From Cellulomonas sp. HZM (GTDB lineage: Bacteria; Actinomycetota; Actinomycetes; Actinomycetales; Cellulomonadaceae): DNA of 64,000 bases. The DNA lies in assembly GCF_000708885.1 (NCBI RefSeq), contig NZ_JEOE01000001.1, positions 186,001 through 250,000 on the forward strand, in the 5' to 3' direction. Positions 1 through 64,000 of the stretch are shown one piece after another; positions within the stretch are counted from its first letter, which is position 1, and every line of letters begins with the position of its first letter. Position numbers and translations under genes: made by a program. The notes beneath the pieces are model-generated. The model was not told the DNA's origin, did no database searches, and worked only from the letters and a program-made list of their open reading frames with translations.

Positions 1-321
1 GGCCTCCACCGCGGCGCGCGCGAGCACGAACGCCGGACCGGACCCGGCACGCGTGCTCGTCGGGAGCGGGTGGTCGACCGGTCCTGCACCGATGCCCACC
101 GACCAGCCGCCCTCGCGCAGCACGTCGAGCGCGACGCGGACGGCGAGCCCGGCGTCGTCGAGCACTGCTTGCACCTCGTCCCCCACGGTCCGCTCGAAGC
201 CGAGCACGAGGCCGTCGGCCCGCGTGCCGGCACGCCAGGGGCGTAGCGTTCCGTCGACGAGCTCGTCGACACGGTCGCGTCCGCGTCGGGAACCCTTCTG
301 GTCGATCGTCAGGACGAACAT
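1..321 (-). CDS. SatD-like protein, 3'-truncated by the window edge
   Basis: The first 107 residues are visible; the gene runs off the left edge. The protein opens MFVLTIDQKGSRRGRDRV, and later shows FERTVGDEVQAVLDD and WSVGIGAGPVDHPLPTSTRAG. This pattern resembles SatD-family proteins of actinobacteria, whose molecular role is poorly known and which often neighbour a membrane transporter. The ATG start lies 3 bp from an array of CACAAG/CTTGTG half-sites, and a plausible promoter (TTGTGC, 17 bp, CACACT) is embedded in that array. Transcription diverges from the sigma factor gene at 418. The family assignment comes from sequence recall and is moderate; the function is unknown. Confidence 0.6.
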   Translation of the reverse strand, partial: MFVLTIDQKGSRRGRDRVDELVDGTLRPWRAGTRADGLVLGFERTVGDEVQAVLDDAGLAVRVALDVLREGGWSVGIGAGPVDHPLPTSTRAGSGPAFVLARAAVEA

Positions 322-323
322 GC

Positions 324-370
324 CACAAGTGTGCAACCTTGTGTCTGACTGCACAAGCTCTAAGGCTTGT
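324..370. promoter_or_regulatory. Array of four alternating half-sites at 14-bp spacing, likely operator
   Basis: CACAAG at 324-329, CTTGTG at 338-343, CACAAG at 352-357 and CTTGTT at 366-371 start exactly 14 bp apart and alternate in orientation. Each neighbouring pair is therefore an inverted repeat with an 8-bp spacer. The array fills the gap between the divergent SatD-like and sigma factor genes and overlaps the presumed -35 (TTGTGC) and -10 (CACACT) of the leftward gene. It looks like a cooperative operator that could silence both directions. The binding protein is unknown. Confidence 0.6.
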
Positions 371-417
371 TCACTTCCGGACCTCACGTTCGTGAGAGCT
401 CGGGCGACTGCTGGGTG

Positions 418-924
418 ATGAGTACCAGACAGCTCTTCGAGGACGTGGTCGCCACGCACGGCGCGACGGTGCTGCGCGTCTGCCGAGCAGTCCTCGGCCC
501 GCACGCCGATGCCGACGACGCGTGGTCCGAGACGTTCCTGTCCGCCTTGCGCGCGTACCCGGACCTGCCCGCCGGCACCAACATCGAGGCGTGGCTCGTG
601 ACGGTCGCCCACCGCCGGTCGGTGGACGTGCTGCGCGGCCGTGCACGACGAGCGGCGCCCGTCGCCGCCGTCCCCGACACGCCGCACGGGGACGCCGACC
701 CCGAGGTCGACCTGTGGGCCGCGCTCGCCACCCTGCCGGACAAGCAGCGGCGGGCCGTCGCGTACCACCACCTCGGCGGCCTGCCCTACGCCGACGTCGC
801 CGAGCTCCTCGGTGGCACGCCCGAGGCCGCACGACGCGCGGCCGCCGACGGCATCGCCCGCCTGCGCACGCACGGGCTGCTCGCCGACGACACTTCCACC
901 GACACGCGCGGAGGACACCGATGA
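418..924 (+). CDS. ECF-type RNA polymerase sigma factor, coupled to ogt
   Basis: 168 residues, typical of a minimal ECF sigma factor. Region 2 occupies about residues 5-80 (acidic DADDAWSETFLSAL, then WLVTVAHRRSVDVLR). Region 4 occupies about 100-150 (LPDKQRRAVAYHHLGGLPYADVAELLG, shown here in two overlapping parts: LPDKQRRAVAYHHL and GLPYADVAELLG) with the helix-turn-helix. ATG 418 is chosen because upstream in-frame TTG and GTG codons add residues unlike the family; GTG 415 cannot be excluded. Its stop overlaps the ogt start (ATGA), so the two are translationally coupled. No anti-sigma gene is adjacent. It probably directs transcription of a DNA-alkylation response that includes ogt; the signal is not evident. 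Confidence 0.82.
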   Translation: MSTRQLFEDVVATHGATVLRVCRAVLGPHADADDAWSETFLSALRAYPDLPAGTNIEAWLVTVAHRRSVDVLRGRARRAAPVAAVPDTPHGDADPEVDLWAALATLPDKQRRAVAYHHLGGLPYADVAELLGGTPEAARRAAADGIARLRTHGLLADDTSTDTRGGHR

Positions 925-1514
925 ACCTCACCGACCTGACGGCACCCGGCCCCCACGAGCTCGCCGCCCTGCACGCCCGACTCGAGCAGGCGGCTGCGGA
1001 CGCCGACCTGCTCGACGTCGCCTACCGCACGCTCGACACGCCTGTCGGGACGCTCCTGCTCGCGGCGACACCCGTGGGGCTCGTCCGCGTCGCCTACGAG
1101 CGCGAGGGGCTCGACGAGGTCCTCGCACAGCTCGCGGCACGCCTCAGCCCTCGCGTGCTGCGCGCACCCGCCAGGCTCGACGACACCGCGCGCGAGCTCG
1201 ACGAGTACTTCGCCGGGCGACGACGTGAGTTCGACGTCCCGCTCGACCGCTCGTTGTCCACCGGGTTCCGGGGCGAGGTCCAGCGCAGCCTGCCGCTCGT
1301 CGGGTTCGGCACGACGGCCACCTACGCGCAGGTCGCGGCCCTCGCGGGCCGACCGGCTGCGGTGCGCGCGGTGGGGACCGCGTGCGCCACGAACCCGCTG
1401 CCGGTCGTCGTGCCCTGCCACCGCGTGCTGCGTTCCGACGGCGCTCTCGGCGGCTACGTCGGCGGGACCGACGCGAAGGCTGCGCTCCTCGCGCTCGAGG
1501 GCGCCGCCGCCTGA
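921..1514 (+). CDS. ogt: Methylated-DNA--protein-cysteine S-methyltransferase
   Basis: Suicide repair enzyme that transfers alkyl groups from O6-alkylguanine (and O4-alkylthymine) to its own cysteine. The 197-residue protein has the active-site PCHRV at 165-169, with Cys166 as acceptor, the DNA-recognition segment TATYAQVAALAGRPAAVRAVG (from about 132; arginine finger R149 region), and the C-terminal GGYVGG loop. The catalytic protein normally begins near YRTLDTPVG (about residue 35). Here a 34-residue N-terminal extension with an amphipathic helix (HELAALHARLEQAAAD) precedes it. It shares an ATGA overlap with the upstream sigma factor, and the pair probably forms one operon. Confidence 0.93.
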   Translation: MNLTDLTAPGPHELAALHARLEQAAADADLLDVAYRTLDTPVGTLLLAATPVGLVRVAYEREGLDEVLAQLAARLSPRVLRAPARLDDTARELDEYFAGRRREFDVPLDRSLSTGFRGEVQRSLPLVGFGTTATYAQVAALAGRPAAVRAVGTACATNPLPVVVPCHRVLRSDGALGGYVGGTDAKAALLALEGAAA

Positions 1515-1516
1515 CG

Positions 1517-2317
1517 TCACCCCGCGAGCGCGCGCCGGTGCGCCCGGGCGGTCCACCGCCCGTCCGTGCGCTCGACACGGATGGGGTGCTCGAAGGCCGT
1601 CGAGACGGTCTCGGTGGTCACCGCCGCGTCGATCGGCCCGCTCGCGACCAGGCGACCGTGCGCGATCAGCAGTGCGTGCGTGGTGGACTCGGGCAGCTCC
1701 TCGAGGTGGTGCGTGACCAGCACCGTCGCCATGTCCCGGGCCGACCGGGCGAGCTCCGCGATGGTCTCGAGGAGCTGCTCGCGCGCCGCGACGTCGAGCC
1801 CGGTCGTCGGCTCGTCCAGCAGCAGCAGCCGGGGTTCGCCCGCGAGCGCTCGAGCGATGAGGGCGCGGCCGCGCTCGCCCTGGGACAACGTCGGCCACAC
1901 CGCGTCGGCGAGCGCGTCGAGACCCAGCTCGGCGACGAGCTCGTCGACACGTGCGAGCTGCACGGGGTCGGGCCGCCACCGCATCGGCAGCTCGATGCTC
2001 CCGGTGACCCCCGTGAGCACCACCTCGCGCACGGTGAGCGGCGAGCGCAGCGGATGGCGCGGGTTGACGTGCCCGATGTCGCGACGCAGCGCGGCGAGCT
2101 CGACGCGCCCGAGCCGGCGGCCCAGGACCTCGACGGTGCCGCTCGTCGGGTGCGTCACGGCACCGCAGAAGCCGAGGATCGTGCTCTTGCCCGCGCCGTT
2201 GGGTCCGAGCAGCGCCCAGTGCTCGCCCGAGCGCACGGTGAGGTCGATGCCGTCGAGGATCTGCGTGCTGCCGCGGCGGAACGTCACGTCGCGGAGCTCG
2301 AGGACGGGTGCGGTCAC
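1517..2317 (-). CDS. Orphan ABC transporter-type ATPase, ModF/YlmA-like
   Basis: 266-residue single ATPase domain. Walker A GPNGAGKST spans about 38-46, signature LSQGE 144-148, Walker B LLLLDEP 164-170, and the switch histidine is in VTHHLEE. The Q-loop region reads RDIGHVNPRHPL and has no glutamine at the usual site, a trait shared with stand-alone ModF/YlmA-type ATPases. No permease or binding protein is nearby. Its start overlaps the stop of the upstream GntR gene by 4 nt, so the two are co-translated. The substrate or process is unknown; it may not be a transporter at all. Confidence 0.8.
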   Translation of the reverse strand: MTAPVLELRDVTFRRGSTQILDGIDLTVRSGEHWALLGPNGAGKSTILGFCGAVTHPTSGTVEVLGRRLGRVELAALRRDIGHVNPRHPLRSPLTVREVVLTGVTGSIELPMRWRPDPVQLARVDELVAELGLDALADAVWPTLSQGERGRALIARALAGEPRLLLLDEPTTGLDVAAREQLLETIAELARSARDMATVLVTHHLEELPESTTHALLIAHGRLVASGPIDAAVTTETVSTAFEHPIRVERTDGRWTARAHRRALAG

Positions 2318-2979
2318 GTCAGTCGCTCCTTGAGGGCGGTCAGGTGCGTGCGGCTCAGCCGGGCGGCACGCTCGGGGTCGCGGTCGGCGACGGCGTCGAC
2401 GAGCTCGCGGTGGGCCTCGTGGTCGGCCTCGTCGTCGACCGGGCGGATGCGCAGCATGGTGACCATCGCGGCGCGTACGCGCGGCACGAAGCCGTCGAAC
2501 AGCTCCGCGAGCACCTCGTTGTGCGCGGCGGCGACGACGCGGCGGTGGAGCTCGGTGTCGGCGTCGACGTGCTGCTCGACGGTCGCGTGGGCCCGGCCCC
2601 GCGCGTCGAGCGCGCGGCGCAGCGCACGCAGGTCGGCCGGCGTCCGGCGGACGGCGGCGAGCGCGGCGGCTTCGGACTCGATCGCGACCCGCGCCTCGAC
2701 GACCTCGACGATCCCGACGCGGCGGAGCACGGCGTCCCAGTCCTCGGGGACGTCGAGCGCCGTCACGAAGACCCCCGCGCCCTGGCGGGACTGCAGCACT
2801 CCGCGCCCCGCGAGCTGACGGATCGCCTCCCGCACCGTCGAGCGACCGACACCGAGCTGCGGAGCGAGCGTCGTCTCCCCTGGGAGCCGCTCACCGAGCG
2901 CCCACTCCCCTGCGACGATGCGGCCGAGCAGGACCTCGGCGGCCTGGTCGGCGAGGGACGCACCCCGGACCGGTATCAC
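2314..2979 (-). CDS. GntR-family regulator, FadR (FCD) subfamily
   Basis: 221 residues. An N-terminal winged helix (about 5-75, with ERLPGETTLAPQLGVGRSTV and REAIRQLAGRGVLQ) is followed by an all-helical FCD effector domain (about 90-215). The FCD metal/ligand-site residues are recognisable as DTELHRR, a later HREL and a final HLTAL. GTG 2979 is the start: its ribosome binding site GAGGAG sits 6 nt upstream but is buried in one arm of a perfect 11-bp inverted repeat. It is co-translated with the orphan ATPase downstream and probably autoregulates the pair. Ligands of this subfamily are small carboxylates; the one here is unknown. Confidence 0.9.
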   Translation of the reverse strand: MIPVRGASLADQAAEVLLGRIVAGEWALGERLPGETTLAPQLGVGRSTVREAIRQLAGRGVLQSRQGAGVFVTALDVPEDWDAVLRRVGIVEVVEARVAIESEAAALAAVRRTPADLRALRRALDARGRAHATVEQHVDADTELHRRVVAAAHNEVLAELFDGFVPRVRAAMVTMLRIRPVDDEADHEAHRELVDAVADRDPERAARLSRTHLTALKERLT

Positions 2980-2980
2980 C

Positions 2981-3011
2981 CTTCACTCCTCTACTTGTCT
3001 GAGGAGTGAAG
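2981..3011 (-). promoter_or_regulatory. Perfect 11-bp inverted repeat enclosing the GntR gene's ribosome binding site
   Basis: On the plus strand CTTCACTCCTC (2981-2991) and GAGGAGTGAAG (3001-3011) flank a 9-nt loop. On the leftward transcript the downstream arm carries the Shine-Dalgarno GAGGAG of the GntR gene. It can act as a dyad operator, as a hairpin blocking translation of read-through RNA from the upstream regulator gene, or as that gene's terminator. No T-run follows. Confidence 0.6.
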
Positions 3012-3012
3012 C

Positions 3013-3855
3013 CTATCCCACGAAGCGCTGCGATCCCAGGAGCGTCACGAGCCGCAGCTGGTCGTCGGCCTCGGAGCGCGGGGGCGCCGAGAGCACCAGC
3101 AACGCCTGCGAGCGGTCCTCGGTGAACAGCACCTGGCAGTCCAGCTCGATCCGGCCGACCTCCGGGTGCACGAGCACCTTGTGGTCCTCGAACCGGGTCG
3201 CTACCTCGGTGCGCGCCCACAACCGCGCGAACTCCTCGCTGCGGGCGGTCAGCGTCCGGACCAGCTCGCCCGCGCGCGAGCGCGGCCCCTGGGTCCCGTG
3301 GGCCACGCGCAGCGCCGCGACCCGGGCGCGTCCCTGCCGCTCGCGGTCCTCGGGCGGGTAGACGGCACGCTCGACCTCGGGCAGCAGGAACCAGCGGTAC
3401 ACCCCGCTGCGCTCGAGTCCCGCATACCCGGTCTGGTCCCCCAGCAGCGCGACGGAGGCCGCGTTCTGCGCGAGCGTCTCGTCGAGGTCGGAGATGATCA
3501 GCGCGGGCGTGCCGTCGAGCCGGTCCAGGACTCGCAGCAGCGCCGGCGCGACGTGCGGTGCCCCGCTCGCACGGTCGGGCACGTGCTGGCCCGCGACGCG
3601 GTAGAGGTAGTCGCGCTCGTCGAGCGTGAGACGCAGAGCACGGGCCAGCGACGCGAGCATCTGCGTGCTGGGCTGTGGCCCACGCTGCTGCTCCAGGCGC
3701 GTGTAGTAGTCCGTGGACATCGTCGCGAGCTGTGCGACCTCCTCGCGCCGCAGCCCGGGTGCGCGCCGGCGGAGCCCGGGAGGCAGCCCGACGTCCGACG
3801 GGCGCAGGAGCTCCCGGTGCCGGCGGAGGAACTGGGCGAGGGCGGCGCGGTCCAT
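3013..3855 (-). CDS. MmyB-like transcriptional regulator (XRE helix-turn-helix plus MLTR ligand domain)
   Basis: 280 residues. An N-terminal XRE-type helix-turn-helix (about 5-85; LRREEVAQLATMSTDYYTRL followed by EQQRGPQPS) is hallmark sequence of MmyB-like regulators. The PAS-like C-terminal domain (about 105-270) contains the usual NAASVALLGDQTGY..., YRWF and HPEVGRIELDCQVL segments. In actinobacteria this family is typically divergent from a short-chain dehydrogenase, bound by palindromes between them; that arrangement is present here (SDR from 3957). The ligand is thought to be lipophilic. The stop codon TAG is 1-2 bp from the inverted repeat preceding the GntR gene. Confidence 0.92.
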   Translation of the reverse strand: MDRAALAQFLRRHRELLRPSDVGLPPGLRRRAPGLRREEVAQLATMSTDYYTRLEQQRGPQPSTQMLASLARALRLTLDERDYLYRVAGQHVPDRASGAPHVAPALLRVLDRLDGTPALIISDLDETLAQNAASVALLGDQTGYAGLERSGVYRWFLLPEVERAVYPPEDRERQGRARVAALRVAHGTQGPRSRAGELVRTLTARSEEFARLWARTEVATRFEDHKVLVHPEVGRIELDCQVLFTEDRSQALLVLSAPPRSEADDQLRLVTLLGSQRFVG

Positions 3856-3890
3856 GGCTCCAGCATCCGCGACTGCCCGCGTCCGGACCA

Positions 3891-3905
3891 GGGACCGCCG
3901 GTCCC
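3891..3905. promoter_or_regulatory. GGGACC-gcc-GGTCCC palindrome between MmyB-like gene and SDR
   Basis: A perfect 6+3+6 palindrome lies 36 bp from the regulator start and 51 bp from the SDR start. A wider imperfect pair, ACCAGGG (3888-3894) and CCCTGGT (3919-3925), brackets it. Its position in the divergent gap fits the operator known for this regulator family. The site itself is inferred. Confidence 0.55.
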
Positions 3906-3956
3906 CCGATGTGCGCTGCCCTGGTTGCCTGCGCTCTCGGCACCGAGGCTCGGGGC

Positions 3957-4718
3957 ATGCAGATCACCGGACGCACCATCTTCATCCCTGGCGCGACGAG
4001 CGGCATCGGCCTGACCCTCGCCGTCGCGCTCCAGCACGAGGGGAACACCGTCGTCGTCGGCGGCCGACGGGCAGACCGCTTGCGGGCGATCGCCGACGAG
4101 CACGGCCTCGGCACCGTGCAGATCGACACCGCGGACCCCGCGAGCATCGCGACCGCCGCGCAGGAGGTCCTGACGAGGCACCCGGACCTCGACGTCGTCG
4201 TGGCGATGGCGGGCATCATGCGCGCCGAGGACTGGCGCAGCCCGTCGGGGTTCCTCGCGACCGCGCAGGAGACCGTCGTGACCAACCTGCTCGGCCCGAT
4301 CCGCCTCGTCGGCGCCTTCGTCGAGCACCTCCTGCAGCGCCCCGCGGCGACGATCGTGACCGTGTCGTCGGGCCTCGCGTTCGCGCCGCTCGCCGTCACC
4401 CCCACCTACAACGCGACCAAGGCCGCGATCCACATGCTGAGCGAGTCCCTGCGGCTGCAGCTCGCGGGGACCTCGGTCGAGGTCGTCGAGCTCGAGCCGC
4501 CCGCGGTCCGCACCGAGCTCATGCCCGGCCACGAGACCAACGACGCCGCGATGCCGCTCGACGAGTTCGTCGACGAGGTCATGCACATCCTGCGCACCAC
4601 GCCGGACGTGACCGAGGTGCAGGTCGAGCGCGTCAAGTTCCTGCGGTACGGCGAGGCGCGCGGGGACTACGACGAGGTGGTGCGGGTTCTCAACGCGCAG
4701 GACCCGCACGGGAGATGA
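3957..4718 (+). CDS. Short-chain dehydrogenase/reductase (DltE-like), target of the MmyB-like regulator
   Basis: 253 residues from ATG 3957. Classical SDR features: cofactor motif GATSGIG at 12-18; GGRRADR after the second strand, suggesting NADP; NLLG near 110; catalytic SS at 137-138; and YNATK with Tyr151 and Lys155. The tail ELEPPAVRTELMPG is common in DltE-type oxidoreductases. The physiological substrate is unknown. Divergence from the MmyB-like regulator suggests it is induced when that regulator's ligand accumulates. Confidence 0.9.
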   Translation: MQITGRTIFIPGATSGIGLTLAVALQHEGNTVVVGGRRADRLRAIADEHGLGTVQIDTADPASIATAAQEVLTRHPDLDVVVAMAGIMRAEDWRSPSGFLATAQETVVTNLLGPIRLVGAFVEHLLQRPAATIVTVSSGLAFAPLAVTPTYNATKAAIHMLSESLRLQLAGTSVEVVELEPPAVRTELMPGHETNDAAMPLDEFVDEVMHILRTTPDVTEVQVERVKFLRYGEARGDYDEVVRVLNAQDPHGR

Positions 4719-4794
4719 CACGCCGCGCGGCCCGTCGCGCCCACGTGGCGGGCCACGCACCTCTCGGTGCCCCGGGCATGGAACCATGTGCGCC

Positions 4795-5712
4795 ATGACC
4801 GACATCACGCGCTCCGTGCGCACGCGGGCCGGTCGCTTCGTGACGACGCGACTCGGCCGCCGCTTCCCCCGTTCCCTCGGCGTGGGCCGCCACCAGCGCC
4901 TGCTCGACCGGTTCACCGTGCGCGAGGACCTGCTGCTGCGTCCCGACGGCTCCGTCCCCCTGGTCTGGTGGGACAACCACGTCAACTTCGGCGACCTCCT
5001 GTCGCCGTGGCTGCTGCGCAAGATGACCGGCCGCGAGGTGACGCTCGCGACGAAGGACGAGCCCGCGTACGTCGCTGTCGGCTCGATCCTCGGCCGCGCG
5101 GGCGACCAGTCGATCGTCTGGGGCACCGGCTCGTTCGGCACCGAGGCCGGCGCGCGCGTCACGCCGCACGCCCGGTACACCGCCGTGCGCGGTCCGCTGA
5201 CGCGGGCCAAGGTGCTGCACGCCAAGGGCCGCTGCCCCGAGGTCTACGGCGACCCGGCGCTCCTCGCCCCGCTGTACTACCTCCCCGACATCAAGCCCAC
5301 CTACGAGGTCGGCGTCATCGTGCGCTGGTCCGAGCGCTCGTGGGCCGAGGCCGAGGTGGGCCCCGGGGTGCGCGTCATCGACTACGGCTCGGGCGACATC
5401 GAACGCGTCATCGACGAGATGCTCACGTGCAAGCGCATCGTGACGTCGTCGCTGCACGGGTTGATCGTGTCCGACGCGTACGGCATCCCGAGCGCGTGGC
5501 TCGCGTCGGGCACCCCGCGCGGCGGCGAGTTCAAGTTCCACGACTACTTCGCGTCGGTCCGCAAGCACCGCTACCCCGTGCGGTTCGACCCGGCGGCCCA
5601 GCCGCTCACGGTCGAGGTGCTCAAGGAGGCGTTCACGTTCGACGCGCGGCCGATCACGTTCAACTACGCGAAGCTGCTGCGCGCGGCGCCGTTCCTCAAG
5701 TCGAAGAACTGA
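4795..5712 (+). CDS. Polysaccharide pyruvyl transferase family protein
   Basis: 305 residues from ATG 4795 (ATG 4786 would add three). The fold is that of CsaB/PssK-like enzymes that add ketal-pyruvate to sugars. Visible motifs are WWDNHVNFGDLLSPWLL (the N-terminal N-x-GD element), YTAVRGPLTRAKVL, YGDPALLAP and the late VTSSLHGLIVSDAYGIPSAW, which matches the family's SxHG signature. No other exopolysaccharide genes flank it, so the acceptor glycan cannot be guessed. A start-proximal Arg-rich stretch is present and no signal peptide is seen, in keeping with a cytosolic transferase. Confidence 0.85.
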   Translation: MTDITRSVRTRAGRFVTTRLGRRFPRSLGVGRHQRLLDRFTVREDLLLRPDGSVPLVWWDNHVNFGDLLSPWLLRKMTGREVTLATKDEPAYVAVGSILGRAGDQSIVWGTGSFGTEAGARVTPHARYTAVRGPLTRAKVLHAKGRCPEVYGDPALLAPLYYLPDIKPTYEVGVIVRWSERSWAEAEVGPGVRVIDYGSGDIERVIDEMLTCKRIVTSSLHGLIVSDAYGIPSAWLASGTPRGGEFKFHDYFASVRKHRYPVRFDPAAQPLTVEVLKEAFTFDARPITFNYAKLLRAAPFLKSKN

Positions 5713-5733
5713 CACTTTCGTCGTGTTGCTTGC

Positions 5734-6153
5734 GTGATCGACTTCATCGACGTGCTCGGCCGGGTGCTCGGCGACTTCCGCGGCACCCCGGTCGAGCACG
5801 CCGGTCCGCACATCGTCGTTCTCGACCCGAGGCAGCCCGAGGCTGCCGCACCCTTCGTCGCTGACCCTGCCTCGTGGACCTTGCCAGGCTCGTACGAGCT
5901 GCGCCCTCTGCTCGTCGTCGGGCAGAACGTCACGGCCCTCGACGAAGTCGCCGACGACTGCGACCGCGCGCTCGTCGAGATCGCCTCGATCCTTCAGGAC
6001 TTCGTCGCAGACGAGACGGGCAGGCCGTGGCCGTGCGTCGACACGCAGAAGGGGCGGACCGTGCTCGAGGCCGCACTCGTCGACGGCCACGCTCGGTGGA
6101 CCTCCCGCGGTGAGCCCTGGTGTGGCATCGGTGCCCTCAACGATCGCGACTGA
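5734..6153 (+). CDS. Hypothetical protein, 139 aa
   Basis: An open frame from GTG 5734 with coherent actinobacterial codon bias, encoding a soluble acidic protein (MIDFIDVLGRVLGDFRGTP...). Hydrophobic strand-like segments IVVLDP and LRPLLVVGQNVTALDEV alternate with acidic helices (DDCDRALVEIASILQDFVAD). No family is recognised and no clear ribosome binding site precedes the GTG. It sits at the left edge of a patch that ends in an integrase remnant, so it may be acquired DNA. Confidence 0.5.
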   Translation: MIDFIDVLGRVLGDFRGTPVEHAGPHIVVLDPRQPEAAAPFVADPASWTLPGSYELRPLLVVGQNVTALDEVADDCDRALVEIASILQDFVADETGRPWPCVDTQKGRTVLEAALVDGHARWTSRGEPWCGIGALNDRD

Positions 6154-6228
6154 TCTGACGGCGGCGCGACCTGCGCGCGCGCTTCGGACGGGCGCCCGGA
6201 ACCCTCCTCTGGCATAGCCGTCGGCCGC

Positions 6229-6234
6229 TACGGT
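6229..6234 (+). promoter_or_regulatory. Leaderless -10 (TACGGT) for the 6242 gene
   Basis: TACGGT matches TANNNT and ends 7 nt before ATG 6242, so transcription would begin at the start codon. No convincing -35 is seen. Confidence 0.45.
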
Positions 6235-6241
6235 CGCGAGC

Positions 6242-6745
6242 ATGGACACGCTTGGCGCCGTCTTGACCTGGGTCGGGCTCGTGCTCTCGCTCGTGGGCAC
6301 CGTCGTCGCGGGCCGCATCGTGTACGCGGACCTGCGCCAGCACCAGCCCACCCGGTCCGTGTTCGTCCCGCAGAAAGTCGCCGACGCGTGGCGGCGGCGA
6401 TTCCGGCCAGGTCAGGGTCCACGACTTCGGTGGAACGGCAGCAGCATGTACGGGCGCCCGGTCATCGACTTCGAGGCCATGTCGGCCATAGGTGATCGAC
6501 CGGAGACCCTGGCCGAGCTCGCTGCACGTGTGGACGCGCTCGTCGCGATCACCCGCCAGCTCGACGAACTCGCGATCGCTCACGAAGTCGAGCTCGGGCA
6601 GCGCAACGACGCGCTCTCGAAGCGGATCGACGAGGCCCGCGCACTCACCGTCGAGACGATCACCGGCTCGGCTCGCGTCGAGCTCTGGGGCCTCGTACTC
6701 GTCGGGCTCAGCGTCATCGCAGGGACCCTCGGCGCCCTCCTGTAG
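6242..6745 (+). CDS. Hypothetical protein with a membrane segment at each end and a central helical domain
   Basis: 167 residues. An N-terminal hydrophobic segment (about 5-28, LGAVLTWVGLVLSLVGTVVA) and a C-terminal one (about 148-167, LWGLVLVGLSVIAGTLGALL) enclose a polar helical stretch. Around 80-140 it has heptad-like spacing (LAELAARVDALVAITRQL, then LGQRNDALSKRIDEARAL), suggesting a coiled coil held at the membrane by both ends. Probably leaderless (TACGGT upstream). No homologue is recognised. It lies in the accessory patch beside the toxin-antitoxin locus. Confidence 0.6.
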   Translation: MDTLGAVLTWVGLVLSLVGTVVAGRIVYADLRQHQPTRSVFVPQKVADAWRRRFRPGQGPRLRWNGSSMYGRPVIDFEAMSAIGDRPETLAELAARVDALVAITRQLDELAIAHEVELGQRNDALSKRIDEARALTVETITGSARVELWGLVLVGLSVIAGTLGALL

Positions 6746-7053
6746 CCGAGCCCACGTACGCCCACGTCCCGGCCTGAAACGCCAACCCGCACCAAGCCAA
6801 CCCACAACCGGCCCACGCGGCCATCCTGACCGCCACGCGGCACTCCCCCCGCCCCACCCCCGGCACCCACGACGCACCAACCGCGGGCGAGAAGTTGAAC
6901 GACCGAAACCGGCGCCGATCCAGACACTCGCCGCATCGATCGCCCCGATCGGACCTCACCGGGACAACCCGCTGGCCCCGGGGGGGGTAGGCGAGCACGG
7001 TGCACACTCGACGCTGCCCGGAAGGAAAACCCGGGCCGGGCCGGGCGGAAGTG
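6746..7053. other. 308-bp non-coding gap, strongly C-rich on the plus strand
   Basis: I see no gene here. Up to about 6885 the plus strand is a run of C and A words (for example CCAACCCGCACC, CCCCCCGCCCCACCCCC) with few G or T. The second half returns to mixed composition, with GGGGGGGG near 6980 and GAAAACCCGGGCCGGGCC near 7025, just downstream of the antitoxin stop. It separates the membrane-protein gene from the toxin-antitoxin pair (convergent). Confidence 0.6.
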
Positions 7054-7431
7054 CTAGTGGGCGGTCGGATGGTGGCCGTGCTCGGCTTCGAGATACTGCT
7101 CGAGGGCGGCGCGGACAATGTCAGAGCGGCCGACGCCGTCGTCGTCGGCACGGGCGTCAAGCCGGGCTCGGAGATCGTCCGGCACGCGGACAGTGATCGG
7201 CGGCGTGTGGGCGCCGATCTTGCCGGTCAGCGATGGGCGCCCTGCGCGTTTGCTTGTGGTGGGCGCCTTGCGCGGGGACGGAATGCCCAGGCGCACCCCC
7301 AGCGCGACGCGGCGGGCGCGCTGTTCGGTGAGCCGCTTGCCGTGGTAGGTGACGTCCTCGCGGTCAAGGTCGGAGGCGATGATCACGGCGTCCGGAGGGA
7401 TGCGGTGCCCGTCGGGGGGCTGGGTGCTCAT
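7054..7431 (-). CDS. Antitoxin-like ribbon-helix-helix (CopG) protein
   Basis: 125 residues from ATG 7431. The C-terminal third (about 85-120) is a ribbon-helix-helix DNA-binding domain: ITVRVPDDLRARLDARADDD then GVGRSDIVRAALEQYL. The N-terminal part (DREDVTYHGKRLTEQRARR, then GRPSLTGK before the strand) is the arrangement seen in actinobacterial antitoxins. Its ATG overlaps the stop of the upstream toxin-like gene (ATGA), so the order is toxin first. It probably represses the operon through the operator at 7678-7700. Confidence 0.75.
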   Translation of the reverse strand: MSTQPPDGHRIPPDAVIIASDLDREDVTYHGKRLTEQRARRVALGVRLGIPSPRKAPTTSKRAGRPSLTGKIGAHTPPITVRVPDDLRARLDARADDDGVGRSDIVRAALEQYLEAEHGHHPTAH

Positions 7432-7679
7432 GACTTCCTCCTGTCGCGCCACTTGCGTGGCATCGCGTGGATGACGGTCCACGCGTCCTCGGGGTTCCCG
7501 TCGGGTGCCTTGTCGTCGGGGACAAGGATCATCTCGAGTTCGATGCCGTCATCGGTGGTTCCGTAGTAGGTGCGGGCGTCGCCCGTGGTGTGTTGCAGCT
7601 CAGCGGATCGAAGCGCTTGGGCGATCCGCGCGCTGGAGAGCAGGTGCTTGCGTGCCGAGCGGCTGACCCGGATGCGCAT
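7428..7679 (-). CDS. Putative type II toxin, RelE/BrnT-like
   Basis: 83 residues from ATG 7679: basic N-terminus (MRIRVSRSARKHLLSSARI), a helix (AQALRSAEL), then beta-strand sequence (DARTYYGTTDDGIELEMILV) and the end DAWTVIHAMPRKWRDRRKS. A small basic protein with a strand-rich C-terminus, overlapped by a CopG-type antitoxin, fits a RelE/BrnT-like ribonuclease toxin. The family is inferred from layout and shape, not from a sure motif. The ATG lies inside a perfect palindrome, and CAGTAT 7 nt upstream could be a leaderless -10. Confidence 0.6.
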   Translation of the reverse strand: MRIRVSRSARKHLLSSARIAQALRSAELQHTTGDARTYYGTTDDGIELEMILVPDDKAPDGNPEDAWTVIHAMPRKWRDRRKS

Positions 7680-7700
7680 GACAGGAATACTGTCATACAG
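7678..7700. promoter_or_regulatory. Palindromic operator over the toxin start codon
   Basis: ATGACAG (7678-7684), a 5-bp spacer and CTGTCAT (7690-7696) form a perfect dyad that includes the toxin ATG. A third half-site ACAG (7697-7700) makes CTGT-cat-ACAG. A ribbon-helix-helix dimer commonly binds such short repeats, giving autorepression with the promoter and start occluded together. Confidence 0.65.
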
Positions 7701-7770
7701 AAACCTACGCCCGATAGACGGCGGCACAACCTCACCGACGCAATGCAGCCTGCTCAGCGGACCGCTGCAG

Positions 7771-8043
7771 GTGGTGCGGGATGCGGGCACACCACTCGAT
7801 CCGCGAAACGTAAGCCGATGGTTCTCGACACTCGCGGAACCCTCGGGCGTCGGAGGTTCCTTGCACGCCACTCGGTATACCGCGTTGACGAGCATGGTCA
7901 ACGCAGGCGTCCCTATGTCCGTCGTGTCGCGGCTAGCCGGTCACGAGGCGATCAACATCACGATCGACATCTACGGGCACGCGTCAGAGGCTGCTGCTCG
8001 CGACGCGGTCGGAGCAGCGGCCGTGGCGCTGGGCCTCGGGTGA
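7771..8043 (+). pseudogene. Tyrosine integrase remnant (C-terminal catalytic part only)
   Basis: The frame reads VVRDAGTPLDPRNVSRWF, then LHATRYTALTSMVNAGVP, AGHEAINITIDIYGHASEAA and a stop. This retains the HxxR box (HATR), the GH box (AGHEA) and the catalytic tyrosine (IYGH) of phage-type integrases. It lacks the core-binding domain, the first catalytic arginine and any start codon in context; the missing part would overlap the toxin region. It points toward tRNA-Pro 93 bp away, as expected for an integrase at its attachment tRNA. It is a relic of an integrated element. Confidence 0.85.
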
Positions 8044-8083
8044 ACCGGCATCGCGTGACTCCTCGCTCGCCTGCGAGACGCGA

Positions 8084-8120
8084 TCAGGGGCGGTTCCGTC
8101 CTTCCGGAAACCGCCCCTGA
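8084..8120 (-). terminator. Hairpin terminator downstream of tRNA-Pro
   Basis: TCAGGGGCGGTTCCG pairs with CGGAAACCGCCCCTGA (one bulged A) around a short loop. It starts 17 bp past the tRNA 3' end on the leftward strand and also follows the integrase remnant, so it may work in both directions. There is no U-run, as is usual in this GC range. Confidence 0.75.
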
Positions 8121-8136
8121 CCTGCTACTTCATCGG

Positions 8137-8210
<74 letters not shown>

Positions 8211-8273
8211 ATGGCCCCGCGGGGCCTCGGAAACTCTACCCCACACCGGCGCCGGTCTCGGACACGCGCCCGC

Positions 8274-9347
8274 TCAACGGTGGGGCGCCACCTCGCCCTG
8301 CGCTCGCGCGTCTCCCCCGGTCAGCACGTACAGCTCGGCCGCGACGAGCGTGAGCAGCACGATCCCGACCACGAGCCCGACGGTCGCCGCCCACTCGACG
8401 AGCCGGAACAGGAACGGCTGCGTGACGAGCAGGCCGACGTACAGCGACCGCCGGTACCACTCGAAGGCGGGCACGCCGCGTGACGAGCGGACGCCGATGC
8501 CCGCGAGCACGAGCTGCGCGACTCCCCCGACGCCCACGCCGATCGCGGCGAACATCGGGTCGTGCAGCGCGATCGCCCACCCGATCGCGGCGAGGGCGGC
8601 GACGACGACGAGTCCCGCGACGACGGGCCCGAGCCAGCGGGCGCCCGAGAGCAGCCGGCGCGCGGCGCTCTCGACGCGACGAGCCGCCGCACCCACGAGG
8701 CTCGGCAGCTCCTGCTCGTCGGCCGGGATCGCCTCGATGAGCGCGCGCGCCTCGGGGGCTCCCGCGACATGCTCGTCGGGCAGCCGGCGCAGCGCACGGT
8801 CACGTGCGCGTTCGCTGAGGCCGCCGGCGACGCCGGCCACCGCCTCGTCGACCGCCGCCGCGAGCGACTCGCTGCTGTGCCAGCCACGTCGACGCTGCAG
8901 CGCCTCGCCGAGCAGCAGGAGCGCGATCGCGACGACGTAGATGAGCGCGGGCGTCGGCGCGAAGAAGTAGTCGTTGTCGGCGGTGAGGAACTTGCCGATC
9001 TCGTCGACGAACAGCCCGAAGCCCACGCCGCCGACGAGTGACACGACCGGCCGCACGACCGGCCCCGCGTAGGACATCGCCAGCACGAGCGCGATGCCCA
9101 TGAGCAGGCCGCCCCACAGCACGTGCGCGATGTGCAGCCCGCTGCTGCCGCCGACCTGCGGGTAGCCGGTCGCCGCGAGCAGCGCGCGCGTGAGCAGGAC
9201 GGTCGCGACCGTCACGACGACGAACGCCGCGACGTGCCGCGATCCCGACGGGTCGCGGGGCAGGCCGATCCGCAGCAGCAGGTTACGGTGCCGGACCTCG
9301 TCCGGGTCGTGCACCTCGTGCTGCGGACCGGGCTGCGGGCCGCTCAC
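8274..9347 (-). CDS. Multi-pass membrane protein of unknown function, coupled to der
   Basis: 357 residues from GTG 9347, whose GTGA overlaps the der stop. Hydrophobic segments are evident near residues 35-60 ([20 protein letters not shown]), 65-115 (two segments, with [20 protein letters not shown] between them), 120-140 ([17 protein letters not shown]), and four more in the last third ([20 protein letters not shown] onward). A soluble helical stretch of about 90 residues lies in the middle. The conserved-looking loop [22 protein letters not shown] may be the functional centre. No family name is secure. Position suggests co-expression with the ribosome-assembly GTPase. Confidence 0.8.
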
Positions 9348-10849
9348 CGCTTGCGCTTCTCCCGGACCCGAACGGAGATCGAGATGGGCGAGCCCTCGAA
9401 GCCGAACGTCTCGCGCAGGCGGCGTTCGATGTACCGGCGATAGCCGGGGTCGAGGAAGCCCGTGGTGAAGATGACGAACCGGGGCGGCCGTGTCGAGGCC
9501 TGCGTGGCGAAAAGGATGCGCGGCTGCTTGCCGCCGCGCACCGGGTGCGGGTGCGCCGCGACCAGCTCGCCCAGGAACGCGTTGAGCCGACCCGTCGAGA
9601 TGCGCGTGTCCCACGAGTCCAGCGCGCGCTCGAGCGCAGGCACCATGCGGTCGGTGTGCCAGCCCGTGCGGGCCGAGACGTTGACGCGCGGCGCCCACTG
9701 CACCTGGACCAGGTCCTGCTCGATCTCACGCTCGAGGAACGGGCGGCGGTCCTCGTCCATGAGGTCCCACTTGTTGTACGCGATGACGAGCGCACGGCCC
9801 GCGTCCACGACCTGCGAGATCACGCGCGTGTCCTGCTCGGTCATCTTCGTCGACGCGTCGACGAGCACGACCGCGACCTCCGCCTTCTCGATCGCGGCCT
9901 GCGTGCGCAGCGACGCGTAGAAGTCAGCGCCGGACGTCTGGTGCACGCGGCGCCGGATGCCCGCGGTGTCGACGAACACCCACGGCTTGCCCCGCAGCTC
10001 GACGAGCTCGTCCACCGGGTCACGGGTGGTCCCGGCCACGGAGTCGACCACGACGCGCTCCTTGCCGAGCAGCTTGTTGAGCATCGAGGACTTGCCGACG
10101 TTGGGCCGGCCGACGAGCGCCACGCGGCGCGGTCCGTCGGGCAGCACCACGCCGTGCGCGGAGACCTCGGGCAGCACGTCGAGCACCGCGTCGAGCAGGT
10201 CGCCCGTGCCGCGTCCGTGCAGCGCGGAGACCGGGTACGGCTCGCCGAGGCCCAGGCCCCACAGCGCGGCGGCGTCGGCCTCGCCCGCGGGCCCGTCGAC
10301 CTTGTTGGCGCACAGCACCACGGGCTTTCCCGCGCGGCGCAGCAGGCGCACGACGCGCTCGTCAGTGTCCGTGGAACCCACGGTCGCGTCGACGACGAAC
10401 ACCACGGCGTCGGCCAGCGCGATCGCGACCTCCGCCTGCTCGGCGACGCGGCGGTCGATGCCCGCGACGTCGACCTCCCAGCCACCCGTGTCGACGAGCG
10501 TGAACCGGCGTCCTGCCCACTCGGCGGGGTAGCTGACGCGGTCGCGCGTCACGCCCGGCTTGTCCTCGACGACCGCCTCGCGGCGGCCGATGATCCGGTT
10601 GACGAGCGTCGACTTGCCGACGTTCGGCCGCCCGACGACGGCGAGAACCGGCAGCGCAGCCTCGGGCTCGCGGTCCTCGTCGTCGGCGAAGCCGTGCAGG
10701 AGGGCGAGGTCGTCGTCCTCGAGGTCGTACTCGTCGAGCCCCGCGCGCAGGGCGCGCTCGCGGTCGGCGTCGCCGCTCTCGTCGGGGAGCACCAGGGCGG
10801 TGTCACTGCTCTCGTCCAGCAGCTCCAGGTCGGGATCGGTCTCGCTCAT
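9344..10849 (-). CDS. der: Ribosome biogenesis GTPase Der (EngA)
   Basis: 501 residues with the tandem GTPase domains unique to Der. The first P-loop is GRPNVGKST (about 75-83) with DTGG and NKVD; the second is GRPNVGKSS (about 247-255) with DTAG and NKWD. A C-terminal KH-like domain ends in RVREKRKR. The roughly 65-residue acidic N-terminal extension ([20 protein letters not shown]...) is usual in actinobacteria. Der helps mature the 50S subunit. It is the next-to-last gene of the leftward block beginning at parA. Confidence 0.97.
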
Positions 10850-10897
10850 GGGGCCATTGTCCCTGACGGCGGGCCCGGACGACGAACCACGCCCGCG

Positions 10898-11593
10898 TCA
10901 GTGACCCCGCTCACGCAGCGGGTCGTCGGTCGGGAGCTCGATGCCGGACGACGCGACCGCCCGCGCGACGACCGCCGTGAGCGCCGCGCGCACGGTCTCG
11001 TTCGCGTCGGCCAACGCCTCCCGCCCTGTGCGACCGGGTGCGCGCTCGACCGTCACGGGCGGCCCGAACTCGACGTGCAGCCGTCGTCGCAGGCCCGGCA
11101 GGTGGTTGACCGACTCCCCCGTGCGGCGCGTGCCGAGCACGGCCACGGGGACCACGGGCGCCCCGCCGTTGAGCGCGAGCCACGCGATGCCGGCCCGGGC
11201 ACCGGCGGCGTCACCCCGGCCGCGGTTGCCCTCCGGGAAGATGCCCACCACGTCGCCGCGGCGCAGCACGCCGAGCCCCGTGGTGAGCGCGGCCCGGCCG
11301 CCGTCCCGGTCGACCGGGACCTGACCCGCGGCACGCAGCACCCATCCGACGGGCCCGACGAACATCTGCTCCTTGACCAGGATGTGCGCGCCGCGTGGCG
11401 CGACGCCCAGCAGGATCGGGCCGTCGAGCAGGCCCGTGTGGTTGGCGGCGAGCAGCACCGGTCCGTCGTCGGGCACGTGCTCGGCACCGACGACCCGCGT
11501 GTCCCACACGACGCGCGCGAGGAACCGTCCGACCCAGCGGGACCAGCGCGGACCCCACGGGGAGGGCAGCGTCGGCGCTCCCGAGGCGGCCAC
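10898..11593 (-). CDS. 1-acyl-sn-glycerol-3-phosphate acyltransferase (PlsC family)
   Basis: 231 residues. The acyltransferase motif NHTGLLD (HX4D) appears near residue 50 and the phosphate-binding FPEGNRGRGD near 120, followed by the VPVAVLGTRRTG block. It converts lysophosphatidate to phosphatidate, or acts on a related acceptor, at the inner face of the membrane. Starts at GTG 11593, 2 bp after the cmk stop. The cmk-plsC-der order is common in actinobacteria. Confidence 0.9.
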   Translation of the reverse strand: MAASGAPTLPSPWGPRWSRWVGRFLARVVWDTRVVGAEHVPDDGPVLLAANHTGLLDGPILLGVAPRGAHILVKEQMFVGPVGWVLRAAGQVPVDRDGGRAALTTGLGVLRRGDVVGIFPEGNRGRGDAAGARAGIAWLALNGGAPVVPVAVLGTRRTGESVNHLPGLRRRLHVEFGPPVTVERAPGRTGREALADANETVRAALTAVVARAVASSGIELPTDDPLRERGH

Positions 11594-11595
11594 CG

Positions 11596-12324
11596 TCAGG
11601 CGCGCGACGCCACGACGGCGAGCACCGCCTGGACGGTCTGGTCGAAGTCGAGGTGCGACGAGTCGACGGTCACGACGCCGTCGGCAGCGACCTGGAACTG
11701 CACGACGGTCGAGTCGTCGGCGTCGCGGCGCAGCACCTGGTCGCGCGTGGCGGCCACCGACGCGGCGTCCGCGGCACCGTGGACCTCGAGGGCGCGACGA
11801 GCGAGCCGCGCCTCCTCGGACGCGGTGAGCAGCACACGGACGTCGGCGTCGGGAGCGACGACCGTCGTGATGTCACGGCCCTCCGCGACGATCCCCCGGC
11901 CCTGCGAGAACGAGCCGTCGGCGCGCTCCACGTCGATCGCCACACGCTGCAGCCGACGCAGCTCGGCACGGACGTCGAGGTTGGTCGCCACCGAGCTCAC
12001 GGCCGCCGAGATCGCGGTCTCGCGGATCGCGGCGCCCACGTCGGTGCCGCCGACCGTCACGCTCGGCGCGGCCGGGTCGACGCCCATGACGAGCGGCATC
12101 GCGCGCACCGCGTCCGCCACGCGCTCGGCGTCGTCGAGCGCGACGCCCTGCTCGAGGCACCACCACGTCGCGGCGCGGTACATCGCGCCGGTGTCGAGGT
12201 AGGCCAGCCCCAGCTCACGGGCGACGGCGCGCGACACGCTGGACTTGCCGGACCCCGAGGGACCGTCGATCGCGACGACGAGCGGGGTGCTCAGGTCGGG
12301 GGTGCTCAACTCACCAGTCTCCAT
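11596..12324 (-). CDS. cmk: Cytidylate kinase
   Basis: 242 residues. P-loop GPSGSGKSSVS near residue 21, then the CMP-binding YLDTGAMYRAATWW, the SVTVGGTDV region, GRDITTVVAPDADVRVLLTA and the C-terminal VTVDSSHLDFDQTV. It phosphorylates CMP and dCMP. The start at ATG 12324 lies 18 bp inside the 3' end of tyrA. A later in-frame start is possible because residues 2-14 are not conserved. Confidence 0.95.
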   Translation of the reverse strand: METGELSTPDLSTPLVVAIDGPSGSGKSSVSRAVARELGLAYLDTGAMYRAATWWCLEQGVALDDAERVADAVRAMPLVMGVDPAAPSVTVGGTDVGAAIRETAISAAVSSVATNLDVRAELRRLQRVAIDVERADGSFSQGRGIVAEGRDITTVVAPDADVRVLLTASEEARLARRALEVHGAADAASVAATRDQVLRRDADDSTVVQFQVAADGVVTVDSSHLDFDQTVQAVLAVVASRA

Positions 12325-13415
12325 CCGCGGGCCGTCAGCTCCGCCTCGAGGTGCGCGGCGCCGCCGGGCAGCACCGAGATGTGCGCCATGCCGGCCGGTC
12401 GGCCGGCGGCGTGCTCGAGGACCAGCTCCTCGAGGTTGATCCCGGCCTCGCCGACCTCGGTCAGCAGCCGGGCGAGCTCACCCGGGGCGTCCGGCACCAG
12501 CACCGTGACCACCGTGTACCGACGCGGCGCACCGCCGTGCTTGCCGGGGATGCGAGCGACGCCCGCGTTGCCGTGCGCGACCGCACCCGCGATCGCGGTG
12601 AGGACACCGGGCGCGACGGTCTCGGGGCCGCTCGCCTCGTCGGCCCGGCCCAGGGCATCGACGACGACGTCGAGGTCGTCGCGCAGCGCGACGAGGACGT
12701 CCCGCACCGCACCGGCGTTCGCGGCGAGGATCGAGGTCCACAGGGCGGGGTCCGACGCCGCGATGCGGGTCACGTCGCGCAGCCCCTGCCCGGCGAGCCC
12801 GAGCGCGACGTCGTCGGCGTGCTCCAGGCGCGCCGCGACCAGCGACGACATGACCTGCGGGACGTGCGAGACGAGCGCGACCGCCTCGTCGTGCCGCCGT
12901 GCGTCGAGGACCACGGGGACCGCACCGAGGTCGACCGCGAGCGCACGCACCGCGAGGACCGCCTCGTCGGACGACTCCCCCGAGCTCGCGATGACCCAGG
13001 GACGTCCGAGGAACAGGTCGGGGACCGCGGCCGACGGTCCCGAGCGCTCGCGGCCCGCCATCGGGTGCGAGCCGACGTACCGGGTGAGGTCCGCACCGCT
13101 CGCGCGCAGCTCGTCGAGCACGTGGCCCTTGACGCTCGCGACGTCCGTCACGACGGCGTGCGGGTGCGCCGCGAGCTCCGCGGCGACGACGGCCGCCGTC
13201 ACGTCCGGCGGCGCCGCGACCAGCACCAGCGCGGGCTCGTCGTCCTCCGCCGTGGCGGGCCGGCCCGCGCCCACGTCGCGCGCGAGCGCCAGCGCGGTGC
13301 GCGACGGGTCGTCGAGCACGACGTCCACGCCCTCCGCACGCAGCGCGAGGCCGACGGACGCACCGAGCAGCCCGGTCCCGACGACCCGCACGGGTCCGCG
13401 GGTCGCTGCGCTCAC
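12306..13415 (-). CDS. tyrA: Prephenate dehydrogenase (with ACT domain)
   Basis: 369 residues. NAD-binding motif GTGLLGASVG near residue 13, then DVASVKGHVLDEL and GSHPMAGRE (the catalytic histidine region) near 115. The helical dimerisation domain follows and a C-terminal ACT domain (about 295-365; VTVLVPDAPGELARLLTEVG) probably senses tyrosine. It oxidatively decarboxylates prephenate to 4-hydroxyphenylpyruvate in tyrosine synthesis. Start GTG/ATG overlap with the rluB stop; 19 bp overlap with cmk. Confidence 0.93.
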   Translation of the reverse strand: MSAATRGPVRVVGTGLLGASVGLALRAEGVDVVLDDPSRTALALARDVGAGRPATAEDDEPALVLVAAPPDVTAAVVAAELAAHPHAVVTDVASVKGHVLDELRASGADLTRYVGSHPMAGRERSGPSAAVPDLFLGRPWVIASSGESSDEAVLAVRALAVDLGAVPVVLDARRHDEAVALVSHVPQVMSSLVAARLEHADDVALGLAGQGLRDVTRIAASDPALWTSILAANAGAVRDVLVALRDDLDVVVDALGRADEASGPETVAPGVLTAIAGAVAHGNAGVARIPGKHGGAPRRYTVVTVLVPDAPGELARLLTEVGEAGINLEELVLEHAAGRPAGMAHISVLPGGAAHLEAELTARGWRLVS

Positions 13416-14281
13416 ATCCCCGCCTGCGACATGAGCGAGCCCAGCTCGGTCTTGGACAGCACGCGGGTGCGGCCGGGCTTGAGGTCGCCGAGGCGGACCG
13501 GGCCGATGCTCGTGCGCACCAGCTTGGTCACCGGGTGACCCAGCTCGTCGAACAGCCGGCGCACCACACGGTTGCGGCCCTCGTGCAGCGTGATCTCGAC
13601 GAGGCTCAGGTGCGAGAGCGCCTGGACGACGTGGAAGCGGTCGATCTCGACCCGGCCGTCCTCGAGGTCCACACCCTTCGCCGCACGCGCCGCGAGGCCC
13701 GCCGTGACCTTGCCCTCGACCTCGGCCAGGTAGGTCTTGGCGACACCGTGCGACGGGTGGCTCAGCCGGTTCGCGAGGTCGCCGTCGTTCGTCAGCAGGA
13801 TCAGGCCCTCGGTGTCCGCGTCCAGGCGGCCCACATGGAACAGCCGCTCCTCGCGGTTCGCGACGTACTGCGCGATCGTCGGGCGCCCCTCCGGGTCGTG
13901 CATCGTCGAGACGACGCCCTTGGGCTTGTTGAGCGCGATCGTGATCATCGACGTGTCGAGCTGCACGCGCAGCCCGTCGACATGGATCACCGCGCTGATC
14001 GGGTCGACGCGGACGCCGAGCTCACGCACCGTCTGGCCGTCGACCGTGACACGCCCCGTCGCGATGAGGTCCTCGCACGCGCGGCGCGAACCGAGGCCGG
14101 CGGCGGCGAGCACCTTCTGCAGGCGTGTGCCGTCGGGGTCGTGCACGTCGATCTGCGGCTCGGGCGCGGGCCGTGGCCCACGGCGGGCGGGCGTCCGGCC
14201 TGCCGGCGCACCGCCTCGCGAGGCAGGCTTGCGCGCGCCCTGGGCGGGCTTGCGTCCTCCGCGGTGCGGCTGGGGGCTCAT
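13412..14281 (-). CDS. 23S rRNA pseudouridine synthase, RluB/RsuA family
   Basis: 289 residues. A basic disordered N-terminus (about 1-45; GRRKPAQ..., PARRGPRPAPEP) precedes an S4 RNA-binding domain (LQKVLAAAGLGSRRACEDLI) and the catalytic domain with GRLDADTEGLILLTNDG, Asp of GRLD being the nucleophile, and GRNRVVRRLFDELGHPVTKL. It isomerises a uridine of 23S rRNA. ATG 14281 overlaps the scpB stop (ATGA). The RluB-like position beside scpB is conserved across Gram-positives. Confidence 0.93.
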   Translation of the reverse strand: MSPQPHRGGRKPAQGARKPASRGGAPAGRTPARRGPRPAPEPQIDVHDPDGTRLQKVLAAAGLGSRRACEDLIATGRVTVDGQTVRELGVRVDPISAVIHVDGLRVQLDTSMITIALNKPKGVVSTMHDPEGRPTIAQYVANREERLFHVGRLDADTEGLILLTNDGDLANRLSHPSHGVAKTYLAEVEGKVTAGLAARAAKGVDLEDGRVEIDRFHVVQALSHLSLVEITLHEGRNRVVRRLFDELGHPVTKLVRTSIGPVRLGDLKPGRTRVLSKTELGSLMSQAGM

Positions 14282-14988
14282 CGGGTCTCCCGGGGGGTCT
14301 GGCTGCGGTCCGGTGCGTCGACGCCGTCGAGGGCGTCGAGATCCGGCAGGTACGGGGCGAGGGGCGGCAGGTCGTCGAGACCCGCCAGGCCCATGCGCTC
14401 CAAGAAGTATCCCGTGGTCTCGTACAGGAGCGCGCCACTCGACGGGTCGGTGCCCACCTCGGCGACGAGCCCGCGCGCCGTGAGCGTGCGCACGACGCCG
14501 TCGACGTTCACACCGCGCACCGCGGAGACCTGCCCGCGCGTGACCGGCTGGCGGTACGCGATCACGGCGAGCGTCTCGAGCGCCGCCTGGGTCAACCGGG
14601 CACTCTGCCCGTCGAGCACGAAGCGCGCGACCACGTCCGCGTACACCGGGGCCGAGTACACACGCCAGCCATCGCCGACGAAGCGGAGCTCGAACCCTCG
14701 CGCACGCCCACCGCGCTCTCCCCGGTAGTCCGCCGCGAGCTCCGCGAGCAATGCTTCGACCTCGTCGGTCGGGAGCGCGAGCACCGTCGCGAGGCGCACC
14801 GCCGAGATCGGCTCGTCGGCGACCATGAGCACCGCCTCGAGCGCAGCGAGAGCGCCGCCCGGGAGGTCGGCCACGTCGAACGCGAGCTCGTCGGCGGCCG
14901 GGTTCTGCGTCGCGGCGGCGTCGTCCGGGGCGTCGGCCGGTCCGTCGACGGCCGCGTCGGCCTGCGGTGCCTGGGTGTTCTCGCTCAT
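14278..14988 (-). CDS. scpB: Segregation and condensation protein B
   Basis: 236 residues. The first 45 are an acidic Ala/Asp tail. Two winged helices follow (ALEAVLMVADEPISAVRLAT near 48; LTQAALETLAVIAYRQPVTR and GQVSAVRGVNVDGVVRTL near 135), then YETTGYFLERMGL. It is the kite subunit of the SMC-ScpAB condensin. It overlaps scpA and rluB by 4 nt each. Confidence 0.95.
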   Translation of the reverse strand: MSENTQAPQADAAVDGPADAPDDAAATQNPAADELAFDVADLPGGALAALEAVLMVADEPISAVRLATVLALPTDEVEALLAELAADYRGERGGRARGFELRFVGDGWRVYSAPVYADVVARFVLDGQSARLTQAALETLAVIAYRQPVTRGQVSAVRGVNVDGVVRTLTARGLVAEVGTDPSSGALLYETTGYFLERMGLAGLDDLPPLAPYLPDLDALDGVDAPDRSQTPRETR

Positions 14989-15971
14989 GCGTCCTCTCCC
15001 GGTGCCTCGTCGGGCGCGTGGGTCTCGTCGGGCGCGTCGCCCGTGGCCGTCTCGCCTGCCCCGCCTGCCGTCGTGTCCAGCTGGTCGAAGTCGTCGGACA
15101 CCTCGACGTCGCCCTCGGCCGAGCCCGTCCAGCGGACCGTCAGCTCACCGAGTGGCGTCACCTGGTCGAAACCCACGGCTCCCTCGCGGAACAGCTCGAG
15201 CAACGCCAGGAACCTGGCGACGACCACGATCGTCCCGTCCGCGTCCGCGACGAGCGCACGGAACGTCGTGGCGCCCGAGTGCCGCAGCCGGTCCACCAGC
15301 ACCGCTGCCTGCTCGCGGACGCTGACCGCCGGCGCGTGCAGGTGGCTGATGTCGACGCCGGGCGGCGGCGCCTTCGGTGCGAGCGCCTTCGCCGCCAGCG
15401 CCGCGAGCTGGTCGGGGCCGATCTGCCAGACCAGCTCCGGCAGCAGCGCGGCCAGGTGCGGTTCGAGCTGCACGACGCGCGGGAACCGGCGCCCCTCGGA
15501 CGCGTACCGCTCCGCGAGGTCCGCCGCCACCTGCTTGTACGCGCGGTACTGCAGGAGCCGGGCGAACAGCAGGTCGCGCGCCTCGAGGAGCTCGAGGTCC
15601 TCGGCGTCCTCCACGTCGGCCGACGGCAGCAGGCGCGCGGCCTTGAGGTCGAGCAGCGTCGCCGCGACGACCAGGAACTCCGACGCGCGGTTGAGGTCCC
15701 ACGCGGCCTCGGCGGCGCGGATGTAGGCGATGAACTCGTCGGTCACGCGCGCGAGGGCGACCTCGGTGATGTCGAGCTTGTGCTTCGCGATGAGGCCGAG
15801 CAGCAGGTCGAACGGGCCGGAGAAGTTGTCGAGGTGCACCTCGAACCCGGCCGTGCCGGCGGGGGCCGCAGGCGCTGTCGGCGCCGTCGACGGGTCCCGC
15901 CGGTCCGGAGCGGCAACGGTCGCGGCGGGCGCCTGCGCGTCAGGCGGCGTCGCCACGGGCGACGAGCTCAC
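14985..15971 (-). CDS. scpA: Segregation and condensation protein A (kleisin)
   Basis: 328 residues. After about 45 Pro/Ala-rich residues the kleisin core begins: FEVHLDNFSGPFDLLLGLIA, KHKLDITEVALARVTDEFI, then the central AELYA-like and helical segments and the C-terminal winged helix (TFRALVADADGTIVVVARFL, ALLELFREGAVGFDQ). It bridges SMC heads. The GTG start lies 32 nt inside the 3' end of parA. Confidence 0.95.
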   Translation of the reverse strand: MSSSPVATPPDAQAPAATVAAPDRRDPSTAPTAPAAPAGTAGFEVHLDNFSGPFDLLLGLIAKHKLDITEVALARVTDEFIAYIRAAEAAWDLNRASEFLVVAATLLDLKAARLLPSADVEDAEDLELLEARDLLFARLLQYRAYKQVAADLAERYASEGRRFPRVVQLEPHLAALLPELVWQIGPDQLAALAAKALAPKAPPPGVDISHLHAPAVSVREQAAVLVDRLRHSGATTFRALVADADGTIVVVARFLALLELFREGAVGFDQVTPLGELTVRWTGSAEGDVEVSDDFDQLDTTAGGAGETATGDAPDETHAPDEAPGEDA

Positions 15972-16803
15972 GCGCGAGCTGCCGGTAGGCCGCGGCGCCG
16001 GCGTGCGACGGCGCGTACGTGGTGATCGGCTCCGCGGCGACGGTCGCGTCCGGGAACTTCACGGTCCGGCCGATCACCGTGTGCAGGAGCGTGTCGCCGA
16101 ACGCCTCGTGCACGCGCGCCACGACCTCGCGCGCGTGCAGCGTGCGCGAGTCGTACATCGTCGCGAGGATGCCGTCGACCTGCAGACGGGGGTTGAGCCG
16201 GTCCCGCACCTTCTCGATCGTCTCGACGAGCAGCGCGACGCCGCGCAGCGCGAAGAACTCGCACTCGAGCGGGATGAGCACGCCGTGGGCAGCGGTCAGC
16301 GCGTTGACGGTGAGCAGGCCGAGCGACGGCTGGCAGTCGACGAGGATCACGTCGTAGTCGTCGAGCACCGGCCGCAGCACGCGGGACAGCACGGACTCGC
16401 GCGCGACCTCGCCGACGAGCTGCACCTCGGCCGCGGACAGGTCGATGTTGGCCGGGAGCAGGTCGAGGCCCTCGGTGGCCGTCGGACGGATGAGGTCCGA
16501 GATGTGCGCGTCGCGCTCCATCAGCAGGTTGTAGACGGTCCGCTCGAGCTCGTGCGGGCTCACGCCCAGGCCGACGGACGCGGCGCCCTGCGGGTCGAAG
16601 TCGACGATGAGCACGCGACGCCCGTACTCGGCGAGGGCAGCGGCCAGGTTGATCGTGGTCGTCGTCTTGCCGACGCCACCCTTCTGGTTGCACATCGCGA
16701 TCACGCGCGCGGGCCCGTGGGACGCCAACGGGGACGGCTCGGGGAAGACCGGCATCGGTCGTCCGACGGCGTCGAGGTCCTGGGTCGACAGCTGGCTCAC
16801 CAC
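15940..16803 (-). CDS. ParA/Soj-family ATPase
   Basis: 287 residues if started at GTG 16803. Deviant Walker A KGGVGKTTTT at about 41-50, Walker A' DFDPQGAASVGLG near 75, and VDCQPSLGLLTVNALTAA. It is the copy found beside scpAB and xerD rather than beside parB, so a role in chromosome or nucleoid organisation is likely but not certain. GTG 16803 is favoured because TAGGGT (16811-16816) lies 7 nt upstream, making it leaderless; GTG 16800 would serve equally for the protein. The gene probably heads the nine-gene leftward block down to 8274. Confidence 0.93.
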   Translation of the reverse strand: MVSQLSTQDLDAVGRPMPVFPEPSPLASHGPARVIAMCNQKGGVGKTTTTINLAAALAEYGRRVLIVDFDPQGAASVGLGVSPHELERTVYNLLMERDAHISDLIRPTATEGLDLLPANIDLSAAEVQLVGEVARESVLSRVLRPVLDDYDVILVDCQPSLGLLTVNALTAAHGVLIPLECEFFALRGVALLVETIEKVRDRLNPRLQVDGILATMYDSRTLHAREVVARVHEAFGDTLLHTVIGRTVKFPDATVAAEPITTYAPSHAGAAAYRQLARELVARGDAA

Positions 16804-16810
16804 GCCGCAC

Positions 16811-16816
16811 ACCCTA
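16811..16816 (-). promoter_or_regulatory. Leaderless -10 (TAGGGT) for parA
   Basis: TAGGGT overlaps the xerD stop and ends 7 nt before GTG 16803 on the leftward strand. It would give the parA-scpAB-rluB-tyrA-cmk-plsC-der block its own promoter, apart from xerD. Confidence 0.45.
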
Positions 16817-17815
16817 CCGGCGCGAGGCCTCGTCGGACCGCTGCGCCACGGACGTCCTGCGGGCACGCGGGTGTGACTGCGCGTACACCTCGCGCAGGGA
16901 CTCCACCGTGACGAGCGTGTAGATCTGCGTCGTCGTCACCGAGGCGTGCCCCAGCAGCTCCTGCACCACGCGGACGTCCGCGCCCCCGTTGAGCAGGTGG
17001 GTCGCGAACGAGTGCCGCAGCGTGTGCGGGGACACGCGCTCGGCGTCGGGGATCCCGGACCGCAGGGCCGCCGTCCGCAGCACGGCCCACGCGCTCTGCC
17101 GGGACAGCGGCGCGCCCCGGGTGTTGAGGAACACGGTCGCCGTGCCGCGACCGCCCGCGGCGAGGGCCGGCCGTGCTCGCACGAGGTACGCCTCGACCGC
17201 GTCGCGGGCCACGTTGCCCATCGGCACGACGCGCTCCTTGCGTCCCTTGCCGAACAGCCGCACCGAGGCGAGGTCCGGCGTCAGGTCCACGTCGTCGACC
17301 GCGAGCCCGACGGCCTCGGAGATGCGGGCGCCGGTGGAGTACACGAGCTCGAGCAGCGCCCGGTCGCGCAGCGGCACGGGACCGTCGCCCAGTCCCGCGG
17401 CATCGAGGATGCGCGCGACCTCGTCGACGCCGATCGCCTTGGGCAGCCTGCGCGGCTGCGCGGGCGGGCGCACCTCACGCGCGGGGTCGGTGCCGGCGAC
17501 GCCCTCGAGCACCGCGAACCGGTGCCAGCCGCGCACCGCGACGACGGCGCGGGCCGACGACGACGCCGACAGCGGTGTCCCCCCGTCGGCGCCGCTGCGG
17601 ATCGCGACGACGTAGTCGGCGACGTCCTGCTCCCCGACGCCGTCGAGCGTCGAGCGCGATCGCACGCGCAGGTACGCCGCGTACCGCACGAGGTCGCGCC
17701 GGTACGCCGCGAGCGTGTGCTGGGACAACCCGCGCTCGACCGCGAGATGGGCGAGGTACGTCTCGAGCTGCTCGCCGAGCACCCCGTCGTCGTCGACCGC
17801 CTGCTCCTGCGCCAC
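16814..17815 (-). CDS. xerD: Site-specific tyrosine recombinase XerD
   Basis: 333 residues. An N-terminal SAM-like core-binding domain (about 15-105; [20 protein letters not shown]) is followed by the catalytic domain. The catalytic residues are visible as Arg in [39 protein letters not shown] with the nucleophilic Tyr. It resolves chromosome dimers at dif with XerC. The tail (about 25 residues, [20 protein letters not shown]) is longer than usual. GTG start at 17815. Confidence 0.93.
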
Positions 17816-17852
17816 GCCGCGCGCCCCGTCCTGTCGTCGCCCGGACCGGGCG

Positions 17853-18824
17853 TCAGAGGGGAAGGAAGACGTCGACCGCGATCGCCACCGACAGCAGGGT
17901 CAGGTAGGTGATGGACGCGTGGAACACGCTCATCTCGCGGAGCTTGCCGTGCTCCGGGTCCTGCGCGCGTCGCAGCAGCGCGATGCACGTCCACAGGAAC
18001 CACACGCCGAGCACCGCGGCGCTCACGCCGTACACCCACCCGAGGTCAGGGTTCAGCACGAGCACGAGCGAGCACGCGATCATCGCGAGCGTGTACGCCA
18101 CCATCTCGCGCGCGACCTTCGCGTCGGCCGCGACCACCGGCAGCATCGGCACGCCCGCCGCGGCGTAGTCGTTGCGGAACTTCATCGACAGCGGCCAGTA
18201 GTGCGGAGGTGTCCAGAAGAAGATGACGCCGAACAGCGCCGCCGCCTCCCAGTGCAGGCCGCCCGTCACCGCGGACCAGCCGATGAGCACCGGCATGCAG
18301 CCCGCCGCGCCGCCCCAGACGATGTTCTGCGGCGTGCGGCGCTTGAGGATCATCGTGTAGCCGACGACGTAGATGAGGATCGCGACCGCGGTCAGGAGCG
18401 CCGACACGGCGTTGACGAACCCTGCGAGCCACGCGAGCGAACCCGCACCGAGCAGCAGGCCGAACACGAGCGCCGCGCGCGGCGAGACCTCGCCGGTGAC
18501 GATCGGACGCCGCTTGGTGCGGTGCATGACCTGGTCGATGTCGCGGTCGAGGTAGCAGTTCAGCACGTTGGCCGAGCCCGCTGCCGCCGCACCGCCGACG
18601 AGGGTCGCGAGCACGAGCCACAGCGACGGCAGACCGCCCTGCGCCAGGATCATCGTCGGGACCGTCGTGACGAGCAGCAGCTCGATCACGCGGGGCTTCG
18701 TCAGCGCGACGTACGGCCCCACGACCGTCCGCCACGTGCGGCGTCCTGCCGCCGAGCCCGTCCTCGCGGTCGGCGCGGCCGACGCTCCGGCGTCGTCGAC
18801 CGACAGGGGACTGGTGAGGCGCAC
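17853..18824 (-). CDS. ctaB: Protoheme IX farnesyltransferase (heme O synthase)
   Basis: 323 residues with eight to nine membrane segments of the UbiA superfamily. The first prenyl-binding motif is [20 protein letters not shown] (about 110-130) and the second aspartate-rich loop is near [23 protein letters not shown] (about 185). It farnesylates heme B to heme O for aa3 cytochrome oxidase. GTG start. It diverges from tkt across a 342-bp gap; cytochrome oxidase genes are not in the window. Confidence 0.95.
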
Positions 18825-19166
18825 GCGCAGCTATCCGTTCGTCGTCCGGACGGGCGGGCCGCCGGCGCGGGTGGGGGGAATGTCGCGCTGCCATGCTACG
18901 GCCTGCCGGTCCCCCGGCACCCGAGCCACGGGCCTTTCGACCCTTTCGCGCGTGTGAGATCTGTCGCTCGCCGCGGCGGTGGTCACGACCGGCGGACCCG
19001 GCCACCTGCGCTATAGGCTCGACGGGCACGGTCCGACGACCACCGCGCTCACCCTTGGCAGGACTCTCCTGGGCAGGCGAGGCGCGGGCCGGCCCGGCGT
19101 CCTCCAGGGCGCCGATGACGTCCGACACGACACCCGGCCACGGTGCGCGGGTGGGAATGAGGTGCG
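18825..19166. other. Divergent ctaB-tkt intergenic region
   Basis: 342 bp without a convincing gene. It holds a candidate tkt -10 (TAGGCT 19014-19019, or TATAGG 19012-19017), which predicts a leader of about 140 nt. That leader contains GC-rich inverted segments such as GCGGGCCGGCCCGG. A weak ribosome binding site (GAGG) precedes GTG 19167. No known riboswitch pattern is recognised. Confidence 0.5.
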
Positions 19167-21344
19167 GTGAACGCGAAGGCTCCCCTCGCGGAGACGGTCG
19201 GCTGGTCCGAGCTGGACTTCAAGGCGGTGGACACGGTGCGTGTCCTGGCCGCGGACGCGGTCGAGAAGGTGGGCAACGGCCACCCCGGCACGGCCATCAG
19301 CCTCGCCCCGGTGGCGTACCTGCTCTACCAGAACGTGCTGCGGCACGACCCGAAGGACCCGCACTGGCTCGGCCGCGACCGCTTCGTGCTGTCCGCGGGC
19401 CACTCGTGCCTCACGCAGTACATCCAGCTCTACCTGGGCGGCTTCGGCCTCGAGCTCGAGGACCTGCAGGCGCTGCGGACGTGGGGCTCCAAGACCCCGG
19501 GCCACCCGGAGTACAAGCACACGTCCGGTGTCGAGATCACGACCGGACCGCTGGGCCAGGGCCTCGCGTCGTCCGTCGGCTTCGCGATGGCCCAGCGCCG
19601 GGAGCGCGCGCTGCTCGACCCGGACGCGGCGCCGGGCACGAGCCCGTTCGACCACTACACGTACGTGATCGCCTCCGACGGCGACCTGCAGGAGGGCGTC
19701 ACGAGCGAGGCCTCGTCGATCGCCGGCACGCAGGAGCTCGGCAACCTCATCGTGCTCTGGGACGACAACCACATCTCGATCGAGGGCGACACGCAGATCG
19801 CGTTCACCGAGGACGTGCTCGCGCGCTACGAGGCGTACGGCTGGCACGTCCAGTTCGTCGACTGGACCGCGGGAGCCACCTCGGAGGCGGACTACCGCGA
19901 GGACGTCGACGCGCTGCTCGCGGCGATCGAGGCCGCGAAGGCCGTGACCGACAAGCCGTCGTTCATCGGGGTCCGGACGCTCATCGCGTGGCCCACCCCG
20001 GGCAAGACGAACGAGCACTCCGCGCACGGCTCCAAGCTGGGCACCGAGGCGGTCCGCGGGCTCAAGGAGGCCGTCGGCTTCGACCCCGACAAGACCTTCG
20101 ACGTCGCCCCCGAGGTCATCGCGCACACGCGCTCGCTGGCCGACCGCGCCGCGCAGGACCGGGCGGCGTGGCAGGAGCAGCTCGACGCGTGGGCCGCCGC
20201 GAACCCGGAGCGCAAGGCGCTGCTCGACCGCCTCGTCGCGAACGAGCTGCCCGACGGCTGGGAGGACGCGCTGCCGGTGTTCCCGGCCGGCAAGGCCGTC
20301 GCGACGCGCGCGGCGTCCGGTGAGGTGCTGTCCGCGATCGCCGACGAGCTCCCCGAGCTGTGGGGTGGCTCCGCGGACCTGGCCGGGTCCAACAACACGA
20401 CGATGAAGGGCGCGGCGTCGTTCATCCCGGCGAAGCGCTCGACGCACGAGTTCGCGGGCGACGAGCTGGGGCGCACGCTGCACTTCGGCATCCGCGAGCA
20501 CGCGATGGGCGCGATCCTGTCGGGCATCACCCTGCACGGGCTCACGCGTGCCTACGGCGGCACGTTCCTGCAGTTCGCGGACTACATGCGCGGATCGGTG
20601 CGGCTCGCCTCGCTCATGGGTGTGCCGTCGGTCTACGTGTGGACCCACGACTCGATCGGCCTCGGCGAGGACGGACCGACGCACCAGCCGGTCGAGCACC
20701 TCACCGCGCTGCGCGCCATCCCCGGCCTGTCCGTGGTGCGTCCCGCCGACGCGAACGAGACCGCCCAGGCCTGGAAGGCGGTGCTCGAGCACCGCGACGG
20801 CCCGGTCGGCCTCATCCTCACGCGCCAGAACGTGCCCACGTTCCCGCGCGAGGAGGACGGCTACGCGTCCGCCGAGGGCGTCGCGCGCGGTGCGTACGTG
20901 CTGCTCGAGGCGAGCAGCGGGACGCCGGACGTGATCCTCGTCGGCACGGGATCCGAGGTGCAGCTCGCCGTCGCGGCGCGCGAGACGCTCGAAGCCGCGG
21001 GCGTCGCGACCCGTGTGGTCTCGGCACCGTGCCTCGAGTGGTTCGCCGCGCAGGACGAGTCGTACCGCGAGCAGGTGCTCCCGTCGTCGGTCCGGGCTCG
21101 CGTCTCGGTCGAGGCAGGCATCGCGATGTCGTGGCACAAGATCGTCGGCGACGCCGGCCGGAGCGTGTCGCTCGAGCACTTCGGTGCGTCGGCGGACTAC
21201 GAGACGCTCTACCGCGAGTTCGGCATCACGGCCGATGCCGTCGTCGCCGCCGCGCACGAGTCGATCGCCGCTGCAGGCGACGCGGCGCCGTCCTCGTCGG
21301 CCGCGGCACCCACCGCGACCGGGACGGGCGACCAGCAGGGCTGA
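19167..21344 (+). CDS. tkt: Transketolase
   Basis: 725 residues from GTG 19167. Thiamine diphosphate motif [18 protein letters not shown]... ending in WDDN (about 170-200), substrate histidines in [11 protein letters not shown] and GPLGQGL, and the pyrimidine domain with [14 protein letters not shown] and [20 protein letters not shown]. The last 25 residues are a low-complexity Ala/Ser/Thr tail. It moves two-carbon ketol units in the non-oxidative pentose phosphate branch and heads the tkt-tal-zwf-opcA-pgl operon. Confidence 0.97.
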
Positions 21345-21348
21345 CCCC

Positions 21349-21388
21349 GCGGTGGGGTGCCGCGGCGACGTCCGCGGCACCCCACCGC
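21349..21388 (+). terminator. Perfect 17-bp hairpin between tkt and tal
   Basis: GCGGTGGGGTGCCGCGG (21349-21365) is perfectly complementary to CCGCGGCACCCCACCGC (21372-21388) around a 6-nt loop, 5 bp after the tkt stop and 60 bp before tal. It should terminate or stall a fraction of transcripts or protect the tkt 3' end, allowing tkt to exceed the downstream genes. No U-run follows. Confidence 0.7.
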
Positions 21389-21447
21389 ACCTTCGACCAG
21401 CAGGACGTCCCACCGTCTGGACATCAGCAGGGAAAGAGGGAACCACC

Positions 21448-22569
21448 ATGGCAGCGAGCAGCACTCCCCTGGGCCGGCTGAGCGACGCGGGTGTCGCCGT
21501 CTGGCTCGACGACCTGTCGCGCGAACGGCTGCGCTCGGGCAACCTCGCCGAGCTCGTCGAGCGCGGTGTCGTCGGCGTGACGACGAACCCCACGATCTTC
21601 GCGTCCGCGATCTCGCACGGCGACGCGTACGACGAGCAGCTGCGCGAGCTCGCGGCGCAGGGTGTCGACGTCGACGACGCGGTCTTCCGCATCACGACCG
21701 ACGACGTGCGTGCCGCCGCGGACGTGCTCCGCCCCGTCTACGACCGGACGGACACGCAGGACGGCCGCGTGTCGATCGAGGTCGACCCCCGCCTCGCGCG
21801 TGACACCGACGCGACCATCGCCTCCGCCAAGAGCCTGTGGTCGACCGTCGACCGGCCGAACGTGTTCATCAAGATCCCCGCGACGCGCGAGGGTCTCCCG
21901 GCCATCACGGCGGTGCTGGCCGAGGGCATCAGCGTCAACGTCACCCTGATCTTCTCGATCGAGCGTTACGGCGAGGTCCTGGACGCGTTCCAGGCCGGCC
22001 TCGAGCAGGCTCGCGACGCGGGCCACGACCTCGCGCCCATCGCGTCGGTGGCGTCGTTCTTCGTGTCGCGCGTCGACACCGCGATCGACCCCCGCCTCGA
22101 CGAGATCGGTACCCCCGAGGCCGCCGGTCTGCGCGGCACGGCCGCGATCGCCAACGCGCGCCTCGCGTACGGCCTGTACCAGGAGACCGTCGCGACGGAC
22201 CGGTGGAAGGCGCTCGCCGCAGCCGGAGCACACCCGCAGCGCCCGCTGTGGGCGTCCACCGGCGTCAAGGACAAGGCGTACCCCGACACGCTGTACGTCG
22301 ACGAGCTCGTCGTCGCCGGCACCGTCAACACCATGCCGGAGGCGACGCTCGAGGCTGTCGCGGATCACGGCGGCGACGGCAGCGACACGGTGACCGGCAC
22401 GCAGGACGCCGCCGCCGAGGTCATCGAACGGCTGCGGGGTGTCGGCATCGACATCGACGAGGTCACCGAACATCTGGAGGTCGAGGGCGTGAGCAAGTTC
22501 GACGCGAGCTGGGAGCAGCTCCTGGGCAAGGTCGCCGAGGGCCTGTCCGGCGCCGCGGACGCCCGGTGA
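21448..22569 (+). CDS. tal: Transaldolase
   Basis: 373 residues from ATG 21448, preceded by a strong GGAAAGAGGG ribosome binding site. The Schiff-base lysine is in [16 protein letters not shown] (about 140), with [11 protein letters not shown] near 45 and [17 protein letters not shown] near 270. This is the long actinobacterial type. It exchanges dihydroxyacetone units between sedoheptulose 7-phosphate and glyceraldehyde 3-phosphate. Its stop overlaps the zwf start (GTGA). Confidence 0.97.
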
Positions 22570-24107
22570 GCCCCGCCAAGGTCGCAGCGGGCCAGAACCC
22601 GCTGCGCGACCCGCGCGACAGGCGGCTCCCCCGCATCGCGGGTCCGTCCGGTCTCGTCATCTTCGGTGTCACGGGCGACCTCGCCCGCAAGAAGCTGATG
22701 CCCGCGGTGTACGACCTCACGAACCGGGGCCTGCTGCCTCCGGGGTTCGCGCTCACGGGGTTCGCGCGCCGCGACTGGGCCGACCAGGACTTCGCGCAGA
22801 TCGTGCACGACTCGGTCAAGGAGTACGCGCGCACGCCGTTCCGCGAGGCCACGTGGCGCCAGCTCTCCGAGGGCATCCGGTTCGTCCAGGGCACGTTCGA
22901 CGACGACGACGCGTTCGACCGCCTGCGCCAGACCGTCGAGGAGCTCGACGTCTCGCGCGGGACGGGCGGGAACCACGCGTTCTACCTGTCGATCCCGCCG
23001 AGCTCGTTCCCCGTGGTGTGCGAGCAGCTCGCCCGCTCGGGCCTGTCGCGCCCGTCGGACGGGACGTGGCGGCGTGTGGTCATCGAGAAGCCGTTCGGCC
23101 ACGACCTCGAGAGCGCGCGTGAGCTCCAGAAGATCGTCTCGAGCGTGTTCCGGCCCGACGACATCTTCCGGATCGACCACTACCTCGGCAAGGAGACCGT
23201 CCAGAACCTGCTGGCGCTGCGCTTCGCGAACCAGATGTTCGAGCCGATCTGGAACGCGAACTACGTCGACCACGTGCAGATCACGATGGCCGAGGACATC
23301 GGCATCGGCGGCCGCGCCGGGTACTACGACGGCATCGGCGCGGCGCGCGACGTCATCCAGAACCACCTGCTGCAGCTCCTGGCGCTGACGGCGATGGAGG
23401 AGCCGGTCTCGTTCTCCGCGCACGACCTGCGGGCCGAGAAGGTCAAGGCGCTGTCGGCCGTGCGGCTGCCGCGCGACCTCGGACGGCACACCGCCCGCGG
23501 GCAGTACACCGAGGGCTGGCAGGCGGGCGAGAAGGTGATCGGCTACTCGCAGGAGGAGGGCTTCAACCCGAGCTCGACGACCGAGACCTTCGCCGCGATC
23601 CGGGTCGACATCGACACGCGCCGCTGGGCGGGCGTCCCGTTCTACCTGCGCACCGGAAAGCGCCTCGGCAAGCGGGTCACCGAGATCGCCGTCGTCTTCA
23701 AGAAGGCGCCGCACCTGCCCTTCGAGTCCACGGCCACCGAGGAGCTGGGCAAGAACGCGCTCGTCATCCGCGTGCAGCCGGACGAGGGCGTGACGCTCCG
23801 GTTCGGCGCCAAGGTGCCGGGCACGGCCATGGAGGTCCGGGACGTCACGATGGACTTCGGCTACGGCCACGCGTTCACCGAGGCCTCCCCCGAGGCGTAC
23901 GAGCGGCTCATCCTCGACGTCCTGCTGGGCGACCCGCCGCTGTTCCCGCAGAACGACGAGGTCGAGCTGTCCTGGAAGATCCTCGACCCGGTGATCAGCT
24001 ACTGGGCCGCCCACGGCAAGCCCGACGAGTACCGCGCCGGCACGTGGGGCCCCGCCTCGGCCGACGAGATGATGGCCCGCGACGGACGCACCTGGAGGCT
24101 TCCGTGA
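22566..24107 (+). CDS. zwf: Glucose-6-phosphate 1-dehydrogenase
   Basis: 513 residues from GTG 22566. Cofactor motif [15 protein letters not shown] near residue 37, the [15 protein letters not shown] loop, and the substrate motif [16 protein letters not shown] with the catalytic histidine region near 205. First step of the oxidative pentose phosphate pathway and the main NADPH source. Overlaps tal and opcA by 4 nt each, so stoichiometry with its assembly factor OpcA is probably set by coupling. Confidence 0.97.
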
Positions 24108-25015
24108 TCATCGACATGCCCGACACCAACACGCGCGACGTCGCGAAGCGCCTCCTGCGCGAGCGCGACGAGGGCGGTGCCGTCGCGCTCGGCCGCGTCC
24201 TGACGCTCATCATCGACACGGGCGGCCACGACCCCGAGCACGCGATCGAGGCCGCGAACGACGCGAGCCGCGAGCACCCGTGCCGCGTCATCCTCATCAC
24301 CGAGGGCACCGGCTCCGCGGGTCTCGACGCGCAGATCCGCCTCGGTGGCGACGCCGGCGCGAGCGAGGTCATCATCCTGCGCCCGTCGCGCGAGGTCGAG
24401 AAGCACCTCGACACCCTCGTCATGCCGCTGCTCCTGCCGGACGCCCCGATCGTCGCGTGGTGGCCGTACGAGCCGCCGCCCGTGCCGTCGGAGCACCCGC
24501 TCGGTCGGATGGCTCAGCGCCGCATCACCGACACGTCACGCGCTGCGAAGCCCGGACCGGCGCTGCGCAAGCTCGCCGCGTCCTACGTCGAGGGCGACAC
24601 CGACCTCTCGTGGACGCGGGACACGCTGTGGCGGGGGCTCATCGCGGCGACGCTCGACCAGCCGCCGTACGAGCCGGTGCGCCGTGCCGTGGTCGCGGGC
24701 GAGAGCACGCACACGTCGGTCGACATGATGGCGGCGTGGCTCGCACAGGCGCTCAAGTGCCCCGTGGAGGTCGAGCGCATCCCGGACGCGCCCGCGATCG
24801 TGCAGGTGAAGCTCGAACGCGGCAGCGGGGACATCGTCCTCGACCGCCCCGACGGCAAGACGGCGGCGCTCTCGCAGCCCGACCAGCCCGAGCACCGCAT
24901 CGCGTTGCCCATCCGGCACCTGCGTGAGTGCCTGGCCGAGGAGCTGCGCAGGCTCGACCCCGACGAGGTGTACGGCGAGGTGCTGACGAAGGGCCTCGCG
25001 AAGGTCGTCTCGTGA
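24104..25015 (+). CDS. opcA: Glucose-6-phosphate dehydrogenase assembly protein OpcA
   Basis: 303 residues. Family landmarks: RVLTLIIDTGG near 27, PCRVILITEG near 60, the VMPLLLPDAPIVAWWPYEPP block near 107, and the C-terminal ALPIRHLRECLAEELRRLDP. It binds and activates Zwf in actinobacteria and cyanobacteria. The GTG start overlaps the zwf stop; the stop overlaps pgl. Confidence 0.95.
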   Translation: MIIDMPDTNTRDVAKRLLRERDEGGAVALGRVLTLIIDTGGHDPEHAIEAANDASREHPCRVILITEGTGSAGLDAQIRLGGDAGASEVIILRPSREVEKHLDTLVMPLLLPDAPIVAWWPYEPPPVPSEHPLGRMAQRRITDTSRAAKPGPALRKLAASYVEGDTDLSWTRDTLWRGLIAATLDQPPYEPVRRAVVAGESTHTSVDMMAAWLAQALKCPVEVERIPDAPAIVQVKLERGSGDIVLDRPDGKTAALSQPDQPEHRIALPIRHLRECLAEELRRLDPDEVYGEVLTKGLAKVVS

Positions 25016-25770
25016 CCCGCGACGTCGTCGTCCACCCCGACGCGCACGTGCTCGCCGCGGCGGCCGCCGCGCGCCTGCTGACCACCCTCGTCGACGCACA
25101 GTCGCACCGTGCCCCGGTGCACGTCGTCCTCACCGGAGGGACCGTCGGCATCGCCACGCTCGCCCAGGTCGCGGCATCCCCCGTGCGAGAGGCGGTGGAC
25201 TGGTCGCAGGTCCACCTGTGGTGGGGCGACGAGCGCTTCGTCCCGGACGGGGACGCCGACCGCAACGAGACGCAGGCCCGGGCGGCCCTCCTCGACGCGC
25301 TGGGAGACGCGCTGCCCGCGCAGAACGTACACGCCGTGCCCGCGCTCTCGGACGCGGTGCCGACGCCCGAGGCCTCGGCGGCTGCCTACGCGGACGCGCT
25401 GGGCCGGTACGCGGACGACGGCGCGCTCGTGCCCGCGTTCGACGTGCTGCTGCTCGGCATGGGGCCCGACGGGCACGTCGCGTCGCTGTTCCCGGGCCAC
25501 GAGGCGCTCGGCACGCACGGCGTCGCGACCGTGGGCGTGCACGGCTCCCCCAAGCCGCCGCCGCTGCGCGTCTCGCTCACGTTCGAGGCGATCCGCTCCG
25601 CCCGCGAGGTCTGGGTCGTGGCCGCAGGTGCGGAGAAGTCGGCGGCGGTCGCGTCCGCGCTGTCGGCCGCCCCGGTGACGACGACCCCGGCTGCAGGTGC
25701 GACCGGGACGTCTCGGACGCTCTGGCTCGTCGACGTGGCCGCGGCCGCGGACCTTCCCGCGTCGCCGTGA
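25012..25770 (+). CDS. pgl: 6-phosphogluconolactonase
   Basis: 252 residues from GTG 25012. Motifs: VVLTGGTVGIATL near 37, WSQVHLWWGDERFVPDGDAD with NETQAR near 65-90, and DVLLLGMGPDGHVASLFPGH near 145. It hydrolyses 6-phosphogluconolactone made by Zwf. Coupled by GTGA overlaps to opcA and to the O-methyltransferase. Confidence 0.96.
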   Translation: MTRDVVVHPDAHVLAAAAAARLLTTLVDAQSHRAPVHVVLTGGTVGIATLAQVAASPVREAVDWSQVHLWWGDERFVPDGDADRNETQARAALLDALGDALPAQNVHAVPALSDAVPTPEASAAAYADALGRYADDGALVPAFDVLLLGMGPDGHVASLFPGHEALGTHGVATVGVHGSPKPPPLRVSLTFEAIRSAREVWVVAAGAEKSAAVASALSAAPVTTTPAAGATGTSRTLWLVDVAAAADLPASP

Positions 25771-26435
25771 CGGACCTCGCGCTCTGGCGCTCGGTCGACG
25801 ACTACTTCGGGGTCGTGTCCCCCGAGCCCGTCGACATCGCGGGCGCACGCCGCCGCGCCGAGGACGCCGGCCTGCCGGACATCGCCGTCGCGCCGAACCA
25901 AGGCGCTCTGCTCGAGCTCCTCGCGCGGATCGCGGGAGCCTCACGGATCCTCGAGATCGGGACGCTCGGCGGCTACAGCACGCTGTGGCTCGCACGAGCG
26001 CTCCCGCCGGACGGGGAGCTCGTCACGCTCGAGCTCGACCCCACGCACGCCGCGGTGGCACGCCGGAGCTTCGACGCAGCCGGCGAGTCGGCTCGCGTGA
26101 CACTCCTCGAGGGGCCCGCGCTCGACAGCCTCGACACCCTCGTGGCCGCCGGGACGACGCCGTTCGACCTCGTTTTCGTCGACGCCGACAAGCAGAACCT
26201 CGCGCCGTACGTCGAACGCGCGCTCACGCTCTCGCGACCGGGCACCGTGATCGTGGTGGACAACGTCGTGCGTCAAGGTGCGGTCGTCGACGCCGACCAC
26301 CCCGACGGGCGGGTGCAGGGCGTGCGACGACTGGTCGAGCTGCTCGAGGGCCATCCGCGCCTCGACGCGACCGTCGTGCAGACGGTCGGCACCAAGGGGC
26401 ACGACGGCTTCGCGCTGCTCCGCGTCCGGGGATGA
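25767..26435 (+). CDS. SAM-dependent O-methyltransferase (class I, catechol type)
   Basis: 222 residues. SAM motif ILEIGTLGGYSTLWLARALP near 60-80, the acidic ribose binder TLELDPTHAAVA, and the metal/catalytic FVDADKQNLAPYVERAL and VIVVDNVVRQG that characterise cation-dependent O-methyltransferases. The acceptor is unknown. Its GTG overlaps the pgl stop, placing it as the last gene of the pentose phosphate operon, an odd neighbour for this metabolism. Confidence 0.88.
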   Translation: MTDLALWRSVDDYFGVVSPEPVDIAGARRRAEDAGLPDIAVAPNQGALLELLARIAGASRILEIGTLGGYSTLWLARALPPDGELVTLELDPTHAAVARRSFDAAGESARVTLLEGPALDSLDTLVAAGTTPFDLVFVDADKQNLAPYVERALTLSRPGTVIVVDNVVRQGAVVDADHPDGRVQGVRRLVELLEGHPRLDATVVQTVGTKGHDGFALLRVRG

Positions 26436-26437
26436 GC

Positions 26438-26469
26438 GAAGGGCGCGACCGTCGTCGGTCACGCCCTTC
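26438..26469. terminator. Bidirectional hairpin terminator between the O-methyltransferase gene and rbpA
   Basis: GAAGGGCGCGACC and GGTCACGCCCTTC form a 13-bp stem with one mismatch and a 6-nt loop, 2 bp after the O-methyltransferase stop and about 50 bp from the convergent rbpA stop. It shares the GAAGGG...CCCTTC arms with the terminators at 50617 and 63393. Confidence 0.75.
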
Positions 26470-26517
26470 TGGCGGTGCTCGGCACCCGCGCTCGGTGGCG
26501 CAGGCATCTCGGTACGG

Positions 26518-26865
26518 TCAGCCGCCGCGGCGGGAACGCAGCGCGGCGAGCGCCTCGTCGAGGATCGCGGCCCCGTCCTCGTCGGACCTGCGCTCCTTCA
26601 CGTAGGCGAGGTGCGTCTTGTACGGCTCGTTGCGCGAGGGCGACGGCGGGTTGGCCTGGTCCTGCCCGGCCGGGAAGCCGCAGCGTGGGCAGTCCCACGT
26701 CACGGGAGCCTCCTCGGCCGCCTCCTCGGCGAAGCTGGGCCTCGTCTCGTGCCCGTTGGCGCACCAGTAGGAGATCCAGATGCGGGGCGCGGCGTCCCCG
26801 CGCTCCGCCTCACCCATGGGTCCGGCTCCGACGCGCGAACCCCGGATCGCGCTTCCGCTCGCCAC
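26518..26865 (-). CDS. rbpA: RNA polymerase-binding protein RbpA
   Basis: 115 residues from GTG 26865, giving the usual opening VASGSAIRGSRVGAGPMGE. The zinc-ribbon core is WCANGHETRPSF...WDCPRCGFPAG (C, H and two C ligands), followed by the basic linker and sigma-interaction tail (KTHLAYVKERRSDEDGAAIL, DEALAALRSRR). It binds RNA polymerase with the primary sigma factor and stabilises open complexes. An upstream ATG would add an unrelated Ser-rich extension and is rejected. Confidence 0.96.
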   Translation of the reverse strand: MASGSAIRGSRVGAGPMGEAERGDAAPRIWISYWCANGHETRPSFAEEAAEEAPVTWDCPRCGFPAGQDQANPPSPSRNEPYKTHLAYVKERRSDEDGAAILDEALAALRSRRGG

Positions 26866-26872
26866 GGCCGGC

Positions 26873-27115
26873 TCAGCTCGTCGACTCGATGAGGCCGAGC
26901 AGGACGATGATGGCCGTCCACACGAGCGCGACACCGACCGTGATGCGGTTCAGGTTGCGCTCCGCGACGCCCGAGCTTCCGGCGCTGCTGGTGATGCCGC
27001 CGCCGAACATGTCCGACAGGCCACCGCCCTTGCCCTTGTGCAGCAGGACGAGCGGGATGAGCAGGAGGCTGGTGAGCACCAGCAGCACCTGCAGGGAGAT
27101 CTTCAGGGCAGTCAC
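26873..27115 (-). CDS. secG: Preprotein translocase subunit SecG
   Basis: 80 residues from GTG 27115: two hydrophobic segments (ALKISLQVLLVLTSLLLIPL; ITVGVALVWTAIIVLLGLI) flanking the conserved cytoplasmic loop HKGKGGGLSDMFGGG. Non-essential partner of SecYE. A GGAAA ribosome binding site precedes the GTG. A -10-like TACCCT lies at 27211-27216. The position after tpiA is typical of actinobacteria. Confidence 0.95.
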   Translation of the reverse strand: MTALKISLQVLLVLTSLLLIPLVLLHKGKGGGLSDMFGGGITSSAGSSGVAERNLNRITVGVALVWTAIIVLLGLIESTS

Positions 27116-27251
27116 GGCGGTGTCTGTTTCCTTCGGCAGCGATCCAGGGGCGTCTCGGGCGGTGCCCGGGACGTGCGACCCGGTGGTGATGTACGACACC
27201 GGGCCGCTACAGGGTAGGCGACGTCGGCGGCTCGCGGCCACATCGTCCGCC

Positions 27252-27299
27252 CGGCGGGTCCGACGAGACACCCGTGCGGGGGCTCACCGGGACCCGCCG
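27252..27299 (-). terminator. Hairpin downstream of tpiA
   Basis: CGGCGGGTCC (27252-27261) pairs with GGACCCGCCG (27290-27299) around a structured loop, 34 bp after the tpiA stop. Likely partial terminator between the glycolytic genes and secG. Confidence 0.5.
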
Positions 27300-27333
27300 A
27301 GCTGGTCGACGTGGTCCTGCGCAGCTCAGTCGG

Positions 27334-28128
27334 TCAGAGCCCGACTGCGTGCGACTGGTAGCGCGCGATCTTGGCGAACTCCTCGGGGTCGAGGCTCGCG
27401 CCGCCGACGAGCGCGCCGTCGACGTCGGGCTTCGCCATGATCGAGGCGACGTTCGACGACTTGACCGAGCCTCCGTACAGGACACGCACCGCGTCGGCGG
27501 TCTCCTGGTCGTACAGCTCCGCGATCTGACCGCGGATCGCCGCGGCGAGCTCCTGCGCGTCCTCGGGCGTCGCCGTCTCCCCCGTGCCGATGGCCCACAC
27601 CGGCTCGTAGGCGACGACGACCTCGCGCACCTGCTCGGCCGTGAGGTCCGCGAGAGCGCCCTCGAGCTGGAGCAGCGTGTGCCGCACGTGGGCCGCGGCG
27701 CGGCGCGTGTCGAGGTCCTCGCCCACGCACAGGATCGGCTTGAGGCCGGCACCGAGCGCGCTCTTGACCTTGGCGTTGACCAGCCGGTCGTCCTCGGCGT
27801 GGTACTCACGGCGCTCCGAGTGGCCCACCGCGACGTACGTGACGCCGAGCTTGGCGAGGAACTCCGGGGAGATCTCGCCCGTGTACGCGCCCGACGAGTG
27901 CGCCGAGACGTCCTGGGCGCCGTACACGATCTCGAGCTTGTCGGCGTCCACCAGCGTCTGCACGCTGCGCAGGTCGGTGAACGGCGGCAGGATCGCGACC
28001 TCGACCGCGCCGAAGTCGTGCTTGGCGTCCTTGAGCGTCCAGGCCAGCTTCTGCACCGTCTGGATCGCCTGCTGGTGGTCCAGGTTCATCTTCCAGTTGC
28101 CCGCCATGAGCGGGGTACGCGTCGCCAC
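27334..28128 (-). CDS. tpiA: Triosephosphate isomerase
   Basis: 264 residues from GTG 28128. Motifs [11 protein letters not shown] near 8, [14 protein letters not shown] with the catalytic histidine near 100, the active-site glutamate in [20 protein letters not shown] near 172, and [11 protein letters not shown] near 220. Interconverts dihydroxyacetone phosphate and glyceraldehyde 3-phosphate. Follows pgk by 3 bp. Confidence 0.98.
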
Positions 28129-28131
28129 GTG

Positions 28132-29331
28132 TCAGTCCTCCAGAACCGCGATGCCGGGGAGGGTCTTGCCCTCCAGGAACTCCAGGCTGGCGCCGCCGCC
28201 CGTCGAGATGTGACCGAACTTCGACTCGTCGAAGCCCAGGATGCGCACGGCAGCGGCCGAGTCGCCACCACCGACGATCGTGAAGCCGCCGGCGGCGCCG
28301 GCGTCGATCAGCGCCTGCGCGACGGCCTTCGTGCCGCCCGCGAACGCCTCGAACTCGAACACGCCCGCCGGGCCGTTCCACACGACGGTCTTCGCGTCGA
28401 CGATCTTCGAGGCGAACAGCTTCTCCGACTCGGGGCCGATGTCGAGCCCGATCTTGCCGTCGGGGATCTGGTCCGCGGGGACGACGGCGACCGGGGTGTC
28501 CGCGGCGAACGAGTCGCCCACGCGGATGTCCACGGGAAGCACGATCTCCACGCCGTCCTTCTCGGCCTGCGCGAGGTAGCCCTTGACCGTGTCGACCTGG
28601 TCGGCCTCGAGCAGAGAGCTGCCGACGGAGTACCCCTTGGCAGCCAGGAAGGTGAAGAGCATGCCACCGCCGATGACCAGACGGTCCGCCTTGGTCAGCA
28701 GGTTCGAGATGACGCCCAGCTTGTCCGAGACCTTCGACCCGCCGAGCACCACCACGTACGGGCGCGCGGGGTCCTCGGTCGCCTTCTTGAGCGACTCGAC
28801 CTCGTTGAGCACCAGCTTGCCCACGGCGTGCGGGAGCTTGAGGGCGACGTCGTACACGGACGCCTGCTTGCGGTGCACGACTCCGAAGCCGTCGGACACG
28901 AACACGTCGGCCAGGCCCGCGAGGTCGTCGGCCAGCGCGCCGCGCTCGGCGTCGTCCTTGCTGGTCTCGCGCGGGTCGAAGCGGATGTTCTCCAGCAGCG
29001 CGATCTCGCCGTCGCCGAGCGCCGCGACCGTCTCGTGCGCCGACTCGCCGATCGTGTCCTTCGCGAGCGCGACGGGCTTGCCGAGCAGCTCGGAAAGCCG
29101 CGCGGCGACGGGGGCGAGCGAGTACTTGTCCTCGGGCGCGCCCTTGGGGCGGCCCAGGTGCGCGGTCACGACGACGCGCGCGCCCGCGTCGAGCAGCGCC
29201 GTCAGCGTCGGCAGCGCCGCGCGCACGCGGCCGTCGTCGGTGATCGTCGTGCCGTCGAGCGGGACGTTGAAGTCGGAGCGGACGAGCACGCGCTTGTCGC
29301 GCAGGTCGCCCAGGTCCTCGATGGTCTTCAT
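28132..29331 (-). CDS. pgk: Phosphoglycerate kinase
   Basis: 399 residues. The [10 protein letters not shown] signature at about 18, HLGRPKG near 58, the hinge motif [13 protein letters not shown] near 155 and the nucleotide loop [13 protein letters not shown] near 355. Transfers phosphate from 1,3-bisphosphoglycerate to ADP. An AGGAGAACC site precedes ATG 29331. Middle gene of gap-pgk-tpiA. Confidence 0.98.
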
Positions 29332-29445
29332 GGTTCTCCTAGCGGACGAGCTCAGGAAAGGGGGCTCACACGACGACGTCCGCGGGCGCCGGGCCGACGG
29401 CCGGGGCGCACGCGGACGTCCATCGTGTGCTGGGTCAGGCAGACG

Positions 29446-30708
<1,263 letters not shown>

Positions 30709-31689
30709 TCAGAGGTCGAGCAGGTCCGGGCTGAGGCCGGCCTCGGTGTCCGGGATCCCGAGCTCGGCAGCCTTCTTGTCTGCCGTCGCCAGCAGGCGAC
30801 GGATGCGGCCCGCGACGGCGTCCTTCGTCAGCGGCGGGTCGGCGAGCTTGCCGAGCTCCTCGAGGGACGCCTCCTTGTGCTGCAGGCGCAGCTCCCCCGC
30901 CTCACGCAGGTGCTCGGGCAGGTCCTCCGCGAGGATCTCGAACGCCCGCTCGACGCGGGCACCCGCGGCGACCGCCGCGCGCGCCGAGCGACGCAGGTTC
31001 GCGTCGTCGAAGTTGGCGAGACGGTTCGCCGTCCCCCGGACCTCGCGCCGCACGCGCCGCTCCTCCCAGACGAGCATCGTGTCGTGGGCGCCCAGTCGCG
31101 CGAGCATCGCGCTGATCGCGTCGCCGTCGCGGATCACCACCCGGTCGACCCCGCGCACCTCGCGCGCCTTGGCAGCGATCCCCATGCGACGAGCCGCGCC
31201 GACGAGAGCGAGCGCCGCCTCCGGGCCCGGGCAGGTGACCTCGAGCGCCGACGACCGGCCCGGCTCGGTGAGCGAGCCGTGCGCCAGGAACGCTCCGCGC
31301 CACGCCGCCTCGGCGTCCGCCATGCCGCCCGAGACGACCTGCGGCGGGAGCCCGCGCACGGGCCGGCCGCGGTTGTCGAGCAGACCGGTCTGCCGGGCGA
31401 GCGACTCGCCCTCACGGACGACGCGCACGACGTAGTGGCTGCTGCGGCGCAGCCCACCTCCCGCGACGACGATGATCTCGCTCTCGTGCCCGTAGACCTC
31501 GAGGATCGCCTGGCGCAGGCGCCGGGCGGCGATCGCGGTGTCGAGCTCGGCCTCGATGACGATGCGGCCCGAGATGATGTGCAGCCCGCCCGCGAACCTG
31601 AGCGTCGCGGAGACCTCGGCCTTGCGGCTCGAGGTCTTGTCCACCTTGAGACGGGCGAGCTCGTCCTTCACCTGTGCCGTCAACGCCAT
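30709..31689 (-). CDS. whiA: WhiA DNA-binding regulator
   Basis: 326 residues from ATG 31689 ([20 protein letters not shown]), with AGGA upstream at workable spacing; ATG 31698 would overlap that site. An N-terminal LAGLIDADG-homing-endonuclease-like domain (about 1-210; [13 protein letters not shown]..., [20 protein letters not shown]) is followed by a helix-turn-helix ([40 protein letters not shown]). In streptomycetes it controls sporulation genes with WhiB; in other actinobacteria it affects cell division. Part of rapZ-yvcK-whiA. Confidence 0.96.
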
Positions 31690-31729
31690 GCGGGTCATCC
31701 TGCCAGGTCCCCAGGCGCCACGTGGCGGG

Positions 31730-32740
31730 TCAGCGGGACCGGTCGACGTCGCCCCACGTCCCGTCGACGACGTCCCGGTACGCTGCGGCCAGACGCAACG
31801 GGTCGTGCATCGGCGTGCCGTCGCCACGGCCCACCTGACGCAGGAGCAGCGCCGACCCGAGCGACTCGCACCGTCGAGCGAGGCCCGCGACGTCGTCGAC
31901 CGCGGCCGGGTCCGCGAGGACCGCGTGCACGCGCAGGTCGGGTGCGTGCGCGTGCAGGACCTCGAGATAGTCCTCGGCGTGCATCCCGGCGGTCTCGCCG
32001 TGCTCCTCGGGTGCGAGGTTGAGGGTGACGATCGTGCGTGCCGTGGTCTCGTGCAGCGCCTCCCGCAGCCCGGGGAGCAGCAGGTGCGGCAGGACGGACG
32101 TGTACCAGGACCCCGGCCCGAGAACGACCCAGTCGGCGTCCAGCACGGCGTCGACCGCCTCCGAGCACGCGCCCGCGCCGTCCGGTACGAGGCGCACGTG
32201 CTCGATGGCGTCGGTCGTGAGCGCGACGGCCGCCTGACCGCGCACGACGTCCACGCTGCCGTCGGGGCGGCGCACGTCCGCCTCGATCGACAACGGGACG
32301 TCCGACATCGGCAGCACACGCCCCCGTGCGCCGAGCAGCCGTCCCACCCAGTCGAGGCCCGCGACGGGATCGCCCAGCAGCTCCCAGAGCGCGACGATCA
32401 GCAGGTTCCCCACGGCGTGCCGGTCGAGGTCTCCCGACGACGAGAAGCGGTGCTGCAGGACGTCGCGCCACGTGCGGCCCCAGTCGGTGTCGTCGCACAG
32501 CGCCGCGAGCGCCATCCGCAGGTCGCCGGGCGGCAGCACGCCCAGCTCGTCGCGCAGCCGGCCCGACGAGCCGCCGTCGTCGGCCACCGTCACGACCGCC
32601 GTGATGTGGTCCGTCATGAGCCGCAGCGCCGACAGGCTCGACGACAGCCCGTGACCGCCTCCCAGCGCGACCACGCGCGGCGCGGCCCCCGCGCGCGCCC
32701 GCGTCACCGGCCGCCGCTCACGTCCCGGAGGCGTGCTCAT
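31730..32740 (-). CDS. yvcK: YvcK-family UDP-GlcNAc-binding regulator (gluconeogenesis factor)
   Basis: 336 residues from ATG 32740, which overlaps the rapZ stop (ATGA). Motifs: [20 protein letters not shown] near 20, [23 protein letters not shown] near 45 (split here as [11 protein letters not shown] and [12 protein letters not shown]), [17 protein letters not shown], and [16 protein letters not shown]. Related to CofD but regulatory; it binds UDP-sugars and supports peptidoglycan precursor supply. A serine/threonine-kinase target in mycobacteria (CuvA). Confidence 0.95.
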
Positions 32741-33696
32741 TCCTTGCCGAGATCGCGGGCGGCCACCGACACGAGGTGGCCCGCGTCGCGCAGCCGGCCC
32801 GCGATGGCCTCGCTCACCGCGACCGAGCGGTGCTTGCCCCCCGTGCACCCCACCGCGATCGTCACGTAGCGCTTCTCCTCGTTGAGGTACCCCGCGAGCA
32901 CCGGCTCGAGCGCGCTCACGTAACGGTCGATGAACTGCTGCGCGCCGGGCAGCCCGAGCACGTAGTCACGTACGGGCGCATCACGCCCGCTGAGGTGGCG
33001 GAGCTCGGTGATCCAGTACGGGTTCGCGAGGAACCGCATGTCCACGACGTGGTCGGCATCGAGCGGGATGCCGTACTTGAAGCCGAAGGAGACGACCGTG
33101 ACGCGCAGCTGCTCGTCGGTCTCGCCGGCGACCGTCGCGCGCACCTGGCGAGCCAGGTCGTGGACGTTGAGCTCCGAGGTGTCGATGATCGTGTCGGCTC
33201 GCTCCCGGATGTCCGCGAGCACGAGCCGCTCCTCGGCGATCCCGTCAAGGATCCGCCCGTCCCCCTGCAGCGGGTGCGGCCGGCGCACCTGCTCGTAACG
33301 ACGCACGAGCACCTCGTCGGACGCGTCGAGGAACAGGACGCGGTACTCGACGCCCGCGTCCCGCATGTCCGAGATCACCTGCGCGAGGTTGCTGAAGAAC
33401 CCCCGGCCACGCACGTCGATCACCGCGGCGACACGCTGCGCGCGAGACTCGTGCGGTCCCGTGGTGAGGAGCCCGACGAGGTGCTGCAGCATCTGCGCGG
33501 GCAGGTTGTCGACGACGTACCAGTCGAGGTCCTCGAGGACCGCCGCAGCTCGGGTGCGTCCCGCGCCGGACATGCCCGTGATGATGAGCACCTGGGGCGC
33601 GTTCACGCGCGGGAGCTCGGTCGCTGCGTCGAGCGCGGGGATCCCGGTCGGCACGGTCATGGGCGAGGGCTCGGCGGGCTGCGGCGTGTCGCTCAT
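32737..33696 (-). CDS. rapZ: RapZ-family nucleotide-binding protein (YvcJ type)
   Basis: 319 residues. P-loop ITGMSGAGRTRAAAVLEDLD near 40, DVRGRGFF near 100, LFLDASDEVLVRRYEQVRRPHPLQ (in two parts, LFLDASDEV and RRYEQVRRPHPLQ), then the C-terminal domain with SFGFKYGIPLDADHVVDMRF, NPYWI, and VTIAVGCTGGKHRSVAVSEA. In enterobacteria it is an RNase E adaptor sensing glucosamine 6-phosphate; in actinobacteria its role is less clear. The first 35 residues are variable, so ATG 33660 (MTVPTG) is also possible. CATGCT 6 nt before ATG 33696 could be a leaderless -10. Confidence 0.93.
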   Translation of the reverse strand: MSDTPQPAEPSPMTVPTGIPALDAATELPRVNAPQVLIITGMSGAGRTRAAAVLEDLDWYVVDNLPAQMLQHLVGLLTTGPHESRAQRVAAVIDVRGRGFFSNLAQVISDMRDAGVEYRVLFLDASDEVLVRRYEQVRRPHPLQGDGRILDGIAEERLVLADIRERADTIIDTSELNVHDLARQVRATVAGETDEQLRVTVVSFGFKYGIPLDADHVVDMRFLANPYWITELRHLSGRDAPVRDYVLGLPGAQQFIDRYVSALEPVLAGYLNEEKRYVTIAVGCTGGKHRSVAVSEAIAGRLRDAGHLVSVAARDLGKE

Positions 33697-33774
33697 GCGT
33701 CCAGCATGCCAGGCGAGCGCGGCGAGCCGAGGGCGCGCGCCGCGCCGACGCCGCGATGTCGATCGACGTTCACG

Positions 33775-35799
33775 TCACGCGCGAGCCGCGTCTGCGGCGT
33801 CGACGCCCACGGCACCCGCACTCGCGCCGGGCGCCTCGCCGGTCCCGGTGCCCGCGAGTGCGGCGACGACGGCAGCGGCCGTGCGGTCGCCCATCCCGGG
33901 AACCGTCGCGATCTCCTCGACGGAGGCGGCGCGGAGTCGCTTGACCGACCCGAAGTGCCGCAGCAGCGCAGCCTGCCGAGCGGGTCCGAGCCCCGGCACG
34001 TCGTCGAGCACCGACGTCGTCATGCCCTTGCTCCGCCGCTTGCGGTGCGCGGTGATCGCGAACCGGTGCGCCTCGTCGCGCACGCGTTGCAGCAGGTACA
34101 GGCCCTGCGAGCTGCGCGGGAGGATCACCGGGTGGTCGTCGCCCGGGACCCACACCTCCTCGAGGCGCTTGGCGAGGCCGCACAGCGCGACGTCGTCGAT
34201 GCCGAGCTCCGCGAGCGCCGCTGCGGCAGCGGCGACCTGCGGCGGTCCACCGTCGACGACCACCAGGTTCGGAGGGTAGGCGAAGCGGACCGGCTTGCCC
34301 GTGCGTTCGTCGATCGGGCCCGACCGGGGCCGGTCGTCGTCAGACCAGTCGTCGGCGCCGAGCTCGACGTCGCGGGCATCCGACCGCTCGCTCAGGTACC
34401 GCCGGAATCGGCGCGTGATGACCTCGTGCATGGCAGCCGTGTCGTCCCGCGCGCCTTGCCCCTCGGGTCCGCGCACGCTGAACAGCCGATACTCGCTCTT
34501 GCGCGGCAGGCCGTCCTCGAAGACGACCATCGACGCGGACTGGAACGTCCCCTGGTTGTGCGACACGTCGTAGCACTCGATCCGCAGCGGCGCCGACGTC
34601 AGGTCGAGCGCCTCCTGGATCTCCTGCAGCGCCTGGCTGCGCGTCGTCAGGTCGCCCGCACGGCGCGTGCGGTGCAGCACCAGCGCGTGCTCGGCGTTCT
34701 TGCGCACGGTCTGGGCGAGCTCACGCTTGTCACCACGCTGCGGGACCCGCACCTGCACGCGCGAGCCGCGCATGCCGCTCAGCCAGTCCTGCACCTGCTC
34801 GACGTCCGGAGGCAGCACGGGGACCAGCACCTCGCGCGGCACGGACGCGCCGTCGCCTGCCTCGTCGGCGCCGTACACCTGCTGCAGCAGGTGCTCGACG
34901 AGCGCGCCGTCGTCGACGTCCTCGACCTTCTCGACGACCCATCCACGCTGGCCACGGATGCGACCGTCCCGCACGTGGAAGACCTGGACCGCGGCCTCGA
35001 GCTCGTCGCCCGCGAGCGCGAAGATGTCGGCGTCCGTGCCGTCGGCGAGCACGACGGCGTTGCGCTCGGTCGCCTTCTCGAGCGTCTGGACGTCGTCCCG
35101 GAGGCGTGCCGCGCGCTCGTAGTCCAGCTCCGAGGCGGCCTCTTTCATCCGCGCGGTGAGTCGGCGCGTGAAACGCGCCGTGTCCCCCGCCATGAAGTCG
35201 CAGAAGTCCTGCGCGAGCTGGTGGTGGTCGTCCGCCGAGATGCGGCCCACGCACGGCGCCGAGCACTTGTCGATGTATCCGAGCAGGCACGGGCGTCCCT
35301 GCTGCGCGGCGCGCTTGAAGACCCCCGACGAGCACGTGCGCACCGGGAAGACGCGCAGCAGCAGGTCGACCGTCTCCCGGATCGCCCACGCGTGCGCGTA
35401 CGGACCGAAGTACCGCGTGCCCCGACGCTTCGCCCCCCGCATCACCTGCACGCGCGGGAACTCGTCGGCCATCGTCACGGCGAGGTACGGGTACGACTTG
35501 TCGTCCCGGTACTTCACGTTGAACCGCGGGTCGAACTCCTTGATCCACGAGTACTCGAGCGCGAGCGCGGCCACCTCGGTCGGGACGACCGTCCACTCGA
35601 CCGCCGCCGCCGTCGTGACCATCTGGAACGTCCGCGGGTGCAGGCCCGCGGGGTCCTGGAAGTAGCTGCTCAGGCGCTGGCGCAGGCTCTTCGCCTTGCC
35701 GACGTACACGACCCGGCCGTGCTCGTCCCGGAACCGGTAGACGCCCGGCTCGTCGGGGATCTCCCCCGGCGCGGGGCGGTACGTGGACGGGTCGGCCAT
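33775..35799 (-). CDS. uvrC: Excinuclease ABC subunit C
   Basis: 674 residues from ATG 35799 ([20 protein letters not shown]). The N-terminal GIY-YIG nuclease ([20 protein letters not shown], about 18-38) makes the 3' incision. A Cys-rich helix, the UVR motif ([20 protein letters not shown], about 215-235), the RNase-H-like endonuclease for the 5' incision ([20 protein letters not shown]) and C-terminal helix-hairpin-helices ([20 protein letters not shown]) follow. An upstream ATG at 35829 is rejected because TAGGCT sits 7 nt before 35799, making this start leaderless. The promoter carries a PafBC-like element. Confidence 0.97.
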
Positions 35800-35806
35800 G
35801 ACGACG

Positions 35807-35828
35807 AGCCTAGTTCGCCCCTCCGACA
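35807..35828 (-). promoter_or_regulatory. PafBC-type DNA-damage promoter of uvrC
   Basis: Leftward strand: TGTCGGAG (35828-35821), 8 bp, TAGGCT (35812-35807), then 7 nt to ATG 35799. The mycobacterial PafBC consensus is TTGTCRGTG-N8-TANNNT; this site differs at one of eight core positions. No LexA box is visible. Confidence 0.6.
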
Positions 35829-35854
35829 CGACGTGCCCCGCAGGCCGGCTCCGC

Positions 35855-35860
35855 TAGCGT
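35855..35860 (+). promoter_or_regulatory. Leaderless -10 (TAGCGT) for the OsmC gene
   Basis: TAGCGT ends 6 nt before ATG 35867, so the transcript should begin at the start codon. Confidence 0.45.
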
Positions 35861-35866
35861 GGGCGG

Positions 35867-36364
35867 ATGGCGATGCTGCACTCGTACTCGGTGGACCTGA
35901 GCTGGACCGGCGCCGGGGCGCAGGGCACGACGACCTACACGTCGTATGGCCGCGACCACGTGCTGACCTCGGGCGACAAGCCTCCGCTCGCCGGCACGTC
36001 GGACCCCGGGTTCCGCGGCGATCCCGCGCGGTGGTCGCCCGAGGACCTCCTCGTCGCCTCGCTCTCGCAGTGCCACATGCTGTGGCTGCTCCACCTCGCG
36101 GCGACCGCGGGCGTGGTCGTCGTCGGGTACGAGGACGCCGCGTCCGGCACGATGCGCATCGAGTCCGCCGGGCACGGTCAGTTCGTCGAGGTCGTGCTGC
36201 GTCCTCGCGTCGTCGTGACGGGCGCAGCGGCCAAGGACGGCACGGCCGTCACCGACGCCACGCTCGACGACCTGCACCACCGTGCGCACGAGCACTGCTT
36301 CATCGCCCGGTCGGTCAACTTCCCGGTCCGGGTCGAGCCCGCTCCCCTGCGCATCGCCGGCTGA
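35867..36364 (+). CDS. OsmC-family peroxiredoxin-like protein
   Basis: 165 residues. The two redox cysteines of the family are visible: SQCHMLWLLHLAA (Cys near 72) and AHEHCFIARSVNFPV (Cys near 145). The surrounding WSPEDLLVASLSQC is characteristic. Thiol-based reduction of organic hydroperoxides is expected. Probably leaderless and divergent from uvrC with 67 bp between starts. The next gene, uvrA, is convergent. Confidence 0.9.
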   Translation: MAMLHSYSVDLSWTGAGAQGTTTYTSYGRDHVLTSGDKPPLAGTSDPGFRGDPARWSPEDLLVASLSQCHMLWLLHLAATAGVVVVGYEDAASGTMRIESAGHGQFVEVVLRPRVVVTGAAAKDGTAVTDATLDDLHHRAHEHCFIARSVNFPVRVEPAPLRIAG

Positions 36365-36387
36365 GCTGCGCCCGCGCACGCGCCGCG

Positions 36388-39249
<2,862 letters not shown>

Positions 39250-39256
39250 GCCGACG

Positions 39257-39279
39257 AGTGTACGTTCCACCACCGACAT
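39257..39279 (-). promoter_or_regulatory. PafBC-type DNA-damage promoter of uvrA
   Basis: Leftward strand: ATGTCGGTG (39279-39271), 8 bp, TACACT (39262-39257), then 7 nt to GTG 39249. It matches TTGTCRGTG-N8-TANNNT at every position but the first. The stretch GTCGGTGGTGG is identical in the uvrB promoter. Confidence 0.75.
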
Positions 39280-39295
39280 TCGCACAGCTGTTCGA
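39280..39295. promoter_or_regulatory. LexA (SOS) box upstream of uvrA
   Basis: On the leftward strand TCGAAC-AGCT-GTGCGA, one mismatch from the actinobacterial LexA consensus TCGAAC-N4-GTTCGA. It abuts the PafBC element and would cover the -35 region, so LexA could block the same promoter. GH15 starts 55 bp away in the other direction. Confidence 0.75.
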
Positions 39296-39349
39296 CGAGA
39301 GCGAACACGGCGTGCCGCACGAGCGCGGACACGCGATGCTGTCAGGACC

Positions 39350-41197
39350 ATGGAGCCGATCGCCGACTACGCCGTCCTCGGGGACGGCCGCACCGCTGCC
39401 CTCGTCTCGCTGCACGGGTCCGTCGACTGGATGTGCCTGCCGGGCTTCGACAGCGCCGCCTGCTTCGCCGCGCTGCTGGGGACCGCCGACAACGGCCGGT
39501 GGGTCCTGACCGTCCCGGACGCGACCGACGTGACCCGCACGTACGACGGCGACTCGTTCGTCCTCGAGACGCGCTACGTGTCCCCCACCGGCGAGGCCCT
39601 CGTGCGGGAGACCATGCCGCTCGGCGACGGCCGTGCCGACCTCGTGCGCCGCATCGAGTGCACCCGCGGGCACGTCGACGTCGAGCACGAGTGGGTCGTG
39701 CGGTTCGGGTACGGAGCGATCGAGCCGTGGGTCAACCACGTCGTCGGCGCCGACGGCGAGGAGGCCATCCGGGCGATCGCCGGTCCCGACGCGCTGCTGC
39801 TGCGCGGCGACCGACTCCCCCAGGCGTCCGACCACCGCCACCGGGACGAGTTCCGCCTCGACGAGGGCGAGGCGGTCGAGCTCGCGGTCACGTGGACGCC
39901 CTCGTGGGTCGAGGTGCCCGAGCGGCTCACGATCACCGACCGCATCGACGCGACGCGCATCGCCTGGGGGCTGTGGGCGCGCAGCAGCCCGTACGAGGGC
40001 TCCTACCGCGAGGCGGTGGTCCGCTCGCTGCTCGTGCTGCGCCTCCTGACCGACATCGAGACGGGCGGCATCGTCGCCGCGGTGACGACCTCGCTGCCCG
40101 AGGACTTCGGCGGGGAACGCAACTGGGACTACCGCTACTGCTGGCTCCGGGACGCCGCGATGACACTCGAGGCGTTGCTCGAGCACGGGTTCCGCGACGA
40201 GGCGACCCAGTGGCGCGACTGGCTCCTGCGGGCCGTCGCGGGCGACCCTGCGGACCTGAGGATCATGTACCGCGTCGACGGCGGTCGTGACCTCGACGAG
40301 CGCGAGCTCGACCACCTCCCCGGGTACGCGGGCTCCCGCCCCGTGCGCATCGGTAACGCGGCGGCGGGGCAGGTGCAGCACGACGTGCTCGGCGAGGTGA
40401 TGTGCGCGCTCGCGATGGCTCGCGAGGGCGGCCTCGAGGAGACCGCGGACTCGTGGTCGCTGCAGCGGCACCTGGTCGAGGACCTGGTCGACCACTGGCG
40501 CGAGCCCGACCGCGGGATCTGGGAGGTGCGCGGCGAGCCGCAGCACTTCACCCACTCGAAGGTCATGGCCTGGGCGGCCTTCGACCGAGCGGTGCGCGCG
40601 GTCGAGCGGTACGGTCTCGACGGCCCGGTCGACCGCTGGCGCGAGGCGCGTGACGCCGTGCGGGCGGACGTCATGGAGCACGCGTGGGACGACGAGCGCC
40701 AGACGTTCGTGCAGTCGTACTCGGCGCGCCACACCGACGCGGCGCTCCTGCAGATGGTGCAGGTGGGCTTCCTGCCGGGCGACGACCCGCGTCTCGCGTC
40801 CACCATCGCGGTGATCCGCGACGAGCTCGAGATCGCCCCCGGCCTGCTGCGCCGCTACCGCACGGAGCGCACGGACGACGGGGTCTCGGGCGACGAGCAC
40901 GGGTTCCTGGCGTGCTCGTTCTGGCTCGCCGACGCGCTCGCCCGCACAGGCGACGTGGACGGCGCGACGGCGGTGCTCGACGAGCTCGTGGGACTTGCCA
41001 ACGACGTCGGGCTGCTGAGCGAGCAGTACGACCCGGTCGGCCGACGCATGGCCGGCAACCTGCCCCAGGCGCTCTCGCACCTCGCGCTCGTGCGAGCGGT
41101 GCGCAGCCACGACCTCGCGTCCCGCGGCCGCCCGTGCGACGAGCGCCTCGATCCCGACGACCCGGATCCCGCCCGCGGGCAGAAGGAGGACCGATGA
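39350..41197 (+). CDS. Glycoside hydrolase family 15 protein (trehalase/glucoamylase type)
   Basis: 615 residues from ATG 39350 with AGGA upstream. An N-terminal beta-sandwich (about 1-220; [31 protein letters not shown]) precedes the (alpha/alpha)6 barrel. Barrel motifs: [40 protein letters not shown] with the proposed catalytic acid, and GLLSEQYDP with the proposed base. No signal peptide, so it acts inside the cell. Mycobacterial relatives hydrolyse trehalose, others alpha-1,4-glucosides; the substrate here is open. Coupled by ATGA to a metallo-beta-lactamase-fold gene. Confidence 0.9.
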
Positions 41198-41901
41198 CCT
41201 ACGCCGGATCCGTGCAGGCGGGCGGCGGCACCGGGCTGCGCGTCCTCGACGAGGTCGAGATCCGCAAGCGCGAGGTCGGTACGGCACGCAACAACGCATA
41301 CCTGCTGACGTGCCGGCACGACGGCGCGCAGGTCCTGGTCGACGCGGCCGCCGATCCCGAGGCTGTCGTCGACCTCATCCGCGAGGGGTCCGGGGCGACG
41401 CGTCTCGACGTCGTCGTGACCACGCACCGCCACCGCGACCACCTGGGCGCGCTCAGGTCCGTCGTCGCGGTCACGGGCGCGGCGACCGCGGCGGGAGCCG
41501 ACGACGCGGACGAGATCGCGGAGACCGCCGACGTCCCGGTCACCCAGCGGCTCCACGACGGCGACACCCTCACGTTCGGGCACGTCACGCTCGAGGTCGT
41601 CGCGCTCCGTGGGCACACGCCGGGCTCGGTGGCGCTCGCCTACCGCGAGCCGACGGACGTGCACGAGCCCGAGGCGGTCGCCGGGCGTGTGCACCTGTTC
41701 ACGGGCGACTCGCTGTTCCCCGGCGGCGTGGGAGCGACCCGGGGCGATGCCGATGCTTTCGCCCAGCTCTACGACGACGTGGTCCAGCGCGTCTTCGACC
41801 GACTCGGCGACGAGACGTGGGTGTACCCCGGCCACGGCGACGACACGACGCTCGGCGCCGAGCGTCCTCATCTGCAGGAGTGGCACGACCGGGGCTGGTG
41901 A
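41194..41901 (+). CDS. Metallo-beta-lactamase-fold hydrolase (glyoxalase II-like)
   Basis: 235 residues. Metal ligands: THRHRDHLGAL (HxHxDH), then LRGHTPGSVALAYREP, FTGDSLFPGGVGATRGD and YPGHGDDTTLGAERPHL. The pattern of GHTPGS, TGDSLF and PGHG resembles glyoxalase II-type hydrolases rather than beta-lactamases. It is translationally coupled to the GH15 gene, which suggests a shared pathway, perhaps removal of a thioester or lactone by-product; this is inference. Confidence 0.88.
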   Translation: MTYAGSVQAGGGTGLRVLDEVEIRKREVGTARNNAYLLTCRHDGAQVLVDAAADPEAVVDLIREGSGATRLDVVVTTHRHRDHLGALRSVVAVTGAATAAGADDADEIAETADVPVTQRLHDGDTLTFGHVTLEVVALRGHTPGSVALAYREPTDVHEPEAVAGRVHLFTGDSLFPGGVGATRGDADAFAQLYDDVVQRVFDRLGDETWVYPGHGDDTTLGAERPHLQEWHDRGW

Positions 41902-41937
41902 GAGGCCGGTGCGAGGCTGGTGAACCCCGCGGCGCGA

Positions 41938-41943
41938 TACCGT
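41938..41943 (+). promoter_or_regulatory. Leaderless -10 (TACCGT) for the 41951 gene
   Basis: TACCGT ends 7 nt before ATG 41951; transcription would start at the codon. Confidence 0.45.
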
Positions 41944-41950
41944 CCGCGGC

Positions 41951-43231
41951 ATGCTGCTGATCCGCGCCGACCACGACGCCGTCCTCGCGGCCGCGCGCAG
42001 CCTGGCCTGCGACGCCGTCGTCGGGCCGACGGACGCGCGCGGCTGGACGACGGTCTACGCCGACGCGGAGCACGAGCTCGCTGCGCGGTTCGAGACCTGG
42101 GTGAGTCTCGACGACGAGACGTCGGAACCCTCGGTGCGTGTGCACGACCGAGAGGACGACGCCCAGGGCACGTGGGGCGACGCGGGCCACGAGACGTGGG
42201 CCGCCACGCAGGGCCGGCACCGCGTGGCACAGCTGCTCGTCGCTCTCCTCGCGACGGCCGGCGCCGTCGGCACAGGACAGGGCACAGGCAAGGGCACAGC
42301 CGGGGGCACAGCCGACGACCCGGCGGTCGACCTCGTGGCCGAGGCGCTGGTCGACGTGGTCGAGCACGGAGACGTCGGGGGGCTCGCCGCCGTGCTCGCG
42401 CTCCCCGAGATCGAACCTGCGGCCCCGGCGCACGCTCTCGTCGCCGTCCGCTCCCGGGAGCAGTACGTCCGCGTCGCCGCCATGATCGCCGGCCCGGCAC
42501 GGATGGTCGACGCAGGTCGGGGATGGTGGGTGCTGGCGCCCGACGGGCCGAACGAGCCGGAGCACGAGGACCGCGCATGGGAGCTCGCCTGGTCGGTCGC
42601 CGCGGCCGTCGGTCGTCACGACGCAGTGCTCTACGTCTGCTCGTCGGGACGCGAACGGGTCGCGCACCTCATGTCCCGCGGTGGGCCGCGTGAGGTCGCT
42701 GCCTGGGACGCGTCGTGGGAACGCAGCGTCGACGACTCGGCCGAGCGCTACGCGGCGCTGGTCGCCCGTCTCGGCGAGGCTGAGCACCCCTCGCACACCC
42801 GCGCGCTGCTGCGGCGCCGCTCGGCGGCGGACGGGCTCGGGGAGCTCTGCGCGCTGCTCGGGGTCCCGCGCCTGGTGGCGGAGCTGGCCGACGAGCCCGC
42901 GGGGTTCGGGGCCGGAGAGCTCGTCGAGCGCTCCGGAGCCCGCCGGGCGTGGTGGACGGCGGTGCGCACCGCGAGCGCGGCCGGTCCGGAACGGCCGGCC
43001 TGGCTGCGCCTGCTCGTCGCATGCCTCGGGATGGTCGTCGAGGGTGCCGTGGCCGCGTTCCTGGTCGCGATGGCCGTGACCGACGGCGCGTTCGCCGACG
43101 CGTCTCCGCTGTCGAGGTCGGACGTCTGGTTCATCGGGGTCGCCGGGCCCGTCGCGCTCGCCGCGCTCGCGTGGTGCACCGTGCTCGCGGTGCGTGCCGT
43201 GCGCGACCTGCGACGGACGAGCTCGTCGTGA
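41951..43231 (+). CDS. Hypothetical protein with C-terminal membrane segments and an internal tetrapeptide repeat
   Basis: 426 residues. The first 350 are soluble, with three loosely similar segments (residues 1-80, 150-235, 240-330) built of strands and helices; examples are GWTTVYADAEHELAARFETW and ARMVDAGRGWWVLAP. Near residue 107-122 lies GTGQGTGKGTAGGTAD, encoded by a 12-bp tandem repeat. Two hydrophobic segments close the protein (LLVACLGMVVEGAVAAFLVA; WFIGVAGPVALAALAWCTVL), with a basic tail RAVRDLRRTSSS. No family is recognised. A tail-anchored cytosolic protein is the simplest reading. Confidence 0.7.
   Translation: MLLIRADHDAVLAAARSLACDAVVGPTDARGWTTVYADAEHELAARFETWVSLDDETSEPSVRVHDREDDAQGTWGDAGHETWAATQGRHRVAQLLVALLATAGAVGTGQGTGKGTAGGTADDPAVDLVAEALVDVVEHGDVGGLAAVLALPEIEPAAPAHALVAVRSREQYVRVAAMIAGPARMVDAGRGWWVLAPDGPNEPEHEDRAWELAWSVAAAVGRHDAVLYVCSSGRERVAHLMSRGGPREVAAWDASWERSVDDSAERYAALVARLGEAEHPSHTRALLRRRSAADGLGELCALLGVPRLVAELADEPAGFGAGELVERSGARRAWWTAVRTASAAGPERPAWLRLLVACLGMVVEGAVAAFLVAMAVTDGAFADASPLSRSDVWFIGVAGPVALAALAWCTVLAVRAVRDLRRTSSS
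42269..42316 (+). repeat. Four 12-bp tandem units in a coding region
   Basis: GGCACAGGACAG, GGCACAGGCAAG, GGCACAGCCGGG and GGCACAGCCGAC follow without gaps. Each begins GGCACAG and encodes GT(G/A)X, giving GTGQ-GTGK-GTAG-GTAD. Unit gain or loss would keep the frame. Confidence 0.85.
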
Positions 43232-43267
43232 CCGTGCCCGAGCGAGACGGGACCGGTCCGACGTCGC

Positions 43268-44425
43268 TCACGCGTCGAGCGGTCCGAGCACCGAGGCAGC
43301 GACCGTTGCGTGCGCCGACTCGTCGTCCGACGGGTGGTAGATGCCGGCGAGCACGTCCCGGTACAGCCGCACCAGCTCGCTCCCCGACGAGTACCCGCCG
43401 CCGCCCGCCACGCGCAGCGCGAGGTCCACGACGACCCGCGCCGACTCCGTCGCCCGCACCTTGAGCCCGACGAGCTGCGCGAACCAACGTGCGCCGTGGT
43501 CCACGCGCTCGTCGACGTCGCGCGCGAGCGCGAACACCTGCAGTTCGGCACCGTCCTGCACGAGGGCGGCGTCGGCGACCTTCCACCGGATGTCGGGATC
43601 CTGCGAGTACGCGCGCCCCTCGAACTTGAACGAGGTCCTGCGGCGCGTCGCGTCGGCGCCGAGCTCGAGGGCCCGGCGACCGATGCCCGTGTACACCGCA
43701 CCGAGCAGGATCTCGAAGACCGCGAAGAGCGCGAACACGAACGGGTCGGCGCTCGGTCCGGGCGGCAGCGCCCGGTACACGTGCTCGGGCCGCGCGTACG
43801 CCCCGTCGAGCACGGTCGAGCACGACTGCGTCGCGCGCATGCCGAGCGTGTCCCAGTCGTCCTTCGTCGTCGTCCCGTCGCGGCCCACGACGGCGTGCAC
43901 GAGCCGCGGTCCGTCGGGGTGCTGCTCGTCGAGACCGAACGTGGCCAGTCGCGTCCACACCGGTGAGAGCGACGTGAAGATCTTCGTGCCGTGGAAGCGG
44001 TAACCGCCCTCGTCGTCGCGTTCCGCACGCGTCCGCGAGCCGAACATGACGAGGTCGTTGCCCGCCTCCGAGTTGCCGAACGCGAAGACCTCTCCGGCCG
44101 CGGCCTCGTCGAGCACGAACGCGACCGACTCGTCGCCCCGCGCGACGAGCAGCGCCGCGAGCCCCGTCACGACGAGGTGCATGTTCACCGCCAGTGCCGT
44201 CGCCGGCGCGGCCGCCGCGAGCCGCACCTGCTCACGCGCCACCTCCTCGAGCGTGAGCCCCGCGCCGCCGCGGTCGGACGGCACGAACGCGCCGAGGTAC
44301 CCGGCCTGGGTCAGCTCACGGAGGTCGTCGTGCGGGAACGTGTTCTCGCGGTCGTGCGTCGCGGCGCGGTCGTGGATGCGCTCGAGCAGGTCGTCGGTCA
44401 GGAGCGTGCGCAGGGTGCGGGGCAT
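43268..44425 (-). CDS. Acyl-CoA dehydrogenase family protein
   Basis: 385 residues from ATG 44425. N-terminal helices (LRELTQAGYLGAFVPSDRGG), the FAD-proximal VFAFGNSEAGNDLVMFGSRT and GYRFHGTKIFTSLSPVWTRL strands, and a helical C-terminus (VRATESARVVVDLALRVAGG, GGYSSGSELVRLYRDVLAGI). The sequence is nearer DszC/HsaA-like flavoprotein members than to classic FadE, and I cannot point to a catalytic glutamate. Its ATG overlaps the aldo/keto reductase stop (TGATG), so the two are one transcript. Confidence 0.85.
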   Translation of the reverse strand: MPRTLRTLLTDDLLERIHDRAATHDRENTFPHDDLRELTQAGYLGAFVPSDRGGAGLTLEEVAREQVRLAAAAPATALAVNMHLVVTGLAALLVARGDESVAFVLDEAAAGEVFAFGNSEAGNDLVMFGSRTRAERDDEGGYRFHGTKIFTSLSPVWTRLATFGLDEQHPDGPRLVHAVVGRDGTTTKDDWDTLGMRATQSCSTVLDGAYARPEHVYRALPPGPSADPFVFALFAVFEILLGAVYTGIGRRALELGADATRRRTSFKFEGRAYSQDPDIRWKVADAALVQDGAELQVFALARDVDERVDHGARWFAQLVGLKVRATESARVVVDLALRVAGGGGYSSGSELVRLYRDVLAGIYHPSDDESAHATVAASVLGPLDA

Positions 44426-45261
44426 CAGTTCACCTCGTCGGGATGGGAGCCGGAGCGCCGGCCGCGGTCGAGCGCCGCGATGCGCTCGTGGTCGTCGGAC
44501 GTCAGCGCGAGGTCGAGCGCTCTCAGGTTGGACCGGATGCGCTCGGGCGTCACCGACTTGGGGATCACCGCGACCCCGAGGTCCAGGTGCCAGCGGAGCA
44601 CCACCTGCGCCGGGGTAGCGGCGTGCCGGCGCGCCACCTCGACGATCGTCGGGTCCCGCAGCACGTCGCCGCGCCCGAGCGGCGACCACGCCTGCGTCAC
44701 GATCCCTCGTTCGGCGTGGTACGCCCGCAGGTCCCGCTGCTGCAGGTAGGGGTGCAGCTCGACCTGGTTGAGCACGGGGACCTCGCCGGAGTCGTCGATC
44801 ACCCGGTCGAGGTGCGAGCGCTGGAAGTTCGAGACGCCGGCCGAGCGCACCGCGCCCTCGGAACGGAGCTCGAGGAGGCTGCGCCAGGTCTCCGTGTACA
44901 GGTCCCGCGCGGGACACGGCCAGTGGATGAGGTAGAGGTCCGGCACGCCGAGGCCCAGGCGGTCGACCGACGCCTCGAGGGCTGCGCGCGCACGCGGGCG
45001 TCCGTGCGCGTCGTTCCACAGCTTCGTCGTCACGTGCACCTCGTCACGGCGCAGCCCGCTCGCGCGCACCGCTCGCCCGACGCCCGACTCGTTGCCGTAC
45101 AGCGTCGCGGTGTCGACGAGCCGGTAGCCGGCCTCCAGCGCGGTGCGGACGGCGGGCTCGGCCGCCGCGTCATCGACCTTGTACACCCCGAACCCGATCG
45201 CGGGGATGCTCGTGCCGTCTGCCAGGGTGATCCGTGGCTGCTCGGTGGGCGGGGTGGTCAC
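44425..45261 (-). CDS. Aldo/keto reductase
   Basis: 278 residues from GTG 45261. The catalytic tetrad is visible: Asp in LVDTATLYGNESGVG with Tyr four residues on, Lys in VTTKLWNDAHG, His in YLIHWPCP. The C-terminus has the NADPH motif IPKSVTPERIRSNL. Reduces small carbonyls; closest in pattern to 2,5-diketogluconate reductase-like enzymes. CACAGT 6 nt upstream may be a leaderless -10. Co-transcribed with the flavoprotein downstream. Confidence 0.93.
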   Translation of the reverse strand: MTTPPTEQPRITLADGTSIPAIGFGVYKVDDAAAEPAVRTALEAGYRLVDTATLYGNESGVGRAVRASGLRRDEVHVTTKLWNDAHGRPRARAALEASVDRLGLGVPDLYLIHWPCPARDLYTETWRSLLELRSEGAVRSAGVSNFQRSHLDRVIDDSGEVPVLNQVELHPYLQQRDLRAYHAERGIVTQAWSPLGRGDVLRDPTIVEVARRHAATPAQVVLRWHLDLGVAVIPKSVTPERIRSNLRALDLALTSDDHERIAALDRGRRSGSHPDEVN

Positions 45262-45300
45262 CGTCCCACTGTGCCACCCCGCGTCGGGCAGGATGCCCCC

Positions 45301-45591
45301 ATGAGCACCTACGCCGTCCGCTACACCTACGACGAGCGCGTCGACGTGCGCGACGCCGTCCGCCCGGCCCACCGCGCCTACCTGGCCGAGCTCGCCGACC
45401 GCGGCCTCCTGCTCGGCTCCGGACCGTGGGCCGACGAGCCCGCGGGGGCCTTGCTCGTCCTCGAGGCCGCCGACGAGGCGGCCATCGACGCCCTGCTCGA
45501 CGACGACCCGTTCCAGCGCGAGGGCCTCGTCGCCGCGACCGACGTCCGGCCGTGGTCGATCGTCATCGGCCCGTGGGCGGCGGGTCGCTGA
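45301..45591 (+). CDS. YciI family protein
   Basis: 96 residues. Ferredoxin-like fold family with the conserved R..H..YL element (VRPAHRAYLAELADRGLLLG) and late aspartates (LDDDPFQREGLV). Biochemical role is uncertain. Its last 29 bp overlap the 3' end of the convergent terC. Confidence 0.9.
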   Translation: MSTYAVRYTYDERVDVRDAVRPAHRAYLAELADRGLLLGSGPWADEPAGALLVLEAADEAAIDALLDDDPFQREGLVAATDVRPWSIVIGPWAAGR

Positions 45592-46573
45592 CCTCCGCGC
45601 GCCGGCCGCGCGTTGCCACGAGGCTCGCGACCGTCGCCACGGTCAACGTCCCCAGGATGACCGTGAGCGACATCCAGATCGGGATCTCCGGCGCCCACTC
45701 GACGGGGTGACCGCCGTTCACGAACGGCAGCTCGTTGACGTGCAGCGCGTGCAGCACCAGCTTCACGCCGATGAAGCCGAGGATCACCGAAAGCCCCTGC
45801 GAGAGGTAGACCAGTCGGTCGAGCAGCCCGCCGATGAGGAAGTAGAGCTGCCGCAGGCCGAGCAGTGCGAACGCGTTCGCGGTGAACACGATGTAGGGCT
45901 CGCTCGTCAGGCCGTAGATCGCGGGGATGGAGTCGAGCGCGAACAGCACGTCCGTCGCGCCGATCGCCACCATGACGACGAGCATCGGGGTGAGCACGCG
46001 CCTGCCGTCCACACGCACGCTGAGGCGGTCGCCGTGGTACTCGTCGGTCGTCGGAAGGACGCGCCTGAACACGCGCACGACGAGGCCGTCGCCCTGGTCC
46101 GGGTCCGGGATCTCCTGGTGGTGCTCGCGCGCCAGCTTCACGGCCGTGTACACGAGGAACGCCCCGAACACGTAGAACACCCACGAGAACTGCTCGATCG
46201 CGGCGGCCCCGGCGAGGATGAACACCGTGCGCAGCACGAGCGCGATCGCGACGCCGACGAGCAGCACCTTCTGCTGCAGCTCCCGCGGCACGGCGAACCT
46301 CGTCATGATGATGAGGAACACGAACAGGTTGTCGACCGACAGGCTCTTCTCGGTGACGTACCCCGCGAAGTACTCGCCACCGCTGCCCCAGCCCCACACC
46401 AGGCCGACGACGACGCCGAACACGAGCGCCAGGGCGATGTAGAAGACCGACCAGCGCGCCGACTCACGGAACGTGGGCGCGTGCGGGGTGCGGACGTGCG
46501 CGAAGAAGTCGAGCACGATGAGTCCGACGACGCCGGCTGCCGTCGCGAGCCAGACCCAGACGGGGATGTCCAT
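45563..46573 (-). CDS. TerC/Alx-family membrane protein (manganese exporter candidate)
   Basis: 336 residues from ATG 46573 with GGAGG 6 nt upstream. About eight membrane helices. Family signatures: TEKSLSVDNLFVFLIIMTRF near 72 and ATDVLFALDSIPAIYGLT near 215, with acidic residues in the membrane. TerC/Alx proteins export Mn2+ or help metalate exported proteins. The Mn2+ riboswitch upstream makes a manganese role far more likely here than tellurite resistance. Confidence 0.95.
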   Translation of the reverse strand: MDIPVWVWLATAAGVVGLIVLDFFAHVRTPHAPTFRESARWSVFYIALALVFGVVVGLVWGWGSGGEYFAGYVTEKSLSVDNLFVFLIIMTRFAVPRELQQKVLLVGVAIALVLRTVFILAGAAAIEQFSWVFYVFGAFLVYTAVKLAREHHQEIPDPDQGDGLVVRVFRRVLPTTDEYHGDRLSVRVDGRRVLTPMLVVMVAIGATDVLFALDSIPAIYGLTSEPYIVFTANAFALLGLRQLYFLIGGLLDRLVYLSQGLSVILGFIGVKLVLHALHVNELPFVNGGHPVEWAPEIPIWMSLTVILGTLTVATVASLVATRGRRAEVSDPPPTGR

Positions 46574-46579
46574 GTGATG

Positions 46580-46611
46580 CCTCCGGTACAGGTGTGCTGC
46601 AGTACCGAAGG
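46580..46611 (-). promoter_or_regulatory. Hairpin sequestering the terC ribosome binding site
   Basis: On the leftward RNA CCTTCGGTAC (46611-46602) pairs with GTACCGGAGG (46589-46580): 10 bp with one G-U and a 12-nt loop. The 3' arm contains the Shine-Dalgarno GGAGG. The 5' arm overlaps the conserved 3' edge of the aptamer, so hairpin and closed aptamer exclude each other. Confidence 0.75.
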
Positions 46612-46708
46612 TCTCCCCCACCGCGGATCACGGCCGGCAGCCCCGGACCCGGGTCGATCCGGGCCGTGATGACGATGCTGCCGATTGCGGGGTACTCCCC
46701 TTCAACCG
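46603..46708 (-). ncRNA. yybP-ykoY manganese riboswitch
   Basis: The leader has the two conserved loops of this class: GAAGGGGAGTA near its 5' end and GGTGGGGGAGACCTTCGG near its 3' end, joined by a long GC-rich arm (CGGCCCGGATCGACCC..., GGGGCTGCCGGCCGTG). P1 can form between GAAGG (46703-46699) and CCTTC (46611-46607). Mn2+ binding should favour P1, free the ribosome binding site and raise TerC translation, as for Escherichia coli alx and mntP. Confidence 0.87.
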
Positions 46709-46714
46709 GGCGAC

Positions 46715-46743
46715 ACGATACGGGACGAAGGTCCAGGTGTCAC
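46715..46743 (-). promoter_or_regulatory. Promoter of the riboswitch-terC transcript
   Basis: GTGACA (46743-46738), 17 bp, TATCGT (46720-46715), both close to sigma-70 consensus. The -35 overlaps the stop of the upstream VOC gene, and the predicted start near 46708 coincides with the 5' edge of the aptamer. Confidence 0.65.
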
Positions 46744-47168
46744 TGCACGCAGAACTCGTTGCCCTCGGGGTCCTGCATGACCGTCCAGAACGAGCCCAGC
46801 TCCTCGAACTCGGCTCCTGCCGTGGCCCCGAGGGCGACCAGCTCGGCGACACGCGCGCGTACGACCTCGCGGCGGGTCTCCGGCGGCAGGCCCGCCCCGA
46901 CGTTCACGTCGAGGTGCACCCGGTTCTTCGAGGTCTTGGCCTCCGGGACCTTCTGGAAGAACACGCGGGGTCCGACGCCGTCGGGGTCGACGACGGCGTA
47001 CGCGGTGTCACGCTGGTCCATCGGCACGTTCATCGCGTCGAGAGCCTCGTCCCACGTCGCGAACCCGTCCGGAGGGGAGTCCTCGACGTAGCCGAGCGCG
47101 CTCGCCCAGAAGGCTCCGAGCGTGGGCGGGCTCGCCGCGTCGAACGTGATCTGAATGCCGAACGCCAT
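46740..47168 (-). CDS. VOC (glyoxalase/bleomycin-resistance fold) protein
   Basis: 142 residues. beta-alpha-beta repeats with IQITFDAASPPTLGAFWASA and late RVHLDVNVG and FWTVMQDPEGNEFCVQ, the last being the usual metal-site glutamate ending of this superfamily. Substrate unknown. Ends 14 bp... its stop forms part of the terC -35 region. Lies 17 bp after uvrB start-distal end in the same direction. Confidence 0.85.
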   Translation of the reverse strand: MAFGIQITFDAASPPTLGAFWASALGYVEDSPPDGFATWDEALDAMNVPMDQRDTAYAVVDPDGVGPRVFFQKVPEAKTSKNRVHLDVNVGAGLPPETRREVVRARVAELVALGATAGAEFEELGSFWTVMQDPEGNEFCVQ

Positions 47169-47185
47169 GTCGACTCCCCTCGCGG

Positions 47186-49291
<2,106 letters not shown>

Positions 49292-49297
49292 GCCCTC

Positions 49298-49319
49298 ACG
49301 CTACGTGCCACCACCGACA
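49298..49319 (-). promoter_or_regulatory. PafBC-type DNA-damage promoter of uvrB
   Basis: Leftward strand: TGTCGGTG (49319-49312), 8 bp, TAGCGT (49303-49298), then 6 nt to ATG 49291. All eight core positions of TGTCRGTG match. No LexA box is visible in the region up to 49350. Confidence 0.75.
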
Positions 49320-49350
49320 CGCGTGCTCCTGAGCGCGTCGGCGGCCGGTG

Positions 49351-49761
49351 TCAGTCGCCGCTGACGAGCGTGACGAGGGCCTGCGGGTCCTCCGCCCGGA
49401 TGCCCGACACGAGCCAGTCCATGTACGCCTCGTACGCCGAGAACCCGACGAGCTTGCGCTTCGCCATGGGGATGAGGGCCGAGACGCCCCCCTCCTTCGC
49501 CTTGAAGCTCGTGATCATCGTGCGACCGTTCGTGCGGCCGAGCGCACGGTCGATGTGCACGCCGAACCGCATCACCTCGTAGCCCTCGATGTGGTCGCGC
49601 ACCGACAGCTCGACCTCGTAGGTCGAGCGGCTCTCGACGCGCACGCGCCCCGCGTTGTCGTCGACGGACGTCGCGGCCTTCGCCGCGAGCTCGACGACCC
49701 GGGCGACGGGCAGGGAGGTCCCCAGCGAGACGGAGGCCCGGGACTGGGCGGGCTTGGCCAT
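49351..49761 (-). CDS. Hypothetical protein, 136 aa
   Basis: A soluble protein from ATG 49761, preceded by GAGGAGC at good spacing. It alternates predicted helices (LPVARVVELAAKAATSV) and strands (RVRVESRSTYEVELSVRDHI; EVMRFGVHIDRALGRTNGRT), then a basic segment (MAKRKLVGFSAYEAYMDWLV). No family is recognised. It is separated from coaE by 169 bp and lies just upstream of the uvrB promoter. Confidence 0.65.
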   Translation of the reverse strand: MAKPAQSRASVSLGTSLPVARVVELAAKAATSVDDNAGRVRVESRSTYEVELSVRDHIEGYEVMRFGVHIDRALGRTNGRTMITSFKAKEGGVSALIPMAKRKLVGFSAYEAYMDWLVSGIRAEDPQALVTLVSGD

Positions 49762-49930
49762 GACGTGCTCCTCGATCCACGCGCCGACTACCTCGACGGC
49801 ACTGTGATGGAGGGCACAGTAACTGACGAGTACGCTCCGATCCACGACCTGGTCCGGATCCTCCGGGTACGTGGTCGACCGCCTGGACCAAGGGCTCACG
49901 ACAAGCTGCGCAGAACGGGACGGAGCGCCG

Positions 49931-50560
49931 TCAGGGCGTCTCCGACGCGAGCTCGTCGTCCCGCTCCTCGGCCAGACGGGCCCACAGGTCGTCGACCGCC
50001 GCGCGCAGGTCGCCGTCGCTGCCCGTCCCGTCGAGCACGACGTCGGCAGCGGCCAGCCGCTCGTCGTCGCCGGCCTGTGCGCCGACGCGCGCCTCGGCCT
50101 CAGCTCGCGCGAGCCCCCGCAGCCGCACCAGCCGCTCCACGCGCAGCAGCGCCGGGGCGTGCACCACGACCAGCACGTGGAAGTCGTCCTGCTGACCGGT
50201 CTCGACGAGCAGCGGGATGTCGTGGACCACCACGGCACCGTGGTCCCGCACCGCTGCGGCGGCCTCCCGCTCGGCCGCGAGCCGGCGTACGACCGGGTGC
50301 ACGATCGCTTCGAGCCGGGAGCGGGCGTCCGCGTCGGCGAACACGAGCGTTCCCAGCGCGACCCGGTCGAGCGTGCCGTCCGCAGCGAGGACGTGCGCGC
50401 CGAACGCCTCGACGACCTCGTCGAGCCCCACGCTGCCGGGTGCGACCGCCTCGCGCGCGAGCACGTCCGCGTCGATCACCACGGCACCGAGCTCCGCGAA
50501 CCGGCCCGCCGCGACCGACTTGCCCGCTGCGATGCCGCCTGTCAGGCCGATGCGTTGCAT
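49931..50560 (-). CDS. coaE: Dephospho-CoA kinase
   Basis: 209 residues from ATG 50560. P-loop GLTGGIAAGKSVAAGRFAEL at about 5-24, DADVLAREAV near 35, and VHDIPLLVETGQQDDFHVLV near 120. It phosphorylates dephospho-CoA in the last step of coenzyme A synthesis. The usual actinobacterial C-terminal GrpB-like extension is absent. GAGGGAC precedes the ATG. Downstream of rpsA, after a terminator. Confidence 0.95.
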   Translation of the reverse strand: MQRIGLTGGIAAGKSVAAGRFAELGAVVIDADVLAREAVAPGSVGLDEVVEAFGAHVLAADGTLDRVALGTLVFADADARSRLEAIVHPVVRRLAAEREAAAAVRDHGAVVVHDIPLLVETGQQDDFHVLVVVHAPALLRVERLVRLRGLARAEAEARVGAQAGDDERLAAADVVLDGTGSDGDLRAAVDDLWARLAEERDDELASETP

Positions 50561-50616
50561 GTCCCTCATCCTGCCCGAGCGACGGCGGGCGAGCACCTGC
50601 GCGCACGCGCTGGGAC

Positions 50617-50658
50617 GACGAAGGGGCCGGCCGCCCGCAGGCGACCGTCCCCTTCGTC
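50617..50658. terminator. Hairpin terminator between rpsA and coaE
   Basis: GACGAAGGGG pairs with CCCCTTCGTC around a GC-rich inner hairpin. It lies 15 bp after the rpsA stop on the leftward strand. Same arm family as 26438 and 63393. Confidence 0.8.
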
Positions 50659-50673
50659 AGGGCTGATCAGAGA

Positions 50674-52143
50674 TCAGTTGCCCGTCAGCTTCTCGCGCAG
50701 CGCGGCGAGCGCCTCGTCCGACGCGAGCGTGCCCGCGGCGTCCTCGGTGGACGACGAGTACGTCGACGGGGCCGGGACGTTCGCGTCGCCGCTCGCAGCC
50801 GCGTCGGCGTCCGCCTTCGCGGCCTCCGAGACCTGCTTGCGGTGCGCCTCCCAGCGCTCGTGGGCGGCCGCGTACTGCGCCTCCCACGTCTCGCGCTGGG
50901 ACTCGAAGCCCTCGAGCCACTCGTTCGTCGACGGGTCGAAGCCCTCGGGGTACTTGTAGTTGCCCGCCTCGTCGTACTCCGCCGCCATGCCGTACAGCGC
51001 GGGGTCGAAGTCCTCCGACTCGGGGTCGAAGCCCTCGTTCGCCTGCTTGAGCGACAGCGAGATGCGGCGACGCTCCAGGTCGATGTCGATGACCTTGACG
51101 AACACGTCGTCGCCGACCTGGACGACCTGCTCCGGGATCTCGACGTGGCGCACGGCCAGCTCCGAGATGTGCACGAGGCCCTCGATGCCGTCCTCGACGC
51201 GCACGAACGCACCGAACGGGACGAGCTTGGTGACCTTGCCGGGGACGACCTGGCCGATGGCGTGCGTCCGGGCGAACGCCTGCCATGGGTCCTCCTGCGT
51301 CGCCTTCAGCGACAGGGAGACGCGCTCGCGGTCGAAGTCGACGTCGAGCACCTCGACCGTGACCTCCTGGCCGACCTCGACGACCTCGGACGGGTGGTCG
51401 ATGTGCTTCCACGACAGCTCGGAGACGTGCACGAGGCCGTCCACTCCACCGAGGTCGACGAACGCACCGAAGTTGACGATCGACGACACGACACCGGGGC
51501 GCACCTGGCCCTTCTGGAGCGTCTGCAGGAAGGTCGAGCGGACCTCCGACTGCGTCTGCTCGAGCCACGCGCGGCGCGACAGGACCACGTTGTTGCGGTT
51601 CTTGTCGAGCTCGATGATCTTGGCCTCGATCTCCTTGCCGACGTACGGCTGGAGGTCGCGCACACGACGCATCTCGACGAGCGAGGCGGGCAGGAAGCCG
51701 CGCAGGCCGATGTCGAGGATGAGGCCGCCCTTGACGACCTCGATGACGGTGCCGGTGACGACGCCGTCCTCCTCCTTGACCTTCTCGATCGTGCCCCAGG
51801 CGCGCTCGTACTGGGCGCGCTTCTTCGACAGGATCAGGCGGCCTTCCTTGTCCTCCTTCTGGAGGACCAGGGCCTCGACCTCGTCGCCGACCTTGACGAC
51901 CTCACCGGGGTCCACGTCGTGCTTGATGGACAGCTCGCGGGAGGGGATGACGCCCTCGGTCTTGTAGCCGATGTCGAGCAGGACCTCGTCGCGGTCGACC
52001 TTGACGATGGTGCCCTCGACGATGTCGCCATCGTTGAAGTACTTGATGGTGGCGTCGATCGCGGCGAGGAAGTCCTCGGCCGAACCGATGTCGTTGACCG
52101 CGACCTGCGGGGTGGCGGGCTTCGCGGGGGTGGAGATGCTCAT
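50674..52143 (-). CDS. rpsA: 30S ribosomal protein S1
   Basis: 489 residues from ATG 52143 with four S1 OB-fold domains: about 37-106 (GDIVEGTIVKVDRDEVLLDI), 122-190, 210-278 (GQVRPGVVSSIVNFGAFVDL) and 295-365 (GQVVPGKVTKLVPFGAFVRV). The last 120 residues are acidic and low-complexity. Four domains are normal for actinobacteria against six in enterobacteria. It unwinds and binds mRNA on the 30S subunit. It has its own promoter and a leader of about 140 nt. Confidence 0.97.
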   Translation of the reverse strand: MSISTPAKPATPQVAVNDIGSAEDFLAAIDATIKYFNDGDIVEGTIVKVDRDEVLLDIGYKTEGVIPSRELSIKHDVDPGEVVKVGDEVEALVLQKEDKEGRLILSKKRAQYERAWGTIEKVKEEDGVVTGTVIEVVKGGLILDIGLRGFLPASLVEMRRVRDLQPYVGKEIEAKIIELDKNRNNVVLSRRAWLEQTQSEVRSTFLQTLQKGQVRPGVVSSIVNFGAFVDLGGVDGLVHVSELSWKHIDHPSEVVEVGQEVTVEVLDVDFDRERVSLSLKATQEDPWQAFARTHAIGQVVPGKVTKLVPFGAFVRVEDGIEGLVHISELAVRHVEIPEQVVQVGDDVFVKVIDIDLERRRISLSLKQANEGFDPESEDFDPALYGMAAEYDEAGNYKYPEGFDPSTNEWLEGFESQRETWEAQYAAAHERWEAHRKQVSEAAKADADAAASGDANVPAPSTYSSSTEDAAGTLASDEALAALREKLTGN

Positions 52144-52287
52144 GTAGGGATGGGCTCCGATGCGGACAGGATGTTGTACGGACATGTGGGTGGGCCGACG
52201 CTGATCAGTGATCGGTTCCCGCCCCGGCTCGTGGTCGAGCCCGGGCATGAGGGAGCGCGACGAAGAAGGCGCGCGGCACCGCCGTCC

Positions 52288-52317
52288 ACCCTACCTGCGC
52301 TCCGAGGGGCCGGTCAA
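52288..52317 (-). promoter_or_regulatory. rpsA promoter
   Basis: TTGACC (52317-52312), 18 bp, TAGGGT (52293-52288). One of the best sigma-70-like matches in the window. The leader to ATG 52143 contains a GC-rich hairpin (CGGGCTCG-acca-CGAGCCGG, near 52222-52247) that could serve feedback by S1; that role is inferred. Confidence 0.7.
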
Positions 52318-52387
52318 AGCGCCCGAGACCGCCATGACGGCGCCCGACACCGCCCAATGACGGCCCGACGACGGCCCGGGCACGAGG

Positions 52388-53413
52388 TCACGCGAGCGCG
52401 CGCGCGACCTGGAGGAGCTCGTCGGGCACGTGCTTGACCTTGCCCGCGATCTCCCCCAGCGGGACGAGCTCGACGCGGTCGCCGCGCAGGGCCGTCATCA
52501 CGCCGGTCTCGCCGCGTGTGATCGCGTCGATCGCCGCCACGCCGAACCGCGACCCGAGGATGCGGTCCGCCGCCGTCGGGGTCCCGCCGCGCTGCACGTG
52601 GCCGAGCACGGTCACGCGCGTGTCGAAGCCCGTGCGCTGCTCGATCTCGGACTTGAGCCGCTCGCCGACCGCGCCCGCGACGATCTCGCCGAACTTGCCG
52701 ACCTGCGTCTCGTAGCTCATCGACGTGCCCTCGGCGGGCACCGCGCCCTCGGCGACCACGACGATCGAGAAGCTCGCGTGCGCGCGGTGACGGTGCTTGA
52801 GGAAGCGCTCGATGCGGTCGATGTCGAACGGCGCCTCGGGCGCGAGCACGAGCTCGGCGCCACCCGCGATGCCCGACGCCGCGGCGATCCAGCCGGCGTG
52901 CCGACCCATCACCTCGACGACCATCACGCGGTTGTGGCTCTCCGCCGTGGTGTGGATCCGGTCGATCGCCTCGGTCGCGATCGTGACCGCGGTGTCGAAG
53001 CCGATCGACGCGTCGGTCCCCCACACGTCGTTGTCGATCGTCTTGGGGATCGCGACGATGCGCACACCGGCCTCGGCGACCTTGCTCGCGGCGTGCAGCG
53101 TCCCGTCGCCGCCGATGCATATGAGCGCCTCGATCCGCTCCGCCTCGAGCGTCGCGAGCACGGCGTCCAGCCCGCCGTCCGCCGCGTGCGGGTGGTAGCG
53201 CGCGGTGCCCAGGAGCGTCCCGCCCACCTGCAGCACGTTGCGGATGTGCTGGCGGGTCATCGGCTGCACGTCGCCGTCGACGACCCCCTTCCAGCCGTTG
53301 CGGAAGCCGACGATCGAATGACCGTGCTCCCCCTCCCCGTGCTTCACGACCGCACGGATCGCGGCGTTGAGGCCGGGGACGTCGCCGCCGCCCGTGAGCA
53401 GTCCGACTCGCAC
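52388..53413 (-). CDS. pfkA: 6-phosphofructokinase, group III (Gly104/Lys124)
   Basis: 341 residues from GTG 53413 (VRVGLLTGGGDVPGLNAAIR), with AAGGAG 8 nt upstream; GTG 53422 would overlap that site. The nucleotide loop reads IGGDGTLHAA with Gly at 104, and the catalytic loop reads PKTIDNDVWGTD with Lys at 124. Gly104 favours ATP, while Lys124 is typical of pyrophosphate-dependent enzymes. Actinobacterial group III enzymes with this mix include both ATP and PPi users, so the phosphoryl donor cannot be read from sequence. It makes fructose 1,6-bisphosphate. Confidence 0.95.
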   Translation of the reverse strand: MRVGLLTGGGDVPGLNAAIRAVVKHGEGEHGHSIVGFRNGWKGVVDGDVQPMTRQHIRNVLQVGGTLLGTARYHPHAADGGLDAVLATLEAERIEALICIGGDGTLHAASKVAEAGVRIVAIPKTIDNDVWGTDASIGFDTAVTIATEAIDRIHTTAESHNRVMVVEVMGRHAGWIAAASGIAGGAELVLAPEAPFDIDRIERFLKHRHRAHASFSIVVVAEGAVPAEGTSMSYETQVGKFGEIVAGAVGERLKSEIEQRTGFDTRVTVLGHVQRGGTPTAADRILGSRFGVAAIDAITRGETGVMTALRGDRVELVPLGEIAGKVKHVPDELLQVARALA

Positions 53414-53563
53414 TGGGTGCACTCCTTGAGGTGATGGTCAGGGTTCCGGTGCGCATCGTCGGGCAGCCGTACGGCCAGCCTAGCCAGCGCAGACGCGTGC
53501 CGACTGCGCCCTCGGTCCCAGACGCGCACCTGGTCCGGACGCGGACGCGGCACACTGGCGCAC

Positions 53564-54388
53564 GTGGACGAGACGGACCGCGAGACGGACGACGAGATCG
53601 CCGAGGTCGGTTACCTGGACGTACCCGACGAGGCCGGCGGCCGGGCGGGACGCGGCTGGTGGGACGCCAACGCGCACGAGTACCTGGACGAGCACGGCGA
53701 GTTCCTCGGACCGGCCGACTTCGTGTGGTGCCCGGAGGGGGTCCGCGAGGCGGAGGTACAGCTGCTCGGCGACGTCGTCGGCCGGGACGTGCTCGAGGTG
53801 GGCGCGGGCGCCGCACAGTGCTCGCGGTGGCTCGTCGGTCGCGGCGCCCGCGCGGTCGCCACGGACGTGTCGCTGTCCATGCTCGAAGCCGGGCGCGGGT
53901 ACGACGAGCGGACGGGGGTGCGGGTGCCCGTCGTCGTCGCCGACGCCCGCGCGCTGCCGTTCCCCGACCGTTCGTTCGACGTCGCGTTCACGTCGTTCGG
54001 CGCCATCCCCTTCGTCCCCGACGCCGACGCCGTCCACGCCGAGGTCGCCCGCGTCCTGCGCCCGGGCGGACGCTGGGTGTTCTCCGTGACGCACCCGCTG
54101 CGGTGGGCTTTCCCCGACGACCCGTCCGAGCACGGCCTGACCGCGAACCGCGCGTACTTCGACCGTCGGCCGTACGTCGAGCTCGCAGCCTCGGGCGCCG
54201 TCCTGTACGCCGAGTACCACCGAACGCTCGGCGACCACGTGGCCGACCTCGTCGGTGCCGGGTTCGTCCTCGAGCGGCTCGTCGAGCCCGAGTGGCCCGC
54301 CGGGCACGACCGCGTGTGGGGCGGCTGGGGGCCGGTGCGCGGCGCCTACCTGCCGGGCACGGCGACCTTCGTGTGCCGCCTGACGTGA
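53564..54388 (+). CDS. Class I SAM-dependent methyltransferase
   Basis: 274 residues from GTG 53564. An acidic N-terminus leads to WWDANAHEYLDEHGEFLGPA, then the SAM motif VLEVGAGAAQCSRWLVGRGA near 78, ATDVSLSMLEAG, DARALPFPDRSFDVAFTSFG and VLRPGGRWVFSVTHPLRW. This is the UbiE/Methyltransf_11 type, common and well conserved in actinobacteria, with no assigned substrate. Divergent from pfkA. Confidence 0.9.
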   Translation: MDETDRETDDEIAEVGYLDVPDEAGGRAGRGWWDANAHEYLDEHGEFLGPADFVWCPEGVREAEVQLLGDVVGRDVLEVGAGAAQCSRWLVGRGARAVATDVSLSMLEAGRGYDERTGVRVPVVVADARALPFPDRSFDVAFTSFGAIPFVPDADAVHAEVARVLRPGGRWVFSVTHPLRWAFPDDPSEHGLTANRAYFDRRPYVELAASGAVLYAEYHRTLGDHVADLVGAGFVLERLVEPEWPAGHDRVWGGWGPVRGAYLPGTATFVCRLT

Positions 54389-54445
54389 GCGATGCGTCCG
54401 CCGACCTGCTCGACCCACGCCGGACCTACGCAGGACCAGAGCTGA

Positions 54446-54480
54446 CGACGGGTGCCGACGAGGACCGCCGGCACCCGTCG
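54446..54480. terminator. Hairpin between convergent methyltransferase and actP
   Basis: CGACGGGTGCC (54446-54456) and GGCACCCGTCG (54470-54480) form a perfect 11-bp stem with a 13-nt loop, 8 bp from the actP stop. It can serve both genes. Confidence 0.75.
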
Positions 54481-54487
54481 ACGTGCC

Positions 54488-56137
54488 TCAGTGCACGACC
54501 GCCTTCTCCGACCCGGCCCCGGTCAGCGAGCGGACCTCCATCTCGGCGTACCGCTCCGGGCTGGACTTCTCCTTGCTGATCAGCGTCCCGACGATCCCCA
54601 GCACGAAGGCGAGCGGGATCGTGATGAGGCCCGGGTTCTCGAGCGAGATCAGGTGGAAGTCGACACCGGTGTCCTTGATCATCGACAGGCTGTCGCCCGT
54701 CTTGGGGTCGACCTTGCCCGAGACCACGGGCGAGAACGTGATGAGCACGAGGCACGAGATCAAGCCACCCCACATGCTCCACAACGCACCCGACGTGTTG
54801 AACCTCTTCCAGAACAGCGAGCAGAGGATCGTCGGGAGGTTCGCGCTCGCGGCGACCGCGAACGCCAGGGCGACGAGGAACGCGACGTTCTGCCCGTTGG
54901 CGAAGATGCCACCGACGATCGCGAGCACGCCGATCGCGACGACCGTGATGCGGGCGACCCGCACCTCGCCGTCGGGCCGCACCTGGCCCTTCTTGATGAC
55001 CGACGCGTAGATGTCGTGCGCGAAGGACGTCGCCGCCGTGATCGTCAGGCCGGCGACCACGGCCAGGATCGTCGCGAACGCGATCGCCGAGATGAGCGCG
55101 AGCAGCACGGTCCCGCCCAGCTCGTACGCCAGCAGCGGTGCCGCGGAGTTCTGACCGCCCGGCGCCGCCTTGATCTTGTCCGGCCCGACGAGGGCGCCGG
55201 CGCCGTACCCGAGCACGAGCGTGAACAGGTAGAAGATGCCGATGAGCCAGATCGCCCACACCACCGAACGCCGCGCCTCCTTGGCCGACGGCACGGTGTA
55301 GAAGCGCATGAGCACGTGCGGGAGCCCGGCCGTGCCGAGCACCAGCGCGAGCGCGAGCGACAGGAAGTTGAGCTGGCTCATGGCCGTCGCGCCGTACTGC
55401 TTGCCCGGCCCGACGAGCGCCTCGCCGCCCTCGCCGGCGGTGTCGACGGCCCCCTGGATGACGTCGGACAGGCTGAACCCGTACTTCGCCAGGACCCACA
55501 GCGTCATGACGCCCGCACCCACGATGAGCAGCACGGCCTTGATGATCTGCACCCACGTGGTGCCTTTCATCCCTCCGACGAGGACGTACAGGATCATCAG
55601 CGCGCCCACGACGGCGATGACGACTCCCTGGGCCGCCGTCCCCTCGATGCCGAGCAGCAGGGCCACGAGCCCGCCGGCGCCGGCCATCTGCGCCAGGAGG
55701 TAGAAGAAGACCACCGCGAGCGTCGACAGCGCGGCGACCATGCGCACCGGCCGCTCCTTGAGCCGGAACGACAGCACGTCGGCCATCGTGAAGCGGCCCG
55801 TGTTGCGCAGCAGCTCCGCGACGAGCAGCAGCGCGACGAGCCACGCCACGAGGAACCCGATCGAGTACAGGAACCCGTCGTAGCCGTTGAGCGCGATCGC
55901 GCCGCAGATGCCGAGGAACGAGGCCGCTGACAGGTAGTCGCCCGCGATCGCGGTGCCGTTCTGCGGGCCCGTGAACGAGCGGCCCGCGGCGTAGTAGTCG
56001 GCCGCGGTCTTGTTGTTGCGGGACGCGCGGAACACCACGACGAGCGTGACCAGCACGAACGCGCCGAAGATCGTGATGTTGAGGGCCGGGTCGCCGATCT
56101 TCTCGGTCGCGTCGGCCGCGACGACGAGCGCGTTCAC
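54488..56137 (-). CDS. actP: Cation:acetate symporter ActP (SSS family)
   Basis: 549 residues with about 13 membrane segments of the sodium:solute symporter fold. Markers: YYAAGRSFTGPQNGTAIAGD near 45, SAASFLGICGAIALNGYDGF, VGGMKGTTWVQIIKAVLL near 205 and PHVLMRFYTVPSAKEARRSV near 290. Imports acetate and similar short carboxylates. Its start overlaps the stop of the DUF485 gene (4 nt), the usual yjcH-actP pair. Confidence 0.94.
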   Translation of the reverse strand: MNALVVAADATEKIGDPALNITIFGAFVLVTLVVVFRASRNNKTAADYYAAGRSFTGPQNGTAIAGDYLSAASFLGICGAIALNGYDGFLYSIGFLVAWLVALLLVAELLRNTGRFTMADVLSFRLKERPVRMVAALSTLAVVFFYLLAQMAGAGGLVALLLGIEGTAAQGVVIAVVGALMILYVLVGGMKGTTWVQIIKAVLLIVGAGVMTLWVLAKYGFSLSDVIQGAVDTAGEGGEALVGPGKQYGATAMSQLNFLSLALALVLGTAGLPHVLMRFYTVPSAKEARRSVVWAIWLIGIFYLFTLVLGYGAGALVGPDKIKAAPGGQNSAAPLLAYELGGTVLLALISAIAFATILAVVAGLTITAATSFAHDIYASVIKKGQVRPDGEVRVARITVVAIGVLAIVGGIFANGQNVAFLVALAFAVAASANLPTILCSLFWKRFNTSGALWSMWGGLISCLVLITFSPVVSGKVDPKTGDSLSMIKDTGVDFHLISLENPGLITIPLAFVLGIVGTLISKEKSSPERYAEMEVRSLTGAGSEKAVVH

Positions 56138-56517
56138 GCGGCGTCACCGCCCGTCGGGCCCGAGGTCGGGTCCGAGCCGCCGTCGACCACGCCCTGCTCG
56201 ATGTGCAGGCGCAGCCGCTCGGCCACCGGGTCCTGGCGGTTGTTGGCCCACCGGGCGTAGACCATCGTGATTGCGAACGTCGAGACGAACTGCCCGAGCC
56301 CGAGCAGCAGACCGACCGTGATGTTGCCCCAGACCTTCGTGGCCATGAAGTCGTGCGCGTAGTCCGCAAGCAGGACGTAGACGAAGTACCAGACGAGGAA
56401 CAACGCGGTCATGGGGAAGACGAATCTGCGGAACCTGCGCTTGAGGTCCTGGAACTCGTCGCTGCGCTGGACTCGCTGGTAGTCGGTCTCGATGCTGCCG
56501 CCGGTCGTGTCGGTCAT
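56134..56517 (-). CDS. DUF485 (YjcH-like) membrane protein
   Basis: 127 residues from ATG 56517 with GGAGG upstream. Two membrane helices: FVFPMTALFLVWYFVYVLLA and ITVGLLLGLGQFVSTFAITM, the second followed by VYARWANNRQDPVAERLR. Always found beside ActP-type symporters and presumed to assist them. Confidence 0.92.
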   Translation of the reverse strand: MTDTTGGSIETDYQRVQRSDEFQDLKRRFRRFVFPMTALFLVWYFVYVLLADYAHDFMATKVWGNITVGLLLGLGQFVSTFAITMVYARWANNRQDPVAERLRLHIEQGVVDGGSDPTSGPTGGDAA

Positions 56518-56647
56518 GCCGCCTCCGCAGGTGAGCCGTGGCCCCATTGCCACGAGCACCTACTGTGGCGCACCCCACAGGTCGGACATTGCCGACACAC
56601 CGGTCATGTCCAGGTTCGACGACCGCGCGCCGATGCGACCTGCGTGC

Positions 56648-59353
56648 TCAGTGCCCCGCCTCGTGCCAGCTCGAGCCCACGCCGACGCTCACGTCGAGCG
56701 GCACCGACAGCGGTCCGCCCGGCAGGCCGTCCCCCGCGGCTCCCATCTGTGCGCGGACGAGCTCCTCGACCTGGTCGCGCTCGCCCGGAGCCACCTCGAG
56801 AACCAGCTCGTCGTGCACCTGCAGGAGCATCCGCGACCGCAGCCCACCCGTGCGCAGCTCGCGCTCCACCCCGAGCATCGCGAGCTTGATCAGATCGGCG
56901 GCGCTGCCCTGGATCGGCGCGTTGAGCGCCATCCGCTCGGCGGCCTCACGTCGCTGCCGGTTGTCGCTCGTGAGGTCGGGCAGGTACCGGCGGCGGTCGA
57001 GCACGGTCGCCGTGTACCCCGTCGCACGCGCCTGGTCGACCACGCCCGTGAGGTAGTCACGCACGCCGCCGAACCGCTCGAAGTAGTCCGTCATGAGCGC
57101 CGACGCCTCGGAGACCTCGATCGAGAGCTGCTGCGACAGCCCGTACGCCGACAGCCCGTACGCGAGGCCGTAGCTCATGGCCTTGATCTTCGAGCGCTGC
57201 GCCGCCGTCACCTCCGTGGTCGGCACGCCGAAGACGCGCGAGCCCACGTACGAGTGCAGGTCCTCGCCCGAGCGGAAGGCCTCGATGAGACCGGCGTCGC
57301 CCGACAGGTGGGCCATGATCCGCATCTCGATCTGCGAGTAGTCCGCGGTGAGCAGCGTCTCGAACCCGCTGCCGACCACGAACGCACGCCGGATCCGGCG
57401 GCCCGCCTCGGTCCGGATCGGGATGTTCTGCAGGTTCGGGTCCGCGGACGAGAGACGTCCCGTCGCGGCGATCGTCTGCTGGAACGTGGTGTGGATCCGG
57501 CCGTCCGCCGCGACCGAGCGCTGCAGGCCCTCGACCGTCTGGCGCAGGCGGATCGCGTCGCGGTGCGCGAGCAGGTGCTCGAGGAACGGGTGCTGGGTGC
57601 GCGCGAACAGCTCGGTGAGCGCCGCCGCGTCGGTCGTGTACCCGGTCTTGATGCGCTTCGTCTTCGGCATGCCGAGCTGGTCGAACAGCACCTCCTGGAG
57701 CTGCTTGGGCGACCCGAGGTTCACCTCGCGCCCGATCACCGCGTACGCCTCGGCCGCGGCGTCCCGCACGGTCGCGTCGAACGAGCGCTCGAGCTCGGTG
57801 AGGTGCCCCGCATCGATCGCGATGCCCGTGCGCTCCATGCGTGCGAGCACGGCCTGCAGCGGCAGCTCGAGGTCGACGAGCAGCCCCTGCGCCCCGCGGT
57901 CGGCCACCTCGGCGTCGAGCACGTCGGCCAGGTCGCGCACGGCCGCGGCACGCACCGCGGCGCGTCGCCCCTCGTCGGTGCCGTCGAGCTCGAGGTCCAG
58001 CGCGCCCTGTCCGGCCGACGACGCGTCGTCCGCGCCCAGCTCACGGTGCAGGTACCCGATCGCAAGGTCCGACAGGTCGTACGCCCTGCGGTCCGGCTGG
58101 CACAGGTAGGCGGCGAGCTCGGTGTCCGTCACGACGCCCGCGAGGTCCAGCCCCCGACCGGCCAGTGCGTGCCACGCGACCTTGGCCCCGTGCACCGCCT
58201 TGGGACTCGACGTGTCGGCGAGCCATGTCGCCAGCGCGGACTCGTCGTCGGGTGCGATGCGGGCCAGGTCGAACACTGCCGCCTGGCCGTCGCCGTCGGC
58301 CAGCGCGATCCCCCACGCGTCGGGTGCGGCGGGCGCTCCGGTGCCGCGCACGTCCACACCGAGCAGCGAGCGCCCACGGCCCTCCAGCCACGCACCGAGG
58401 TCGCCGTCTCCCAGGCTCGCGATGTCGAGCGTCGCCGCAGCGACGGCGGCGGGGGCGGCCTCGTCGTCCTCGAGCATCGCGAACAGACGGTCGCGCAGCG
58501 TCCGGAACTCGAGCTCGTCGAGGATCGTGTGCAGGGCCTGGCGGTCCCACGGCCGCGCCTCGAGGTGCTCCGGACCCACCGGCAGCTCCAGGTCGCGGAC
58601 CAGCGCGTTCAGGCGCCGATTGAGCGCGACCTGCTCGAGGTTCGCGCGCAGCGACTCCCCCGCCTTGCCGGGGATCGCCTCGGCCGAGGCCAGCACGCCC
58701 TCGAGGCCGTCGAACTGACCGATCCACTTCGCCGCGGTCTTGGGCCCGACCCCCGGGACACCGGGCAGGTTGTCGCTCGTCTCGCCCACGAGCGCCGCGA
58801 GATCGGGGTACCGCGCGGGCGGGACGCCGTACTTCGCCTCGACCGCGTCCGGGGTCATGCGTGCGAGCTCGGACACCCCTCGCACCGGGTACAGCACCGT
58901 GACGTCGTCCGTGACCAGCTGGAACGCATCGCGGTCGCCCGTGCAGATCAGCACCTGCATGTCCTGCTCAGCCGCGCGCTGCGACAGCGTCGCGAGGATG
59001 TCGTCGGCCTCGAACCGCTCCTTCGTGAGCACCGGGACGTGCATGGTCTCCAGGACGCGCTCGATCACGGCGACCTGCCCGCGGAACGGCTCGGGCGTGG
59101 ACTCGCGCGTGCCCTTGTACTGCTCGTACTCCTCGGTGCGGAACGTGGTGCGGCCGAGGTCGAACGCCACGGCGACGTGCGTGGGCTTCTCGTCCCGCAG
59201 CAGGTTGGCGAGCATCGAGACGAACCCGAACACCGCGTTCGTCGGCTGGCCCGACGACGTCGCGAACTTGTCCACCGGCAACGCGAAGAACGCGCGGTAC
59301 GCCATCGAGTGGCCGTCGATGAGAAGCAGTCGGGCTGGCTGTGCGTCGCTCAC
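56648..59353 (-). CDS. polA: DNA polymerase I
   Basis: 901 residues from GTG 59353. The 5' nuclease domain (about 1-310; LLIDGHSMAYRAFFAL, ADDILATLSQRAAEQDMQVL) is followed by a degenerate 3'-5' exonuclease domain without the acidic metal ligands, then the polymerase (about 500-901) with motif A DYSQIEMRIMAHLSGD, motif B RSKIKAMSYGLAYG and motif C LLQVHDELVLEV. Fills gaps after excision repair and removes primers. TAGGTT 6 nt before the GTG makes it leaderless; only 18 bp separate it from the divergent thioesterase start. Confidence 0.97.
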   Translation of the reverse strand: MSDAQPARLLLIDGHSMAYRAFFALPVDKFATSSGQPTNAVFGFVSMLANLLRDEKPTHVAVAFDLGRTTFRTEEYEQYKGTRESTPEPFRGQVAVIERVLETMHVPVLTKERFEADDILATLSQRAAEQDMQVLICTGDRDAFQLVTDDVTVLYPVRGVSELARMTPDAVEAKYGVPPARYPDLAALVGETSDNLPGVPGVGPKTAAKWIGQFDGLEGVLASAEAIPGKAGESLRANLEQVALNRRLNALVRDLELPVGPEHLEARPWDRQALHTILDELEFRTLRDRLFAMLEDDEAAPAAVAAATLDIASLGDGDLGAWLEGRGRSLLGVDVRGTGAPAAPDAWGIALADGDGQAAVFDLARIAPDDESALATWLADTSSPKAVHGAKVAWHALAGRGLDLAGVVTDTELAAYLCQPDRRAYDLSDLAIGYLHRELGADDASSAGQGALDLELDGTDEGRRAAVRAAAVRDLADVLDAEVADRGAQGLLVDLELPLQAVLARMERTGIAIDAGHLTELERSFDATVRDAAAEAYAVIGREVNLGSPKQLQEVLFDQLGMPKTKRIKTGYTTDAAALTELFARTQHPFLEHLLAHRDAIRLRQTVEGLQRSVAADGRIHTTFQQTIAATGRLSSADPNLQNIPIRTEAGRRIRRAFVVGSGFETLLTADYSQIEMRIMAHLSGDAGLIEAFRSGEDLHSYVGSRVFGVPTTEVTAAQRSKIKAMSYGLAYGLSAYGLSQQLSIEVSEASALMTDYFERFGGVRDYLTGVVDQARATGYTATVLDRRRYLPDLTSDNRQRREAAERMALNAPIQGSAADLIKLAMLGVERELRTGGLRSRMLLQVHDELVLEVAPGERDQVEELVRAQMGAAGDGLPGGPLSVPLDVSVGVGSSWHEAGH

Positions 59354-59359
59354 GGTGCC

Positions 59360-59381
59360 AACCTATCTGCCGTGTCCGACA
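59360..59381 (-). promoter_or_regulatory. Leaderless promoter of polA with a partial PafBC-type element
   Basis: Leftward strand: TGTCGGAC (59381-59374), 8 bp, TAGGTT (59365-59360), then 6 nt to GTG 59353. The first six core positions and the spacing match TGTCRGTG-N8-TANNNT. The element lies over the first codons of the divergent thioesterase gene. Confidence 0.5.
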
Positions 59382-59779
59382 CGACCTCACAGCCAGGCCT
59401 GCCGCCCGTCGCAGGCACCCTCCTCGAGCGCATGGGCATCGAGATCCTCGAGTGCTCGCCCCAGCGCGCCGTCGCGACGATGCCCGTCGCGGGCAACACC
59501 CAGCCGTTCGGTCTGCTGCACGGCGGTGCCTCCGCGGTGCTGGCCGAGACGCTCGGCTCGTACGCCGCGGTGATGCACGCCGGCCCCGGCCGCATGGCGG
59601 TGGGCATCGAGCTCAACGCCACGCACCACCGCTCCGCGCGCGAGGGCGTCGTCACCGGGACGGCGAGCGCCGTGCACCTGGGGAGGTCGCTCGCGACCTA
59701 CCAGGTCGTCGTCGAGGACGCCGACGGGCGCCGCATCTGCACCGCGCGGTTGACCTGCATGGTGATCGACGCGACCTGA
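59372..59779 (+). CDS. PaaI-type hotdog-fold thioesterase
   Basis: 135 residues from GTG 59372. MGIEILECSPQRAVATMPVA is followed by the active-site block QPFGLLHGGASAVLAETLGS (His-Gly-Gly then Glu) and VGIELNATHHRSAREGVVTG. Hydrolyses acyl-CoA thioesters, often 1,4-dihydroxy-2-naphthoyl-CoA in menaquinone synthesis; the substrate here is unproven. Its 3' end overlaps the convergent GNAT gene by 82 bp. Confidence 0.88.
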   Translation: MSDTTSQPGLPPVAGTLLERMGIEILECSPQRAVATMPVAGNTQPFGLLHGGASAVLAETLGSYAAVMHAGPGRMAVGIELNATHHRSAREGVVTGTASAVHLGRSLATYQVVVEDADGRRICTARLTCMVIDAT

Positions 59780-60378
59780 TCGCCCGACGCGGGGGTGCGC
59801 GCCGCTCGTGCCTGCCGCCTGCGTGCGATGAGGTCCTCGAGCCCGCGCGGACCCGACCGCCGGATCGCGCCGGTGGTCGCCGCGGGCTCGTGTGCGAGCC
59901 GGCGCTGCAGCGCCGACGTCGTGACCACGCGGTGCGCGGCCGCGGGAGCGAAGCCGAGCTGTGCGAGGAAGCGCTGCATGCCGCGCGAACCCGGCAGCGG
60001 CGTCGCGTACACCTCGCTGGCACCCGCGCGGTCCGCCTCGTCGGCGACCGTCGCGAGCAGCAGGTGGCCGAGCCCGCGTCGACGCGCGTCCGGCAGGACG
60101 AACACGACCTCCAGGTTGAGGCTCACGACGTCCGTGAAGAGGCTCGGACCGGCGATGCGTGCGAGCAGCATCCCCGCAGGCTCGCCGTCCACGGAACCCA
60201 CCAGCACGCGGCCCCCCGGGGCACCCAGGAACGCGCCGAGCTGGTCGCGCAGCCGGTCGGCGTCGTCGGTGCACAGCTGCGTGCCGACGCCCGACTCCGA
60301 GCGTGCCGCGAGGCACAGCTGGACCAGGGCGTCGAGATCGCCGGGACCTGCAGGGCAGACCTGGACTCCGGGGCGCAC
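59698..60378 (-). CDS. GNAT-family N-acetyltransferase
   Basis: 226 residues from GTG 60378 with GGAGG upstream. Two-part GNAT sequence: VCPAGPGDLDALVQLCLAAR, ending in strand NLEVVFVLPDARRRGLGHLL, where RRRGLGHL is the acetyl-CoA pyrophosphate loop. The C-terminal 50 residues are basic and not conserved; part of them lies opposite the thioesterase 3' end, so the true end of the functional protein may be earlier. Confidence 0.82.
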   Translation of the reverse strand: MRPGVQVCPAGPGDLDALVQLCLAARSESGVGTQLCTDDADRLRDQLGAFLGAPGGRVLVGSVDGEPAGMLLARIAGPSLFTDVVSLNLEVVFVLPDARRRGLGHLLLATVADEADRAGASEVYATPLPGSRGMQRFLAQLGFAPAAAHRVVTTSALQRRLAHEPAATTGAIRRSGPRGLEDLIARRRQARAARTPASGDQVASITMQVNRAVQMRRPSASSTTTW

Positions 60379-60621
60379 GGGCTACCTCCAGACGGGACGA
60401 GGGGGATCCGGTCGGGGCGACGCCTCCTCTGCCCACGGTGGCGTCGCTCTCGATCATGGACCAGCACGGCGCCCCTTGCCTAGTCCTACCGGCCAGAAAG
60501 GTCACGGCACGGACACGGATTCTGGACATCTGACCGGGAACCGGTCCGCCCCGGCCCGCCAGAGCCGGTCCGCGACGCGGCCCGACGGGCGCCCGCCGGC
60601 CGTACGCACCACAATCTGCCC

Positions 60622-61386
60622 GTGCGCGTCGCGACCTACAACCTCCAGCACGGCCGCTCCACCGTCGACGGACGCGTCGACGTCGCCCGGCTGGCCCGCG
60701 CCGTCACCGGCCTCGACGCGGACGTCCTGGCCCTGCAGGAGGTCGACGTCGCACAACGGCGTTCCCGCGGCGCCGACCTCGCACGGGTGGCGCGCATCGC
60801 GGCGAACGCGTCCGAGCACAGGTTCGCACCCACGATGCACGGACTCCCCGGGCTGTGGCGCGACGCCGACCCGCGGACCGTGGTGCAGGGCCGCTCGGAG
60901 TACGGCGTCGCGCTCGTGTCACGGCTCCCGGTCGACGAATGGCGCGTCGTCCCCCTCCCGCGTCGTCCCGGCGTCACCTGGGTGCGCTGGGGACGCGTGC
61001 GGCGCCCTGCGCGCGACGAGCCGCGCGCCGCGATCGCCGCGGTCGTGCGCACGGTGACGGGACCGGTGACGGTCGTCGGCACGCACCTGTCCTGGATGGA
61101 CGGCTGGAACGAGCACCAGCTGCGGGTGCTGCTCGACGAGACCGCCGACCTGCCGCGCCCGTACGTGCTCATGGGAGACCTCAACCTGCAGCCTGCGGCC
61201 GTCGCCCGTGTGACGGGCCTGACCCCGCTCGCGGTGGCGGCGACCTATCCCGTGGGCGCGCCGGTGCGGCAGATCGACCACGTGCTCGGCGACGGGGACG
61301 TCCGCGCGGGCGGGCCCGCGGCGTCCGTCGACACCGGCCTGTCCGACCACAACGCACTCGTGGTCGACGTCACGACCGGACCGTGA
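60622..61386 (+). CDS. Endonuclease/exonuclease/phosphatase family protein
   Basis: 254 residues from GTG 60622. Family motifs in order: VATYNLQHGRST, DVLALQEVDVAQRRSRGADL, HLSWMDGWNEHQL, VLMGDLNLQP and GLSDHNALVVDV. These hold the metal and catalytic residues (Asn, Glu, Asp, His). The family spans nucleases, sphingomyelinases and phosphoinositide phosphatases; the substrate is unknown. No signal peptide. CACAAT 6 nt before the GTG may be a leaderless -10. Confidence 0.88.
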   Translation: MRVATYNLQHGRSTVDGRVDVARLARAVTGLDADVLALQEVDVAQRRSRGADLARVARIAANASEHRFAPTMHGLPGLWRDADPRTVVQGRSEYGVALVSRLPVDEWRVVPLPRRPGVTWVRWGRVRRPARDEPRAAIAAVVRTVTGPVTVVGTHLSWMDGWNEHQLRVLLDETADLPRPYVLMGDLNLQPAAVARVTGLTPLAVAATYPVGAPVRQIDHVLGDGDVRAGGPAASVDTGLSDHNALVVDVTTGP

Positions 61387-61412
61387 CCGCCGCGACGGGC
61401 TCGTGACGCAGG

Positions 61413-62084
61413 TCAGGACGCGCCGCCGCCGACCTGCTCGATCACGGCGTCGGCGACCTCGCGCATCGTCAGACGACGATCCATCGACGTCTTCTGGATC
61501 CACCGGAACGACTCGGGCTCCGACAGCCCCATCTTGCTCATGAGCAGGCCCTTGGCACGGTCCACGCGCTTGCGCGTCTCGAACCGCTCGGCCATGTCGG
61601 CCACCTCGGACTCGAGCGCGCTGATCTGCGCGTACCGCGAGATCGCGATCTCGACCGCCGGCAGCAGGTCGGCCGGGCTGAACGGCTTGACCACGTACGC
61701 CATGGCACCCGCGTCACGCGCGCGCTCGACGAGCTCGGTCTGCGAGAAGGCGGTGAGCAGCACCACGGGCGCCAGGTGCGCCTTGCCGATCCGCTCCGCG
61801 GCCGAGATGCCGTCGAGCACGGGCATCTTGACGTCCATCACGACGACGTCCGGCTTGAGCTCGGTCGCGAGCGCGACCGCCTGCTCGCCGTCGCCGGCCT
61901 CCCCCACCACGTCGAACCCGGCGTCGCGCAGGGTCTCGACGACGTCCATCCGGATCAGCGCCTCGTCCTCGGCGACGACGGCGCGCCGCACCGGGCGGGC
62001 GGCCTTCGGCTCGTCGTCGGGAAGCGGGGCCGCCGTGGTGACATCGATGTCGTCGGCCTGCTGGGGGGTCTCGTCCTTGGTCAC
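61413..62084 (-). CDS. ANTAR-domain response regulator (PdtaR-like)
   Basis: 223 residues from GTG 62084. After about 30 linker residues comes a receiver domain (RRAVVAEDEALIRMDVVETL; phosphoacceptor Asp in DVVVMDVKMPVLDG; LLTAFSQTELV; YVVKPFSPADLL). The C-terminal ANTAR domain (about 155-215; FETRKRVDRAKGLLMSKMGL, SEPESFRWIQKTSMDRRLTM) binds two-hexaloop RNA and antiterminates. It resembles mycobacterial PdtaR (Rv1626), partner of the PdtaS kinase, which is not in the window. TAGGCT 6 nt before the GTG supports a leaderless start; GTG 62090 is the alternative. Confidence 0.93.
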   Translation of the reverse strand: MTKDETPQQADDIDVTTAAPLPDDEPKAARPVRRAVVAEDEALIRMDVVETLRDAGFDVVGEAGDGEQAVALATELKPDVVVMDVKMPVLDGISAAERIGKAHLAPVVLLTAFSQTELVERARDAGAMAYVVKPFSPADLLPAVEIAISRYAQISALESEVADMAERFETRKRVDRAKGLLMSKMGLSEPESFRWIQKTSMDRRLTMREVADAVIEQVGGGAS

Positions 62085-62090
62085 GGGCAC

Positions 62091-62096
62091 AGCCTA
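62091..62096 (-). promoter_or_regulatory. Leaderless -10 (TAGGCT) for the ANTAR regulator
   Basis: TAGGCT ends 6 nt before GTG 62084 on the leftward strand. Confidence 0.45.
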
Positions 62097-62198
62097 ACGG
62101 GCCGACGTTTCGCGCACGTGCCGTCCGCGCAGGACACGCATGTGAGCCGCCGCACGACGACGTCACCTGCGCGGACACCGCACGCGGAAGGTGCGCAG

Positions 62199-62272
62199 TG
62201 CCCCGAGTGGGACTCGAACCCACACTGGATCGGGTTTGAGCCGATTGCCTCTGCCGATTGGGCTATCGGGGC
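62199..62272 (-). tRNA. tRNA-Leu (anticodon CAA) with a short variable loop
   Basis: Complete 74-nt cloverleaf on the reverse strand: acceptor GCCCCGA/TCGGGGC, D arm GCC...GGC with GG in the loop, anticodon stem ATCGG/CCGAT and loop CTCAAAC (anticodon CAA), a variable loop of only CCAGT, T arm GTGGG-TTCGAGT-CCCAC, discriminator A73. CCA is not encoded. Bacterial tRNA-Leu normally has a long (type II) variable arm. A good -10, TATGCT, lies at 62282-62287. Confidence 0.85.
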
Positions 62273-62281
62273 CCGCGGGCA

Positions 62282-62287
62282 AGCATA
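62282..62287 (-). promoter_or_regulatory. -10 (TATGCT) of tRNA-Leu
   Basis: TATGCT lies about 10 bp before the mature 5' end on the leftward strand. No clear -35 is seen. Confidence 0.5.
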
Positions 62288-62340
62288 CGGTCAGCCCACC
62301 GTCAGCCGGGCCCCGCCTCGCACACCCGTCGGCCCTGACC

Positions 62341-62346
62341 TAACGT
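62341..62346 (+). promoter_or_regulatory. -10 (TAACGT) of the corA leader transcript
   Basis: TAACGT ends 7 nt before ATG 62354, the first codon of a nine-residue reading frame, so that short frame would be translated leaderless. Confidence 0.5.
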
Positions 62347-62353
62347 CGGCACC

Positions 62354-62383
62354 ATGGAGCCGCGGCCCGCCAGGTGCGCCTGA
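62354..62383 (+). CDS. Candidate leader peptide (uORF) of corA: MEPRPARCA
   Basis: Ten codons ATG to TGA that encode MEPRPARCA. The TGA is separated from the corA ATG by one base. A TANNNT box 7 nt before the ATG predicts leaderless translation. corA itself has only a distant AGG as ribosome binding site, so its translation probably depends on ribosomes finishing this frame. Pro-Arg-Pro and Cys are rate-sensitive residues. Coding status is inferred from position. Confidence 0.5.
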   Translation: MEPRPARCA

Positions 62384-62384
62384 G

Positions 62385-63368
62385 ATGGACGTCCACGTGC
62401 TCCGCCCGGGCGCCGTGAGACAGGCCGAGGCCGACGAGCTGCGCGGCCTTCTCGACGCCGGCGAGGACATCGTCTGGATCGACGTCCCGCACATGGACGA
62501 CCAGGCGCGCCACGTGCTCGCCGACGTCCTCGGCCTGCACCCGCTCGCCGTGCGGGACCTCGAGGAGCGCAACCGGCTGCCCAAGGTCCACGCCTACCCC
62601 GGCGCGCTCCTGCTCGTCGTGCACGCGCCGGAACGCGGTGCGGGAGGTCACGTCCACCACGTCGAGCTGGACCGCGTCGTCGGGCCGACGTGGCTCCTCA
62701 CCGTGCACGGCCCCACCAACCCAGCCGTCCCGGGGGAGGTAGCGCTGCACGACACGCGCGAGGTGCTCGAACGGATCGCGTCCGGTCGGCTCGCACCGCG
62801 GACCCCGCTGGACGTCTCGCACGCGATCGTCTCGACCATGGCCCGCCGCATGGAGCGGTTCGTCGAGGACCTCACGAGCGACGTGTGGGACCTCGAGCAG
62901 CGCGTCACGGCGAACACGTACGACGACCCCGAGAAGCTGCTCGACGCACTCTTCCGGACGCGCCACGGGCTGCTGTCGGTGCGCACGATCGCCGTGCAGA
63001 CCGCCGAGATCTACCGCCGCCTGTCCGGTCTCCCGCACGCGGTGGCGGACGACCAGCATCACCTGGTGACGGACCTCGTCGACCAGTTCGAGCGCATCGC
63101 GGGCCTGGCCGGAGCCGAGCGCGACTACCTGCAGGGCGTCATCGAGTTCTACCGCGCGCGCACCGACACGAAGATGACGATCGCCGCCGAGCGCCTCGCG
63201 GTCATCGCGGTCGTCACGCTGCCCATCACGGCCCTCGCGTCGGTGCTCGGCATGAACCTCATCGTCAACCAGCACACCGTGGGAGCACCGCTCGCCACGT
63301 CGCTGGCAGTGATGCTCGCGATGTCCGGCCTGCTGCTGTGGTGGGCCAAGCGACAGGGCTGGTGGTGA
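62385..63368 (+). CDS. corA: CorA-family magnesium/cobalt channel
   Basis: 327 residues from ATG 62385, the only start possible in frame after the tRNA. A cytoplasmic alpha/beta funnel domain (about 1-240) is followed by the long stalk helix (ERDYLQGVIEFYRARTDTKM, then TIAAERLAVIAV) and two C-terminal membrane helices. The loop after the first helix has the GMN signature (VLGMNLIVNQH), which selects hydrated Mg2+. The tail WAKRQGWW is basic-aromatic. Preceded by a candidate regulatory uORF. Confidence 0.93.
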   Translation: MDVHVLRPGAVRQAEADELRGLLDAGEDIVWIDVPHMDDQARHVLADVLGLHPLAVRDLEERNRLPKVHAYPGALLLVVHAPERGAGGHVHHVELDRVVGPTWLLTVHGPTNPAVPGEVALHDTREVLERIASGRLAPRTPLDVSHAIVSTMARRMERFVEDLTSDVWDLEQRVTANTYDDPEKLLDALFRTRHGLLSVRTIAVQTAEIYRRLSGLPHAVADDQHHLVTDLVDQFERIAGLAGAERDYLQGVIEFYRARTDTKMTIAAERLAVIAVVTLPITALASVLGMNLIVNQHTVGAPLATSLAVMLAMSGLLLWWAKRQGWW

Positions 63369-63392
63369 CCTGGTCCCACGCTGCGCCGGCAC

Positions 63393-63428
63393 GACGAAGG
63401 GCGGGACCGCTCGGTCCCGCCCTTCGTC
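63393..63428. terminator. Perfect bidirectional terminator between corA and pyk
   Basis: GACGAAGGGCGGGACCG (63393-63409) pairs base for base with CGGTCCCGCCCTTCGTC (63412-63428) around a 2-nt gap, 24 bp after corA and 13 bp from the convergent pyk stop. No U-run. Confidence 0.85.
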
Positions 63429-63441
63429 ACGTCACGAGCCG

Positions 63442-64000
63442 TCAGGCGATGCGGTCGCCCGGGTTGTCGCCGATCTTGTGCACGACGATCGAGTTCGTCG
63501 ACCCGACGACGCCGACGGGCGCACCGGAGACGACGACGACGTAGTCGCCGTCCTCCGCGAGCCCGTTCGCGCGCAGCGTCTGGTCGACCTGGTTGACCAT
63601 CGCGTCGGTGCTCTCGACCGAGGGCACCTCGTACGACTGCACGCCCCAGCTCAGCGAGAGCACGTTGCGCACCGCGTGCACCGGCGTGAACGCCAGCAGC
63701 GGGATCGACGAGCGCAGGCGCGACATGCGCCGCGCCGAGTCGCCCGACTGCGTGAACGTCACCAGGTACTTCACACCGAGCGTCTCGCCGATCTCGGCCG
63801 CTGCACGCGTGATCGCACCGCCGCGCGTGTGCGGCGTGGAGCCCAGGGGCGCGATGCGCTCGCGACCCATCTCCTCCGTCGCCTCGATGATGCGGGCCAT
63901 CGTGCGCACCGTCTCGATCGGGTACGCGCCGACGCTCGTCTCGCCCGAGAGCATGACCGCGTCCGCGCCGTCGAGCACCGCGTTGGCGCAGTCCGAGGTC
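63442..64000 (-). CDS. pyk: Pyruvate kinase, 5'-truncated by the window edge
   Basis: The last 185 codons or so are present. [20 protein letters not shown] at the edge is the conserved helix of the TIM barrel, followed by [17 protein letters not shown] and the C-terminal allosteric domain ending in [18 protein letters not shown]. Makes ATP and pyruvate from phosphoenolpyruvate. Convergent with corA. Confidence 0.96.

Follow-up and report, generated by a model that had tools for sequence, protein, structure and literature searches.

Layout of the uvrA promoter

The 64-kb stretch of Cellulomonas DNA analysed here (referred to below as the window) carries a uvrA gene on its minus strand, and the region directly upstream of this gene holds a LexA-type box, a PafBC-type element and a -10 element in close succession. 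Coordinates are window positions, and promoter positions are numbered such that the G of the uvrA GTG (39249) is +1. The features are as follows:

36388 to 39249, minus strand: uvrA coding sequence, 953 aa (NF001503 and TIGR00630 UvrA models, E = 0)
39280 to 39295 (-46 to -31), minus strand: LexA-type (SOS) box TCGAACAGCTGTGCGA, i.e., TCGAAC-AGCT-GTGCGA (assigned from the sequence and from family conservation)
39283, minus strand: base 13 of the box, a G, which is a conserved departure from the palindrome (counts over uvrA boxes)
39271 to 39278 (-29 to -22), minus strand: PafBC-type -26 element TGTCGGTG (motif enrichment and family conservation)
39257 to 39262 (-13 to -8), minus strand: -10 element TACACT, of the form TANNNT (spacing kept in the family)
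39247 to 39249, minus strand: GTG start codon of uvrA and, judging from the spacing, presumably also the transcription start (leaderless)
39277 to 39279, minus strand: an ATG in frame with uvrA that lies partly within the PafBC element and is unlikely to be the start (family comparison)

On the minus strand, the order is thus the box, one base, TGTCGGTG, 8 bp, TACACT, 7 nt and GTG, and both the sequence and the coordinates are exactly those given in a preliminary description of this region. That description placed the box one mismatch from the actinobacterial LexA box, and one mismatch to TCGAACNNNNGTTCGA (TCGAAC-N4-GTTCGA) is indeed found; the box has no mismatch to the Streptomyces LexA consensus as quoted in PMC9380542 (tCGAAC-N4-GNNCGa). 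The downstream part, previously likened to the mycobacterial PafBC promoter, matches TGTCRGTG-N8-TANNNT perfectly at 39257-39278. The two elements had also been said to touch, which is true of the element as originally drawn because it includes a leading A, whereas one base lies between the box and TGTCGGTG itself. The GTGCGA half of the box occupies the place of a -35 hexamer, 17 bp from TANNNT. The divergent neighbour, which is GH15-like by eye only, has its ATG at 39350, 100 bp away.

Within the 64-kb window, the PafBC pattern with at most one mismatch occurs three times (0.33 expected), and the LexA pattern at the same tolerance also occurs three times (0.21 expected); in either case, none of 100 shuffles reached three. 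In the whole genome, TCGAACNNNNGTTCGA with at most two mismatches gives 537 matches compared with 193 in the control, and two places are perfect. Because such loose LexA matches are frequent in the genome, a lone LexA-like match at uvrA would be weak evidence, and it is conservation that decides.

Conservation in the host family

Among 150 genomes of the host family, 146 (25 genera) could be anchored at the UvrA start; G026, G108, G114 and G126 were left out for want of a UvrA N-terminus to anchor, and where UvrA has a longer N-terminus, the anchor of a few promoters fell too far downstream (offsets -59 to -81). A box was scored at two or fewer mismatches to TCGAACNNNNGTNCGA, and 7250 dinucleotide shuffles (50 per promoter) served as the control. 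By this script, a LexA-type box is present in 145 of the 146 uvrA promoters, with 141 of them having it at -50 to -39, a position at which it appears in 31 of the 7250 shuffled promoters. The only promoter scored without a box (G053) was wrongly anchored, and its locus (L187) shows both elements by eye. Averaged over genera, the most frequent base makes up 0.82-1.0 of the half-site columns (0.64 at base 13), whereas in the 20 columns that precede the box it makes up 0.31-0.57.

A PafBC element with at most one mismatch adjoins the box in 90 of the 145 promoters, representing 17 of the 25 genera, and one with at most two mismatches in 104, where the gap is 1 bp in 96 cases. At the family's uvrA genes, the LexA box is therefore better conserved than the PafBC element. 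Since 41 of the 145 promoters keep the box but, with at least three mismatches at the adjoining place, have no recognisable PafBC element, PafBC appears to be the more dispensable input; these promoters, together with the 8 of 25 genera that have no adjoining element with one mismatch or fewer, also indicate that the pair is not obligatory. Nonetheless, the comparison suggests that the LexA/PafBC pair at uvrA of Cellulomonas and its relatives is real, old and under selection.

The single mismatch of the box is present, as previously stated, but it is conserved rather than a product of drift. Base 13, for which the palindrome expects T, is G in 99, A in 45 and T in one of the 145 family uvrA boxes, so that G or A is found in 144. 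In 30 of the same genomes, by a scoring without bias toward T, the recA boxes have T in 23 cases, A in 4 and G in 3, whereas the uvrA boxes have G in 19, A in 11 and T in none. Because uvrA and recA differ in this manner within the same genomes, the mismatch is a feature of the uvrA promoter. It may tune or lower the affinity for LexA; however, PMC9380542 describes tighter LexA binding at S. venezuelae dnaE2-2, whose box also has GTAC, than at the uvrA box. Alternatively, base 13 may serve a -35-type contact of the polymerase or of PafBC. The position of GTRCGA at the place of a -35 hexamer, 17 bp from TANNNT, speaks for such a contact, whereas family f9 of the same order, with T at this base in 8 of 8 promoters, speaks against it, although those promoters have no PafBC element. 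Of the 96 composite promoters, whose element has no more than one mismatch, one has T at base 13, and of the 63 boxes that no element adjoins (at least three mismatches), 15 have it; this contrast does not constitute independent evidence because 8 of these 15 belong to the single family f9.

The family comparison also bears on the start codon. In the 137 of the 146 promoters that could be anchored at GTG, TANNNT ends 6 nt before this codon in 119, 7 nt in 16 and 8 nt in 2. There is no in-frame upstream start before a stop within 200 bp in 78 of the 137, and an in-frame ATG at -30 recurs in 5 of the 14 same-genus promoters anchored at GTG (3 of 17 could not be anchored). Because these 78 promoters have no in-frame start upstream, the GTG at 39249 is the likelier start of uvrA. 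The ATG at 39279, though in frame, was rejected as the start purely by this comparison. It had been proposed that this ATG sits inside the promoter and that a leaderless GTG is the start; the absence of an upstream start in 78 of 137 promoters and the preserved spacing between TANNNT and GTG in all 137 bear this out comparatively, and a leaderless GTG is thus favoured.

Regulators, PafBC motifs and the distribution of the pair

A genome search yields one LexA match and one RecA match in the host. PafB and PafC are encoded as a pair in one locus (near G000:C1:153.3-155.2 kb); both proteins have WYL domains, the second also has HTH_PafC, and neither is matched by an NCBIfam model. In the family, a PafB match is present in 150 of 150 genomes at E <= 1e-3 and in 146 at E <= 4e-27, and the weak matches in the fragmented drafts G125, G130, G133 and G139 may be other WYL proteins. 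In several family genomes, two LexA-like boxes lie in tandem upstream of lexA (L310, TCGAACAGGTGTTCGTCGAACGTCTGTACGA; L311, L319, L322, L327 and others of 30 lexA loci); these perhaps serve a neighbouring gene.

A genome-wide scan for TGTCRGTG-N8-TANNNT, which the preliminary description had proposed, returns 31 matches in the 3.56-Mb genome and none in the reversed control, and repair genes are among the targets. The genes behind 30 of the 31 loci were read. They include uvrA, uvrB, recA, ssb, dnaE1, uvrD and radA, as well as genes for a PD-(D/E)XK nuclease, an O6-methylguanine methyltransferase and a LigD-type polymerase and two AlkZ-like genes. Pfam identified the methyltransferase, the nuclease, the AlkZ-like proteins, SSB and the RadA-like ATPase, and recA and uvrA were identified by searches of their own; the remaining names, including the name radA, were assigned by eye. 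Several of the loci precede genes that are not repair genes (by eye, transporters, metK and RNase PH), and for this reason some matches need not be working sites. Among 30 PafBC promoters of the host genome that were scanned for it, only that of uvrA has a LexA box within two mismatches between -70 and +60.

Two other uvr genes of the window, both named by eye, lie behind similar sequences. At uvrB, a perfect PafBC motif (49298-49319, minus strand) is followed by an ATG at 49291, 6 nt after TANNNT, and at uvrC, a motif with one mismatch (TGTCGGAG; 35807-35828, minus strand) is followed by an ATG at 35799, 7 nt after TANNNT. It may be, then, that uvrA, uvrB and uvrC are all leaderless PafBC targets. 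The two AlkZ-like DNA glycosylase genes (L022 and L023) share one contig (G000:C14) and have identical PafBC-type promoters and identical predicted proteins.

Outside the family, 85 of 183 genomes of the same order were surveyed, of which 69 were hand-picked to cover the families and 16 came as loci, with f10 missing. Elsewhere in the order, most uvrA promoters do not combine the two elements but have just one of them or none. The PafBC element without the box is found in 26 of 33 promoters of f5, f7, f8 and f14-f18 and likewise in 2 of 3 of f19. The box without the PafBC element is found in f3 (8 of 11), f12 (2 of 2) and f9 (8 of 8, each with TCGAAC-N4-GTTCGA at the same place). In f13, the box is present in 8 of 8 promoters, five of them with the element; in f20, it is present in 2 of 8, one of them with the element; and in f2, f4, f6 and f11, neither element is present in 11 of 12. 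In one f15 promoter (L440, genome G275), 15 bp separate a LexA-like box at -60 (TCGAACGGGTGTGCCA) from a perfect PafBC motif at -29; this LexA box was possibly acquired independently. A PafB match was found in 72 of 80 surveyed genomes, including 13 of 13 of f9 and 0 of 4 of f4, and was missing from 3 of 15 of f3. The idea that loss of the PafBC element tracks loss of the regulator was rejected because in f9, none of 8 uvrA promoters has the element, yet all 13 genomes give a PafB match.

In a midpoint-rooted UvrA tree of 62 of 67 rows, some of them long, the box-bearing families form one group of 37 rows (support 87/83, which is under the mark for strong support) with one member, G319, that has no box; this group is nested with f11 in a strongly supported group (100/97). 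Together, the tree and the family survey fit a course in which an older PafBC promoter acquired the LexA box a single time and the PafBC element was afterwards lost repeatedly.

A wider sample was provided by the best 80 of 583 named uvrA places, with Cellulomonas as the top named relatives (96-97% across UvrA residues 1 to 216). Among these 80, the PafBC motif (at most one mismatch, -160 to +12) is present in 53, including 48 of the 73 outside the Cellulomonas-Promicromonospora group. Within the same 80, a LexA box (at most one mismatch to TCGAACNNNNGTNCGA) lies at -45 to -48 in 7 of 7 members of that group as well as in Actinomyces israelii and one Ruaniaceae genome; two further places (L153 and L154) have a LexA box elsewhere upstream. 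The exact LexA/PafBC composite was not found in viral contigs; a composite search at three mismatches, which also matched in its control, was used only for locus finding.

A probable composite promoter compared with known systems

The elements, their spacing and conservation, the regulator genes and the genome-wide PafBC motif set are observed, and from them we infer protein binding, the transcription start and two inputs acting in series. It is probable that uvrA has a composite leaderless promoter with two DNA-damage inputs, in which LexA represses and PafBC activates. The preliminary description had predicted LexA/RecA and PafBC as layered inputs, and the motif set, the regulator genes, the conserved box and the conserved GTG all lend support to this prediction.

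PafB is reported to read the -26 motif and PafC to contact sigma domain 4, with single-stranded DNA activating PafBC (PMC11804915), and LexA is described as being cleared by RecA on single-stranded DNA (PMC8223512). Applied to Cellulomonas, this would mean that in the undamaged cell, LexA sits at -46 to -31, where it covers the -35 region, borders on the upstream side of the PafBC element and would keep off RNA polymerase as well as PafBC with sigma domain 4. Because -46 to -31 covers the place of sigma domain 4 and abuts the PafB site, LexA should block both ordinary and PafBC-aided initiation. Upon damage, single-stranded DNA would feed both arms: RecA filaments would trigger the self-cleavage of LexA and thereby clear the box, and activated PafBC would read TGTCGGTG at -26, so that the housekeeping polymerase could initiate at TACACT even though a good -35 is absent. 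Full expression of uvrA would then require, as the geometry implies, both that LexA is gone and that PafBC is active.

Other explanations have to be weighed against this one. It is possible, though unlikely, that LexA is the working regulator and that the PafBC element is a leftover from an ancestor, still present in some genera. The unequal conservation within the family (box in 145 of 146 promoters, PafBC element in 90 of 145) would fit such a relic, as would the boxes without an adjoining element in f3 (8 of 11), f9 (8 of 8) and f12 (2 of 2), with f9 still retaining the PafB gene (13 of 13); however, the element of the host genome is perfect and belongs to a motif set of 31 matches versus none, and 17 of the 25 genera have it with at most one mismatch. 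It is considerably harder to believe that PafBC alone drives uvrA and that the LexA-like sequence is a -35 or the site of some other protein that happens to resemble an SOS box. Such a reading gains from GTGCGA lying at the -35 place, 17 bp from TANNNT, and from the conserved G/A at base 13 that departs from the SOS palindrome, but it leaves unexplained why conservation extends over all 16 bp of the two-fold pattern and takes in the outer TCGAAC half, for which a -35 has no use. Moreover, TCGAAC-N4-GTTCGA occupies this position in all 8 uvrA promoters of f9, a family without the element at uvrA, whereas the PafBC-only uvrA promoters of other families do without the 16-bp pattern. Chance juxtaposition of two short motifs can practically be dismissed, for although loose LexA matches arise in a GC-rich host genome, the box position is fixed in 141 of 146 relatives compared with 31 of 7250 shuffles.

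The promoter with two inputs, LexA repressing and PafBC activating, might further be seen as an AND gate in the middle of a handover, a view that we offer tentatively and that may well need revision. A LexA box would have been gained once on an ancestral PafBC promoter, and its proximal half would have become fixed off the palindrome (GTRCGA), letting repressor and activator share -36 to -22. Lineages would then have repeatedly dropped the PafBC element and kept the regulator, such that uvrA passes from an activator to a repressor at the same transcription start.

Parts of this arrangement are known from other actinobacteria. The M. smegmatis uvrA gene is reported to be PafBC dependent (PMC10693628), and RecA-NDp/PafBC promoters of the form TGTCRGTG-N8-TANNNT have been described at repair genes and are said to extend to other Actinobacteria (PMC8223512). 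Cellulomonas uvrA shares with them the motif and the kind of gene, and an adjoining LexA box is not mentioned in the consulted part of that source. The preliminary description had stressed a non-mycobacterial lineage; both elements are indeed present here, but as PMC8223512 indicates, the occurrence of PafBC-type promoters beyond mycobacteria is not in itself new. In C. glutamicum, uvrA is described as having a SigH promoter as a stress input, and a LexA-mutant microarray is quoted in which, of the uvr genes, only uvrC shows (PMC3489674); the likeness to Cellulomonas lies in a stress input other than LexA, which is SigH there and PafBC-type here. For S. venezuelae, a LexA ChIP peak at uvrA and in vitro binding to the uvrA box have been reported (PMC9380542), so a LexA site at uvrA is common to both, demonstrated by ChIP and in vitro there and predicted here. 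The same source mentions a first search, which suggested that S. venezuelae has not conserved the M. smegmatis PafBC motif. Among 13 other Streptomyces uvrA promoters (L122, L125, L126, L127, L133, L135, L139, L140, L147, L150, L151, L155 and L159), the PafBC motif is perfect in 12, and a LexA box within one mismatch is present between -160 and +12 in none.

The closest parallels are genes that receive both inputs. Mycobacterial recA has, according to PMC5656591 and PMC11804915, separate P1 (PafBC) and P2 (LexA) promoters, and it resembles Cellulomonas uvrA in that one repair gene has a PafBC-type and a LexA-type input; unlike these two promoters, the elements at Cellulomonas uvrA share a single promoter with a 1-bp gap. 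In the host genome's own recA (L347), the PafBC motif begins 105 bp downstream of the start of a LexA-type box (TCGAACATGTGTACGG), which is the two-promoter arrangement known from mycobacteria. In the M. tuberculosis Rv2019c-Rv2017c operon, SOS boxes and a PafBC motif are reported to act on one operon (PMC8151990); that promoter differs in having three SOS boxes together with the motif, and the available text of the source describes no fixed adjacency. In the open-licence literature, as far as it was available, we found no description of a fused LexA/PafBC uvrA promoter in Cellulomonas relatives and no paper joining PafBC with Cellulomonas. Both arms sense single-stranded DNA, one removing a repressor and the other helping the polymerase to start, and in the literature consulted, they are mostly placed on separate promoters or treated apart. 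Cellulomonas uvrA would be a natural promoter with both arms on the same 40 bp, surrounded by relatives that range from PafBC-only through composite to LexA-only, and such a series, in soil bacteria that are harmless, would make the logic and the evolution of a regulator handover directly testable.
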